Part shown: one piece after another, positions 1 through 36,926 of the stretch
How the letters are laid out: each line of letters starts with the position of its first letter
How positions within the stretch are numbered: the stretch's first letter is position 1
Made by a program: the position numbers and the translations under genes
From: Thermoplasmatota archaeon
GTDB lineage: Archaea > Thermoplasmatota > E2 > DHVEG-1
Assembly (NCBI GenBank): GCA_030619765.1
Contig: JAUXAU010000028.1
Location: forward strand, 1 to 36,926
DNA length: 36,926 bases
Direction of reading: 5' to 3'
Notes under the pieces: generated by a model
What the model saw: the letters and a program-made list of their open reading frames with translations, nothing else
Told to the model about the DNA's origin: nothing
The model's database searches: none

Positions 1-65
1 AACAGGATAAAGCATTGAAGGACGTAAAACCATTCAGTTATTCGATATTTGACAAGAGACAAAAG

Positions 66-120
66 ACATTAGCTGACTTCTCTGTCAGCTAATGTAGATC
101 TCCGTTTTGAAGAAACGGAG
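66..120 (-). terminator. Double hairpin behind the 28-residue peptide gene
   Basis: Two stem-loops lie back to back. The first is a perfect 12-bp stem (66-77 with 84-95) with a 6-base loop. The second is an 8-bp stem (100-107 with 113-120) with a 5-base loop. Read on the minus strand they begin a few bases after the stop of the small gene at 123-209, and the distal one is followed by TTTTGTC. The position suggests transcript 3' end formation or stabilisation. The hairpins are seen directly; the terminator role is inferred, because archaeal termination usually relies on U tracts rather than hairpins. Confidence 0.5.
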
Positions 121-122
121 TC

Positions 123-209
123 TTAGCAGTTATTTGATAAACCTGCAAAAATTGCAACTATAACTACAATACATGTTGCTGATATCGCGATTATTTTATG
201 TTTTTTCAT
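123..209 (-). CDS. 28-residue single-span membrane peptide
   Basis: This very short gene encodes 28 residues. It starts MKKHKII, continues as one hydrophobic segment of about 17 residues rich in Ile, Val and Ala, and ends GLSNNC. Support comes from context: a GGTGAC ribosome site sits 4 bases before the ATG, a TATA-like element lies about 25 bases before the expected transcript start, and a strong double hairpin follows the stop. The layout is a complete small transcription unit. The predicted topology is a positively charged N-terminus in the cytoplasm, one membrane span and a C-terminal Cys. No family is recognised; a small membrane regulator, a toxin-like peptide or a lone signal-like segment are all possible. 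Confidence 0.5.
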   Translation of the reverse strand: MKKHKIIAISATCIVVIVAIFAGLSNNC

Positions 210-232
210 TTTGTCACCATTAGCTGATAATT

Positions 233-252
233 TCTAAAATATATAAAAGGTG
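233..252 (-). promoter_or_regulatory. TATA element for the 28-residue peptide gene
   Basis: On the minus strand an AT-rich core TTTTATATATTTTAG follows ACC, about 30 bases upstream of the ribosome site at 211-217. This spacing would place the transcript start close to the ribosome site and give a short leader. It is a match by eye to the archaeal TATA consensus, with no experimental support. Confidence 0.45.
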
Positions 253-369
253 GTAAAATGTTTGGCAAAATCCAAACAAAAACCTGCTAGTTTGACTTAT
301 AATAACCTATAAAGACTCTAATTAAAAGCTGTTTCTTATTTAATCATCGGAAACATCTAATATTTATTA

Positions 370-888
370 TTATTTTTGCTTGACTGCGCTACCTGGACAA
401 ATTAAGTTCATTTTACACTTTGAACACGAATATTTTCTACCGATTCCAGCGCTATAAAACGAAACAAGCAGTAACAATATCAATACGATTATTTTATACC
501 ATGAGAAAACTTGAATAATTGAAACAACAAGCAAAATCATTGGAATAATCATTAATAATCCATAGGTTACAGGTGCAAGTTTCAAACCAATACTATCTTG
601 GAAATCTTCGATTTTTCCTTTTTTAAACATTTTTGCAGATAGTTTACCCCATCCTAGACCACACCATTTATCATAGTAATAACAGTTAGGGCAGACAAAT
701 TTCCTAAGTACAACATATACTAATATAATTGCAGCAATAATATATATCCAACCCAGGATTGGAAAAAAGTACCAACACGCAATAGCTCCAATAGCAAATC
801 AAAATAACATTATAAGATTGCCAAGAATCATGGGTCCCTTTGGATATGCTTCTAAACCTCCCTCATTGATTCTAGCATTCTGTGGCAT
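370..888 (-). pseudogene. Membrane protein with Cys clusters, broken by one in-frame TGA
   Basis: An open frame of 173 codons runs from ATG at 886-888 to TAA at 370, interrupted only by a TGA at codon 30 (799-801). The frame is otherwise smooth. The stop lies in LF*FAIGAIACW, where a single G-to-A change from TGG (Trp) would explain it. Two hydrophobic stretches (about residues 20-62 and 105-145) flank a Cys-rich loop with CPNC and KWCG around 66-76, and the C-terminus carries CSKC and a further Cys, which looks metal-binding. An internal ATG at codon 87 (630) could still give an 86-residue C-terminal piece. Family not recognised. The frame may be a fresh pseudogene, a sequencing or assembly error, or a split gene. 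Confidence 0.65.
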
Positions 889-1205
889 CAAAATCACAAT
901 AGAAACTATATTTAAAATATAAGTATTTATGATTTTTCAACGTTCTCAAACTCTAATTATAAAAAAAACAATTACAAAGAGAAAAGGATCTAGTCTTTAC
1001 TATTCGTAAATATTAATTGACTTTTCTTAATGAAAAACTACTATTAATTATATCATATAATGGATAAAGAGGCTCTTAAAAGGGGCTTATAGGGAGAAAG
1101 ACTCCAATTATTGGAGTACATTAGATATAAAAAAAAATTCTTTGTAATTTCATGATAAGATTTTATATATCAGTACTCTGATATTAATTAAAAGGGGAGT
1201 TAAAA
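889..1205. promoter_or_regulatory. Divergent promoter region with palindrome and TATA for the FG-GAP gene
   Basis: This intergenic stretch is very AT-rich. On the plus strand TTTTATATAT (1161-1170) sits about 25 bases before a likely transcript start, and GGGGAG (1194-1199) is a ribosome site 6 bases before the ATG at 1206. A 7-bp inverted repeat ACTCCAA-tta-TTGGAGT occupies 1101-1117, some 45 bases upstream of the TATA, and could be a regulator site or a hairpin. A weak AT-rich promoter for the minus-strand broken gene lies near 905-930. No other gene is seen in the stretch. Confidence 0.5.
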
Positions 1206-3296
1206 ATGAAGATAAAAATAATGACTGGAACCATCTTAATCGTGTTTATTATAGCAAATATTATACCGAGTATTAGTGGGATACAAGTGAAGGAAAATGA
1301 AAGATTTCCTTTGAGCTTCGATCCACCGGTCTATTCATCTACACCGGATTGGATCTCGGATAATCCGCATTACAGTACTGGGGCCGCGCTCGCTGATTTC
1401 AATCAAAACGGCTGGCTTGATCTGGTCGTTGCTGATGGTAATGATATGTCGCAAGGGCGGCTTAATGTCTATTATAACGACGGAAACGGCGCATTCCCTA
1501 CAACTGCTAGTTGGCAATCAGCTGATCTTGGATACAATGGTCATCTGGATGTCGCGGATGTAAACGGAGATGGATGGCCTGATGTCGCAGTCTCATATCT
1601 TGGTACATCCTCTACATTTGGACCTATCGCTCGTGTCTACTTGAATAATAACGGCGTTCTCTTCTCTTTACCTGATTGGTCTGCAGATATTATCGGCAAC
1701 GCATTTGGCGTTGACTTTGGCGATATAAACAACGACGGCCGCCCAGATTTGGCAGTGGCCACTGGATGGTCCTACAGTCCACAACACTTCTACAATAATT
1801 ACGTTTACCTTAATATTGGTGGCACGCTTGAATCATCGGCAAGTTGGGAATCAGATGACACCTACCATTTCATGGGTGTACTGTGGGTAGATGCTGATAA
1901 TGATAGCTGGTTGGACCTAGCTGGGATTGGTACAGGGCAGGAGACCAAGATATATCGTAATCTTGGTGGTATGCTTGAGACAACTGCAAGCTGGCAGACA
2001 TCAGACAGTTCTGGTCAAGACGGAATTATGCTGACTGTTGGCGATGTCAACATTGATGGAGTCCTTGATCTTTTTGCCGCTGATAACATGCAACTCGGTG
2101 GTAGCGGGCTTTTTAAACAATATAATGGTCTGTCTGAAGGATTCTTTGAAACTACCTACTCGTGGAGCTATAACGATGGCTACTGTTCGGCGGTCGCTCT
2201 TGCAGATGTCAATGGCGATTACAAACTTGACCTGGCTACTGGGGCATGGTGGGACTACACCCGTATTTTCATCAATGATGGATCAGAATTACCCGTGAGT
2301 CCGTCCTGGAACTCAGGAGGAACGAGCGTTGTTGAGAAGATCCTGTTTGGAAATGTCGGTCCGACACATTGTGAGCGTGTCCGTACCGAGCGTTTTTCCT
2401 CTGATGGTAATCGTAAGCTCTTTCATTTACCACATCAACCGATACAAGGAATTCGTAGTGTGGCTCGCGACGGTGTTGCGTTGAATCCCTCTGAATACAC
2501 ATCCAGCCGAGAACATGGCTGGATTACGGTCGGTACAGCTCCAACTGAATCGATTGAAGTAGTCTACAATTATTCTCGTTCGATTGATATGGTTGTTTCC
2601 AACTGGGATAACCATCTTGGCAACTATCTCTATTACAACCAATTGTTATACGCCGATTTAGATTGCGATGGTACCCTCAGTTGGACCAATGTTAAACCAG
2701 GAGAAACTGTTGAGGGTAGTTTTGAGGTGTCAAACATCGGCGATCCGTCCTCGTTGCTAAACTGGGAGATAGAATCATACCCTGATTGGGGAACCTGGAC
2801 ATTTGACCCTGAATCCGGTGAAGATTTGACACCTGAGGAGGGATCAGTTATTGTAAATGTTGAAGTTATTGCACCTGATGAGAGGGATACTGAATTCTTA
2901 GGAGAAATTAAGGTTGTAAACCAAGATGATCCATATGATTCCGATATCATTCCTGTATCTCTTAACCTTGAAGGTGGACCAGGACCAGCATTTGAAATCG
3001 TATCCATCACAGGTGGAATGGGGGTAAGCATAGAATTCGAGAACGTTGGAAATGGATCTGCAACTAATGTGGACTGGAACATCAAGGTAACCGGAGGAAT
3101 ACTCAATTTAATAAACGTCAACAAGGGAAGCATAATATCTAGTATGGCTCCTGGAGCGAAAGAAACGGTTAAAACGGGGATTTTCCTTGGTCTTGGTAAG
3201 ATAAGTATAGAGTTTACAGTAGACTGCGACGAGGGAGCATCTGTAAATGAGGGTGCAACTGGAACACAAATAATCATCTTCACTAAAATTAGTTAA
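1206..3296 (+). CDS. Secreted FG-GAP/VCBS beta-propeller protein
   Basis: This 696-residue protein has a signal peptide (about 1-25, ending IIPSISG) and six clear FG-GAP repeats with calcium-binding loops such as DVNGDGWPDV and DINNDGRPDL between about 55 and 360. A seventh blade is interrupted by a small beta-rich insert (about 380-460). Next comes a domain of about 105 residues beginning DCDGTLSW, closely matching one in the Asp-box protein at 32993. The last domain (about 595-696) is beta-rich with GGMGVSIEFENVGNGSA. FG-GAP propellers usually bind ligands or surfaces; the target here is unknown. The propeller DNA is clearly richer in G+C than its surroundings (33 of 60 bases at 1381-1440), suggesting a transferred or recombined segment. 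It lacks the C-terminal tail seen on two other secreted proteins here. Confidence 0.85.
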   Translation: MKIKIMTGTILIVFIIANIIPSISGIQVKENERFPLSFDPPVYSSTPDWISDNPHYSTGAALADFNQNGWLDLVVADGNDMSQGRLNVYYNDGNGAFPTTASWQSADLGYNGHLDVADVNGDGWPDVAVSYLGTSSTFGPIARVYLNNNGVLFSLPDWSADIIGNAFGVDFGDINNDGRPDLAVATGWSYSPQHFYNNYVYLNIGGTLESSASWESDDTYHFMGVLWVDADNDSWLDLAGIGTGQETKIYRNLGGMLETTASWQTSDSSGQDGIMLTVGDVNIDGVLDLFAADNMQLGGSGLFKQYNGLSEGFFETTYSWSYNDGYCSAVALADVNGDYKLDLATGAWWDYTRIFINDGSELPVSPSWNSGGTSVVEKILFGNVGPTHCERVRTERFSSDGNRKLFHLPHQPIQGIRSVARDGVALNPSEYTSSREHGWITVGTAPTESIEVVYNYSRSIDMVVSNWDNHLGNYLYYNQLLYADLDCDGTLSWTNVKPGETVEGSFEVSNIGDPSSLLNWEIESYPDWGTWTFDPESGEDLTPEEGSVIVNVEVIAPDERDTEFLGEIKVVNQDDPYDSDIIPVSLNLEGGPGPAFEIVSITGGMGVSIEFENVGNGSATNVDWNIKVTGGILNLINVNKGSIISSMAPGAKETVKTGIFLGLGKISIEFTVDCDEGASVNEGATGTQIIIFTKIS

Positions 3297-3384
3297 AAAA
3301 ACAAAATAGGCAGAATATTGTTCATAAAAACTTTTATTTACAGTTTTTAACAAATATAACGTATATTATCTAATAAAATAGCAG

Positions 3385-4191
3385 TTATCCCTCTAATTTG
3401 TATAGTTCAATATCGCCATTGGAAGTTTGAATAAAGATCTTATTACCACCCTCACCTAGTTTCCCTTCCATGTGTTTTTCTTCTGCTCTTGTTAAATTCA
3501 ATGATATGCCGCTTACAGAAATTTGACCATTGGATGTTGTCATTTCAATATCAGCGTTGAGAGAAGGATTTATGTATACGGTAATTCTTCCGTTACTCGA
3601 ACGTATATCGATATCATCTTTAAAGTCAAATATCTCCGCATAGATTCTTCCATTTGATGTCTCTAAATCGTCAATTCCGGTTGTACCTCGGATGTCTATT
3701 TCGCCGTTGCTTGTACTTGCTTTTACATAACCATCGACATCTTCAATAATGATCGCTCCATTGGAACTATGCGCCGAAGTATTTCCCTTTGTGCCTGAAA
3801 TTTGCACCGCTCCATTTGAAGTTGTTGCAGAGTCAACAGTAACATTTCGTGGTACCTTAATATTCATATCAACACTTGGCGTGGTTGTTCTCTGACCTAT
3901 ATATTTTGCTTCGATTTCTATTTGATTCTCGCTTTCGATAACATTGATTTCAACGTTGTCAAGTTCTTCTTGACCAAAGGAAGATTTTTTAACGGCATTA
4001 AAAGAGACATTGTCACCATCCCACGCAGCAATTTCAATCTGACCGTTAAGAGTAGTAACCTTCAAAACGGTATTTTCATTAGCCTCATATTCTCCATTGA
4101 AATAATCAGTTGTTTGAGGTCCAACACAGCCACTTAATCCAACAACAAGTAACATTAGCGCCATTCCAACAATCAAGAGTTGTTTTTTCAT
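3385..4191 (-). CDS. DUF4097-like beta-repeat lipoprotein
   Basis: The protein has 268 residues starting from MKKQLLIV. That start is chosen because AAGGAGGC lies 8 bases ahead; an upstream in-frame start would add 12 residues that overlap this ribosome site. A lipoprotein signal ends in LSGC with Cys at residue 22, so it should be lipid-anchored outside the cell. The rest is a right-handed-type beta repeat in which short strands carry recurring SNG motifs (TSNGAV, SSNGAI, TSNGEI, TSNGRI, SSNGRI, TSNGQI, TSNGDI), as in the DUF4097 putative adhesin family. Family function is poorly known, and a surface or envelope role is inferred. Confidence 0.8.
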   Translation of the reverse strand: MKKQLLIVGMALMLLVVGLSGCVGPQTTDYFNGEYEANENTVLKVTTLNGQIEIAAWDGDNVSFNAVKKSSFGQEELDNVEINVIESENQIEIEAKYIGQRTTTPSVDMNIKVPRNVTVDSATTSNGAVQISGTKGNTSAHSSNGAIIIEDVDGYVKASTSNGEIDIRGTTGIDDLETSNGRIYAEIFDFKDDIDIRSSNGRITVYINPSLNADIEMTTSNGQISVSGISLNLTRAEEKHMEGKLGEGGNKIFIQTSNGDIELYKLEG

Positions 4192-4264
4192 AAGATTTGC
4201 CTCCTTCAAATTACAGTTTAACAACATCTCTTGCTTAATAAATCTTTATTAAATTCTTGTTAAG

Positions 4265-4321
4265 TATAATGGTAGAAAGCCTATTGTATCATTGATATTT
4301 TCAGTTTGAAAGTTATCAAAA
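4265..4321 (+). repeat. Imperfect direct repeat, left copy
   Basis: TATAATGGTAGAAA at 4265-4278 recurs exactly at 5569-5582. A second block, GATATTTTCAGTTTGAA continuing to TTATCAAAA (4294-4321), recurs nearly intact at 5619-5645. The two copies bracket the cysteine-synthase-like gene. The spacer between the blocks is 15 bases here and 36 in the right copy. Confidence 0.6.
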
Positions 4322-4369
4322 GGTATATAAGGTGTATTATCACTTAAAAAGTATCAATTTCGATACTTT
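4321..4369 (+). promoter_or_regulatory. TATA box and palindromic operator of the cysteine-synthase-like gene
   Basis: GGTATATAAGG (4322-4332) is a good archaeal TATA element. Sixteen bases further on, AAAGTATC (4348-4355) and GATACTTT (4362-4369) form a perfect 8-bp inverted repeat with a 6-base spacer, placed on or just after the expected transcript start. This is a usual place for a repressor operator; an mRNA hairpin is the alternative. GGGGGA (4381-4386) is a possible ribosome site, somewhat far from the ATG at 4400. Confidence 0.5.
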
Positions 4370-4399
4370 GCAAAAATTATTGGGGGATATTTAGCGGTC

Positions 4400-5515
4400 A
4401 TGATATCAAATGATGTTTGCTCCAGAATTCGTAGTTTATCGAGTCTCATTGGCAACACACCACTTTTAGCTATCAAATATCTTTTCCATGGTGAGAAACG
4501 AGTTATTTATGCAAAAGCTGAACATCTAAATATGACCGGAAGCATCAAAGACAGAATGGCATTTCATATTTTACAACAAGGCTACAAAAGAGGGCATCTT
4601 AAAGCGGGGTATAAGATCATTGAAGCTACAAGTGGCAATACGGGCATCTCTTTTGCAGCAATTGGACGTGCTTTGGATCACCCGGTAGTTATTTTTATGC
4701 CTGATTGGCTAAGTGAAGAAAGGATAAATCTTATTCGGGGATTAGGAGCAAAAATTAATCTTGTAAGCAAAGAGGAAGGAGGATTTTTAGGGAGTATGCA
4801 ACAAGCCGAAGAGCTAGCAAAAAATACTAAAGCTTCATTTCTGCCTCGTCAATTCTCAAATGAAGATAATATAGAGGCTCACTATTTGACTACTGGTCCT
4901 GAAATTTGGTGGCAGTTACAGTTCCGAAATTTACGTCCTAATGCTTTTATTGCAGGTGTTGGTACAGGTGGAACAATAATGGGGGTTGGACGTTTTCTTA
5001 AAGAAAAGAATCCGGATATTAACTTGCATCCATTAGAACCTGCCAATTCTCCAACTCTATCAACAGGTCACAAGATAGGTAAACATCGTATTCAAGGCAT
5101 CTCTGATGAATTTATTCCATCGATTTTGAAGTTGGATAGATTAAATGAAATTATTAATGTCGATGATGGTGATGCAATCATAATGGCACAAAAGTTAGCA
5201 TCAGAGCTTGGAATCGGTGTTGGTATTTCTTCAGGTGCTAATTTCTTGGGTGCTATAAAGGTTCAAAATAGATTAGGTAGTGAAGCTGTGGTTGCTACAG
5301 TTTTACCAGACGATAATAAAAAATATTTAAGCACTGACCTATTGCATGAAGAACCAATCAAAAAAGGCTTCATATCAAAAGATGTCAAATTATTGCAGTA
5401 CAGAGCCTTCAAACGTGTTTGCCATACTTGTTGTGACCCAACAGAATGTATGGAAGCAGCACATCCAAAATTTGATGAAAAGTTTACATTACCTCATTGT
5501 CCAAGAAGAGAATAA
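4400..5515 (+). CDS. Cysteine synthase-like PLP enzyme with Cys-rich tail
   Basis: This 371-residue fold-type II PLP enzyme resembles O-acetylserine or O-phosphoserine sulfhydrylases. Visible motifs are IGNTPLL (17-23), the PLP lysine in TGSIKDRMA (Lys50), the substrate loop TSGNTG (77-82), and the phosphate-binding loop GVGTGGT near 190. These support a beta-replacement reaction making cysteine or a relative; cystathionine beta-synthase-type activity cannot be excluded. Beyond the catalytic core a short tail carries five Cys (341, 344, 345, 350, 367) in the pattern CxxCCx4C...HC, which looks like a metal or Fe-S site and is unusual for plain CysK. The gene stands alone, with its own promoter and operator-like palindrome, between direct repeats. 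Confidence 0.8.
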
Positions 5516-5568
5516 AATACCACTATACAAAGCCCGATATATCTTTGGTATTCTACATGCAAGTTTGA

Positions 5569-5645
5569 TATAATGGTAGAAATCTCAAAGTGTCTTTAGG
5601 ATTTCCAAATTAGTTGGAATATTTTAGTTTTGAATATTATCAAAA
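5569..5645 (+). repeat. Imperfect direct repeat, right copy
   Basis: This copy has TATAATGGTAGAAA at 5569-5582 and AATATTTTAGTTTTGAA continuing to TTATCAAAA at 5619-5645. Compared with the left copy it carries a longer spacer containing a small hairpin (TTCCAA...TTGGAA, 5603-5620). It lies in the tail-to-tail space after the cysteine-synthase-like gene. Confidence 0.6.
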
Positions 5646-5674
5646 ACGGTTATTTTCCTCTATCTTTTACCGCT

Positions 5675-6523
5675 TCAAATATCTCTCCTTTTAAAGAAGT
5701 AATATGCTAATATTAATGGTACTATAAACCATATTAGATGGGCAGATAATAATATGCCCATATTCAAAAATTCAGGTAGTGTGATTGAGAATCCCATCTG
5801 TTCAATTGTACTTATTCCAAATGCTCGCATAACTGCTGTTTGATGTAAGTCAGGTGGGCTAAAAACTACAGAATTAAAGAACCAATCAGGAACGTTCCCT
5901 GTTAAGATGTCCTCAAATGTATAACCTGTACCATACAGGATACCTATAATTACGGTTCCATATATCATTCCCCAAAACCATAATACAATTCCTCCACCAA
6001 TAGATGTAATACGTTTTTTACAAAAGGAAGAAACACATATTGATAAACTTAAAAATATCCATCCTATAAACATGCTAAGCAATATAAATCCAATAAAACC
6101 TACCCAAGATTCTCCCCCTGCTGTTACAGCAATAACAACTCCTCCAAAACCAAAGCCAATAAAAATTGATGCTATAATTACTGAACCAAGACCTAGAAGT
6201 TTTCCAAGCAGTACTTCTATCCGTCTAACTGGATATGATAAAACAACATATAATGCTCCACTTTCTGCTTCACCTGAAATTGTTGAGAATCCAAGTATAA
6301 TCGCAATTAATGGTATTAGAATTGCTGAAACAGCAAGTAATCCAATAACAGAAGTCTCCATATTTCCAAATATTTCCTCCCCTCCAGCTCCTGCAACGTA
6401 TGAAAAAATAATTATTAATATTACGAAAATAATTGTTAAAACAATAATCCATTTGTTTCTAATATTATCTAAAAATTCTTTCTTTGCAATAGTATAAATT
6501 GCCTTGGGGTTTATCATAGCCAT
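5675..6523 (-). CDS. ABC-2 type transporter permease
   Basis: The protein has 282 residues with about six membrane spans and a cytoplasmic start (AIYTIAKKEFLDNIRNKW) typical of ABC-2 permeases. The motif GEAESGALYVVLSYPVRRIEVLLGK near 85-110 is the usual short coupling region of this family. It starts inside the stop of the ATPase gene (TAATG overlap), so the two are translationally coupled and form one exporter. The substrate cannot be told from sequence; related pairs export drugs, lipids, peptides or copper-related cargo. Confidence 0.88.
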   Translation of the reverse strand: MAMINPKAIYTIAKKEFLDNIRNKWIIVLTIIFVILIIIFSYVAGAGGEEIFGNMETSVIGLLAVSAILIPLIAIILGFSTISGEAESGALYVVLSYPVRRIEVLLGKLLGLGSVIIASIFIGFGFGGVVIAVTAGGESWVGFIGFILLSMFIGWIFLSLSICVSSFCKKRITSIGGGIVLWFWGMIYGTVIIGILYGTGYTFEDILTGNVPDWFFNSVVFSPPDLHQTAVMRAFGISTIEQMGFSITLPEFLNMGILLSAHLIWFIVPLILAYYFFKRRDI

Positions 6524-7599
6524 TACACACCACCTTCGTCCTTAGATATTAATTTAACAAATGCTTCTTCAAGAGAAGGTTCAATTGTTTTAATGTTATC
6601 TATTTTTAACCCTGTTTTCTCAAGCATAGAAATAACTCGACTACGAACGGAAGATTCACAAGTCACAAATAGCTTGTCATCTTTTGCATTAACCTCTTCT
6701 ATATCTTTGAGATCTTTTAATACCTCGGGAATTCTTCCACTTAATCCAGGAATGGAAATTTCAAGACGGGGTTTAATACGTAAATATTTATTCAGATTGG
6801 CAACTGTATCTTCAGCTATAAGTTTACCTTTGTTGATAATTGCAACCCTATCACAAATATTTTCTACTTCACTAAGGATATGAGAAGAAAAAAGTATCGT
6901 AGCACCTTGCTTATTTAACATCTTAATCCTTTCCCTAATAGTTTTAACCCAGCGTGCATCTAAACCTGCCATTGGTTCATCAAGAATATAAACTGGAGGA
7001 TTCCCAATTCTTACCTGAGCTACACCTAGTAATTGTACCATACCCTTCGAGAAAGTCCCTACTTTCCTATTTATTGCTTCCTCAAGTCCAACCTCGCTTA
7101 TTAGGGGTTTAGCAACAGATTTATCGTCACCCCTTAATTCACAGAGGAAATGTAACGTTTGCAAAGGTGTTAGATTATCATAGAATGCAACTCTCTCAGG
7201 GAGATATCCAACAGATTTTCTCGCTTCAATGCCTTCCTCTTTAATGTCGAATCCATTGATTTTGATTTTACCTGAGTTGGTATGGATTAAACCAAGTATT
7301 GCCTTTATTGCTGTGGTTTTTCCTGCGCCATTAGGACCAAGAAGACCAAAGATTTCTCCAGTTCGAACATTGAATGAAAGGTTATCCACTGCCGTTAAAT
7401 CTTTATATTTTTTGGTAAGATCAGCAACTTCTATTGAAGAAGGTGCAGTTGATGTTTTTGAATCGACTTTATCTACGGCGAAAATTGCTATTCCTTTTTT
7501 ACCGCAGTTAGGGCAGACTACTCTTATTTTATCTCCAGGGTTACCTTGACTTGAAATTTGGGTATTGCAACCTGGGCAAGCAAATGTTTTTGTGATCAT
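6523..7599 (-). CDS. ABC transporter ATPase with N-terminal zinc ribbon
   Basis: This 358-residue ATPase partners the permease next to it. The ATG at 7599 is chosen because GGAG lies 9 bases upstream; a TTG five codons earlier overlaps that site. The N-terminus holds a small zinc ribbon (Cys8, Cys11, Cys29, Cys32). The ATPase domain follows, with Walker A GPNGAGKTT, a signature variant FSKGM in place of LSGGQ, Walker B VYILDEP and the D-loop GLDA. The C-terminal extension (about 265-358) is of the type seen in ABC-2 exporters. The zinc ribbon fusion is the unusual part; it might sense metal or dock a partner. Confidence 0.9.
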   Translation of the reverse strand: MITKTFACPGCNTQISSQGNPGDKIRVVCPNCGKKGIAIFAVDKVDSKTSTAPSSIEVADLTKKYKDLTAVDNLSFNVRTGEIFGLLGPNGAGKTTAIKAILGLIHTNSGKIKINGFDIKEEGIEARKSVGYLPERVAFYDNLTPLQTLHFLCELRGDDKSVAKPLISEVGLEEAINRKVGTFSKGMVQLLGVAQVRIGNPPVYILDEPMAGLDARWVKTIRERIKMLNKQGATILFSSHILSEVENICDRVAIINKGKLIAEDTVANLNKYLRIKPRLEISIPGLSGRIPEVLKDLKDIEEVNAKDDKLFVTCESSVRSRVISMLEKTGLKIDNIKTIEPSLEEAFVKLISKDEGGV

Positions 7600-7849
7600 G
7601 GTTTTTAGCTCCAATAGTTAAGTTATCAGAATGTAATAATAGTTATTTAATTCTGCTTAATAATTAGATGTATATATTGATATATTAAAATTAACGCCGT
7701 TCATAAATGGGAGTTTATATACCTATTTGACTTTTCAAAATTTTGTATTAATAAAGATATGAAAACATTAAATCGGGATGAAAAAAGAGGTTTTTTATTT
7801 GGAGAGGTTATTTTAAAAAAAATACAATATTCATCACTTAAGAGAAATC

Positions 7850-7986
7850 TATTTAAATTGTGTATTAATGCAGATAATCGCAAATGAATAGAAACAAAGG
7901 TTTTATAGTTTCATTCGAACCTTTGAAACTTTTTGTTTTCGTTCTTTTGTTATGACTCGGGCAATATCGTCTGAGGAGGTTAAAAA
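7850..7986 (+). promoter_or_regulatory. Promoter and structured leader of the cold-shock gene
   Basis: TATTTAAATTG (7850-7860) is a plausible TATA element and would start a transcript near 7880, leaving a leader of about 105 bases, long for an archaeon. The leader holds CAAAGGTT (7895-7902) paired with AACCTTTG (7918-7925), 8 bp. It also holds GAAAC (7891-7895), GTTTC (7908-7912) and GAAAC (7925-7929), spaced exactly 17 bases apart, so the middle element can pair with either neighbour. These pairings compete or form a pseudoknot. GAGGAGGT (7972-7979) is the ribosome site. The upstream part of this gap (7620-7849) holds only AT-rich promoter-like sequence. Confidence 0.5.
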
Positions 7987-8178
7987 ATGAAAGGAACTGT
8001 CAAATGGTATAATCCAAGAAAAGGATACGGATTCATTGAAGGTGAAGACGGAAAGGATGTCTTTGTCCATCGATCAGCCATACCAAATGGAACATACATC
8101 AATGAAGGAGACAAGGTTGAATACGAGGTCGAGGAATCAGAAAGAGGACCGAACGCAAAAGACATAAAGAAGTTGTAA
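7987..8178 (+). CDS. cspA: Cold-shock domain protein (CspA family)
   Basis: The protein has 63 residues and is a single cold-shock domain covering its whole length. It binds single-stranded RNA or DNA and melts RNA structure. RNP1 is seen as KGYGFIEG (12-19) and RNP2 as VFVHRSAI (25-32), after the family start KGTVKWYN. The ribosome site GAGGAGGT is strong and well spaced. The gene has its own long leader with mutually exclusive pairings, and the next gene along is a prolyl isomerase, another folding helper. Archaeal examples are scattered and are often viewed as acquired from bacteria; that origin is inferred. Confidence 0.93.
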   Translation: MKGTVKWYNPRKGYGFIEGEDGKDVFVHRSAIPNGTYINEGDKVEYEVEESERGPNAKDIKKL

Positions 8179-8230
8179 ACATCTCAATTTTTAGAAGTTA
8201 CAATATAGTGGTAAAATATATCATTTCTTT

Positions 8231-8240
8231 TGATTTTTTT
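8231..8240 (+). terminator. T-tract after the cold-shock gene
   Basis: TGATTTTTTT lies about 55 bases after the cold-shock stop and matches the U-rich signals that end archaeal transcripts. A small hairpin (CCTTTT 8260-8265 with AAAAGG 8269-8274) follows just before the next promoter. Confidence 0.4.
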
Positions 8241-8278
8241 AATTACCACTAAACTCTTTCCTTTTCATAAAAGGAGTT

Positions 8279-8397
8279 ACAAATATTTAAATAGAAATAA
8301 TTAATAGGTCAGTTGAACCAATAAATGGAAGGGATGCATTCCACTACCTAGTGTGTCTCTGTTTTCATAGGTAGGGAAATAAAAAGAAGGAGAGATT
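8279..8397 (+). promoter_or_regulatory. Promoter and leader of the prolyl isomerase gene
   Basis: AATATTTAAATAG (8282-8294) is a TATA-like element. The expected leader of about 80 bases contains CTACCTA (8344-8350) paired with TAGGTAG (8368-8374), a 7-bp stem with a 17-base loop, just ahead of the ribosome site AGAAGGAGAG (8385-8394). The stem ends 11 bases before that site and could influence access to it. Confidence 0.4.
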
Positions 8398-8937
8398 ATG
8401 AAGGTTGTAAAGGATGGAGATAAGGTTAACATATCGTGTGAAGTAAACTTAGAAAATGGTGATCTTTGTTTTAAAAACGAAGAAGAAAAGTACATAGAGA
8501 TAGTCGTTGGAGAAGGAAAGTTCTTTCCAATAGTAGAAAACGAGTTAAAGGACATGGAAGAAGGAGAAACAAAGACGATAACTCTTGAACCGAAGGATGC
8601 TTTTGGCCAATACATAGACGATCTTGTGCTGGAGACTCCAAAGGATGTCTTTCGTTATGATGTAGACTTGGATGTTGGCTCGAGAGTCAAAATAGATGCA
8701 CCTTCAGGAAAAACATACTACGGTACTGTTACAAAACTTACAGAGGAGACTCTTACATTAGATCTTAACCATCCTTTAGCAGGAAAAAAGATTCTGATTA
8801 CAGTAACGGTTGCTTCTATAGAGGAAAATCAACAACCTTCTACTGAGAAAAAACCACGGTTTACATTGAAAAAAACAAAGAAGCCGCAGAAAGTAAAACC
8901 GAAGAGATCTACTGTTAACCCATTAAAGACCAAATAG
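8398..8937 (+). CDS. slyD: FKBP-type prolyl isomerase, SlyD-like, with basic tail
   Basis: This 179-residue cytoplasmic prolyl cis-trans isomerase and chaperone has a split FKBP domain (about 5-70 and 130-145) with [13 protein letters not shown] at the end of the first half. An inserted flap domain (about 75-125) contains the hallmark NHPLAGK. From about 148 on, the tail is strongly basic ([13 protein letters not shown]), where bacterial SlyD has a His/Cys-rich metal-binding tail; a nucleic-acid or ribosome contact is possible. Its last 23 bases overlap the 3' end of purL on the other strand. The start has a good AGGAGAG ribosome site. Confidence 0.9.
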
Positions 8938-11275
8938 GTTGTTTCCAGTGATTTCTGATATCATCAACGCTAAGGGCAACAACTCTGACATTATTATCAT
9001 GTATAGCAACAGTATTGCCTTTTGTTGACCCGATTTTTTTAAACGGTGTATGATGTTTTATCAGTAGCAATTCAAACTCGCGGTGTTTTTCATGTTTCAC
9101 TTCAAGTATCCATCGAGTATTTGATTCTGAAAATAGCTTGAAATCAGTTCGCAAACCTGGACTGGTTTGTGATAGATCAATCACTGCACCAATGTCACCA
9201 CCTATTGCCATCTCTGAAAGACAGACAGCTATACCACCTTCACTTATGTCGTGACAAGATGCAATATAATTTTTATCTATAGAAGAAAGGATTCCATTCA
9301 TGCAGTTTTTAAGCACTGCTACATCGGTCTTAGGAACGTTTCCACTGTCAATTCCAAAAGCTTTATAATATTCAGAACCGCCCATTTCCTTTTCAGTCTG
9401 TTTTCCTACTAAATAGATAGGGTTTCCTTCGTTTTTGAAATCTGTTGTTATGCATTTTCTAATGTCAGTAGCAATTCCAATTCCTAGTATCTCAGGAGTT
9501 GGTGGAACTGCAGTTTTTATAGATTCATTGTAGAAACTTACATTTCCAGATACAAATGGTAAACAAAGTGCTCTCGCCATATCCCCAAGACCACGACATG
9601 CTTCATAGAATTCACCCATACGCTCAGGTTTCTCAGGGTTTCCAAAATTAAGACAATCAAGGAGTGAGTCAGGTTTGGCACCAACGGCAACAAGATTACG
9701 ACAAACTTCATCAACTGCAGAACAAGCACCCCAATATGGATTACGTTCTATAAAACGAGGGTTAACATCGGCTGTTATTGCTATTCCTCTAAATGAGTTC
9801 TCAAGAGGTTTCAAAACAGATGCATCTCCATGGGATTCAACACCAAGTTTTCCCTGAAGTGGTTTAATGACTGTATTTCCTCGCACCTCATGATCATATT
9901 GTCGAATCACCCATTCCTTTGAGGCAATGTTGGGAGAACTTAGTATTTTTTTTAATGCATCGTTGAGATCAGACATCCTAAAACTTTTTTCTTTTCCCTC
10001 AAGTTCATCTGTTTTTGGTTGAACAAATGGCCGAGTACAACTATCATAAACGGGACCACCGGTTAAAAAATCCATGTCCATCTCAAGAATTTTCTCGTTC
10101 TTGTAGAAAACACGCGTTATTTGTTCTTTTATCACTTTCCCAACAGGAATTGCAGTGACATCCCATTGTTTACAGATATGAAGGACTTTTTCAACGTTTT
10201 CTGGTTTTACAAGAAACATCATACGTTCTTGACTTTCTGAAATCCAGATCTCCCAAGGATGTAATCCTTCTTCTTTCAAAGGAATGTCATCAAGACGGAT
10301 TTCTGCACCAAGGCCTGCAGAATAAGCAAGTTCCCCACAAACACAAGAAAGACCGCCGCCGCCAAAATCTTTTAAACCCTCAAGTAGCCCTTTTTTATTG
10401 CATTCAAGTGTTGCATGAATAACAGGTTCTTTTGTAATTGGATCTCCGACCTGCACGGCAGACCTGCTACTTTCTTCACTTTCATCTGTAAGCTCTGCTG
10501 ATGCAAATGTTACACCGTGAATACCGTCCCGGCCAGTTTTTCCACCGACATAGATATAAACATTTCCAGGGGCTTTTGCTCTGCTATGGATAAATTCATC
10601 CTTCTTCATAATTCCAACACAGCCAACATTAACGAGGCAATTACCGGTATATCCCTCATGGAAATACACCTGACCAGACAATGTAGGGATTCCAATACGG
10701 TTTCCATAGTCCCGAATGCCGTCAACTACTCCCTTAAAAAGATACCGTGGATGTTTTACTCCTTTCGAAAGCCGTTCAAATGGAAGGTTTAAAGGACCGA
10801 AAAACAATGGGTCGATAAATGCGATAGGTTGAGCGCCCATACACACGACGTCTCTCACTATCCCGCCGATACCAGTTGCAGCACCTCCATACGGTTCGAT
10901 AGCAGAAGGGTGGTTATGTGATTCTAATGCAGCGCAATAATAATGATCGTCATCAAATTCTATGACTCCTGCATCTTCACGTGCTACAATTTTCTTTTCT
11001 TCTATACCATAGATATATTTCTGTAATGGAACCTTTGAAGATTTATAACAACAATGCTCAGACCATGCCTGCCCAAGTGCTTGTAATTCAATATCAGTAG
11101 GATTTCTATGTTTGCTTTGGAAATAACCCTTAATACGTTTCATTTCTGTTTTATCAAGTGCAAGACCCATTTTATTGCTTATTTCTTGTAATTGACTATC
11201 AGTTGCAGAAAAAATATCTATTTCATAACAATCAGACACTGCATCCTTTTTTTTAAAAAGACTGTCTAAATCCAC
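8915..11275 (-). CDS. purL: Phosphoribosylformylglycinamidine synthase subunit PurL
   Basis: The 786-residue large subunit of the three-part FGAM synthase converts FGAR, ATP and glutamine-derived ammonia to FGAM in purine synthesis. It carries duplicated AIRS-type halves. The early motif [16 protein letters not shown] and the substrate/ATP signature [21 protein letters not shown] are clear, as are GGGLSC near 300 and [16 protein letters not shown] in the second half. The GTG start at 11275 is chosen for the GGGGAG site 6 bases ahead. purS lies 15 bases upstream, so they are co-transcribed. The glutaminase subunit PurQ is not in the window. Confidence 0.96.
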
Positions 11276-11290
11276 CTATACTCCCCAATA

Positions 11291-11539
11291 TTATTTTTCT
11301 TCAATTTTTATCTCATAATTATGAATCACTGGATTGGTAAGCAAGCGCTGGCACATTTGTTCAACATCTTTTTTTACTTTATTTTTGTCTTTACCGTCTA
11401 TTAAGAGATCAAAGGTTCTAATTGTTTTAGCGTCCATAACCTTATCAAAACCAAGCAAATGTAATGCCTTGAGCGTATTTGCTCCTTCAGGATCTGAAAC
11501 GCCTTTTTTAAGCATAATTGTTACTTTTGCTTCAAACAT
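11291..11539 (-). CDS. purS: FGAM synthase subunit PurS
   Basis: This 82-residue small protein bridges PurL and PurQ in the FGAM synthase complex and helps ammonia pass between active sites. The family start FEAKVTIMLKKGVSDPEGANTLKALHLLGF is unmistakable and the length is typical. It is directly followed by purL and preceded, 49 bases away, by the UPF0200 kinase gene, so the three likely share a transcript. Confidence 0.95.
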   Translation of the reverse strand: MFEAKVTIMLKKGVSDPEGANTLKALHLLGFDKVMDAKTIRTFDLLIDGKDKNKVKKDVEQMCQRLLTNPVIHNYEIKIEEK

Positions 11540-11588
11540 TATAATCTGTGCGCAAAATCTCAGAATGTATAGATTAAGTTATCGCTTT

Positions 11589-12131
11589 TCAGAGTTTTTG
11601 TAAAAACTCTTTAACCCGCCTTCGAAATTCATCAATATTTCCCTCATTGGAAATAACAATATCAGCCGATGCAATGACATCACCAATGCCCCACCGTAAC
11701 TCTCTTTTGTCTCGTTCTCCTATATTTTTTATATCGTTGCTGTCATCTTTTCTTCCACGGGATAGAGCGCGTTTTTTTCTTAATTCATCAGGGGCATCGA
11801 TAGCGATAACGACAAAATCGCTGCTTAATTCTTTTTTGAAAAGATTAATCTCTTCAATATTGCGTATTCCATCAACAACAATATAATCTGTTTTGTTTAG
11901 TGATTTAATCTCATCAACTGTTCTTCGTGCCCAGATATCCTTACCGTATTTATCACGCATGCTATTGGCTACTTCGCCTACATTTTTGTCATTCAGTTCT
12001 AGTCCTTGATTTTTTGTCTCCGCCCAAATCATATCTCCCATTCTGATTACTTGGATTCCTTTGTCTTTTGCAATGCATACAGCTTCTGATTTTCCTGAGC
12101 ATGGCATTCCTGTAAATGCTACTATTTTCAT
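11589..12131 (-). CDS. UPF0200 family P-loop kinase-like protein
   Basis: This 180-residue P-loop NTPase belongs to the archaeal UPF0200 family (AAA, adenylate/dephospho-CoA kinase-like fold). It has Walker A GMPCSGKS (8-15), IRMGDMIW near 30, VVDGIRNIEEI in the middle, the lid-like RALSRGRKDD, and IGERDKRELRWGIGDVI toward the end. The ATG at 12131 gives the family-type start MKIVAFTG; an upstream in-frame start would add 7 residues. It begins 27 bases after the tRNA-Leu gene and leads into purS. The substrate of the family is not settled; nucleotide or small-metabolite phosphorylation is inferred. Confidence 0.85.
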   Translation of the reverse strand: MKIVAFTGMPCSGKSEAVCIAKDKGIQVIRMGDMIWAETKNQGLELNDKNVGEVANSMRDKYGKDIWARRTVDEIKSLNKTDYIVVDGIRNIEEINLFKKELSSDFVVIAIDAPDELRKKRALSRGRKDDSNDIKNIGERDKRELRWGIGDVIASADIVISNEGNIDEFRRRVKEFLQKL

Positions 12132-12157
12132 CTTTTCACAACTAGCATACAAATTAG

Positions 12158-12302
12158 TGCAGGGGGAGCGATTCGAACGCTCGAAGACCTACGTCACAGG
12201 GTCTCTTAGTGTTAAGGTTGCTAATTCTGATGTTCTATTCGTTTTATCCAAACCTATAAGCACACCTAAGCCCTGCCCCTTTGACCGCTCGGGTACCCCT
12301 GC
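12158..12302 (-). tRNA. tRNA-Leu (anticodon UAG) with intron
   Basis: On the minus strand GCAGGGG (12296-12302) pairs with CCCCTGC (12159-12165), followed by discriminator A. The D-arm CCCGAGCGGTCAAAGGGG, a long variable arm TGACGTAGGTCTTCG and T-arm GAGCG-TTCGAAT-CGCTC are all class II tRNA-Leu. The anticodon stem CAGGG/CCCTG closes loop CTTAGGA, anticodon UAG, after removal of a 62-base intron. The mature length is 83 bases and CCA is not encoded. Confidence 0.93.
12203..12264 (-). other. tRNA-Leu intron at position 37/38
   Basis: This 62-base stretch separates CAGGGCTTAGG from ACCCTG in the anticodon arm. Near its 3' end CTAAG can pair with CTTAG of the anticodon loop, giving the bulge-helix-bulge arrangement cut by archaeal tRNA splicing endonuclease. 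The position 37/38 is the canonical archaeal intron site. Confidence 0.85.
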
Positions 12303-12367
12303 AATTTGGGAAGCACTAATGTACATAACACTCAAAAATCTTTTTGAATAATTTTTTTTAATCTGAT

Positions 12368-12583
12368 TTATTCTTTCCTTCCTTTGACAAGAATACGTTC
12401 GCCATATTTTGTATAGCAATTAGAACAAAATTTACGTGCAATGAGTGAATGAATATGTTCTTCTACTCCTTCTTCCAAATAATAAATCTCATCTGGAGCT
12501 ATCTTACTGTCGCAATAAGTACAAACAGCAGGAAATTTTGATTGTTTTTTAACCAAACGGGTTTCAATTTGATTTTCTATCAT
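12368..12583 (-). CDS. Small zinc-ribbon-like protein
   Basis: This 71-residue protein has two CxxC pairs (Cys21/Cys24 in CTYC and Cys53/Cys56 in CSNC) about 29 residues apart, the pattern of a zinc ribbon or treble-clef-type knuckle. The stretch between them, DEIYYLEEGVEEHIHSLIARKFC, contains two His residues. It resembles small archaeal proteins of unknown role that may bind RNA or DNA. It is upstream of, and on the same strand as, tRNA-Leu and the UPF0200 kinase, and divergent from the initiator tRNA. Confidence 0.7.
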   Translation of the reverse strand: MIENQIETRLVKKQSKFPAVCTYCDSKIAPDEIYYLEEGVEEHIHSLIARKFCSNCYTKYGERILVKGRKE

Positions 12584-12667
12584 TTACTCCTCAATCCATC
12601 ATTTATCTGGGTCTTTATAATCTTTTTCTTTCTCTAATCTTTACTCGATAACATTTATAAAGGAAGT

Positions 12668-12678
12668 CTTTATATTAC
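12668..12678 (+). promoter_or_regulatory. TATA element of the initiator tRNA
   Basis: CTTTATATTAC lies about 27-37 bases before the first tRNA base at 12705, the usual archaeal promoter distance for a tRNA gene. Confidence 0.5.
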
Positions 12679-12704
12679 AAAAAATCTCAGATATTTTAGT
12701 TTAT

Positions 12705-12779
12705 AGCGGGGTGGGGTAGTCAGGAAATCCCGACGGGCCCATAACCCGTAGATCAATGGTTCAAATCCATTCCCCGCTA
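12705..12779 (+). tRNA. Initiator tRNA-Met (anticodon CAU)
   Basis: AGCGGGG (12705-12711) pairs with CCCCGCT (12772-12778), followed by discriminator A. The T-arm is AATGG-TTCAAAT-CCATT. The anticodon arm ACGGG-CCCATAA-CCCGT has three consecutive G:C pairs next to the loop, and the first pair is A1:U72; both are marks of the archaeal initiator rather than the elongator tRNA. There is no intron, and CCA is not encoded. Confidence 0.93.
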
Positions 12780-12780
12780 C

Positions 12781-12786
12781 TTTTTT
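12781..12786 (+). terminator. T-run after the initiator tRNA
   Basis: Six T in a row start two bases after the tRNA end, as is usual for archaeal tRNA transcript ends. Confidence 0.5.
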
Positions 12787-12835
12787 CTCATTTTAGCACC
12801 AGATTTATAAACCCAGAATTTTTCTCCATAATCTT

Positions 12836-13576
12836 GTGAAAAGTGGTTATAAAGAGAGATTTTGGGAAATTGATTTCATACGCGGAATAGCAATCGTTAT
12901 GGTGATTTTTTTTCATATTCTTATCGATCTCAACTTTTTTAATATCTATAAAATTAATGTCTTTTCAGGTGTTACGTTACCCATTGCATACGCTGCCGCC
13001 ACGACATTCTTATTACTCGTCGGTATATCATTGACACTGAAGTTTTCAAAAATTAAGTATACTCTATCAAAAAAAGAGGGGCAATTGAAAATCATTCTCA
13101 GTGGATTGAAAATTTTTGGAATCGGGCTTTTGATCACTCTAGGTACATGGCTTTATTTAGATAAAGGTTTCATTATCTTTGGGGTACTTCATTGCATTGG
13201 CATATCAATCATTTTATCCATTCCTTTTCTAACATTTCGTGTACAAAATCTCGTTTTAGGATCGGTGTTTATTTTCCTTGGACTCATCCTCAAATCGTTC
13301 ACAGTTGATTTTTACTGGTTGGCGTGGTTAGGATTCAAACCAATCGCTTTTTACACCGTTGATTATTATCCTCTGTTACCTTGGTTTGGTGTTGTATTAA
13401 TTGGCATATTCTTAGGAAACAGTTTGTATCCAGAAGGTAAAAGAAGATATGCTGTAAAAGATCGTTCAACGGTAAAAATCCTAAGTTTTTCCTGTTTTCT
13501 AGGAAGACATACCTTGATTATTTATCTCGTTCATCAACCAATAATAGTAGGAATTATCCATATCCTATTCCTATGA
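12836..13576 (+). CDS. DUF1624 membrane protein (acyltransferase-like)
   Basis: This 246-residue protein with about seven or eight membrane spans belongs to the DUF1624 family, related to YeiB and heparan-alpha-glucosaminide N-acetyltransferase. The opening RFWEIDFIRGIAIVMVIFFHILIDL with its charged ID.IRG and His in the first span is the family signature, and another His-rich region closes the protein (LGRHTLIIYLVHQPI). A role in moving an acyl group across the membrane onto a sugar or glycan is inferred. The start is GTG; ATTTATAAAC (12802-12811) is a TATA about 25 bases upstream, so the mRNA is probably leaderless. Confidence 0.85.
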   Translation: MKSGYKERFWEIDFIRGIAIVMVIFFHILIDLNFFNIYKINVFSGVTLPIAYAAATTFLLLVGISLTLKFSKIKYTLSKKEGQLKIILSGLKIFGIGLLITLGTWLYLDKGFIIFGVLHCIGISIILSIPFLTFRVQNLVLGSVFIFLGLILKSFTVDFYWLAWLGFKPIAFYTVDYYPLLPWFGVVLIGIFLGNSLYPEGKRRYAVKDRSTVKILSFSCFLGRHTLIIYLVHQPIIVGIIHILFL

Positions 13577-13580
13577 ATTT

Positions 13581-14606
13581 TCAATAGCTCAATCCTAGTC
13601 TGGGAACTTCAACACCGCTTCCTTCCTCAATCCTCCCAACAACTTTGATGTCAACAGAAACATATTTGTTAAGAATCTTGAATGTATTATCAACGTCTTT
13701 CTCTGATACAATCACAGCAAATCCCATTCCCATGTTAAACGTTTGATACATTTCTTTGTCGTCTATGTTGCCCTGTTTTTGGAGAAAAGTAAAGATAGGC
13801 TGCGGTTCAAAGGGATCTTCAATAACAAACTTTACGTTTTTGTTTAGTCTCGGAAGATTTCGCAATCCTCCACCAGTTATATGTGCCAAACCATGCACTT
13901 TTATTTTTTTCAATAGTTCCACTATTTCCTTTACATATATTCTTGTTGGTGTAAGCAGGACTTCACCAATTGTTTTATCTGGATATGATCCATTAGGAAA
14001 TTTATCTTTATAAGATAGGTTAGAAAATTCTATAACTTTTCTCGCAAGTGTATATCCATTAGAGTGGATGCCGCTACTCTCTAGACCGATAACGACGTCA
14101 CCGGAGACAATTTTTTCACCTGTTATGATATCGTCTTTTTTAACGTAGGCAAGACAGGTTCCTGCGAGATCAAAACCGTTAACAATCTCAGGCAATGAGG
14201 CTGTTTCACCACCAATAATTGAAATGTTAGATAATTCTGCACCTTTTTCCAGACCTTTTCCAAGTTCTTTTGTTATTTTTGGTTTCGGGTCATCTATTGC
14301 TAAATAATCAACAAAAGCGAGAGGTTCTGCTCCTACACATATAGCATCATTGACGTTCATAGCTATACAATCAATACCTATCGTGTCCCATATCTTTAGT
14401 TCAGAGGCAATCTCCACTTTGCTACCAACACCATCGGTGCATAACACAAGCGCATAATCACCAAATTCTATCATTCCTGCATAGTGCCCGCCAAGAGGTC
14501 TACCGATTCCTTTCCTTTGAGATTTGATACTTGAAAGTATTCCTTTTATTGCTTGTTCTTCCTTTTCAATGTCAACTCCACTTTCCCGATATGTCATTTT
14601 CTTCAA
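13581..14606 (-). CDS. purM: AIR synthetase PurM
   Basis: Phosphoribosylformylglycinamidine cyclo-ligase (341 residues) converts FGAM and ATP to aminoimidazole ribonucleotide (AIR). Family marks are YRESGVDIEKEEQ at the start, LCTDGVGSKVEIA near 55, and MNVNDAICVGAEPLAFVDYLA near 85. IGGETASLPEIV lies near 135 and GSGVEVPRLG near the end. TTG at 14606 has a well-spaced GAGG; ATG at 14597 is an alternative three codons in. It faces a divergent thiL. AIR is also the precursor of the thiamine pyrimidine, so the pair sits at a metabolic branch. Confidence 0.95.
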   Translation of the reverse strand: MKKMTYRESGVDIEKEEQAIKGILSSIKSQRKGIGRPLGGHYAGMIEFGDYALVLCTDGVGSKVEIASELKIWDTIGIDCIAMNVNDAICVGAEPLAFVDYLAIDDPKPKITKELGKGLEKGAELSNISIIGGETASLPEIVNGFDLAGTCLAYVKKDDIITGEKIVSGDVVIGLESSGIHSNGYTLARKVIEFSNLSYKDKFPNGSYPDKTIGEVLLTPTRIYVKEIVELLKKIKVHGLAHITGGGLRNLPRLNKNVKFVIEDPFEPQPIFTFLQKQGNIDDKEMYQTFNMGMGFAVIVSEKDVDNTFKILNKYVSVDIKVVGRIEEGSGVEVPRLGLSY

Positions 14607-14685
14607 GATATCGCCTCGTTATTAATTCGCGAAAGCACCATGGCCGTGATAAACTTTTTGAATAAAGATGTTCTTGCAGCTTATT

Positions 14686-15672
14686 GTGAAGAAACTTTCG
14701 GAGTTAGGAGAAAGAGGGGCTATACGTCTTATTTCTAACATATTATCTAGAGGAGATGTTGCGGTTGGCATTGGTGACGATTGTGCTGCTTTCGAGTTTG
14801 GAGAGGAATATTTACTAGTTACTACAGATATGATTTCACAAAAAACTCATATACCGAAGGAGATGACACCATTTCAATTAGGATGGTTTATTGTTGCAAT
14901 TAATCTTAGCGATATAGCCGCAAAAGGAGGGGCACCCCTAGGGCTGGTTTTATCTTTTGGATTGCCAAAAGAAACAACAGAGTCTTTTCTAAAGGAGCTG
15001 ACAAAAGGAGCAGATAGTTGTGCAACAACATTTGATACAACTATTGTTGGCGGCGATATGAAAGAAACGGATATCGTTACTATCTGTGGAACAGCTTTTG
15101 GTGTTGTTAAAAAAGAAAAATTTATGCCGCGGATAGGAAGTAGACCAGGAGATATTATTGCCGTAACTGGCACATTGGGAAAAGCAGGTGCAGGGTACTA
15201 TAATTTAAAAAATAAAACCCTAGACAGTGACCTATCTAAGCCTTTATTGGAACCAACGCCAAAATTAAAAGAGGGAAAACTGCTGGCAAGACAAAAATGT
15301 GTAACATCTTGTATGGATATATCTGACGGTTTATCTTCTTCCTTGTACCAACTTCAAGAATTAAATAATGTGGGTTTTGAAATAGACCTTGATAACATAC
15401 CTATATCACCGGAATTGATTCAACTTCAAAGTGAGCAGAGTGGTTTGGATATTTACGACATAGCATTGCATTTTGGTGGAGACTATGAACTTTTAGTTAC
15501 TATTCCGACACATAAATTTGAAAAAGCAAAAGGAGCACTGAAGAAAAATGATACAGATATTATAGCCATTGGTGAGGTTACAATAAAAAAAGAAATTATT
15601 ATTAATGATGGTAGAGTCAAAAAAACACTTGAAAACAAGGGCTATGAACATTTTACGAACCATGCCTTTTGA
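14686..15672 (+). CDS. thiL: Thiamine-monophosphate kinase ThiL
   Basis: This enzyme of about 328 residues phosphorylates thiamine monophosphate to the active pyrophosphate. It starts VKKLSELGERGAI, the usual ThiL start, at GTG 14686; an ATG at 14668 would add six residues that do not match the family. The motifs IGDDCAAF, TTDMISQKTHIP, AINLSDIAAKGG (metal/ATP site), TIVGGDM, VTGTLGKAGAG and CMDISDGLSSSL follow in family order. It belongs to the same AIRS/PurM superfamily as its divergent neighbour. No ribosome site is evident, so it may be leaderless. Confidence 0.93.
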   Translation: MKKLSELGERGAIRLISNILSRGDVAVGIGDDCAAFEFGEEYLLVTTDMISQKTHIPKEMTPFQLGWFIVAINLSDIAAKGGAPLGLVLSFGLPKETTESFLKELTKGADSCATTFDTTIVGGDMKETDIVTICGTAFGVVKKEKFMPRIGSRPGDIIAVTGTLGKAGAGYYNLKNKTLDSDLSKPLLEPTPKLKEGKLLARQKCVTSCMDISDGLSSSLYQLQELNNVGFEIDLDNIPISPELIQLQSEQSGLDIYDIALHFGGDYELLVTIPTHKFEKAKGALKKNDTDIIAIGEVTIKKEIIINDGRVKKTLENKGYEHFTNHAF

Positions 15673-15776
15673 AGTTTTTTAAGATCCATGTATAAATTTG
15701 GAATTTTGTAAATATGGGTAATAATTGTTAAGCAAATGTTTTAAAGGGTTGGAAACAACATATAATATGGAGCATA

Positions 15777-17081
15777 ATGGATAAAAAACTGATTGCTATA
15801 TTCATAGTAGTTTCATTACTTGTTACTCTGTTCTCTGGGTGTTTAGGTGAAGATACAGACAAATCTAATGAAAAACCTATCATTACAATCAGCTATCCAA
15901 TCAATAACAAGAAAGTTTCAAGTCTCGTTATGATAAGCGGTACTTCTACTGATCCTGATGGAGATGATGATTTAATTCGGGTGGAAGTAAAAATTGATGA
16001 AGGTGAATGGGAAACAGCAGATGGAACCACAAAATGGAGTTATGACTGGAATACATACGAATATAAAGATGGGGTTTACACTATTAACGTGAGATCCTGG
16101 GACGGAGAAGAATACTCCGACGTGCAAACATTAACTGTAGAAATTAGCAATCCTGAAATCGTTGCATCTGATTCTCATAAATGGGCAATTTTTATTGCCT
16201 CTGCTAATTTCCCAATAGAAAATGAAAGCAAGCTTGGAAACGGTGGATTATATCTTGCTGAAGAGATGGCAGAATATCTGATTGAGAATTGTAACTACGC
16301 CACTTCAAACATCATTATTTTATTTGATGATGGGTGGATTAGAGAAGACAATGGCTATGGCGAAAAACTAAAGACGTTGCAGGAACGCAGCCACGATTAT
16401 GACATTACCTACGGCGGCGCTACAAAAAACAATGTTGTAAGCTCTTTTGATCACTTAATAAACGAATCAAATAAATATAGAGACAGTGAGGTGTTTATAT
16501 GGATTTTCAACCATGGTTACGGTAATTTAAATAATTCGCTTACTGGTGGCAAACTTTTTGAGAGGAGCCAGATTTTTCTCTGGGACGATATGATCAATGA
16601 TAAGGAGTTAGGAAATATCTTAGGTCCTTTAAAATCAACAAAAGTTTCAATAATTGTTGATGCATGTTTTTGCGGTGGTTTTGCCGATAAAACCATCCTT
16701 AACCTGCCTACTTCTTTAATGCTTAGATCTGGTATTCCCCGTCCTGGAAGGATAGTTATTTCAGGAGCAAGTAAATTTAGAAAAGGATTTGCAAGCACGA
16801 CACAAGGTCCGTTGTTTTCTTTGCTTTGGTTTGAGGGATTGAAAACGGGTGAGGCGGACGGATTCAAACCAGGTTTACTGAAAATGGGTAGGCCAACATA
16901 TCTTAAGATTTTCAAAGATGGAAAGGTCTCTGTTGAAGAAGCATTCTACTATGCTCGCTATATGCTCAAAACTGATGAAAATTTCAAGGAATTCAAATCT
17001 ATGCAGCCCCAGATTACTGATAGATATCCCCTTCGTGGTCGCCTCTTAAGTTATAGGGAAATGTTTCTTGGAGAAGATTAA
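15777..17081 (+). CDS. Lipoprotein with caspase/legumain-like (clan CD) domain
   Basis: The protein has 434 residues. A lipoprotein signal ends LFSGC with Cys22. Residues about 34-124 form an Ig-like beta domain (ISYPINNKKVSSLVMISGTSTDPDG). From about 134 a clan CD peptidase-like domain follows: HKWAIFIASANF begins the core, His246-Gly lies in IWIFNHGYG, and Cys297 in VSIIVDACFCGG. These are the expected catalytic pair of the C13/C14 type, resembling bacterial and archaeal C13-like proteins. It should act outside the membrane, as a protease or a transamidase; which one is not clear. GGAG four bases before the ATG supports the start. Confidence 0.82.
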   Translation: MDKKLIAIFIVVSLLVTLFSGCLGEDTDKSNEKPIITISYPINNKKVSSLVMISGTSTDPDGDDDLIRVEVKIDEGEWETADGTTKWSYDWNTYEYKDGVYTINVRSWDGEEYSDVQTLTVEISNPEIVASDSHKWAIFIASANFPIENESKLGNGGLYLAEEMAEYLIENCNYATSNIIILFDDGWIREDNGYGEKLKTLQERSHDYDITYGGATKNNVVSSFDHLINESNKYRDSEVFIWIFNHGYGNLNNSLTGGKLFERSQIFLWDDMINDKELGNILGPLKSTKVSIIVDACFCGGFADKTILNLPTSLMLRSGIPRPGRIVISGASKFRKGFASTTQGPLFSLLWFEGLKTGEADGFKPGLLKMGRPTYLKIFKDGKVSVEEAFYYARYMLKTDENFKEFKSMQPQITDRYPLRGRLLSYREMFLGED

Positions 17082-17108
17082 TAAGTGCATATTCTATGAA
17101 AAGTTGGA

Positions 17109-18119
17109 ATGAAGAAAGAGGCTAGATTTTGGGAGTCTACGGGCAATAATAATGTCCAATGTTTTCTCTGCCCACATAATTGCAAAATAAATGTAGACAA
17201 AAGAGGTATTTGCGGAGTACGTAGGAATGAGGGAGGTAAACTATACTCCTTGATTTATAGTTCTTGTTCCTCAGTGGCAGAAGATCCTATCGAAAAAAAA
17301 CCTTTATATCATTTTTATCCGGGTTCAACTGCTCTTTCATTAGGTTCGGTAGGTTGTAATCTCAGATGCGATCATTGTCAAAACTATGGGATTTCTAGAG
17401 CCCTTCCAGAGGACATAACTTTAAACGAAATTTCACCCCAGGCAGCAGTAGAGTTGGCTAAAAAACATGGTTGTAGGGGTATTGCTTGGACGTATAACGA
17501 GCCCACAATTTGGCATGAATACACCTTCGATTCTGCAAAACTGACAAAAGAGGCAGGGCTCTACACCGTGTATGTAACTAATGGATATATTAATGAAGAA
17601 CCTCTTAAGGAGATATCTCCCTATTTAGATGCTATGAATATTGATGTTAAGGCATTCCATGAAGATTTTTATAAAAAAATATGTAAAGCTCATTTAGAGC
17701 CGGTTTTAAATACATGTGAAATTGCAAAAAGCTTAGATATTCATATTGAGGTGACTTACCTTGTTATTTCAGAAATTAATGATTCTTTTGATGAAATCAG
17801 AAAATTTTGTAGATGGGTTGTTGAAAAGTTAGGTGAAGATACGCCCGTTCATTTCTCACGTTTTCATCCAGAGTATAAGATGACAGATGTTCCAGCAACT
17901 TCAATTGATACATTATTGAAAATCTATGAAATTTCAAAAGATGTTGGGATTCTATTTCCTTATATTGGCAACGTCCCTCATGGAGAATATGAAAATACCT
18001 TCTGTCCTTCCTGTGGTAACGGGGTTGTTGAACGCTATGGTTTTACAACAAATACGATTGGCTTAAAAAATGGCAGATGTAAGCAATGCAGTACAAACAT
18101 CCCCATTATTACCGATTGA
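17109..18119 (+). CDS. amrS: Radical SAM enzyme AmrS (AmmeMemoRadiSam system)
   Basis: This 336-residue radical SAM protein has the cluster motif CNLRCDHC (CxxxCxxC) preceded by LGSVG, and an N-terminal Cys-rich part (CFLCPHNC...GICGVRRN) typical of AmrS/PflA-like proteins. The conserved WTYNEPTIWHEY and the C-terminal zinc-ribbon-type pairs CPSCGNG and CKQCS complete the family picture. The usual partners (Memo and AMMECR1 proteins) are not in the window. The family substrate is not established. The gene follows the C13-like lipoprotein after 27 bases, so the two may share a transcript by chance of position. Confidence 0.9.
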   Translation: MKKEARFWESTGNNNVQCFLCPHNCKINVDKRGICGVRRNEGGKLYSLIYSSCSSVAEDPIEKKPLYHFYPGSTALSLGSVGCNLRCDHCQNYGISRALPEDITLNEISPQAAVELAKKHGCRGIAWTYNEPTIWHEYTFDSAKLTKEAGLYTVYVTNGYINEEPLKEISPYLDAMNIDVKAFHEDFYKKICKAHLEPVLNTCEIAKSLDIHIEVTYLVISEINDSFDEIRKFCRWVVEKLGEDTPVHFSRFHPEYKMTDVPATSIDTLLKIYEISKDVGILFPYIGNVPHGEYENTFCPSCGNGVVERYGFTTNTIGLKNGRCKQCSTNIPIITD

Positions 18120-18274
18120 TATAAGATTGATATAAAAACGATCATTTTTACTAATTAAAAGTATTATAAATATATAAAACAAAGGAAAAATTTAATAAAG
18201 GTAGAAACATACTTATAAATACGAAAAAATAAAAACTATTAGATTCACAATACTTGGTAACAAAAGGTGGCCAT

Positions 18275-19039
18275 ATGATAAACCTAAAAAAGAATGACAA
18301 ATTAATTGTTATTATTGCAGTTGTTGTGATAATTATTGCTGCAATTGGAATTGCGACATATAGCTCCCCCGATACAAAAATCATTGGATCCCTGAAGACC
18401 GGTGAAAATATGTACACAGTTACCTGGGAAGATAAAACCGGTTCTTCTATCATTTCAGAATTTGCCGGTAAAAATGCTCCTTACAGTGAATCCTACATCA
18501 TTTCTGCACCAACTGGGAGTGTTTGTGTTTTAACGAATGTTGATTTTCAAATTACTTGGCAGGATGACAAGATCATTGGCGTATTTTTCAAAAGAGGCTT
18601 AGATACTTTAACCGCAGAAATCACCTCTATGGATGGTGAGTCTCAACGATATGAGGGGAAGGGCGGTGGAAACAAAACATTATCATTCAGAGTCAATGAT
18701 ATGCCTTATTCCAGCTCTATAGAAGCAGAGGGTATTTCTGAAGCAGAGCAAATAGTTTATGATGATTTTACCGGTCAGGATACTACTTCATTTGATGTTA
18801 CAGTCAGGGTAAAAACAGGAGAACCGTTTCGCAGACCTTTGAAGTATATCTCTGATAAGGGAAACAATTTTGAGATTAAAGTAACCTATGATTACTATAC
18901 TGCTTCTTTACCAGAGGAGGAAATAAAGGGAACGGGCCCAGACGAGGGCGACAATCCTTTTGATGATTTAAAAGAGGAAGGATATATACCACCCTTCTTA
19001 TCCATGATAATTGGAACTGGATGTGGAAGATACATCTAA
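18275..19039 (+). CDS. N-terminally anchored extracellular protein, unknown
   Basis: The protein has 254 residues. ATG 18275 is preceded by GGTGG at a 4-base spacing; a longer TTG start would cover this site. One hydrophobic segment (about residues 11-28, IVVVIIIAAIGIA) serves as a membrane anchor or uncleaved signal, and the rest is predicted outside. The body is beta-rich and polar (TGENMYTVTWEDKTGS, FQITWQDDKIIGVFFKRG), with no recognised motif, and the end is GTGCGRYI. It ends one base before the Pelota stop on the other strand. No function is proposed. Confidence 0.7.
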   Translation: MINLKKNDKLIVIIAVVVIIIAAIGIATYSSPDTKIIGSLKTGENMYTVTWEDKTGSSIISEFAGKNAPYSESYIISAPTGSVCVLTNVDFQITWQDDKIIGVFFKRGLDTLTAEITSMDGESQRYEGKGGGNKTLSFRVNDMPYSSSIEAEGISEAEQIVYDDFTGQDTTSFDVTVRVKTGEPFRRPLKYISDKGNNFEIKVTYDYYTASLPEEEIKGTGPDEGDNPFDDLKEEGYIPPFLSMIIGTGCGRYI

Positions 19040-19040
19040 A

Positions 19041-20084
19041 CTAAAGTTTAAAACGCAAAAGAGCAGCAACACCGCCTATCCCATCAAATTTTTTCCCTGC
19101 TTCATGCATTGTATTTATTATGGTAAATTTACTACTTGTTTTTCTTGCTAGTTTTAGAATTTTTTCTCCGTTTTCACTCCTAATTAAAATATCAGAGATA
19201 AGAAGTCTTTCTACCGCTCCTTTACTTAAAGCATCTTTAACTTCATTCTCACCATAAGTTGCTAACCCATCTTTTTTTATTTCTTCAAAAAGTTTTTCGA
19301 TGAACTGCGTCTCAAGTGACACTCGATTATTCTTAGTTATTTGCTCCACAATACCTGTCTTTAATGCCTCGTGTATACCATTCATGCCTGATTGTCCAGT
19401 TCCATGGCTTATACAATTTTCAAATAGTTCGGGCTCCTTTATTTTGCCATATTTTACAAAATGTTCTCTGGCAAAGCCAGAGCCAAGGACAATTAGAGGG
19501 GATTCCTTTTTCTTATAAGTCTTTAAAACAGATATTATTTCGCCATAATACTCGTGTTCATTTTCTTTGCTTTCATACATTTTTCCAGATCTCTTAGAAT
19601 CTATATCGGTGATGAATTGTATACCGCTTTGCCGGAGGATTGCAACAGTAGCTTTATCCTCATCCAGAGACACAAAAATCAGAATAGGTTGCAATCGTTG
19701 TTTTACCGCCTCGTCAATTCTTTCTAACTGATGATGTTTCCATTCACTTTTAATTATGGATAGTTTATCCATTTTTTCTGCATCGATATTTAGTGTATGA
19801 TATGAACCCAGATCCTGAGGACCTTCCTCTATTGTTCCATGCACTCGTAGTCTATCTGAAAATTCATGAAAACTTATTTTTTCAACTCTTATACCGAGCT
19901 TCATTCGTTTTTTTTCAGCTTTTTTTGATCGTATCTTATCATCTTTTTGCTCATCTGTTCTAAAAGTAACAGCACGTATTAGGTCTCCTTCTTCTATTAC
20001 ATTATATAAATGCCAAATGTCGTCGAGGTTTTCGGGAATGAGTTTTAATTCACCTTTCTTGAGATCTTTAAAGAGCGCTTTCAC
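19041..20084 (-). CDS. pelA: Pelota, ribosome rescue factor (aPelota/Dom34)
   Basis: This protein of about 347 residues binds stalled ribosomes at the A site and splits them with aABCE1. The N-terminal domain (ELKLIPENLDDIWHLYNVIEEGD), the eRF1-like central domain (from about 135) and C-terminal domain (LLISD to GIGGVAALLRFKL) are all present. As in all Pelotas the GGQ release motif is absent. GTG 20084 fits a typical Pelota start and has AGGTGG just upstream; GTG 20093, directly abutting the rqcH stop, would add three residues. It is coupled to rqcH, pointing to joint use in quality control. Confidence 0.95.
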   Translation of the reverse strand: MKALFKDLKKGELKLIPENLDDIWHLYNVIEEGDLIRAVTFRTDEQKDDKIRSKKAEKKRMKLGIRVEKISFHEFSDRLRVHGTIEEGPQDLGSYHTLNIDAEKMDKLSIIKSEWKHHQLERIDEAVKQRLQPILIFVSLDEDKATVAILRQSGIQFITDIDSKRSGKMYESKENEHEYYGEIISVLKTYKKKESPLIVLGSGFAREHFVKYGKIKEPELFENCISHGTGQSGMNGIHEALKTGIVEQITKNNRVSLETQFIEKLFEEIKKDGLATYGENEVKDALSKGAVERLLISDILIRSENGEKILKLARKTSSKFTIINTMHEAGKKFDGIGGVAALLRFKL

Positions 20085-20093
20085 ATCCGCCAC

Positions 20094-22052
20094 CTATTTG
20101 AATTCAAATCCTATGGTTTTGACAATATTTATATCTCCGGGTGGAAGAACTCGTTCGATATCTGGTGTAGAAGCATTAAACACCTCGGATAGTTTATTAG
20201 CTACAACACTTTTTTTAGTAACTCCAGATTTCAAAATCACATATTTATCTGATCTTGCTTTCACTGATTCTAGCGGGCCCCCCATTACCTTATTTGTATC
20301 ATTAATTTCGATTTCTCCAACTGCAACTTCTATTTTGCATTTAAAGTAGTTTCTTTTTCCACGGATAATAAATGCACCTTTTGGCAGAAATTCTCCACTT
20401 TGAGGAGTCTTGCTCACTTGTTCAGGTAAAACCCAATACGCTTGTGTTTCGGCAAATTGTCTCCAGGCTTTTGAGTAAGAAGCAGCAAACAAACATGCTT
20501 CCTCGAGTGTTTTTTCAGATATTGGGATTTTCTTATCATTTATGTCCATGCTTTTAACTACACAACTTGGAGCACCATGAATGTCAGCATGCGCATATCT
20601 ATCTCCCTCTTTGAGATATTTTTTTACTACCTGCTCATTGCTCTTTGCATCTCTACCTGCTATAACGATGTTACCCTCTGTTGATATAAACCATCTAAAT
20701 CGCTCAAACCAAAATTGTTTTTCACTTTTGGTTTCTTTTTCTTTTTTAATAATATCTTTTTCTTCTAATGTTTTAATTTCATTTTTTGTGTTCTTTAACG
20801 CCTCTTGCACACCCTTTAATTTCTCTCGAAATTTTTTACTAGCACGATATGCATTTTCTGCGTTTTCTGAGACAGTTTTACGAAAATCTAGTTTCACTTC
20901 TCTTGTTTTTCTCTTGTCATCATGCAACAAAACAATAAGTTCATTTGATGTAGGATCGAAATTTTTTACCATGTCTTTCTCGTTTATCTGTCTAATTTTC
21001 TCTTCTTTCTCTTTTTGTTGTAGCAAAAGAATAATATCCTGTAGTAATTCTTGACATGATTGAAAGTTTAGATAGATAATATCTCCTTCGATCTTTTTTT
21101 GCACGATTTTCTTCTTGAAATCATCCATAGTCTGTTTCTGTTGTAGTAACTGCCTTTGCAATTTCTCGATTTTCATCTGATACTTACTCTTTTCTTGTTT
21201 TTTTGTTTTTCTTATATCAACAAATTCCTGAAGCCCTCTACTGAAACTATCAATTTTAACAAATTCACTTTCTTCATAACTTTGAAATGGTATCGGTAAA
21301 ATATCTATTGTTTTCCCCTCTTTTTTTACAAATGTTGGCCGGAATGTTTTTTCTTTAAAAATATCTAAAAACTTTTGTAGGGTAACATAAATTTTTTTGA
21401 TGGACTCGTCACTTAATTCTTGTATCTGTGTGTTTTTATCGATATCAGCTCTAAAGCACATCTCCTCAGCATACGCGCCACCTAGATTGACCTTTACAGC
21501 TAAAGTTCTTACGAGATCCTTTTTACTTTTTTTCAACAAATCTATAAATTCTTCTTGGTCTAGATTAAAAGGATTAATCTGAGATGGGGGTGAAACATAG
21601 ACTTCATGAGATTTTAATGTTCGATGCGCCCAATGCTGTTTAATCAGTGGCAATATTATTTTTTCATCGGGGTTTAATAATATGATATTTCCATTGGCAA
21701 AAAGTTCGAAAACGAGGGTGTAATCCCCTTCTTTTTTTCCTATCTTTATCTTTATTATTCTATCAAATTCATGTTGGGTTATTTCGCTAATTCTTCCATT
21801 CAATAAATATTTACGTAGAGTCATTGCAAATGTTGAGGGTTTTTTTGGAACATCAAACCTTTTTTGTGTTCTAAACAATAGCTCACCATTTCTAACAAAA
21901 ACGATTTCTTTTTGACTTATTTTTTTATTGTTTATTCTAATAAGTAACTCGTCACGAGTAAGTTGGTATATTTTATCTATGTAACTTCCCTTGAGATCTT
22001 GCATTTCTGAAACAATTACATAGATGTCAAATGATGATAATCCTCGGTTCAT
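20094..22052 (-). CDS. rqcH: NFACT protein RqcH (Rqc2/NEMF homologue)
   Basis: This 652-residue NFACT protein binds peptidyl-tRNA-carrying large ribosomal subunits and in bacteria directs C-terminal alanine tailing. The NFACT-N domain starts SSFDIYVIVSEMQDL. The functional Asp-Arg pair is at 97-98 in HEFDRIIK, the same numbers as in Bacillus RqcH. A long coiled coil follows (about 270-470, rich in Lys, Glu and Gln). The NFACT-R domain is marked by FRWFISTEGNIVIAGRDAKSN and by HADIHGAPSCVVK. Its stop touches the pelota start region, so the two rescue factors are translated together. Confidence 0.95.
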   Translation of the reverse strand: MNRGLSSFDIYVIVSEMQDLKGSYIDKIYQLTRDELLIRINNKKISQKEIVFVRNGELLFRTQKRFDVPKKPSTFAMTLRKYLLNGRISEITQHEFDRIIKIKIGKKEGDYTLVFELFANGNIILLNPDEKIILPLIKQHWAHRTLKSHEVYVSPPSQINPFNLDQEEFIDLLKKSKKDLVRTLAVKVNLGGAYAEEMCFRADIDKNTQIQELSDESIKKIYVTLQKFLDIFKEKTFRPTFVKKEGKTIDILPIPFQSYEESEFVKIDSFSRGLQEFVDIRKTKKQEKSKYQMKIEKLQRQLLQQKQTMDDFKKKIVQKKIEGDIIYLNFQSCQELLQDIILLLQQKEKEEKIRQINEKDMVKNFDPTSNELIVLLHDDKRKTREVKLDFRKTVSENAENAYRASKKFREKLKGVQEALKNTKNEIKTLEEKDIIKKEKETKSEKQFWFERFRWFISTEGNIVIAGRDAKSNEQVVKKYLKEGDRYAHADIHGAPSCVVKSMDINDKKIPISEKTLEEACLFAASYSKAWRQFAETQAYWVLPEQVSKTPQSGEFLPKGAFIIRGKRNYFKCKIEVAVGEIEINDTNKVMGGPLESVKARSDKYVILKSGVTKKSVVANKLSEVFNASTPDIERVLPPGDINIVKTIGFEFK

Positions 22053-22194
22053 TGTTCTAGAACATTATATGTTTAACCATTAAAAAGGAATGGGATTGCT
22101 TCTAACCTTTAAGCTTGATTATCACAGCATCTAAACTGGTTTTAATTGATTTTAAAAATTCAAAAAGGAAAAGAAAAAGCAAAAGAATAATTTT

Positions 22195-23520
22195 TTAACG
22201 GTTTTTAAACAGATTTATAAAATGAATATCTCTATAGTCACTTGATTTTCTTCCGAGCTCATCATAAACAACAACTGTAATTCTGTGTTTTCTAATTGAT
22301 AATTTGTTAAAATTCCATTTAAACGGCGGATCGGTATCAGTATATGCTAATAAATTGCCATAATAAAATTCTGCTCGTTCAATTGGAACAGTTGCAAATT
22401 TCACATCTGTCCATATCCAAATATAATTTATTACTGTGGTTTTAAGATCCCCGATATTGCATATTTCTCTTCCTTCAAAATATAGTTTTCCAAATTTTGG
22501 AGATACAATCCTTACTTGTGGATAAGTATCATAATTATCTGCAAGATAAGCTATTGTTCCAGCGATTATTCTTGTCGTATTTACAAGATAACTAAGGTTA
22601 ACGTTGTCAATATCATCTCTTGGAGTATGCATATTCGGATCACCTTCTCCACCCCAGCAGGCTAATGCTTCATATCCATATTCAACAAAAGAATGATAAT
22701 CACTCCATCCACGACCATCTCTATCAATTTCACCTGTATTTATTTGGAAATTAATATTGTAATCCGTGTTTAAGTTTTCAACTATGTCCAATATCCACTG
22801 AGCATCTTCAGTTGCTGTTATGCCCATCTTTCTCCCCCCTTCAGCAGTTTCTGCATGTCCTATCATGTCAGCATTTATGTCAACCAAGATGTTATCACCA
22901 CTTTCATATGACTCTTTAACATATGCATGGCTTCCCAGTAAACCTATTTCTTCTCCAGAAAACGCGATAAATTTTAACGTGTGTTCAAATTTAAAATGGC
23001 TTAAAACATATGCTGCAGCAAGCACTGCTACTGTGCCTGACCCATCATCATTAGCGCCTGGCGAAACTCTAACAGTATCATAGTGAGCATTAAACACTAT
23101 GATCTTATCACTGGTTGAATTATTTCCTCTCAATGTTCCTTCAACATTTTGGCTCTTGTATATCCTAGGGTGATATTTATTTCCAAACACAGTCCAGTTT
23201 TGATATCTTGTCTCTAACCTCATTTCGTTGAATTGTTGATATATATATTCAGCCGATTTTTGACAACCATAAGTTCCTGTCCATCTTGGTCCGTATCCGA
23301 CTAGGGTTTCTAGATACTCTTGCAATAGACTTTCATTTATCATTTCAAGAATAGTCGTTATCTTGGGATTAATATTGATTATGCCCGACCGATTGATTTT
23401 CGTTGATATATCAAGATATTTGCTATTTGTATCCGAAAAAGAAGCTGTTGATGTAATTACAGAACTCATTAACAGAAGAACGAACGCAACACTCAATACT
23501 TTGTATTGTAACTGTTTCAT
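22195..23520 (-). CDS. Secreted M28 family zinc aminopeptidase
   Basis: The protein has 441 residues with a signal peptide (about 1-27). The M28 catalytic domain shows all metal ligands: His in FNAHYDTV, Asp in ANDDGSG, Glu-Glu in FSGEEIG, Asp in NADMIG, and His in PNMHTPRDD. This gives a two-zinc aminopeptidase of the Q-type carboxypeptidase/aminopeptidase Y group. The last 100 residues form an Ig-like beta domain (VRIVSPKFGKLYFEGREI) that may bind substrate or surface. It acts outside the cell and fits the set of exported peptidases in this window. Confidence 0.9.
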   Translation of the reverse strand: MKQLQYKVLSVAFVLLLMSSVITSTASFSDTNSKYLDISTKINRSGIININPKITTILEMINESLLQEYLETLVGYGPRWTGTYGCQKSAEYIYQQFNEMRLETRYQNWTVFGNKYHPRIYKSQNVEGTLRGNNSTSDKIIVFNAHYDTVRVSPGANDDGSGTVAVLAAAYVLSHFKFEHTLKFIAFSGEEIGLLGSHAYVKESYESGDNILVDINADMIGHAETAEGGRKMGITATEDAQWILDIVENLNTDYNINFQINTGEIDRDGRGWSDYHSFVEYGYEALACWGGEGDPNMHTPRDDIDNVNLSYLVNTTRIIAGTIAYLADNYDTYPQVRIVSPKFGKLYFEGREICNIGDLKTTVINYIWIWTDVKFATVPIERAEFYYGNLLAYTDTDPPFKWNFNKLSIRKHRITVVVYDELGRKSSDYRDIHFINLFKNR

Positions 23521-23639
23521 TTTACCTACATATTAAAATGCTTTGTAATTTTATAAATTTATCTATATTAAGTTTTACAATCTCTTATAAACATCGTAGG
23601 CAACATGGAGAGTTTATTTCTCATATAAAAAGGAAAGCC

Positions 23640-23965
23640 ACAATTGGTTTTTGGACGGGATGGAGGTACCCCTCGAGAAAGGAGAGATAGGATGCACGTG
23701 GATGAAAGAGGTACCTCATTTTTAGGAGGAAGAGTTGTAAACTAGCGTGCTCTTTGGGATGGTGGAATCATAGAGATGGGGTTCTTTTAATTCTGGTGTA
23801 CGCGACATACGGATTATGTTCCCCCAAGTTTAACCTGCTCAGCATAATTATTATGTGGATTGTAGAGATCGCGCTTAGTTGAAGTGACCACTGAGCGGGT
23901 GATAAGTTTCTCCATATTTTATCCCTTCACCGCCTATCGCCATGCATTTATGCTTGGCAAAACCC
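23640..23965. ncRNA. Candidate structured RNA locus, unidentified
   Basis: No coding frame of useful length is seen between 23521 and 24044, yet 23641-23700 has 31 of 60 G+C against 9 of 60 just before it. In AT-rich genomes such islands commonly mark structured RNA. GAGGTACC (about 23666) can pair with GGTACCTC (about 23710), and GCGGGTG-ATAA (23896-23906) with TTAT...CACCGC (about 23919-23934). CCATGCAT/ATGCTTGG makes a hairpin near 23939-23957. A TATA-like CATATAAAAAGG (about 23622) suggests plus-strand transcription; TTTATATATTAATT read on the minus strand (about 23975-23990) would serve the other strand. Hallmarks of SRP RNA, RNase P RNA or tRNA were not found. Confidence 0.35.
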
Positions 23966-24044
23966 AGATGAATTAATTAATATATAAATTTTTCTGTCTT
24001 TGCATGGCATAAGTGATAATCAAAAACGAAATGCATAAATAGTG

Positions 24045-24983
24045 ATGTTTTTATCTAATTTTGTGGAAAGTTATCAAAAAGAATTGGCCTCAATTAAAAG
24101 TATTCTTAAAAAGAATCCTAGAGGAATGACTGTATCAGATGTATCAAGAAAAATGAAGATTAATAGAAATTCTGTCGCAAAATATTTGGATATTCTCTTG
24201 ATTTCAGGACATGTAGAAATGGTTACTTTTGGTCCAGCAAAAGTATTCTTTCCATCTAGAAGGATTCCCTTATCGACCATGTTAAATTTTACATCAGATT
24301 TTATAATACTGTTGGATAGAGACCTAAGAATCATACAGGCAAATGAAAATTTTCTAAGTCTGATGGATATTGAACGTGAATCTATTCTGGGCAATAGAAT
24401 CTATGATTCCTCGAAAGCATTTTTTAAAATTCCAGAAGTATTAACAAACATTAAAAATGCTCTAGATGGAAAAGAAACAACAATAGAAACAAGTGTTCAA
24501 ATTAGATCTGAGAAAATTTATTTTAAAATAAAACATATTCCAACGACTTTTGATGATGGGGAACCTGGAGTAACCCTGATTATCAAGGACATCACTCAGC
24601 AAAAAAGAACAGAAAGAAAAATGACACAAGCAGTTAGAGAATGGGAAACAACATTCGATTCAATAACAGACATGGTCTCCATTCATGACAAAGATTTCAA
24701 TATTATTAAGATAAACAAAGCTTTTGCTGAATTTTTACAAGATAAACCCGAGAAATTCATTGGGAAAAAATGCTATGAGATAATCCATGGTGCAAAAAAA
24801 CCACATTCGAATTGTCCATGCCAACAAACACAATTAACAAAAAAATCCTTTATTGTTGAATTCTTTGAACCACATCTAGGAAAACATCTAGAGCTTTCAG
24901 CATCTCCAATTATCGATGAGGAGGGAGAAATTTCTGGTTCTGTCCACATTATTAAAGATATAACTGAACGAAAGAATTCATAA
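24045..24983 (+). CDS. Winged-helix/PAS-PAS sensor regulator
   Basis: The protein has 312 residues. An N-terminal helix-turn-helix (about 12-60, MTVSDVSRKMKINRNSVAKYLDIL) is followed by two PAS domains (about 72-185 and 200-310), the second ending SVHIIKDITERK. The second PAS contains CYEIIHG...HSNCPCQQT, a Cys/His pattern often seen in PAS domains and possibly redox- or cofactor-related. There is no kinase domain, so this is a one-component regulator whose signal is unknown. ATG 24045 follows an AT-rich TATA-like stretch (about 24006-24019), so the mRNA may be leaderless. It stands just after the GC-rich non-coding locus. Confidence 0.85.
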   Translation: MFLSNFVESYQKELASIKSILKKNPRGMTVSDVSRKMKINRNSVAKYLDILLISGHVEMVTFGPAKVFFPSRRIPLSTMLNFTSDFIILLDRDLRIIQANENFLSLMDIERESILGNRIYDSSKAFFKIPEVLTNIKNALDGKETTIETSVQIRSEKIYFKIKHIPTTFDDGEPGVTLIIKDITQQKRTERKMTQAVREWETTFDSITDMVSIHDKDFNIIKINKAFAEFLQDKPEKFIGKKCYEIIHGAKKPHSNCPCQQTQLTKKSFIVEFFEPHLGKHLELSASPIIDEEGEISGSVHIIKDITERKNS

Positions 24984-25015
24984 AAGGAAAAAGTTTATTT
25001 TTAGATAAGAATCAT

Positions 25016-25273
25016 TTATAAAGAGGATAATATCCGAACTGTAACTAGCACTAGCAGTGTTAATATTGAATTTGTTTTTAAGTCAAATATCTTTACCCAT
25101 TCTAGTAGAGCCAAAATTACGTAGGATAAAATCAGAATTACAACAAGTTGAAGAATTATTACACCAACTGCATTTATTAAATTTGAGTACTCTCGATTTA
25201 GAATTAAATCCCATATAGTAGCAAAATAAGCCAATAATCCAATTGTTATCTGAGCCTTGGTTAAATCTCTCAT
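25016..25273 (-). CDS. Small membrane protein, unknown
   Basis: The protein has 85 residues with three hydrophobic segments (about 9-22, 33-60 and 68-84). The middle segment is long, with LQLVVILILSYVILALLEW. It is a predicted integral membrane protein with no family recognised. It lies between the PAS regulator, from which it is read convergently, and the exported pyroglutamyl peptidase on the same strand. A reading frame alone supports it; no clear ribosome site is seen. Confidence 0.5.
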   Translation of the reverse strand: MRDLTKAQITIGLLAYFATIWDLILNREYSNLINAVGVIILQLVVILILSYVILALLEWVKIFDLKTNSILTLLVLVTVRILSSL

Positions 25274-25347
25274 AAGATATGGTCAGTATTTTTTTCTTTA
25301 TAAAACTTTTTAACAGCAATCAAACCTTGATTAAATGAAGAAATTCA

Positions 25348-26049
25348 TCATAAACTTGTTTTAATTGCTATTTTAACAGCCTCAATCATTGTCTCCAAAT
25401 CCATGCCATCAAGGTCCTGAGAAGACAAAAGTGGAACATGAATAAAACCTGCTTTTGTGGGAATTCCATATTCCTCAATATAACCTAACGTTCCATAGAA
25501 TACAGCATTACATACATACAAACCAGCAAAAAAACTCTGGCGTGAAGGAATTCCAGCCTCTCTTATCTCCAACACTATTTCTCTTGTACGAAGAGGTGAC
25601 AGACGAATAAAAGGCCCACAAGGATCTAACCTCCGTAAGGTAAACCACATACTTTCATTACGGGGCACCTGCCTTAGATTTATACCACATTTTTCTACAT
25701 TAATTTTATGTGTACTGGGGGAAAGACCCATGCTTATCACAAGCAAAGGATTGTAATCAATAATGGCCTGAGTGACAACTTCAACTGATCCATTAAAATT
25801 TACAGGTAAAATAATACCAATTATTTCAGCTCCTTCAATATTCTGCCCATCAAGTGCCTCAGCAATTAATTGAGAAGGGTTAATCTCGTAGATACTAAAA
25901 GGTTCAAAACCTGTAACTAAAACAATTGGTGTATTAGGAGGAAATTCATTACTAGTTTGAAAATTTGTAAAAGAAATACTGCACGCTAAAGAAGATGTGA
26001 CAGTAAGAAAAATTGTTCCTACGATAACAATATCTCTAATTAACCTCAT
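25348..26049 (-). CDS. pcp: Exported pyroglutamyl peptidase I (C15)
   Basis: The protein has 233 residues. After an N-terminal hydrophobic signal (about 1-22, TVTSSLAC) the C15 fold begins with VLVTGFEPF. The catalytic residues are all in place: Glu119 in NVEKCGINL, Cys180 in AGLYVCNAVFY and His204 in AGFIHVP. It removes N-terminal pyroglutamate from peptides. Typical members are about 210 residues and cytosolic, so the signal is unusual and suggests work outside the cell. SSLAC is an imperfect lipobox, so anchoring is possible. It fits with the other exported peptidases nearby. Confidence 0.88.
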   Translation of the reverse strand: MRLIRDIVIVGTIFLTVTSSLACSISFTNFQTSNEFPPNTPIVLVTGFEPFSIYEINPSQLIAEALDGQNIEGAEIIGIILPVNFNGSVEVVTQAIIDYNPLLVISMGLSPSTHKINVEKCGINLRQVPRNESMWFTLRRLDPCGPFIRLSPLRTREIVLEIREAGIPSRQSFFAGLYVCNAVFYGTLGYIEEYGIPTKAGFIHVPLLSSQDLDGMDLETMIEAVKIAIKTSL

Positions 26050-26096
26050 CTATGTTTTTTATATGTAAACATCATATAAAACTATTACTATTCTCA

Positions 26097-26573
26097 TTAA
26101 TTGAAGGTGATTGATACCCAAACACCTACATAATGTGTAATAACTATAACTAATAATGCGATAGCAAGATGTTCTAAAATTGATTTCCAGGGCTTTGATT
26201 TTCCTAACTTTGCAGTGTAGTAACTAAATATACCAATAAGAGAAAAACCCCAGATCAGGCTAATGGCAATTGCTGTTGAGAGTGACAGAAGTAGAATAGG
26301 AATAACAAAGGAAATTGAAAAAATAAATTTAGACAGGAGAGTAGAGATTGTTGACTCCCATATCTCTCTACTATTATGCTTACCCTCAGATTCCTCGCTG
26401 ATATGAATGCCTACTGAATCTGAAAAAGCATCAGCTATCGCTATAGTAAGTATACCACCAATAATAACGATCCTTGAATGTGTTCCCGAATGTAAACCTA
26501 CAATAAGTCCGAGTGTCGTAATTATTCCTGAGGTTAAGCCGAAGCTAAATCCTGTTTTCAAAGAATGTCTCAT
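26097..26573 (-). CDS. VIT/CCC1 family-like membrane transporter
   Basis: This 158-residue membrane protein has about five spans. The first spans read FGLTSGIITTLGLIVGLHSGT and GGILTIAIADAFSDSVGIHISEESEG, matching the two core helices of the vacuolar iron transporter (VIT1/CCC1) family. The spans hold Asp and Glu that would sit in the metal path. Fe(II) or Mn(II) movement is the family role; it is inferred here. The cytoplasmic metal-binding loop between spans 2 and 3 is short, so this is a minimal version. ATG 26573 is preferred to the TTG one codon earlier. Confidence 0.7.
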   Translation of the reverse strand: MRHSLKTGFSFGLTSGIITTLGLIVGLHSGTHSRIVIIGGILTIAIADAFSDSVGIHISEESEGKHNSREIWESTISTLLSKFIFSISFVIPILLLSLSTAIAISLIWGFSLIGIFSYYTAKLGKSKPWKSILEHLAIALLVIVITHYVGVWVSITFN

Positions 26574-26808
26574 CAAAACCGTTTAACATATTTAAATTAA
26601 ATAAAGCTTTGTTAATCACAAATTTGTATTTTGTATCAATTCTAATAAAAATTACGTCAACCATTTGAGACAAAATTAAGAAAAAATTTAATTCTTAAAT
26701 TCATCCATAAGACATAAATTAACCAAGCTTATTAAACAGTTGGGCCATTAATGACACACAAATTATGAAACGAGTGAACCAATGAGAATTTGAGGCGGGT
26801 TAAGAAAG

Positions 26809-28263
26809 TTGAATGAAGATAATGAAAAAAAAGATATAGAGTACAAATTAATAAAAGGGAAAGTTCCCACTCTTTCCAAACGGAACATCTTTTTTATTAT
26901 ATTTGCATTTTCAGTAGTTGCATTACTTTATTTTCTTCCTACCCCTGAAGGTTTATCTCAAAATGGAAAGATTATGATTGGTATTTTACTAATGGGAGGT
27001 ATTCTTTGGGTTACTGAACCAATCCCATTGGCTGTTACTGGACTTCTAATAATAATAATTCAGCCCATGTTGAATGTTATACCTGCAAAGGATGTTTTCT
27101 CATCATTTGGTAACCAAGCAATATTTTTCTTAATAGGTGCTTTCATTTTGGCTGCTGCGTTAGAAAAACATGGGTTACATAGAAGAATGGCATTGAAAAT
27201 ACTAAGTTATTTTGAAAAAAATCCTAAAATCTTTACTCTTGGCATAATGTCTTCTTGTGTATTTTTATCTTTTATAATGCCTGGGCATGGCGTAGCTGCC
27301 TTGTTTTTACCTATTGTAGCATCTATCTTAATTGCCATGAAGATAACTCCGAGGAAAAGCAATTTTGGCAAAGTTAGCATGTTATCAATTGCATATGGAT
27401 GTTCGATTGGTAGTCTAGGTACACTTGTGGGTGGTGCTAGAAATCCATTGACCATTGGTATGCTTTCTGACTTGAATCCACCAATAATTGTAACTTTTTT
27501 TGATTGGATGAGATATTCAATGCCTATAGTACTTATTGCCCTGCCATTGGTTTGGCTTGTTCTACAAATCTCTTTTCCCATAGAAATAAAAGACATTACG
27601 ACGGCAAAAAGAGAAATTAATAATCAAGTAAGTATGGCAGGAAAAATGGGAAAATATGAAATAATAGTTATATGTATTTTAGCTCTAACTGTTTTTCTGT
27701 GGATTTTCTTTTCATCGCCACAATATTTTGGACTTGCGGTTATTGCAATATTAGGAAGCATCCTATTATTCCTCACAGGATGTATTACATGGAAAGATGT
27801 CGAAAAAAGGGTTCCTTGGGGAATTATATTACTATACGGTGGAGCGATAACGCTTGGAATTGGTATGCAAAAAACAGGTGCTGGTACTTGGATAGCCCAT
27901 CACATATTTGATGCAGCGGGCAACAATCCATATCTAGTTATATTTGGGCTAATTATTTTTACAATTTTGTTAACGAATATGATGTCAAATGTAGGGGCAG
28001 TAGCAATACTGCTACCTATAGGGCTTGCAGTTGCAACTGAAATTCCTGGAGTGAGTCCTCTGCTCGCTTCGCTACTTATAGCTTTAAGCGGAGGTTTAGC
28101 ATTTATGTTTGTTATAGCTACACCAGGTAATGCCATTGCCTACTCGTCAGGATATTTTTCAAGCAAAGACTTGCTTAAAGCAGGAGTTGTTGCAAATATT
28201 ATTTGTATAGGAGTTATTTTTATTGTAGCAATTATTTATTGGAAAGGAGTGTTGGGTCTATGA
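26809..28263 (+). CDS. SLC13/DASS family anion transporter
   Basis: This 484-residue permease with about 11-13 membrane spans belongs to the divalent anion:sodium symporter family (dicarboxylates, sulfate, phosphate). Family marks are ITEPIPLAVTGLL near 65, ARNPLTIG in the first half-repeat and TNMMSNVGAVAILLPIGLA in the second. FVIATPGNAIAYSSGYFS near 445 is the SLC13 signature region with a Pro in place of the more usual small residue. The TTG start is chosen for the GAGGCGGGT site about nine bases before it. A Usp double-domain protein follows after 42 bases. Confidence 0.88.
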   Translation: MNEDNEKKDIEYKLIKGKVPTLSKRNIFFIIFAFSVVALLYFLPTPEGLSQNGKIMIGILLMGGILWVTEPIPLAVTGLLIIIIQPMLNVIPAKDVFSSFGNQAIFFLIGAFILAAALEKHGLHRRMALKILSYFEKNPKIFTLGIMSSCVFLSFIMPGHGVAALFLPIVASILIAMKITPRKSNFGKVSMLSIAYGCSIGSLGTLVGGARNPLTIGMLSDLNPPIIVTFFDWMRYSMPIVLIALPLVWLVLQISFPIEIKDITTAKREINNQVSMAGKMGKYEIIVICILALTVFLWIFFSSPQYFGLAVIAILGSILLFLTGCITWKDVEKRVPWGIILLYGGAITLGIGMQKTGAGTWIAHHIFDAAGNNPYLVIFGLIIFTILLTNMMSNVGAVAILLPIGLAVATEIPGVSPLLASLLIALSGGLAFMFVIATPGNAIAYSSGYFSSKDLLKAGVVANIICIGVIFIVAIIYWKGVLGL

Positions 28264-28305
28264 AAAATATAAATATTTTAGAGATGGTGGAGGTTGTTTA
28301 TTACT

Positions 28306-29163
28306 ATGTTTAAGAATATTTTAATCCCAATTTCTTCAGAGTTTTATCAAAAAGAAGTACTTCAAACTGGTGCTTTTCTAGCTGAAAAATTTAACAGCAC
28401 AATAACTTTAGTATATATAATAGAAGAAAAAACTTTAAATCAAACGGATAAACGTTCAGATGTCTATAGAACGACTCACGAGAGAGCGGAAACAAGGAAG
28501 GAGATAATTAATAGGTATGTACAATCAGCAGATAAGATTATTTTTGATGATGCAAAACTTTTTTTCAGAAATAAAAACGTTGCTTTTGAAGATAAGATCA
28601 TAGAAGGAGAGTTTAGTATAGTCATAAAAGGCCAGCTAAATAAAGGGAAATACGATTTGATTCTAATGGGTTATGAGAAAGAGTGTTTGTTAAATTACCG
28701 ACTTTTAGATGAAGTAAATATCCCCGTCTGGGTAGAATCTGGCTATGAGAAAAACTCCATACTTGCGGTTTGTTCCAATCTTGCTCCCAATCAAAGAGTA
28801 CCAGAGATTGGTATTAATCTTTCTAAAATCCTAGGATGGGATTTAAATATGCTATATGTGGTTGATACACAAGATACTGTTGAAGTAGACAAAATGGGTA
28901 GGAGATCAGAAAAAAAATCTGAAAAAACGTTGACTGACAGAGGAAAACAATTTGTTTCTGATATGCATAAAAAGGGGATAGATGTACGTTTGGTAAGAGG
29001 TAGTTTGGAGAACGAGACAGCTAAAGCAGCTGAAAATCTTGGAGCTAAATTTGTAATAATAGGAAGAGAACAAAAGAAAAAAAAGGTGCTAGGTTTACCA
29101 ATAAAAAGCATAAAAAGAAAGATGGTAGAAAAATGTAGATATTCAATGTTGTTTATTAATTAG
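28306..29163 (+). CDS. Tandem universal stress protein (UspA family)
   Basis: The protein has 285 residues with two Usp domains (about 1-140 and 150-285), each of the Rossmann-like type: FKNILIPISSEF opens the first and SILAVCSNLAPNQRVPEIGINLSKIL the second. The ATP-binding pattern G-2x-G-9x-G-S/T is not intact in either half, so nucleotide binding is doubtful. Usp proteins next to membrane transporters often act as cytoplasmic regulators; the gene directly follows the SLC13 transporter. ATG 28306 is chosen over a TTG that would sit too close to the GGAGG at 28288-28292. AAAATATAAATATTTT between the genes may be a separate promoter. Confidence 0.8.
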   Translation: MFKNILIPISSEFYQKEVLQTGAFLAEKFNSTITLVYIIEEKTLNQTDKRSDVYRTTHERAETRKEIINRYVQSADKIIFDDAKLFFRNKNVAFEDKIIEGEFSIVIKGQLNKGKYDLILMGYEKECLLNYRLLDEVNIPVWVESGYEKNSILAVCSNLAPNQRVPEIGINLSKILGWDLNMLYVVDTQDTVEVDKMGRRSEKKSEKTLTDRGKQFVSDMHKKGIDVRLVRGSLENETAKAAENLGAKFVIIGREQKKKKVLGLPIKSIKRKMVEKCRYSMLFIN

Positions 29164-29229
29164 TTTTTAAATATTTTTCATTGTTTTTAGAATAAAAAGA
29201 AGAAAAGGAGAGGTGTTTTCAGTAAGAAC

Positions 29230-31593
29230 CTAGAGTCCAAGTAGGTTTCTGAGTATTGGAAAAGCCCTTGGAAATCGCTCTAAAAACCTTAGAAACAATG
29301 AGTTTACCAATATCTTGTTTCTTGGCATGGTTACTTCAAGTGTCCCCCAGTTACTCTCTTCATCAAATACATCTTTGGCTTTTGCTCTGACTACGTAGGT
29401 GTTCTTTTCATCCCAAGTGTGACTGAGGATAACTTCTTCACCAGAACCAAAATAGTCAGTCCACTCGGTATTGCCGTCATCCCAGTCTATAAAGTATTTG
29501 ACATTGTCCTCATTTGGATCAGTTGTCACGAAAGTGTATTCATATGCCGTTCCTATGTTCCCATTGGTTGTACCGGTTATATTTGGAGTATTTGGTGGAT
29601 CATTTTCAATAATGCTGACTTTCATATCTTCAAGCGTACTGAAATCTCCCCAGCCATGTTCAGCGTTATAACCTTTTACTTGATAATAGTAAGTTCCCTC
29701 AGGCTTGTCATTCACCTCATAATAGGGATCTATGATAGTGTTTGAAAGGGTTGTTATTGAAGCGAAATCGGCTAAGGGTGAAATATCATCAACATAGAAT
29801 CCTTCCTCTTGGGTATTTTGATCAGTCGTATATCGGAAACGTATGAAGACAGATTCGCCAACATAGTCATCTAAAGCATATTCCTCATAGGACCATCCGT
29901 CTGATGAACCCGTGAAGGTATCAAGTATTTCGTAGTATCTTCCATCTCGACTTACTTCAACGATGGCGTAGTCCCATTCTAATTCGATATTGTACCAGCA
30001 CCAGAATGATAATTTCATTCCAGATGTAACTGGTAATGGAGTAACTGTAGTCATAGATGAAACATCCTCGTGATTATGGCGGGATTTGTAACTATGACTA
30101 GACGAATGGGACCTTGATGTCGAAAGTGAGAATCCATCGAGTGTCCATGAATCTGAACCAGATTCAGCGTCATCAGTAACAAGGGATAGGTTAGTCATCT
30201 CATCAAGCTGAAAGTAATCTGGTTCTGCATCAGGATTTTGTTCCTCCCAAGAGACCGTATAGTTCCCATCTGGATCTGTAGTCATTTCATCGATAACAGG
30301 AGGTATCACTCTTGGTACTACTGTGTCTTGGATATTTTCAGCTTCTTCAAGGAGATATAATGCACCATCAAAGTTTTCAGCACAAATCTGATCAAGATAA
30401 CTCGCGGATGGATGGTATGAAGAACATGCCTCAATGGTATATGCAAAGGTTGTTCGCCCCTGGATATAATGACTATATCCATATGCCCAGTCTGTTGTAT
30501 CTCCTGTGGTGCCATATAGGGTGCAACTTTGTTGGGGTGTATATGTTCCTGATCCGCTTTGGCGTGTTATTCGCGAAGCAATCTGCTGTCCAACTTGAGA
30601 CATATAAGTAACATCAGGGGCAGAGCTTGGAGTGTAACCCCACGGCCATAGGACAAGCTGACCATGGGTATGCCACGTAATGGTGGCACATATGTTATTC
30701 TGAAGAAATACATCACGTATCGCTTGTGTTTCAAGCTCAGACTCAGGTCTAGGGCCACAATAGGTGCTGTAATCAGAGTTATGAGTCACAGAACCCGGAC
30801 CAATCGATCCCCAAGCTCCCCAGGGGTCTCCATTGCTTGAGCCACCATAATTCCGGTTATTATCAACACCATACGTACCAAACTCCGGGAAATAATTCCG
30901 GTTCTTCCGCCAGTCATTACCCAGATCATGGCAATAGTAGTAACCATCAGGATTAACACAAGTAACAAGCCATAAACGCCGGTTGTTTACGACATCGGTA
31001 ATACCAGGGTCCGACCCATATTTTGATGTGAGCTCATCTGCAATATGGAGGCAAATCTCAACCGTTGGCCATTCGCGAGCATGGTGTAGTCCCATAAAAA
31101 AAACGCCTGGCTCTCCTTCATCAACGCCTGGATTATCAGTAATTTCTAAACACCAAATGTCACGCCCTTCATAAGTTGTTCCGATACTGTAAAGACTAGT
31201 GATACTAGGATAAGTGCTTGCAATATTACTGAGAATACTCTCAATCTCAGCAAGTGTATGATACTGGCCTGCAACACTTTGGCTATAAGCAGCTACATCC
31301 CAAATGAGAACAGAATAATTAATATTTGAGTTTGCAAGTTCATTGAGTCTGACCCGAGGAATAATAATATCAATCCATTCACCTGGTCTGCCTCCTACCA
31401 CCTCCACACCTCGCGGAATTAAGGCAGGTCCTTCTGTTGTATCGATTCTTACTAAAACATTAGTGAAAAACGGGTTGTAACTGAATTCATCTATAATTGT
31501 TGATTCAGATGGTTGTTTCTCGCTCCCAGTTGCTGATATAGATGTAGTTATCAACAACGCAAAAACCAAAATGCAAATTAGTTTGCTTTTCAT
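29230..31593 (-). CDS. Secreted M14 zinc carboxypeptidase with C-terminal tail signal
   Basis: The protein has 787 residues with a signal peptide (about 1-22). The M14 domain (about 105-420) has zinc ligands in GLHHAREWPTVE (His171, Glu174), a third His in TWHTHGQ, and the catalytic Glu in FAYTIEAC. Downstream are an Ig/Fn3-like part, a jelly-roll domain (ESGSDSWTLDGFSL to FYVDDISPLADF) and a PKD-like domain (DWDDGNTEW). The protein ends PRNK, four variable residues, then SLFLRFLERFPRAFPILR and NLLGL. That tail closely resembles the end of the Asp-box protein at 32993 and is likely a sorting or anchoring signal. It removes C-terminal amino acids from external peptides. Confidence 0.9.
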   Translation of the reverse strand: MKSKLICILVFALLITTSISATGSEKQPSESTIIDEFSYNPFFTNVLVRIDTTEGPALIPRGVEVVGGRPGEWIDIIIPRVRLNELANSNINYSVLIWDVAAYSQSVAGQYHTLAEIESILSNIASTYPSITSLYSIGTTYEGRDIWCLEITDNPGVDEGEPGVFFMGLHHAREWPTVEICLHIADELTSKYGSDPGITDVVNNRRLWLVTCVNPDGYYYCHDLGNDWRKNRNYFPEFGTYGVDNNRNYGGSSNGDPWGAWGSIGPGSVTHNSDYSTYCGPRPESELETQAIRDVFLQNNICATITWHTHGQLVLWPWGYTPSSAPDVTYMSQVGQQIASRITRQSGSGTYTPQQSCTLYGTTGDTTDWAYGYSHYIQGRTTFAYTIEACSSYHPSASYLDQICAENFDGALYLLEEAENIQDTVVPRVIPPVIDEMTTDPDGNYTVSWEEQNPDAEPDYFQLDEMTNLSLVTDDAESGSDSWTLDGFSLSTSRSHSSSHSYKSRHNHEDVSSMTTVTPLPVTSGMKLSFWCWYNIELEWDYAIVEVSRDGRYYEILDTFTGSSDGWSYEEYALDDYVGESVFIRFRYTTDQNTQEEGFYVDDISPLADFASITTLSNTIIDPYYEVNDKPEGTYYYQVKGYNAEHGWGDFSTLEDMKVSIIENDPPNTPNITGTTNGNIGTAYEYTFVTTDPNEDNVKYFIDWDDGNTEWTDYFGSGEEVILSHTWDEKNTYVVRAKAKDVFDEESNWGTLEVTMPRNKILVNSLFLRFLERFPRAFPILRNLLGL

Positions 31594-31606
31594 ATTTATC
31601 ATCTCA

Positions 31607-31632
31607 CAACATTTTTATTATACTAAATGTTG
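31607..31632 (-). promoter_or_regulatory. Palindrome next to the TATA box of the M14 gene
   Basis: CAACATTT (31607-31614) and AAATGTTG (31625-31632) form a perfect 8-bp inverted repeat with a 10-base spacer. On the minus strand it directly follows GTATATATATAC, a TATA-like run (31632-31643), and precedes the ribosome site. It lies over the expected transcript start, so an operator or a leader hairpin is likely. Confidence 0.45.
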
Positions 31633-31881
31633 TATATATATACTCCATCGTAATAAAGATTTCTCTAATTTAGGAATATCCTCCGATCTGTAAGCTTGGA
31701 TCGCCTAGAAGAACAAATTCCTCAACAGTTTTACAGTCTAAGAGGGTTGCTGACGAATCATTATCCTCTCAATTATTAATCTGAAAGATAGCTATTAATA
31801 TTTGCTGTTTTGTATCTCCAATAAATAAAATTGATGAGACGCGAGTGTTTTATCCTAAGGGATTATCAATGTGGTACGTTT

Positions 31882-32745
31882 TTATATGCGATTTGTAGAT
31901 TTCAGCTCTCCATGAATATCGCCGTTTGGCATAGTGGCATCGATCTTGACGAGGTTTCCAACAGATGGTGCATAATGATATTCAAAGAAACCACCAATTA
32001 TCGATGAGATCTTCCATGCATCAAAGGGCCCCGCTTCAACAGTAATACTTTCTTTACTCCAGCACCAAAACGCAAGGGGCGTCCATGAATAATGGGTTTG
32101 AAATGATACAGGTATCTTGATAAGCCCAAAGATTCCGCCCATTTGTGCATTCATTTCTACATCGATATCTGGTAGTGCCCAGGTTTTCAGTGTACTTAAT
32201 GGAAAATCGAAGATAGGAAAAACAGTACTCAAATCACCATTTAGGGTCAATTTAAACGGAATTGGAAGTGGTATAGGGATTGGGGAGATTTTTGCCATGG
32301 TGATGCCTTTTATTTCAGCAAAAACATCTTCAATTTCTAAATCAGATTTGGTAAAAGTAATGGTTCCTGTAATACGAGTTAATGCAGGTTTAAATGTGCC
32401 TGTAACCCATAATGTCATTGATGATGAAGAAAGATAAATTTCATATTCTGCAGTGAGTTTACCTGTAAAATCTACCTCATAAGTACTCCCGCTCGTGTCA
32501 GCAACAGTCCATTCAAAATCATCTATTTTTCCATCCATAAACATCTTTTGGCCACTTACATCGTAATCTACGGTAAAATTATTTATTGTGTATGTCCAAC
32601 TATCACCAACACTCCAAATAGGAACATCGTCATCAAAAGTAGTAGTTCCTTTCGATATCTGTTTAATCTTAATGGGTTCAGCTACAGTTGCAACACTCAA
32701 CATCATTAGCATACAAATCATAATTCCTAGGATTTTAATCTTCAT
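31882..32745 (-). CDS. Secreted protein, unknown family
   Basis: The protein has 287 residues with a signal peptide (about 1-22, ending SVATVAEP). The mature part is beta-rich: VGDSWTYTINNFTVDYDV opens it, repeated antiparallel-type strands follow, and then a Pro-rich turn ISPIPIPLPIPF. The end is FEYHYAPSVGNLVKIDATMPNGDIHGEL. W-x-VGDSWTY-type openings occur in secreted archaeal proteins of unknown function; nothing catalytic is seen. GGTGTAAAAAT before the ATG gives a ribosome site. It lies between two other exported proteins, and a surface role is inferred from that and from the signal peptide. Confidence 0.7.
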   Translation of the reverse strand: MKIKILGIMICMLMMLSVATVAEPIKIKQISKGTTTFDDDVPIWSVGDSWTYTINNFTVDYDVSGQKMFMDGKIDDFEWTVADTSGSTYEVDFTGKLTAEYEIYLSSSSMTLWVTGTFKPALTRITGTITFTKSDLEIEDVFAEIKGITMAKISPIPIPLPIPFKLTLNGDLSTVFPIFDFPLSTLKTWALPDIDVEMNAQMGGIFGLIKIPVSFQTHYSWTPLAFWCWSKESITVEAGPFDAWKISSIIGGFFEYHYAPSVGNLVKIDATMPNGDIHGELKSTNRI

Positions 32746-32992
32746 ATTTTTACACCATATATTGTTAATTATAAAAATGTCTATTTAAATCTATCGAATG
32801 AATGATATATAGTGAAACGATCGTGATTGAACTTTTATTTCATAAGAGAAGAATAGGGTCATAGTAAATGTTGTAGAAATGAAGTCAGTATAATGGCGTG
32901 ACAAATGTTTCAATAGACGTATTTAAAAGGAAATGTTTAAATAAAATTAGTGTATTGTAATTTATAGATTTATATTTTGGGAGGATAAAAAT

Positions 32993-34909
32993 ATGAAAAA
33001 GAAAATAGTAGTTATGATAGTTATAATAATACTATTATTTGGAGCTAGTGTCGTACCAAGCATAAGTGGAAATACTGAAAAAGTGAGTAAAGATAAAGAA
33101 GTGGCTATCCAGAAGCAGGCGGCAGGACAGAAGGGCACAGATGTTCAAATTGATCCTGATCCAACAAATGTATTACAGAATGAAATATCATTAGATCTTA
33201 TTCCAGGTTCATCAGGTTCACCAACTTTACTGGTTGCTGCTTATAATGATGATCCATATGCTGGTGGTCCAGGTCTTGGTGTGAGTTACAGTACAGATGC
33301 TGGAATGACTTGGACTGCAACTCAACTTCAGTATCCATTGAATACTATTACTGGTTTGCTTATGGATGATATGTTTGATCCTACTGTTACGATTGATACC
33401 CTAGGAAATGTATTTGTTGGACAAATATCTTCAGATATAAATTGGTACAGCGGTATGTATGTTCATAAGTCAACTAACGGAGGTGTAACTTGGCTTCCAC
33501 CAGTGACTATTGCCCTAGATATTCCACCTCAATCTAATCCAGATCCAAACTTCCGATTTAATGATAGATGTCAGATAAAAGCTGATACATATACGTCTAG
33601 TCCATATACTGATAATATTTATGTTACATGGATAAAAGACCGTGGATATAATATGCCACTACCAACTGGCGATATATACTTTTCATACTCGACTGATAGT
33701 GGTAATACCTTCAGTGCACCTATAACTATAAACTCATTTGCTAATGATCTTGCAAATATGCCAAATCCAGCAGTAGCTTCTGATGGAACTGTATATGTTT
33801 CATGGCTGCATTATAATGTATGGACGGGAGGGATTGGCACTATATTTCTAGATGTATCCACCGATGGTGGTGTAACGTGGGGACCAGATATTACTGTTGC
33901 TACAATAAATCTGCCACCATTATCTCTAACCACAGGTACTGGTCAACCCGATGTCGTATCTAAAGGAGCTCCTGTTTTAGAAGTTTCACCAAATAATCCA
34001 AATGAGCTTTATATTACATATGCAGCTGATCCAGATGGAGCTGGACCTGATGAATGTGATATCTTCTTTATTCGATCTACAAATGGAGGAGGTGCCTGGA
34101 GTGCACCTATTCGAGTAAATGATGATACAACAACAAATGATCAGCACCTTCCATGGATGGATGTTAAGCCAGATGGGACAATTGACATTGTATGGTATGA
34201 CCGTAGAAATGATGCAAGCGATAAACTCTGGGATGTATATATTGCAAAAAGCGTTGATGGAGGAATTACCTTTTCAACTAATTATCAAATTAATGACCAA
34301 AATTTTGCATCACCAACAAATCCATGGGGAACACCCTGGATGGGAGAATACCTAGGTCTTGCATGTGATAGTGGTTGGGCTCATATTGTATTTACATCAT
34401 CAATTACAGATGGTTTAGGGGATGTATATTATGATAATATGGATAACGACGACATGGTAGTTCCACAAGCTGCAATAGGCTGCGATGGTTCACTAGTATG
34501 GACTGGAATTAAACCAGGGGCAACAGTAACTGATAGTTTTAACGTGTCAAACATTGGCGACCCAGGTTCGGAGCTTAATTGGAATATCACAGAATGGCCA
34601 AATTGGGGAACATGGACGTTTAATCCTTCAAGTGGCAATGCCTTAAAACCTGAAGACGGGGCTGTTACTGTACAGGTAACTGTCGTTGCACCTCAAGGGG
34701 TACCTAGAGTTATACCACAACCACGAGATACTACGTATACCGGGCAGGTAAAAATAGTCAATTTAGATGATCCTAGTGATTTCTGCACCATTGATGTATC
34801 TCTTACAACACCAAAAAACAAAGCATTCAACATAAACCTGTTATTCCTAGGATTCCTACAGCAACACCCACATATGTTCCCAATACTAAGGTACATGCTG
34901 GGACTATAA
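32993..34909 (+). CDS. Secreted Asp-box (BNR) propeller protein with C-terminal tail signal
   Basis: The protein has 638 residues. The signal peptide ends VVPSISG, like that of the FG-GAP protein. About six Asp-box repeats follow (STDAGMTW, STNGGVTW, STDSGNTF, STDGGVTW, STNGGGAW, SVDGGITF), the sialidase-type propeller hallmark. Sialidase catalytic residues were not confirmed, so an enzyme is not claimed. A domain of about 110 residues from GCDGSLVW matches one in the FG-GAP protein, and the end is PKNK, then LLFLGFLQQHPHMFPILR and YMLGL. GGGAGG before the ATG is a strong ribosome site. Confidence 0.85.
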   Translation: MKKKIVVMIVIIILLFGASVVPSISGNTEKVSKDKEVAIQKQAAGQKGTDVQIDPDPTNVLQNEISLDLIPGSSGSPTLLVAAYNDDPYAGGPGLGVSYSTDAGMTWTATQLQYPLNTITGLLMDDMFDPTVTIDTLGNVFVGQISSDINWYSGMYVHKSTNGGVTWLPPVTIALDIPPQSNPDPNFRFNDRCQIKADTYTSSPYTDNIYVTWIKDRGYNMPLPTGDIYFSYSTDSGNTFSAPITINSFANDLANMPNPAVASDGTVYVSWLHYNVWTGGIGTIFLDVSTDGGVTWGPDITVATINLPPLSLTTGTGQPDVVSKGAPVLEVSPNNPNELYITYAADPDGAGPDECDIFFIRSTNGGGAWSAPIRVNDDTTTNDQHLPWMDVKPDGTIDIVWYDRRNDASDKLWDVYIAKSVDGGITFSTNYQINDQNFASPTNPWGTPWMGEYLGLACDSGWAHIVFTSSITDGLGDVYYDNMDNDDMVVPQAAIGCDGSLVWTGIKPGATVTDSFNVSNIGDPGSELNWNITEWPNWGTWTFNPSSGNALKPEDGAVTVQVTVVAPQGVPRVIPQPRDTTYTGQVKIVNLDDPSDFCTIDVSLTTPKNKAFNINLLFLGFLQQHPHMFPILRYMLGL

Positions 34910-34926
34910 ACCTACACTAAAACCAC

Positions 34927-34941
34927 TCTTTTTTCTTTTTC
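34927..34941 (+). terminator. T-rich stretch after the Asp-box gene
   Basis: CTTTTTTCTTTTTCC begins about 18 bases after the stop and matches the U-rich signals that end archaeal transcripts. Confidence 0.45.
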
Positions 34942-35042
34942 CAAATTAACAAAGATATTTTGAGTTTTGGATAGAAACATCTTGCAATAAATCAAACCAA
35001 TAGCTTTTAAGAGAGAGGAAGATTCGGGCTTTGTGAATAATT

Positions 35043-35486
35043 ATGAAGATTTGTATTGCATATGAGTCGAAATTTGGAAATGGGAAAGGATGTATGGAAT
35101 ATTTGCAAGGCGTAATGAGCAAGAAAGGTCATGATGTAGAAATGCTTTCAGTTCGTGAAATAGAGCCCACATCACTACCATCGGCAGACCTTTATATATT
35201 TAGCTCACCGACCCAAATTGGTAGCCTAGCGGGGAAAATGAAAAAATTTCTTAAAAAATTGGAGATTTCACAAGGAGGAGCAAAATATGCTCTTGTAACG
35301 ACTTGTTTGAATCCTCCAAAGACGAAAAGTCTTAAAACCATGGAAAAATTACTTCAGTCAAGGGATTTATCAAAGGTCACTGATGGTTTAATGATTAAGG
35401 TAACAGGTATGAAAGGACCTTTAGAGAGTGGTTATGAGGAGAAACTTGATACATTTGCAGAAGATATTTTGAAGGCTATCCAATAA
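35043..35486 (+). CDS. Flavodoxin-like protein
   Basis: This 147-residue protein has the flavodoxin fold. IAYESKFGNGKGCMEYL near the start stands where the FMN phosphate loop (T/S-x-T-G-N-T) is found, with GNGK in place of GNTE. The second loop is IFSSPTQIGSLAGKMKKFL (about 52-72). FMN binding and low-potential electron transfer are the family role, but the altered phosphate loop leaves some doubt. GAGAGAGGAAG lies about 20 bases ahead; the ATG itself lacks a close ribosome site. Neighbours give no partner. Confidence 0.82.
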   Translation: MKICIAYESKFGNGKGCMEYLQGVMSKKGHDVEMLSVREIEPTSLPSADLYIFSSPTQIGSLAGKMKKFLKKLEISQGGAKYALVTTCLNPPKTKSLKTMEKLLQSRDLSKVTDGLMIKVTGMKGPLESGYEEKLDTFAEDILKAIQ

Positions 35487-35575
35487 AATTCTTACTTAAA
35501 AAAGATATTATTTTAGTAAAACAACGCCCCATCTTCCACAACTTTTATATCTAAGAACTGCAATAATATAATGGA

Positions 35576-36142
35576 ATGGTAAGCAATAACAGAAAAAAGC
35601 AACTGGACAAACAAAGAACAGAATGGAGAAAGAGACATAGGACTCTCAACGGGAGAATTATCATTTACCCAGAGAAATCTCCAGAGCACATAAACGCTAG
35701 AGCTAGTAAAGCATATAACTGGTTCTGGAAAAAGATACTTTTAGAAATAGAGCCACAAGAAATTCCGGCAATAATTTCTGGCATCAAAGACCAGATTAAA
35801 ACTGAACAGGATATCAAGAAGATACAAGTATATAGAACAATGATTGGAATGGCAGAAGATGCATATCAGCTCAAGAGATTAGAAGATATTAAAGATTATG
35901 ACACAGAATTGCAATTAGGGAAAAAACCAATATATAATTCTGGGGAAGGAATTATCTATAAGAGAGGAAAAATATACACAACTGATTATAATGAAGATGA
36001 AAGTAAAATCCTTTTACGGGACATTGAGGGAATAATTATAGATGCACTCTCTTCGGAAGATAAAAAACAAAGAGAGATGATTAGAAATAACATTTATAAA
36101 AATTGGAAATATAACGAGAAAACTGGATTTACCAGTAGATAA
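35576..36142 (+). CDS. Highly charged protein, unknown
   Basis: The protein has 188 residues, rich in Lys, Arg, Glu and Ile, and predicted cytoplasmic. The N-terminus is strongly basic (NNRKKQLDKQRTEWRKRHR), then comes a helical middle part (about 45-115) and a short beta-like stretch EGIIYKRGKIYTTDYNEDES near 130-150. No family is recognised; nucleic-acid binding is possible from charge alone. A TATA element (TTTTATATC, 35543-35551) about 25 bases before the ATG suggests a leaderless mRNA. A second ATG five bases upstream opens a frame that stops at once. Confidence 0.65.
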   Translation: MVSNNRKKQLDKQRTEWRKRHRTLNGRIIIYPEKSPEHINARASKAYNWFWKKILLEIEPQEIPAIISGIKDQIKTEQDIKKIQVYRTMIGMAEDAYQLKRLEDIKDYDTELQLGKKPIYNSGEGIIYKRGKIYTTDYNEDESKILLRDIEGIIIDALSSEDKKQREMIRNNIYKNWKYNEKTGFTSR

Positions 36143-36183
36143 TATATCGGGAAGATTTATTTTGAAAATATTATTTTGTTTGA

Positions 36184-36615
36184 TTATTGTGATGTTTGTT
36201 CTACAGACTTGGAATTTTCAATTTCCTCAGCAAGAAATTTCGAGAAATCTGGTAAAACATTTGCAATATCAGTAATGGTAATAATTCCAAATATTTCGTT
36301 GTTTAAAATGACAGGAAGTTTCTTGATTTTATGTTCTTTCATAATCTCGACTGCTTTTTCTACGCTTGCTGAAGCGTGCACTGTTTTGATATTTTTAGAC
36401 ATTATCTCTTCTACCTTTATTTCATCGGGATTTTTTTGATCAATTATGACTCGTTCAATGATATCTCTTTCAGTAAGAATTCCAAGTACAATTCCTTCGT
36501 TCATGACAACAAGGCAGCCTACACCGCGATCTTTGTATATTTTACACGCATCTAAAACTGATTCGTCACTTTCTACAGTAACTACATCTTTTGACATAAT
36601 TTCGCTGACTAGCAT
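36184..36615 (-). CDS. Tandem CBS domain protein
   Basis: The protein has 143 residues and consists of two CBS domains (about 1-58 and 66-125). Typical motifs are EIMSKDVVTVESDESVLDA, LGILTERDI, EEIMSKNIKTVHASASV and FGIITITDI. Such pairs bind adenine nucleotides or related ligands and control enzymes or channels. ATG 36615 is chosen because GGTGA lies 5 bases ahead; a longer start would add nine residues over that site. It is a stand-alone CBS module, so its target is not in the protein itself. Confidence 0.9.
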   Translation of the reverse strand: MLVSEIMSKDVVTVESDESVLDACKIYKDRGVGCLVVMNEGIVLGILTERDIIERVIIDQKNPDEIKVEEIMSKNIKTVHASASVEKAVEIMKEHKIKKLPVILNNEIFGIITITDIANVLPDFSKFLAEEIENSKSVEQTSQ

Positions 36616-36874
36616 GATATCACCACAACATACAAGAAACAAATTATTACTTAATAATATCTTCTATTATTATTGTAAATTTAAAGCTCTTTTATTATGT
36701 TAAGATTTTGGAAAAGATGTTTTAATTAATAATGTAACACCATGGAAAATTGAATGTGGATTTACTTTAGAAAACAGATAAAATATGTGATATCCCGAAT
36801 TAAGTTCCTCCTGGTTTTTCAACTTCATAATTTCAACACGCTCTTTTACAATTTACTCTTGTTTTATCAAGAAA

Positions 36875-36913
36875 AGCCTGATAGGGTGTCCGCAGACACC
36901 CGTTCTCCAGGCT
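36875..36913. other. Strong two-step stem-loop at the window edge
   Basis: GGGTGTC (36884-36890) and GACACCC (36895-36901) form a 7-bp stem around loop CGCA. Outside it AGCCTG (36875-36880) pairs with CAGGCT (36908-36913), with an internal loop ATA/GTTCTC. The stretch is GC-rich in an AT-rich gap (36616-36874 otherwise holds no gene). It may be the start of a structured RNA continuing beyond the window; the strand is unknown. Confidence 0.4.
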
Positions 36914-36926
36914 ACTATGAGGACGT

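Follow-up and report, generated by a model that had tools for sequence, protein, structure and literature searches.

Composition of the island and search for known RNAs

What kind of element is the G+C-rich, apparently noncoding island at positions 23640 to 23965 of contig JAUXAU010000028.1 from a Thermoplasmatota archaeon, all 36,926 nucleotides of which were analyzed here (referred to as the window)? An earlier note on this DNA had offered two answers, a lineage-specific structured RNA or else a decayed element. Our recount of the G+C contrast described there gave identical values, 31 of 60 at 23641-23700 against 9 of 60 at 23521-23580. Across the island, 146 of 326 positions (45%) are G or C, compared with 29 of 119 in the left flank, 17 of 76 in the right flank, and 36% in the whole window, in which 5% of all 326-bp segments are equally GC-rich. 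The lack of a usable reading frame was confirmed (no ORF of at least 60 amino acids lies within 23521-24041), and the inverted repeats are present as reported, GAGGTACC at 23663-23670 and GAGGTACCTC at 23708-23717.

When 4227 Rfam families were searched against the window, as the note had suggested, only a tRNA at 12705 passed the gathering cutoff; the island matched no family at that cutoff, and its sub-threshold matches had E values of 2.4 or worse. This agrees with the earlier failure to see SRP, RNase P, or tRNA hallmarks there, and the genome carries its archaeal SRP RNA (RF01857) at G000:C92:28054-28369 and its archaeal RNase P RNA (RF00373) at G000:C29:14892-15186. Folding of the island as a single sequence gave energies that were unremarkable relative to chance on either strand (z = -1.3 on the plus strand and -0.2 on the minus strand), so that the fold of the island alone is not diagnostic of an RNA; it was conservation that revealed the RNA instead.

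Conservation and genomic neighborhood

A DNA search of 99 genomes, including that of the window, found long matches in all four other genomes of the genus (78 to 91% identity) and partial matches in three further genera of the family. In the alignment, the blocks kept between genera lie upstream of the PAS-HTH gene and include, as the most notable, two GAGGTACC palindromes flanking a GGGATGC motif. A DNA pattern built from the conserved blocks occurred in 14 of the 52 genomes of the order, with no match for the reversed control; 13 of the 14 have an ortholog of the HTH gene, and the locus of the last one (G014) is cut by a contig end. In the named-genome collection the pattern was found in 16 contigs, 12 of which are Thermoplasmatota or "Euryarchaeota" metagenome-assembled genomes. 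The other four (two Pyrobaculum, one Roseburia, and one Nitrososphaerales) were rejected as chance matches, the rest of the layout being missing.

Besides, we searched 80 genomes of the class with a covariance model of the hairpin described below. At E < 1e-5 it matched 27 of the 45 family genomes (in the window at 23651-23735, E 1.6e-17); neither the 18 remaining members of the family nor the 35 class genomes outside it gave a match at this level. The 27 are made up of all 26 genomes with a PAS-HTH ortholog and of G014, whose contig ends beside the RNA. The model (R1) and its alignment were made on the plus strand, the strand assignment being revised to minus later, and its sequences were mostly taken from upstream of HTH orthologs, so that the co-occurrence in 26 of 26 genomes is partly ascertained; the DNA pattern is independent of this choice. 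The HTH gene adjoins the RNA in 26 of 26 genomes, and the gene on the far side varies by genome (M28 peptidase, response regulator, CN-hydrolase, RFC-like AAA ATPase, or NFACT). Because the HTH neighbor is constant and the far-side gene is variable, it is the regulator, and not the gene on the far side, with which the RNA is linked.

On these comparisons, the island is very probably a conserved RNA gene. The proposal of a lineage-specific structured RNA holds up well, given conserved DNA within the genus, a covariance model restricted to the family, and a negative Rfam search. A decayed transposon or gene, the other answer of the earlier note, has a negligible probability: the element is a single conserved copy with structure and synteny kept, and the signature pattern occurred in none of the viral contigs. 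The conserved block, the promoter spacing, and the covariance-model match place the putative gene at 23640 to 23958 on the minus strand. The RNA would be about 310 to 320 nt long, with its 5' end near 23955, as placed from the TATA box, and its 3' end at about 23640 to 23620.

Strand, promoter, and 3' end

A minus-strand TATA-like match with its BRE (AGAAAAA-TTTATATA, 23981-23994) stands at the expected place in the alignment. In 25 of the 26 loci a TATA box stands at a nearly constant distance, and L035, the remaining one, has a slight variant, TTTTTATATT; the A-rich BRE-like stretch precedes the box, and the predicted start is near 23955. The TATA-like elements that the earlier note had seen on both sides of the island do exist, but only the right-hand ones are conserved. 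Over the 182 cells of the main stem, 169 pairs are Watson-Crick, 11 are G-U on the minus strand only, and 2 are G-U on the plus strand only. Furthermore, T-runs that follow the hairpin on the minus strand form a possible oligo(U) terminator at 23622-23640; 15 of the 24 loci counted have a T-run of at least five within 60 nt past the hairpin, where 6.1 would be expected, two of the 26 loci, L093 (not found) and L036 (too short), being left out of the count. The conserved TATA box, the wobble asymmetry of 11 to 2, and the T-runs together favor the minus strand, and the RNA almost certainly lies there, opposite to its sensor-regulator neighbor. An own promoter, a structured body, and a terminator-like 3' end are what a trans-acting antisense small RNA should have, and all three are indicated here by comparison only.

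The same evidence bears on two other readings of the locus. An RNA read on the plus strand, in the direction of the PAS-HTH gene, would fit the slightly better single-sequence fold of that strand and the TATA-like box at 23622 in the window. This box is not kept within the genus, being absent in L030, L032, and L033, and the conserved promoter and the wobble asymmetry both point to the minus strand, which makes such an RNA very improbable. The adjacency noticed before is therefore real, the HTH gene adjoining the RNA, but the RNA does not stand "just before" the regulator in the sense of leading into it, since it is divergent and on the minus strand. We consider it even less probable that the element serves the next gene on the minus strand, in the window that of the M28 peptidase, as its 5' leader or as a riboswitch. 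It does share the strand of this gene and lies about 120 bp upstream of its start, but the downstream gene differs between genera, and the T-runs come after the hairpin.

The 3' hairpin and its C-rich core

Read on the minus strand, the 3' domain (23663-23717) consists of the 5' strand of stem P1, a linker with the core GCAUCCCAU, an inner hairpin P2, and the 3' strand of P1. P1 pairs GAGGUAC (23711-23717) with GUACCUC (23663-23669) and is the stem of the 182-cell count; P2 (23670-23685) abuts its 3' strand; and the exposed C-rich core, GCAUCCUAUC in the window and GCAUCCCAUC in most relatives, occupies 23686-23695. P2 varies in sequence and length with its pairing kept: the summed stem length over 25 loci was 118, compared with 65.9 in shuffles, none of 300 being as high, although the sequences are related and not independent, so that this gives no strict probability. 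The test dropped L093, where no 3' strand of P1 was found, and kept L098 despite a misplaced motif. P1 is nearly invariant, and covariation in it is accordingly slight; in a MAFFT alignment with P1 and P2 in a fixed register, 84.0% of the cells were paired, compared with 82.6% in shuffles, a weak covariation signal. The comparison of relatives proposed by the earlier note thus found a conserved locus with P2 pairing kept, but only slight covariation in P1. The two-strand fold also proposed there, unremarkable for the single sequence, was far below column shuffles for the consensus of the hairpin alignment (-27.0 on the minus strand and -25.8 on the plus strand, z about -10 on both). As both strands are that far below shuffles, the consensus fold supports structure and not strand.

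In composition, the RNA is rich in C and poor in G. A count of CAUCCC over the 26 RNAs gave 54, compared with 6.3 expected from dinucleotide shuffles, and the motif is found in each of the 26, in many of them in several copies. The exposed core is more frequent than chance predicts, as would be looked for in an antisense small RNA with C-rich loops. An extra hairpin, GUGCCGAU..AUCGGCAC, whose loop holds this core as well, is present in some genera and shows, by eye, changes such as that of GUGCCG/CGGCAC to GUGCCA/UGGCAC. Intramolecular pairing of a 5' GGGAU with the AUCCC cores was dropped as a candidate; by eye, the 5' partner changes without compensation.

The PAS-HTH regulator and operator-like boxes

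The neighbor on the plus strand (24063-24983, with GTG 24063 as the conserved start) is a winged-HTH regulator with two PAS domains, as predicted from Pfam PAS matches and an AlphaFold2 model (mean pLDDT, 87.5) that shows an HHH-EE arrangement followed by two PAS-like domains. Orthologs are present in 26 of the 45 family genomes, and most of the invariant columns among 18 aligned orthologs are within the HTH part. The BRE/TATA of the regulator gene (CGAAATGCATAAATAG, 24027-24042, plus strand) is nearly invariant in the 26 loci; its box, CGAAATGCATAAATA, stands about 25 nt ahead of the start, which implies a leaderless mRNA. The second PAS domain contains a cysteine-rich stretch (CYEIIHGAKKPHSNCPC), and in several distant genera this domain is not covered by the match; a role in redox or metal sensing is a guess.

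Two operator-like boxes of the TTGC..GCAA type lie between the divergent promoters. Box 1 (23937-23960), a palindrome recognized by alignment, covers the predicted RNA start, and box 2 (23999-24024), seen in the alignment, is upstream of the BRE/TATA of the regulator. The strict box-1 pattern was found in 15 of the 45 family genomes, at the RNA locus in 14 of them, and is nearly unique to the locus; the window's own box 1 deviates from it. Matches away from the locus were limited to one in G043, without an HTH ortholog or RNA nearby, and one in G006. We infer that the protein is a local regulator of the RNA and of itself, which is the natural reading of the boxes, and regulation of the RNA by the neighboring HTH-PAS protein is probable.

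A proposed mechanism and its alternatives

The reading toward which we lean, with little more than even confidence, is a sensor-controlled, C-rich structured regulatory or antisense RNA, some 310 nt long and read off the minus strand, divergently from the winged-HTH/PAS regulator gene. The regulator would bind the two boxes between the divergent promoters and switch the RNA, and itself, on or off upon a PAS signal. The RNA would then pair through its C-rich core or cores with G-rich sequences near ribosome binding sites, and its target mRNAs would be expected to carry a GGGAUGGGAUGC-like site. Antisense action via the core seems to us an evenly balanced proposition.

RsaE/RoxS of Firmicutes, as summarized in PMC4409812, has several exposed C-rich regions able to pair with G-rich Shine-Dalgarno sequences and is under the control of a redox sensor. 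The window RNA resembles it in its exposed C-rich regions and, as far as its control can be deduced, in sensor-controlled expression; it differs from this bacterial RNA in its core, CAUCCCAU, and in its presumed control by a neighboring one-component PAS-HTH regulator.

Two other functions of the same minus-strand transcript have to be weighed. The core might be a protein-binding site, so that the RNA would hold an RNA-binding protein, as its sponge or scaffold, in the way that CsrB does for CsrA, and would not act as an antisense RNA. The core is strictly kept across genera and recurs in an otherwise different small RNA (see below), it is repeated within many of the RNAs, and pairing with ftsZ, the candidate target considered below, is weak in four of seven genomes, all of which would suit a protein ligand. 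Such a ligand leaves unexplained that the small hairpin RNA complements the ftsZ leader in a second, separate 9-nt part, and we regard this explanation as unlikely.

Alternatively, the transcript might be a small mRNA, in which a short peptide is encoded by a frame with GGTGA and ATG, with the conserved hairpin as 3' untranslated region and terminator. In the window, a 33-codon ORF follows the GGTGA motif (23814-23915, minus strand, by ORF inspection); 19 of the 26 loci contain GGTGA, for which 2.7 occurrences would be expected, usually with an ATG after it; and over 42 codons L093, L094, and L096 (genera g20 and g21) have a third-position excess and a pS roughly threefold higher than pN. Against this, pS is close to pN in the window's genus and the coding signature is reversed in g12, the frames range from 26 to 98 codons, with several loci having no start after the motif, and tblastn found the peptide at E < 1e-10 in only 3 of 80 class genomes, those of L093, L094, and L096. 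A small mRNA is an improbable account of the locus, and the 33-codon ORF is probably not a conserved protein in the window's genus. In L093, L094, and L096, a frame of about 70 to 77 codons in the 5' half of the RNA shows signs of selection on the protein, and in the g20/g21 subclade the RNA may be dual-function.

A second small RNA and the ftsZ leader

Weak covariance-model matches showed the core in other hairpins, and a search with GCATCCCATYYC then led to a second RNA. We inspected 31 matches in 30 fetched loci, 15 in long open frames and 16 not; stop codons bias the reversed control of this pattern, and we did not count it as proof. The second RNA is an unannotated hairpin of the form GGAAGGA..GGCUGGUAGUU..GUGCAUCCCAUCCCCUCC..GCCAGCC..UCCUUCC with a TATA box upstream. 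Its pattern occurs in 61 of 389 genomes of the phylum (reversed control, 0). All 45 family genomes have it, as do 4 of the 7 remaining genomes of the order, 8 of the 28 remaining genomes of the class, and 4 genomes outside. Judged by eye and by fold, this second RNA shares with the window RNA a layout of P1 strand, core, short stem, and P1 strand. Six GCATCCCATYYC sites are present in the window's genome (G000): two belong to copies of the small hairpin RNA, another three fall within coding frames, and the sixth is antisense between a ribbon-helix-helix (RHH) gene and ftsZ. The two copies of the hairpin RNA, with core GUGCAUCCCAUCCC or UUGCAUCCCAUCCC, are at G000:C9:2850-2885 and G000:C51:2301-2327 (L183 and L186). 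Further possible small RNAs, in which a TATA-like box is followed by a C-rich sequence with GCAUCCCAUC, were seen at G014:C20:1008-1080 (L137) and G021:C103:33635-33708 (L139), the core of the latter sitting inside a GGGGAUAC/GUAUCCCC hairpin.

In the ftsZ leader of the window's genome, AGGGGAUGGGAUGCAC is complementary to 16 nt and AACUACCAG to 9 nt of the small hairpin RNA. An mRNA hairpin lies between the two complementary parts, which are followed by AGGAGG and the ftsZ start. This RHH-ftsZ leader is in contig C45 (L196:1462-1536), and its hairpin varies in sequence with the pairing kept, as seen by eye. The two-part leader pattern occurs in 36 of 389 genomes, 34 of them in the family (34 of 45) and 2 in another family of the order, compared with three matches for the reversed control. 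It stood upstream of ftsZ where inspected, the identity of FtsZ being checked for the gene of the window's genome. No Rfam match at gathering scores was found in seven of these loci, four with the small hairpin RNA and three with the leader. From the complementarity, the small hairpin RNA looks aimed at the cell division gene ftsZ. DicF of E. coli, which is prophage-borne and bacterial, is reportedly a trans-acting small RNA that lowers ftsZ expression, a parallel that fits the small hairpin RNA more than the window RNA.

Since this other, family-wide small RNA with the same core is complementary to the ftsZ leader in two parts, we see in this leader (GGGGAUGGGAUGCAC) the best candidate for a target of the window RNA as well. 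We examined pairing in seven genomes for which both sequences were fetched, of about 20 having both. For the window RNA and its own ftsZ leader, the longest unbroken helix was 15 nt, and none of 100 shuffles was as good. In G002 and G020, 1 of 100 shuffles was as good, and in G006 (24 of 100), G021 (7 of 100), G038 (25 of 100), and G022 (22 of 100) the helix was little or no better than chance. Three of the seven genomes were thus clearly above shuffles for this helix, and whole-duplex energies were unremarkable in most of the seven. That ftsZ is a target of the window RNA is possible but doubtful.

In the arrangement that we propose for the RHH-ftsZ mRNA, the RNA would mask the ribosome binding site of the second cistron. 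sRNA162 of Methanosarcina mazei does so with an unpaired linker that base-pairs inside a bicistronic mRNA, according to the summary in PMC3510493. It too is an archaeal RNA, with the arrangement that we propose here, but it belongs to another lineage, the effect is experimentally shown there and predicted here, and the two are likened by description and not by sequence. An RHH gene ahead of ftsZ also recalls the CdrS-FtsZ2 operon of haloarchaea, in which an RHH gene is co-transcribed with an ftsZ gene (PMC7439475); the abstract of that paper does not mention RNA control, and the protein upstream of ftsZ here scores 34.9 bits, below the CdrS cutoff of 100.

Significance

The locus belongs to no described Rfam RNA family, and the RNA gene had previously gone unrecognized. 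To our knowledge, no small RNA of this archaeal lineage has been studied, and in the open-license part of PMC we found no paper that names an RNA from this locus or an archaeal RNA directed at ftsZ. As the RNA is paired with a dedicated sensor-regulator, both its signal and its target can be tested. Following the shared core brought up another RNA, likewise unannotated, and a conserved leader ahead of ftsZ; from these comes the falsifiable proposal that RNA controls cell division in archaea. A speculative idea is that, in Thermoplasmata, FtsZ synthesis might be governed by a two-input antisense circuit made up of the window RNA and the small hairpin RNA, in which the hairpin RNA would set the base level and the PAS-HTH regulator would add an environmental signal through the window RNA. 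If true, this would mean that cell division in this archaeal lineage is under RNA control.

Follow-up and report, generated by a model that had tools for sequence, protein, structure and literature searches.

Why should two secreted proteins with unrelated domains end in nearly the same residues? The question is raised by two genes in the window, by which we mean the whole 36,926-nucleotide stretch of archaeal DNA that was analysed. The first gene (29230..31602, minus strand) encodes a secreted M14 zinc carboxypeptidase of 790 aa (PF00246, E=2.5e-63; PF20773, E=1.2e-17). It opens with a signal-peptide-like N-terminus, MKSKLICILVFALLITTSISA (31531..31602, minus strand), and closes with a PKD-like beta-sandwich of approximate limits (29326..29586, minus strand), directly followed by the tail PRNKILVNSLFLRFLERFPRAFPILRNLLGL-stop (29233..29325, minus strand). 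The second gene (32993..34909, plus strand) encodes a secreted Asp-box/BNR protein of 638 aa (PF13088, E=9e-9). Here the signal-peptide-like N-terminus is MKKKIVVMIVIIILLFGASVVPSISG (32993..33070, plus strand), and an Ig-like beta-sandwich (34508..34810, plus strand) precedes the tail PKNKAFNINLLFLGFLQQHPHMFPILRYMLGL-stop (34811..34906, plus strand). Both N-termini were called by a hydropathy test, a heuristic and not SignalP. The sandwiches come from AlphaFold models, with high pLDDT over the PKD-like domain and an alignment in addition for the Ig-like one, which is unlike its PKD-type counterpart. The tails rest on ORF translation, tail alignment and profile matches. An earlier note on this DNA had described them as stop-terminated and almost alike on carriers that differ in domains. 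The ORFs agree, 19 of about 34 aligned columns are identical, and Pfam finds unrelated upstream domains, M14 plus an InhA-like MAM domain in one protein and BNR/Asp-box in the other.

The earlier note had also proposed a profile search, and in it the tail recurs. A two-sequence profile built from the M14 and Asp-box tails and searched against the same genome (E<1e-4) matched 45 places, nearly all at a stop codon, so the resemblance is far beyond chance. With a second profile (27 rows of representative tails, E<=0.001) we counted 48 tail copies in the source genome and 79 in the sister genome G004. Its distribution was followed across 390 genomes drawn from the whole phylum, 45 of them from the family of the source genome. 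The tail is present in 38 of these 45 as against 2 of the 345 others, where each of the two outside genomes (G202 and G234) has a copy or two, diverged in sequence. When 84,980 species' genomes were scanned, all but two of the best 78 loci proved to be from Thermoplasmatota MAGs; weaker matches may lie elsewhere below these 78. One, L124, is an archaeal locus outside these MAGs. The other, L087, was rejected as a Heimdallarchaeota copy: its 3.2 kb contig has a coverage of 0.8 and a tail end that matches MBG-D DNA, and is therefore probably mis-binned. We take the source family to be the Thermoprofundales (MBG-D) lineage, since our sample of it includes SM1-50 (G015), which is classified there together with SG8-52-3 (PMC6461988).

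The tail comprises the last ~32 residues. When the 83 tails that end exactly at the stop are aligned from the stop codon, P-13, F-10, P-9 and L-1 are present in every one, E/Q-16 in 81 and R-6 in 79. Upstream of these fixed positions lie [TS]xPxN[KQ] and a variable stretch; the loose linker itself consists of PxN[KQ] and 3-8 variable residues. The remainder follows a two-segment pattern, [FL]Lx[FW]L[EQ]x[FH]Pxx and then FP[IV][LI]Rx[LM]L[GE]L. Tails of three sub-types are met repeatedly (PMNQQ..WWFLQFLQNHPRMFPILR; PKNKAFNINLLFLRFLENHPHMFPILR; PKNKPFNFNFNLLSWLFERFPNAFPILR), and the genome also has more divergent relatives, such as FLERLIQRFPVLEMIFSHLLG, behind the same linkers. Mean hydropathy is 0.55 and that of the best 12-mer 0.96, with no transmembrane span. 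The net charge is about +1 to +1.25, the chain ends in LGL with no basic end, and the hydrophobic moment is 0.44 compared with 0.28-0.33 in controls.

Among 151 matched ORFs the match ends within 3 residues of the ORF end in 124, and within 17 in most others. About a quarter of tail matches have 1-3 extra C-terminal residues, and some variants have 4-17. Two copies are clearly internal (L081 and L121, with 160 and 206 residues after them), and one weak tandem copy is internal in L041. "Strictly terminal", as the tail had first been called, is too strict on both counts, the extra residues and the internal copies. A signal-peptide-like start was found in 125 of 131 full-length tailed ORFs, drawn from the source and about 20 related genomes, and in 221 of 552 (40%) untailed neighbours (p about 7e-35), by a hydropathy rule rather than SignalP and at loci picked because they were tailed. 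The remaining six are mostly fragments or mis-started ORFs. Neither frequent internal copies nor a home on cytoplasmic proteins, either of which would have spoken against a sorting signal, was seen. Pfam domains over 89 tailed proteins include PKD (the commonest), PQQ and other propellers, DUF7901, NosD/beta-helix, arylsulfotransferase and FG-GAP, and the peptidase families C25, C1, S8, M14 and M28. Recurrent, essentially terminal and borne by exported proteins of unrelated domains, the tail has the general marks of a sorting or retention tail.

Nor does the likeness come from a shared globular domain. AlphaFold2 was run on the two C-termini with alignments built from the tail loci of this analysis. 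Both models contain a confident beta-sandwich, a low-confidence linker and then two helices. These span residues 111-119 and 121-130 in the Asp-box model (133 residues), and 113-121 and 126-132 in the M14 model (135 residues). Tail pLDDT is about 60-75 in both, so the short two-helix hairpin counts as a prediction. Since at least two types of beta-sandwich precede the tail and the helical hairpin is modelled apart from them, the tail belongs to neither preceding domain.

We found no family matching the tail in Pfam, NCBIfam or PDB sequences, in line with the suspicion that it had no name. Our literature search found nothing on an FPILR-type tail in archaea or on C-terminal cell-surface anchoring in MBG-D. 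The named archaeal tags, PEF-CTERM and PGF-CTERM, had been set apart from it at the outset, and 27 representative tails indeed contain no PGF or PEF motif and match no NCBIfam CTERM model. The source family does have the PGF-CTERM machinery. Archaeosortase A (ArtA), located first by Pfam and then by a clade profile, scores above the TIGR04125 cut-off, with Cys194, Arg236 and His256 invariant. Of the 45 family genomes, 38 have its gene, among them the source genome (G000:C103:6601-7536). The Heimdall-CTERM model NF045529 picks out PGF-CTERM-like tails, hydrophobic span and basic end included, in all 45, and 15 such tails in the source genome. Both ArtA and PGF-type tails also occur in genomes without the new tail (G016, G021, G022, G052, G137 and G248). 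To judge from sequence, the new tail is a second C-terminal class separate from the coexisting ArtA/PGF-CTERM set, which is present regardless, and it has no PGF, transmembrane span or basic end.

Candidate readers of the tail were considered in turn. ArtA was set aside as an unlikely dedicated reader, being present with or without the tail and having PGF-CTERM substrates of its own. A sortase/LPXTG reading was dropped because none of 25 genomes has a match to sortase (PF04203), a family that does match in three Gram-positive controls. For a rhombosortase/GlyGly-CTERM system there was no GlyGly-CTERM match, and the rhomboid, one in each of 23 of 25 genomes, is found in tail-positive and tail-negative genomes alike. 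The neighbourhoods of tailed genes yielded no partner gene. Their sole recurrent cluster, a UbiA-like prenyltransferase cluster that adjoins one tailed gene in four genomes, was judged to reflect synteny. The earlier note had pictured a tail class read by an anchoring or export system and a gene whose presence tracks with it. The recurrent class on secreted proteins stands; no tracking gene was found among neighbourhoods, archaeosortase A, rhomboid or sortase. That an anchoring system reads the tail is something we infer.

The M14 gene offers a view of how the tail has changed. M14 orthologues occur in most genomes of the source family, and those of the same genus have the same tail. Orthologues from other genera, some in tail-negative genomes, have little of the motif after the same PKD domain; in further genera the protein ends in a different beta domain. 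In 14 motif-less orthologue tails, hydrophobicity is 0.77 (0.85 in motif tails), the moment 0.42 (0.44) and the net charge +2.0 (+1.25). Across 24 orthologue pairs, which overlap and are not independent, dN/dS is about 0.16 in the tail (0.107/0.69) and about 0.23 in the body (0.140/0.62). The tail is thus under purifying selection.

Tails also seem able to move. The source Asp-box protein and its bin45 counterpart L094 have bodies 92% alike and tails alike at about 17 of 24 positions, and the orthologues L082 and L086 carry different tail sub-types. Such alike bodies with different tails suggest that tails are exchangeable between proteins. DNA likeness continues past the stop into an A/C-rich motif and a pyrimidine tract. 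At the M14 gene the A/C-rich stretch and tract, part of this shared 3' module, occupy 29191..29229 (minus strand), the tract being a probable terminator. At the Asp-box gene, ACCTACACTAAAACC and then a pyrimidine tract, common to other tailed genes, lie at 34910..34942 (plus strand). A pyrimidine tract follows 77% of tailed genes and 7-27% of others, and identical residues use identical codons in 55% of cases (36% expected). DNA shared past the stop and synonymous codons more alike than expected indicate that the tail is passed on as part of a module at the 3' end of the gene. If so, copy number overstates independent origins, and some of the tail uniformity comes from shared DNA, terminator included.

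What does the tail do? We favour, with moderate confidence, a modular, non-cleaved C-terminal docking or retention signal that keeps exported proteins at the cell surface. Proteins would leave the cell via the N-terminal signal peptide read from their sequences, and the last ~32 residues would hang off the final beta-sandwich by the loose linker. The hydrophobic face and the fixed Pro, Phe, Arg and C-terminal Leu would then bind something at the surface, most likely a receptor or a surface-layer/scaffold protein, perhaps with the membrane contributing. Peptidases and binding proteins would stay attached, with the tail kept and archaeosortase not needed. Surface retention, a protein receptor and the absence of cleavage are what we infer from the exported cargo, its unrelated domains, purifying selection, the lack of a transmembrane span and the internal copies. 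Against docking stand the failure of the above searches to find a receptor gene, the motif-less hydrophobic, cationic orthologue tails, the modest pLDDT of the helices and the portion of the tail uniformity owed to common DNA. A larger and more tentative proposal is a new MBG-D surface-docking system, independent of archaeosortase, in which a receptor or scaffold would gather dozens of secreted peptidases and binding proteins by their one kind of hairpin tail, much as a cellulosome does, but to break down protein.

The motif-less tails are better suited by direct membrane binding than by docking. The tail could be a cationic amphipathic hairpin that needs no protein receptor and lies in the cytoplasmic membrane's outer leaflet. 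Its raised moment and net charge of +1.25 would fit, as would the similar hydrophobicity and moment, and the charge of +2, retained by the 14 M14 tails that lack the motif. This reading explains less well why P-13, F-10, P-9, R-6 and L-1 are invariant, or nearly so, over dozens of paralogues: together with E/Q-16, these residues suggest a specificity beyond what lipid binding by itself would call for. In addition, a HeliQuest-style discriminant (standard weights) exceeds 1.34 in 10% of tails compared with 20% of soluble C-termini. We rank a direct tether second to docking and regard it as possible, if rather doubtful.

Cleavage is improbable. On this reading a sorting signal would be cut near PxN[KQ] by a transpeptidase or protease dedicated to it, for which the resident archaeosortase A is a possible candidate, and the terminal position, the conservation of PxN[KQ] before a hydrophobic stretch and the ArtA gene in most family genomes are what such a signal would lead one to expect. 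Yet ArtA has PGF-type substrates in every family genome and occurs where the tail is absent, sortase is missing, and the tail has neither a transmembrane span nor a basic end. An obligatory cleavage signal is made less likely by the rare internal copies, which 160-206 residues follow, and by orthologues whose tails lack the motif yet are still hydrophobic and cationic. Still less probable is a role within the tailed protein or between tailed proteins, as a C-terminal cap, a folding aid or a means of multi-enzyme self-association; hydrophobic hairpins can self-associate and many different enzymes share this one, but the monomer models place it outside the preceding domain, on a flexible linker and after two unrelated types of beta-sandwich. 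Least probable of all, and very unlikely, is a peptide of little function whose likeness results chiefly from the spread of a 3' DNA module, as the alike codons, common 3' flank and pyrimidine tracts would allow, since the tail is under purifying selection (dS 0.69) and sits almost solely on exported proteins.

Docking at the surface would bear on how these archaea feed. MBG-D (Thermoprofundales), which rank with the most widespread archaea of sediments, are believed to live on protein that their secreted peptidases degrade (PMC6461988). Who gains from the digestion depends on whether such peptidases are released or held at the cell. With the tail on dozens of exported proteins per genome, peptidases of five families among them, this question becomes testable, and the tail gives a sequence handle for finding its binding partner and for predicting the surface proteome of an uncultured lineage.

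The tail can be set beside four known systems. PGF-CTERM tails are likewise C-terminal and found on many exported archaeal proteins; they differ in having PGF, a transmembrane span, a basic end and cleavage by ArtA. The C-terminal domain (CTD) of type IX secretion is also a module on many secreted peptidases, C25 included, that follow a Sec signal peptide. In Bacteroidota that signal takes the form of an Ig-like beta domain, whereas the archaeal tail is a predicted 32-residue helical hairpin, modelled as two short helices and with no Pfam or NCBIfam CTD match. Cellulosome dockerins are short helical docking modules on unrelated secreted enzymes. They have about 60-70 residues with calcium-binding repeats, no Pfam similarity of the tail to them was found, and we know of no cohesin-like receptor for it. 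Amphipathic-helix membrane tethers resemble the tail in their hydrophobic, mildly cationic helices at the chain end. Such tethers usually tolerate sequence change, whereas in the new tail single Pro, Phe and Arg positions are held constant.

Secreted proteins of the MBG-D lineage (Thermoprofundales) also carry another recurrent C-terminal end, (L)FGLGKxxITVTV...GxxLLFFIxx, possibly a third C-terminal module of the lineage. It occurs in the window (1206-3296, forward strand) and at loci found in the genome searches (positions within each locus: L034, 4906-7509; L084, 1276-2976 and 3152-4438; also L190, L192, L194, and L195). In one genus, orthologues of the M14 carboxypeptidase have this end in place of the hairpin tail. 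Several secreted proteins without the hairpin tail close with an Ig-like domain and a final VWKFF or similar (L059, 3296-5926; L053, 4370-6247; L148, 2873-4312; L202; L204). Among these are M14 orthologues of other genera, one from the tail-negative genome G052. A further C-terminus, NYWNRPRLLPKPIFG...FDWHPAQEPYDI, is common to several secreted proteins (L042, 3883-4881; L126, 6156-7352; L082, 3486-4376; L135, 6168-7247; L113, 1436-2380).

One secreted protein (L041, 3916-6174, reverse strand) contains two tail-like copies in tandem within its interior (residues 446-483; LLNHPHLFPILRYLLGLYPHLFPMFRYIFEL). For the PMNQQ sub-type of tail, a near-perfect DNA hairpin, CTAAGTATG-TGGTC-CATACTTAG, lies immediately 3' of the stop codon (L052 and L060). 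The contig of Heimdallarchaeota MAG HM4_B41 that bears a tail (L087, 2868-2966; coverage 0.8), whose tail end resembles MBG-D DNA, is probably contamination of that MAG.

In four genomes, a tailed gene has as its neighbours several clustered genes, arranged in tandem, for UbiA-like prenyltransferases, a family assignment made by eye from motifs (L118, 291-6204; L054, 2-4117; L120, 38-3223; L141, 6429-9071). The single rhomboid scores about 91-94 bits in the window's genus (7803-8273 on contig C92 of the window's own genome, G000; also G001, G002, and G004), compared with 104-118 bits in the rest of the family. This divergence falls in the tail-rich genus.
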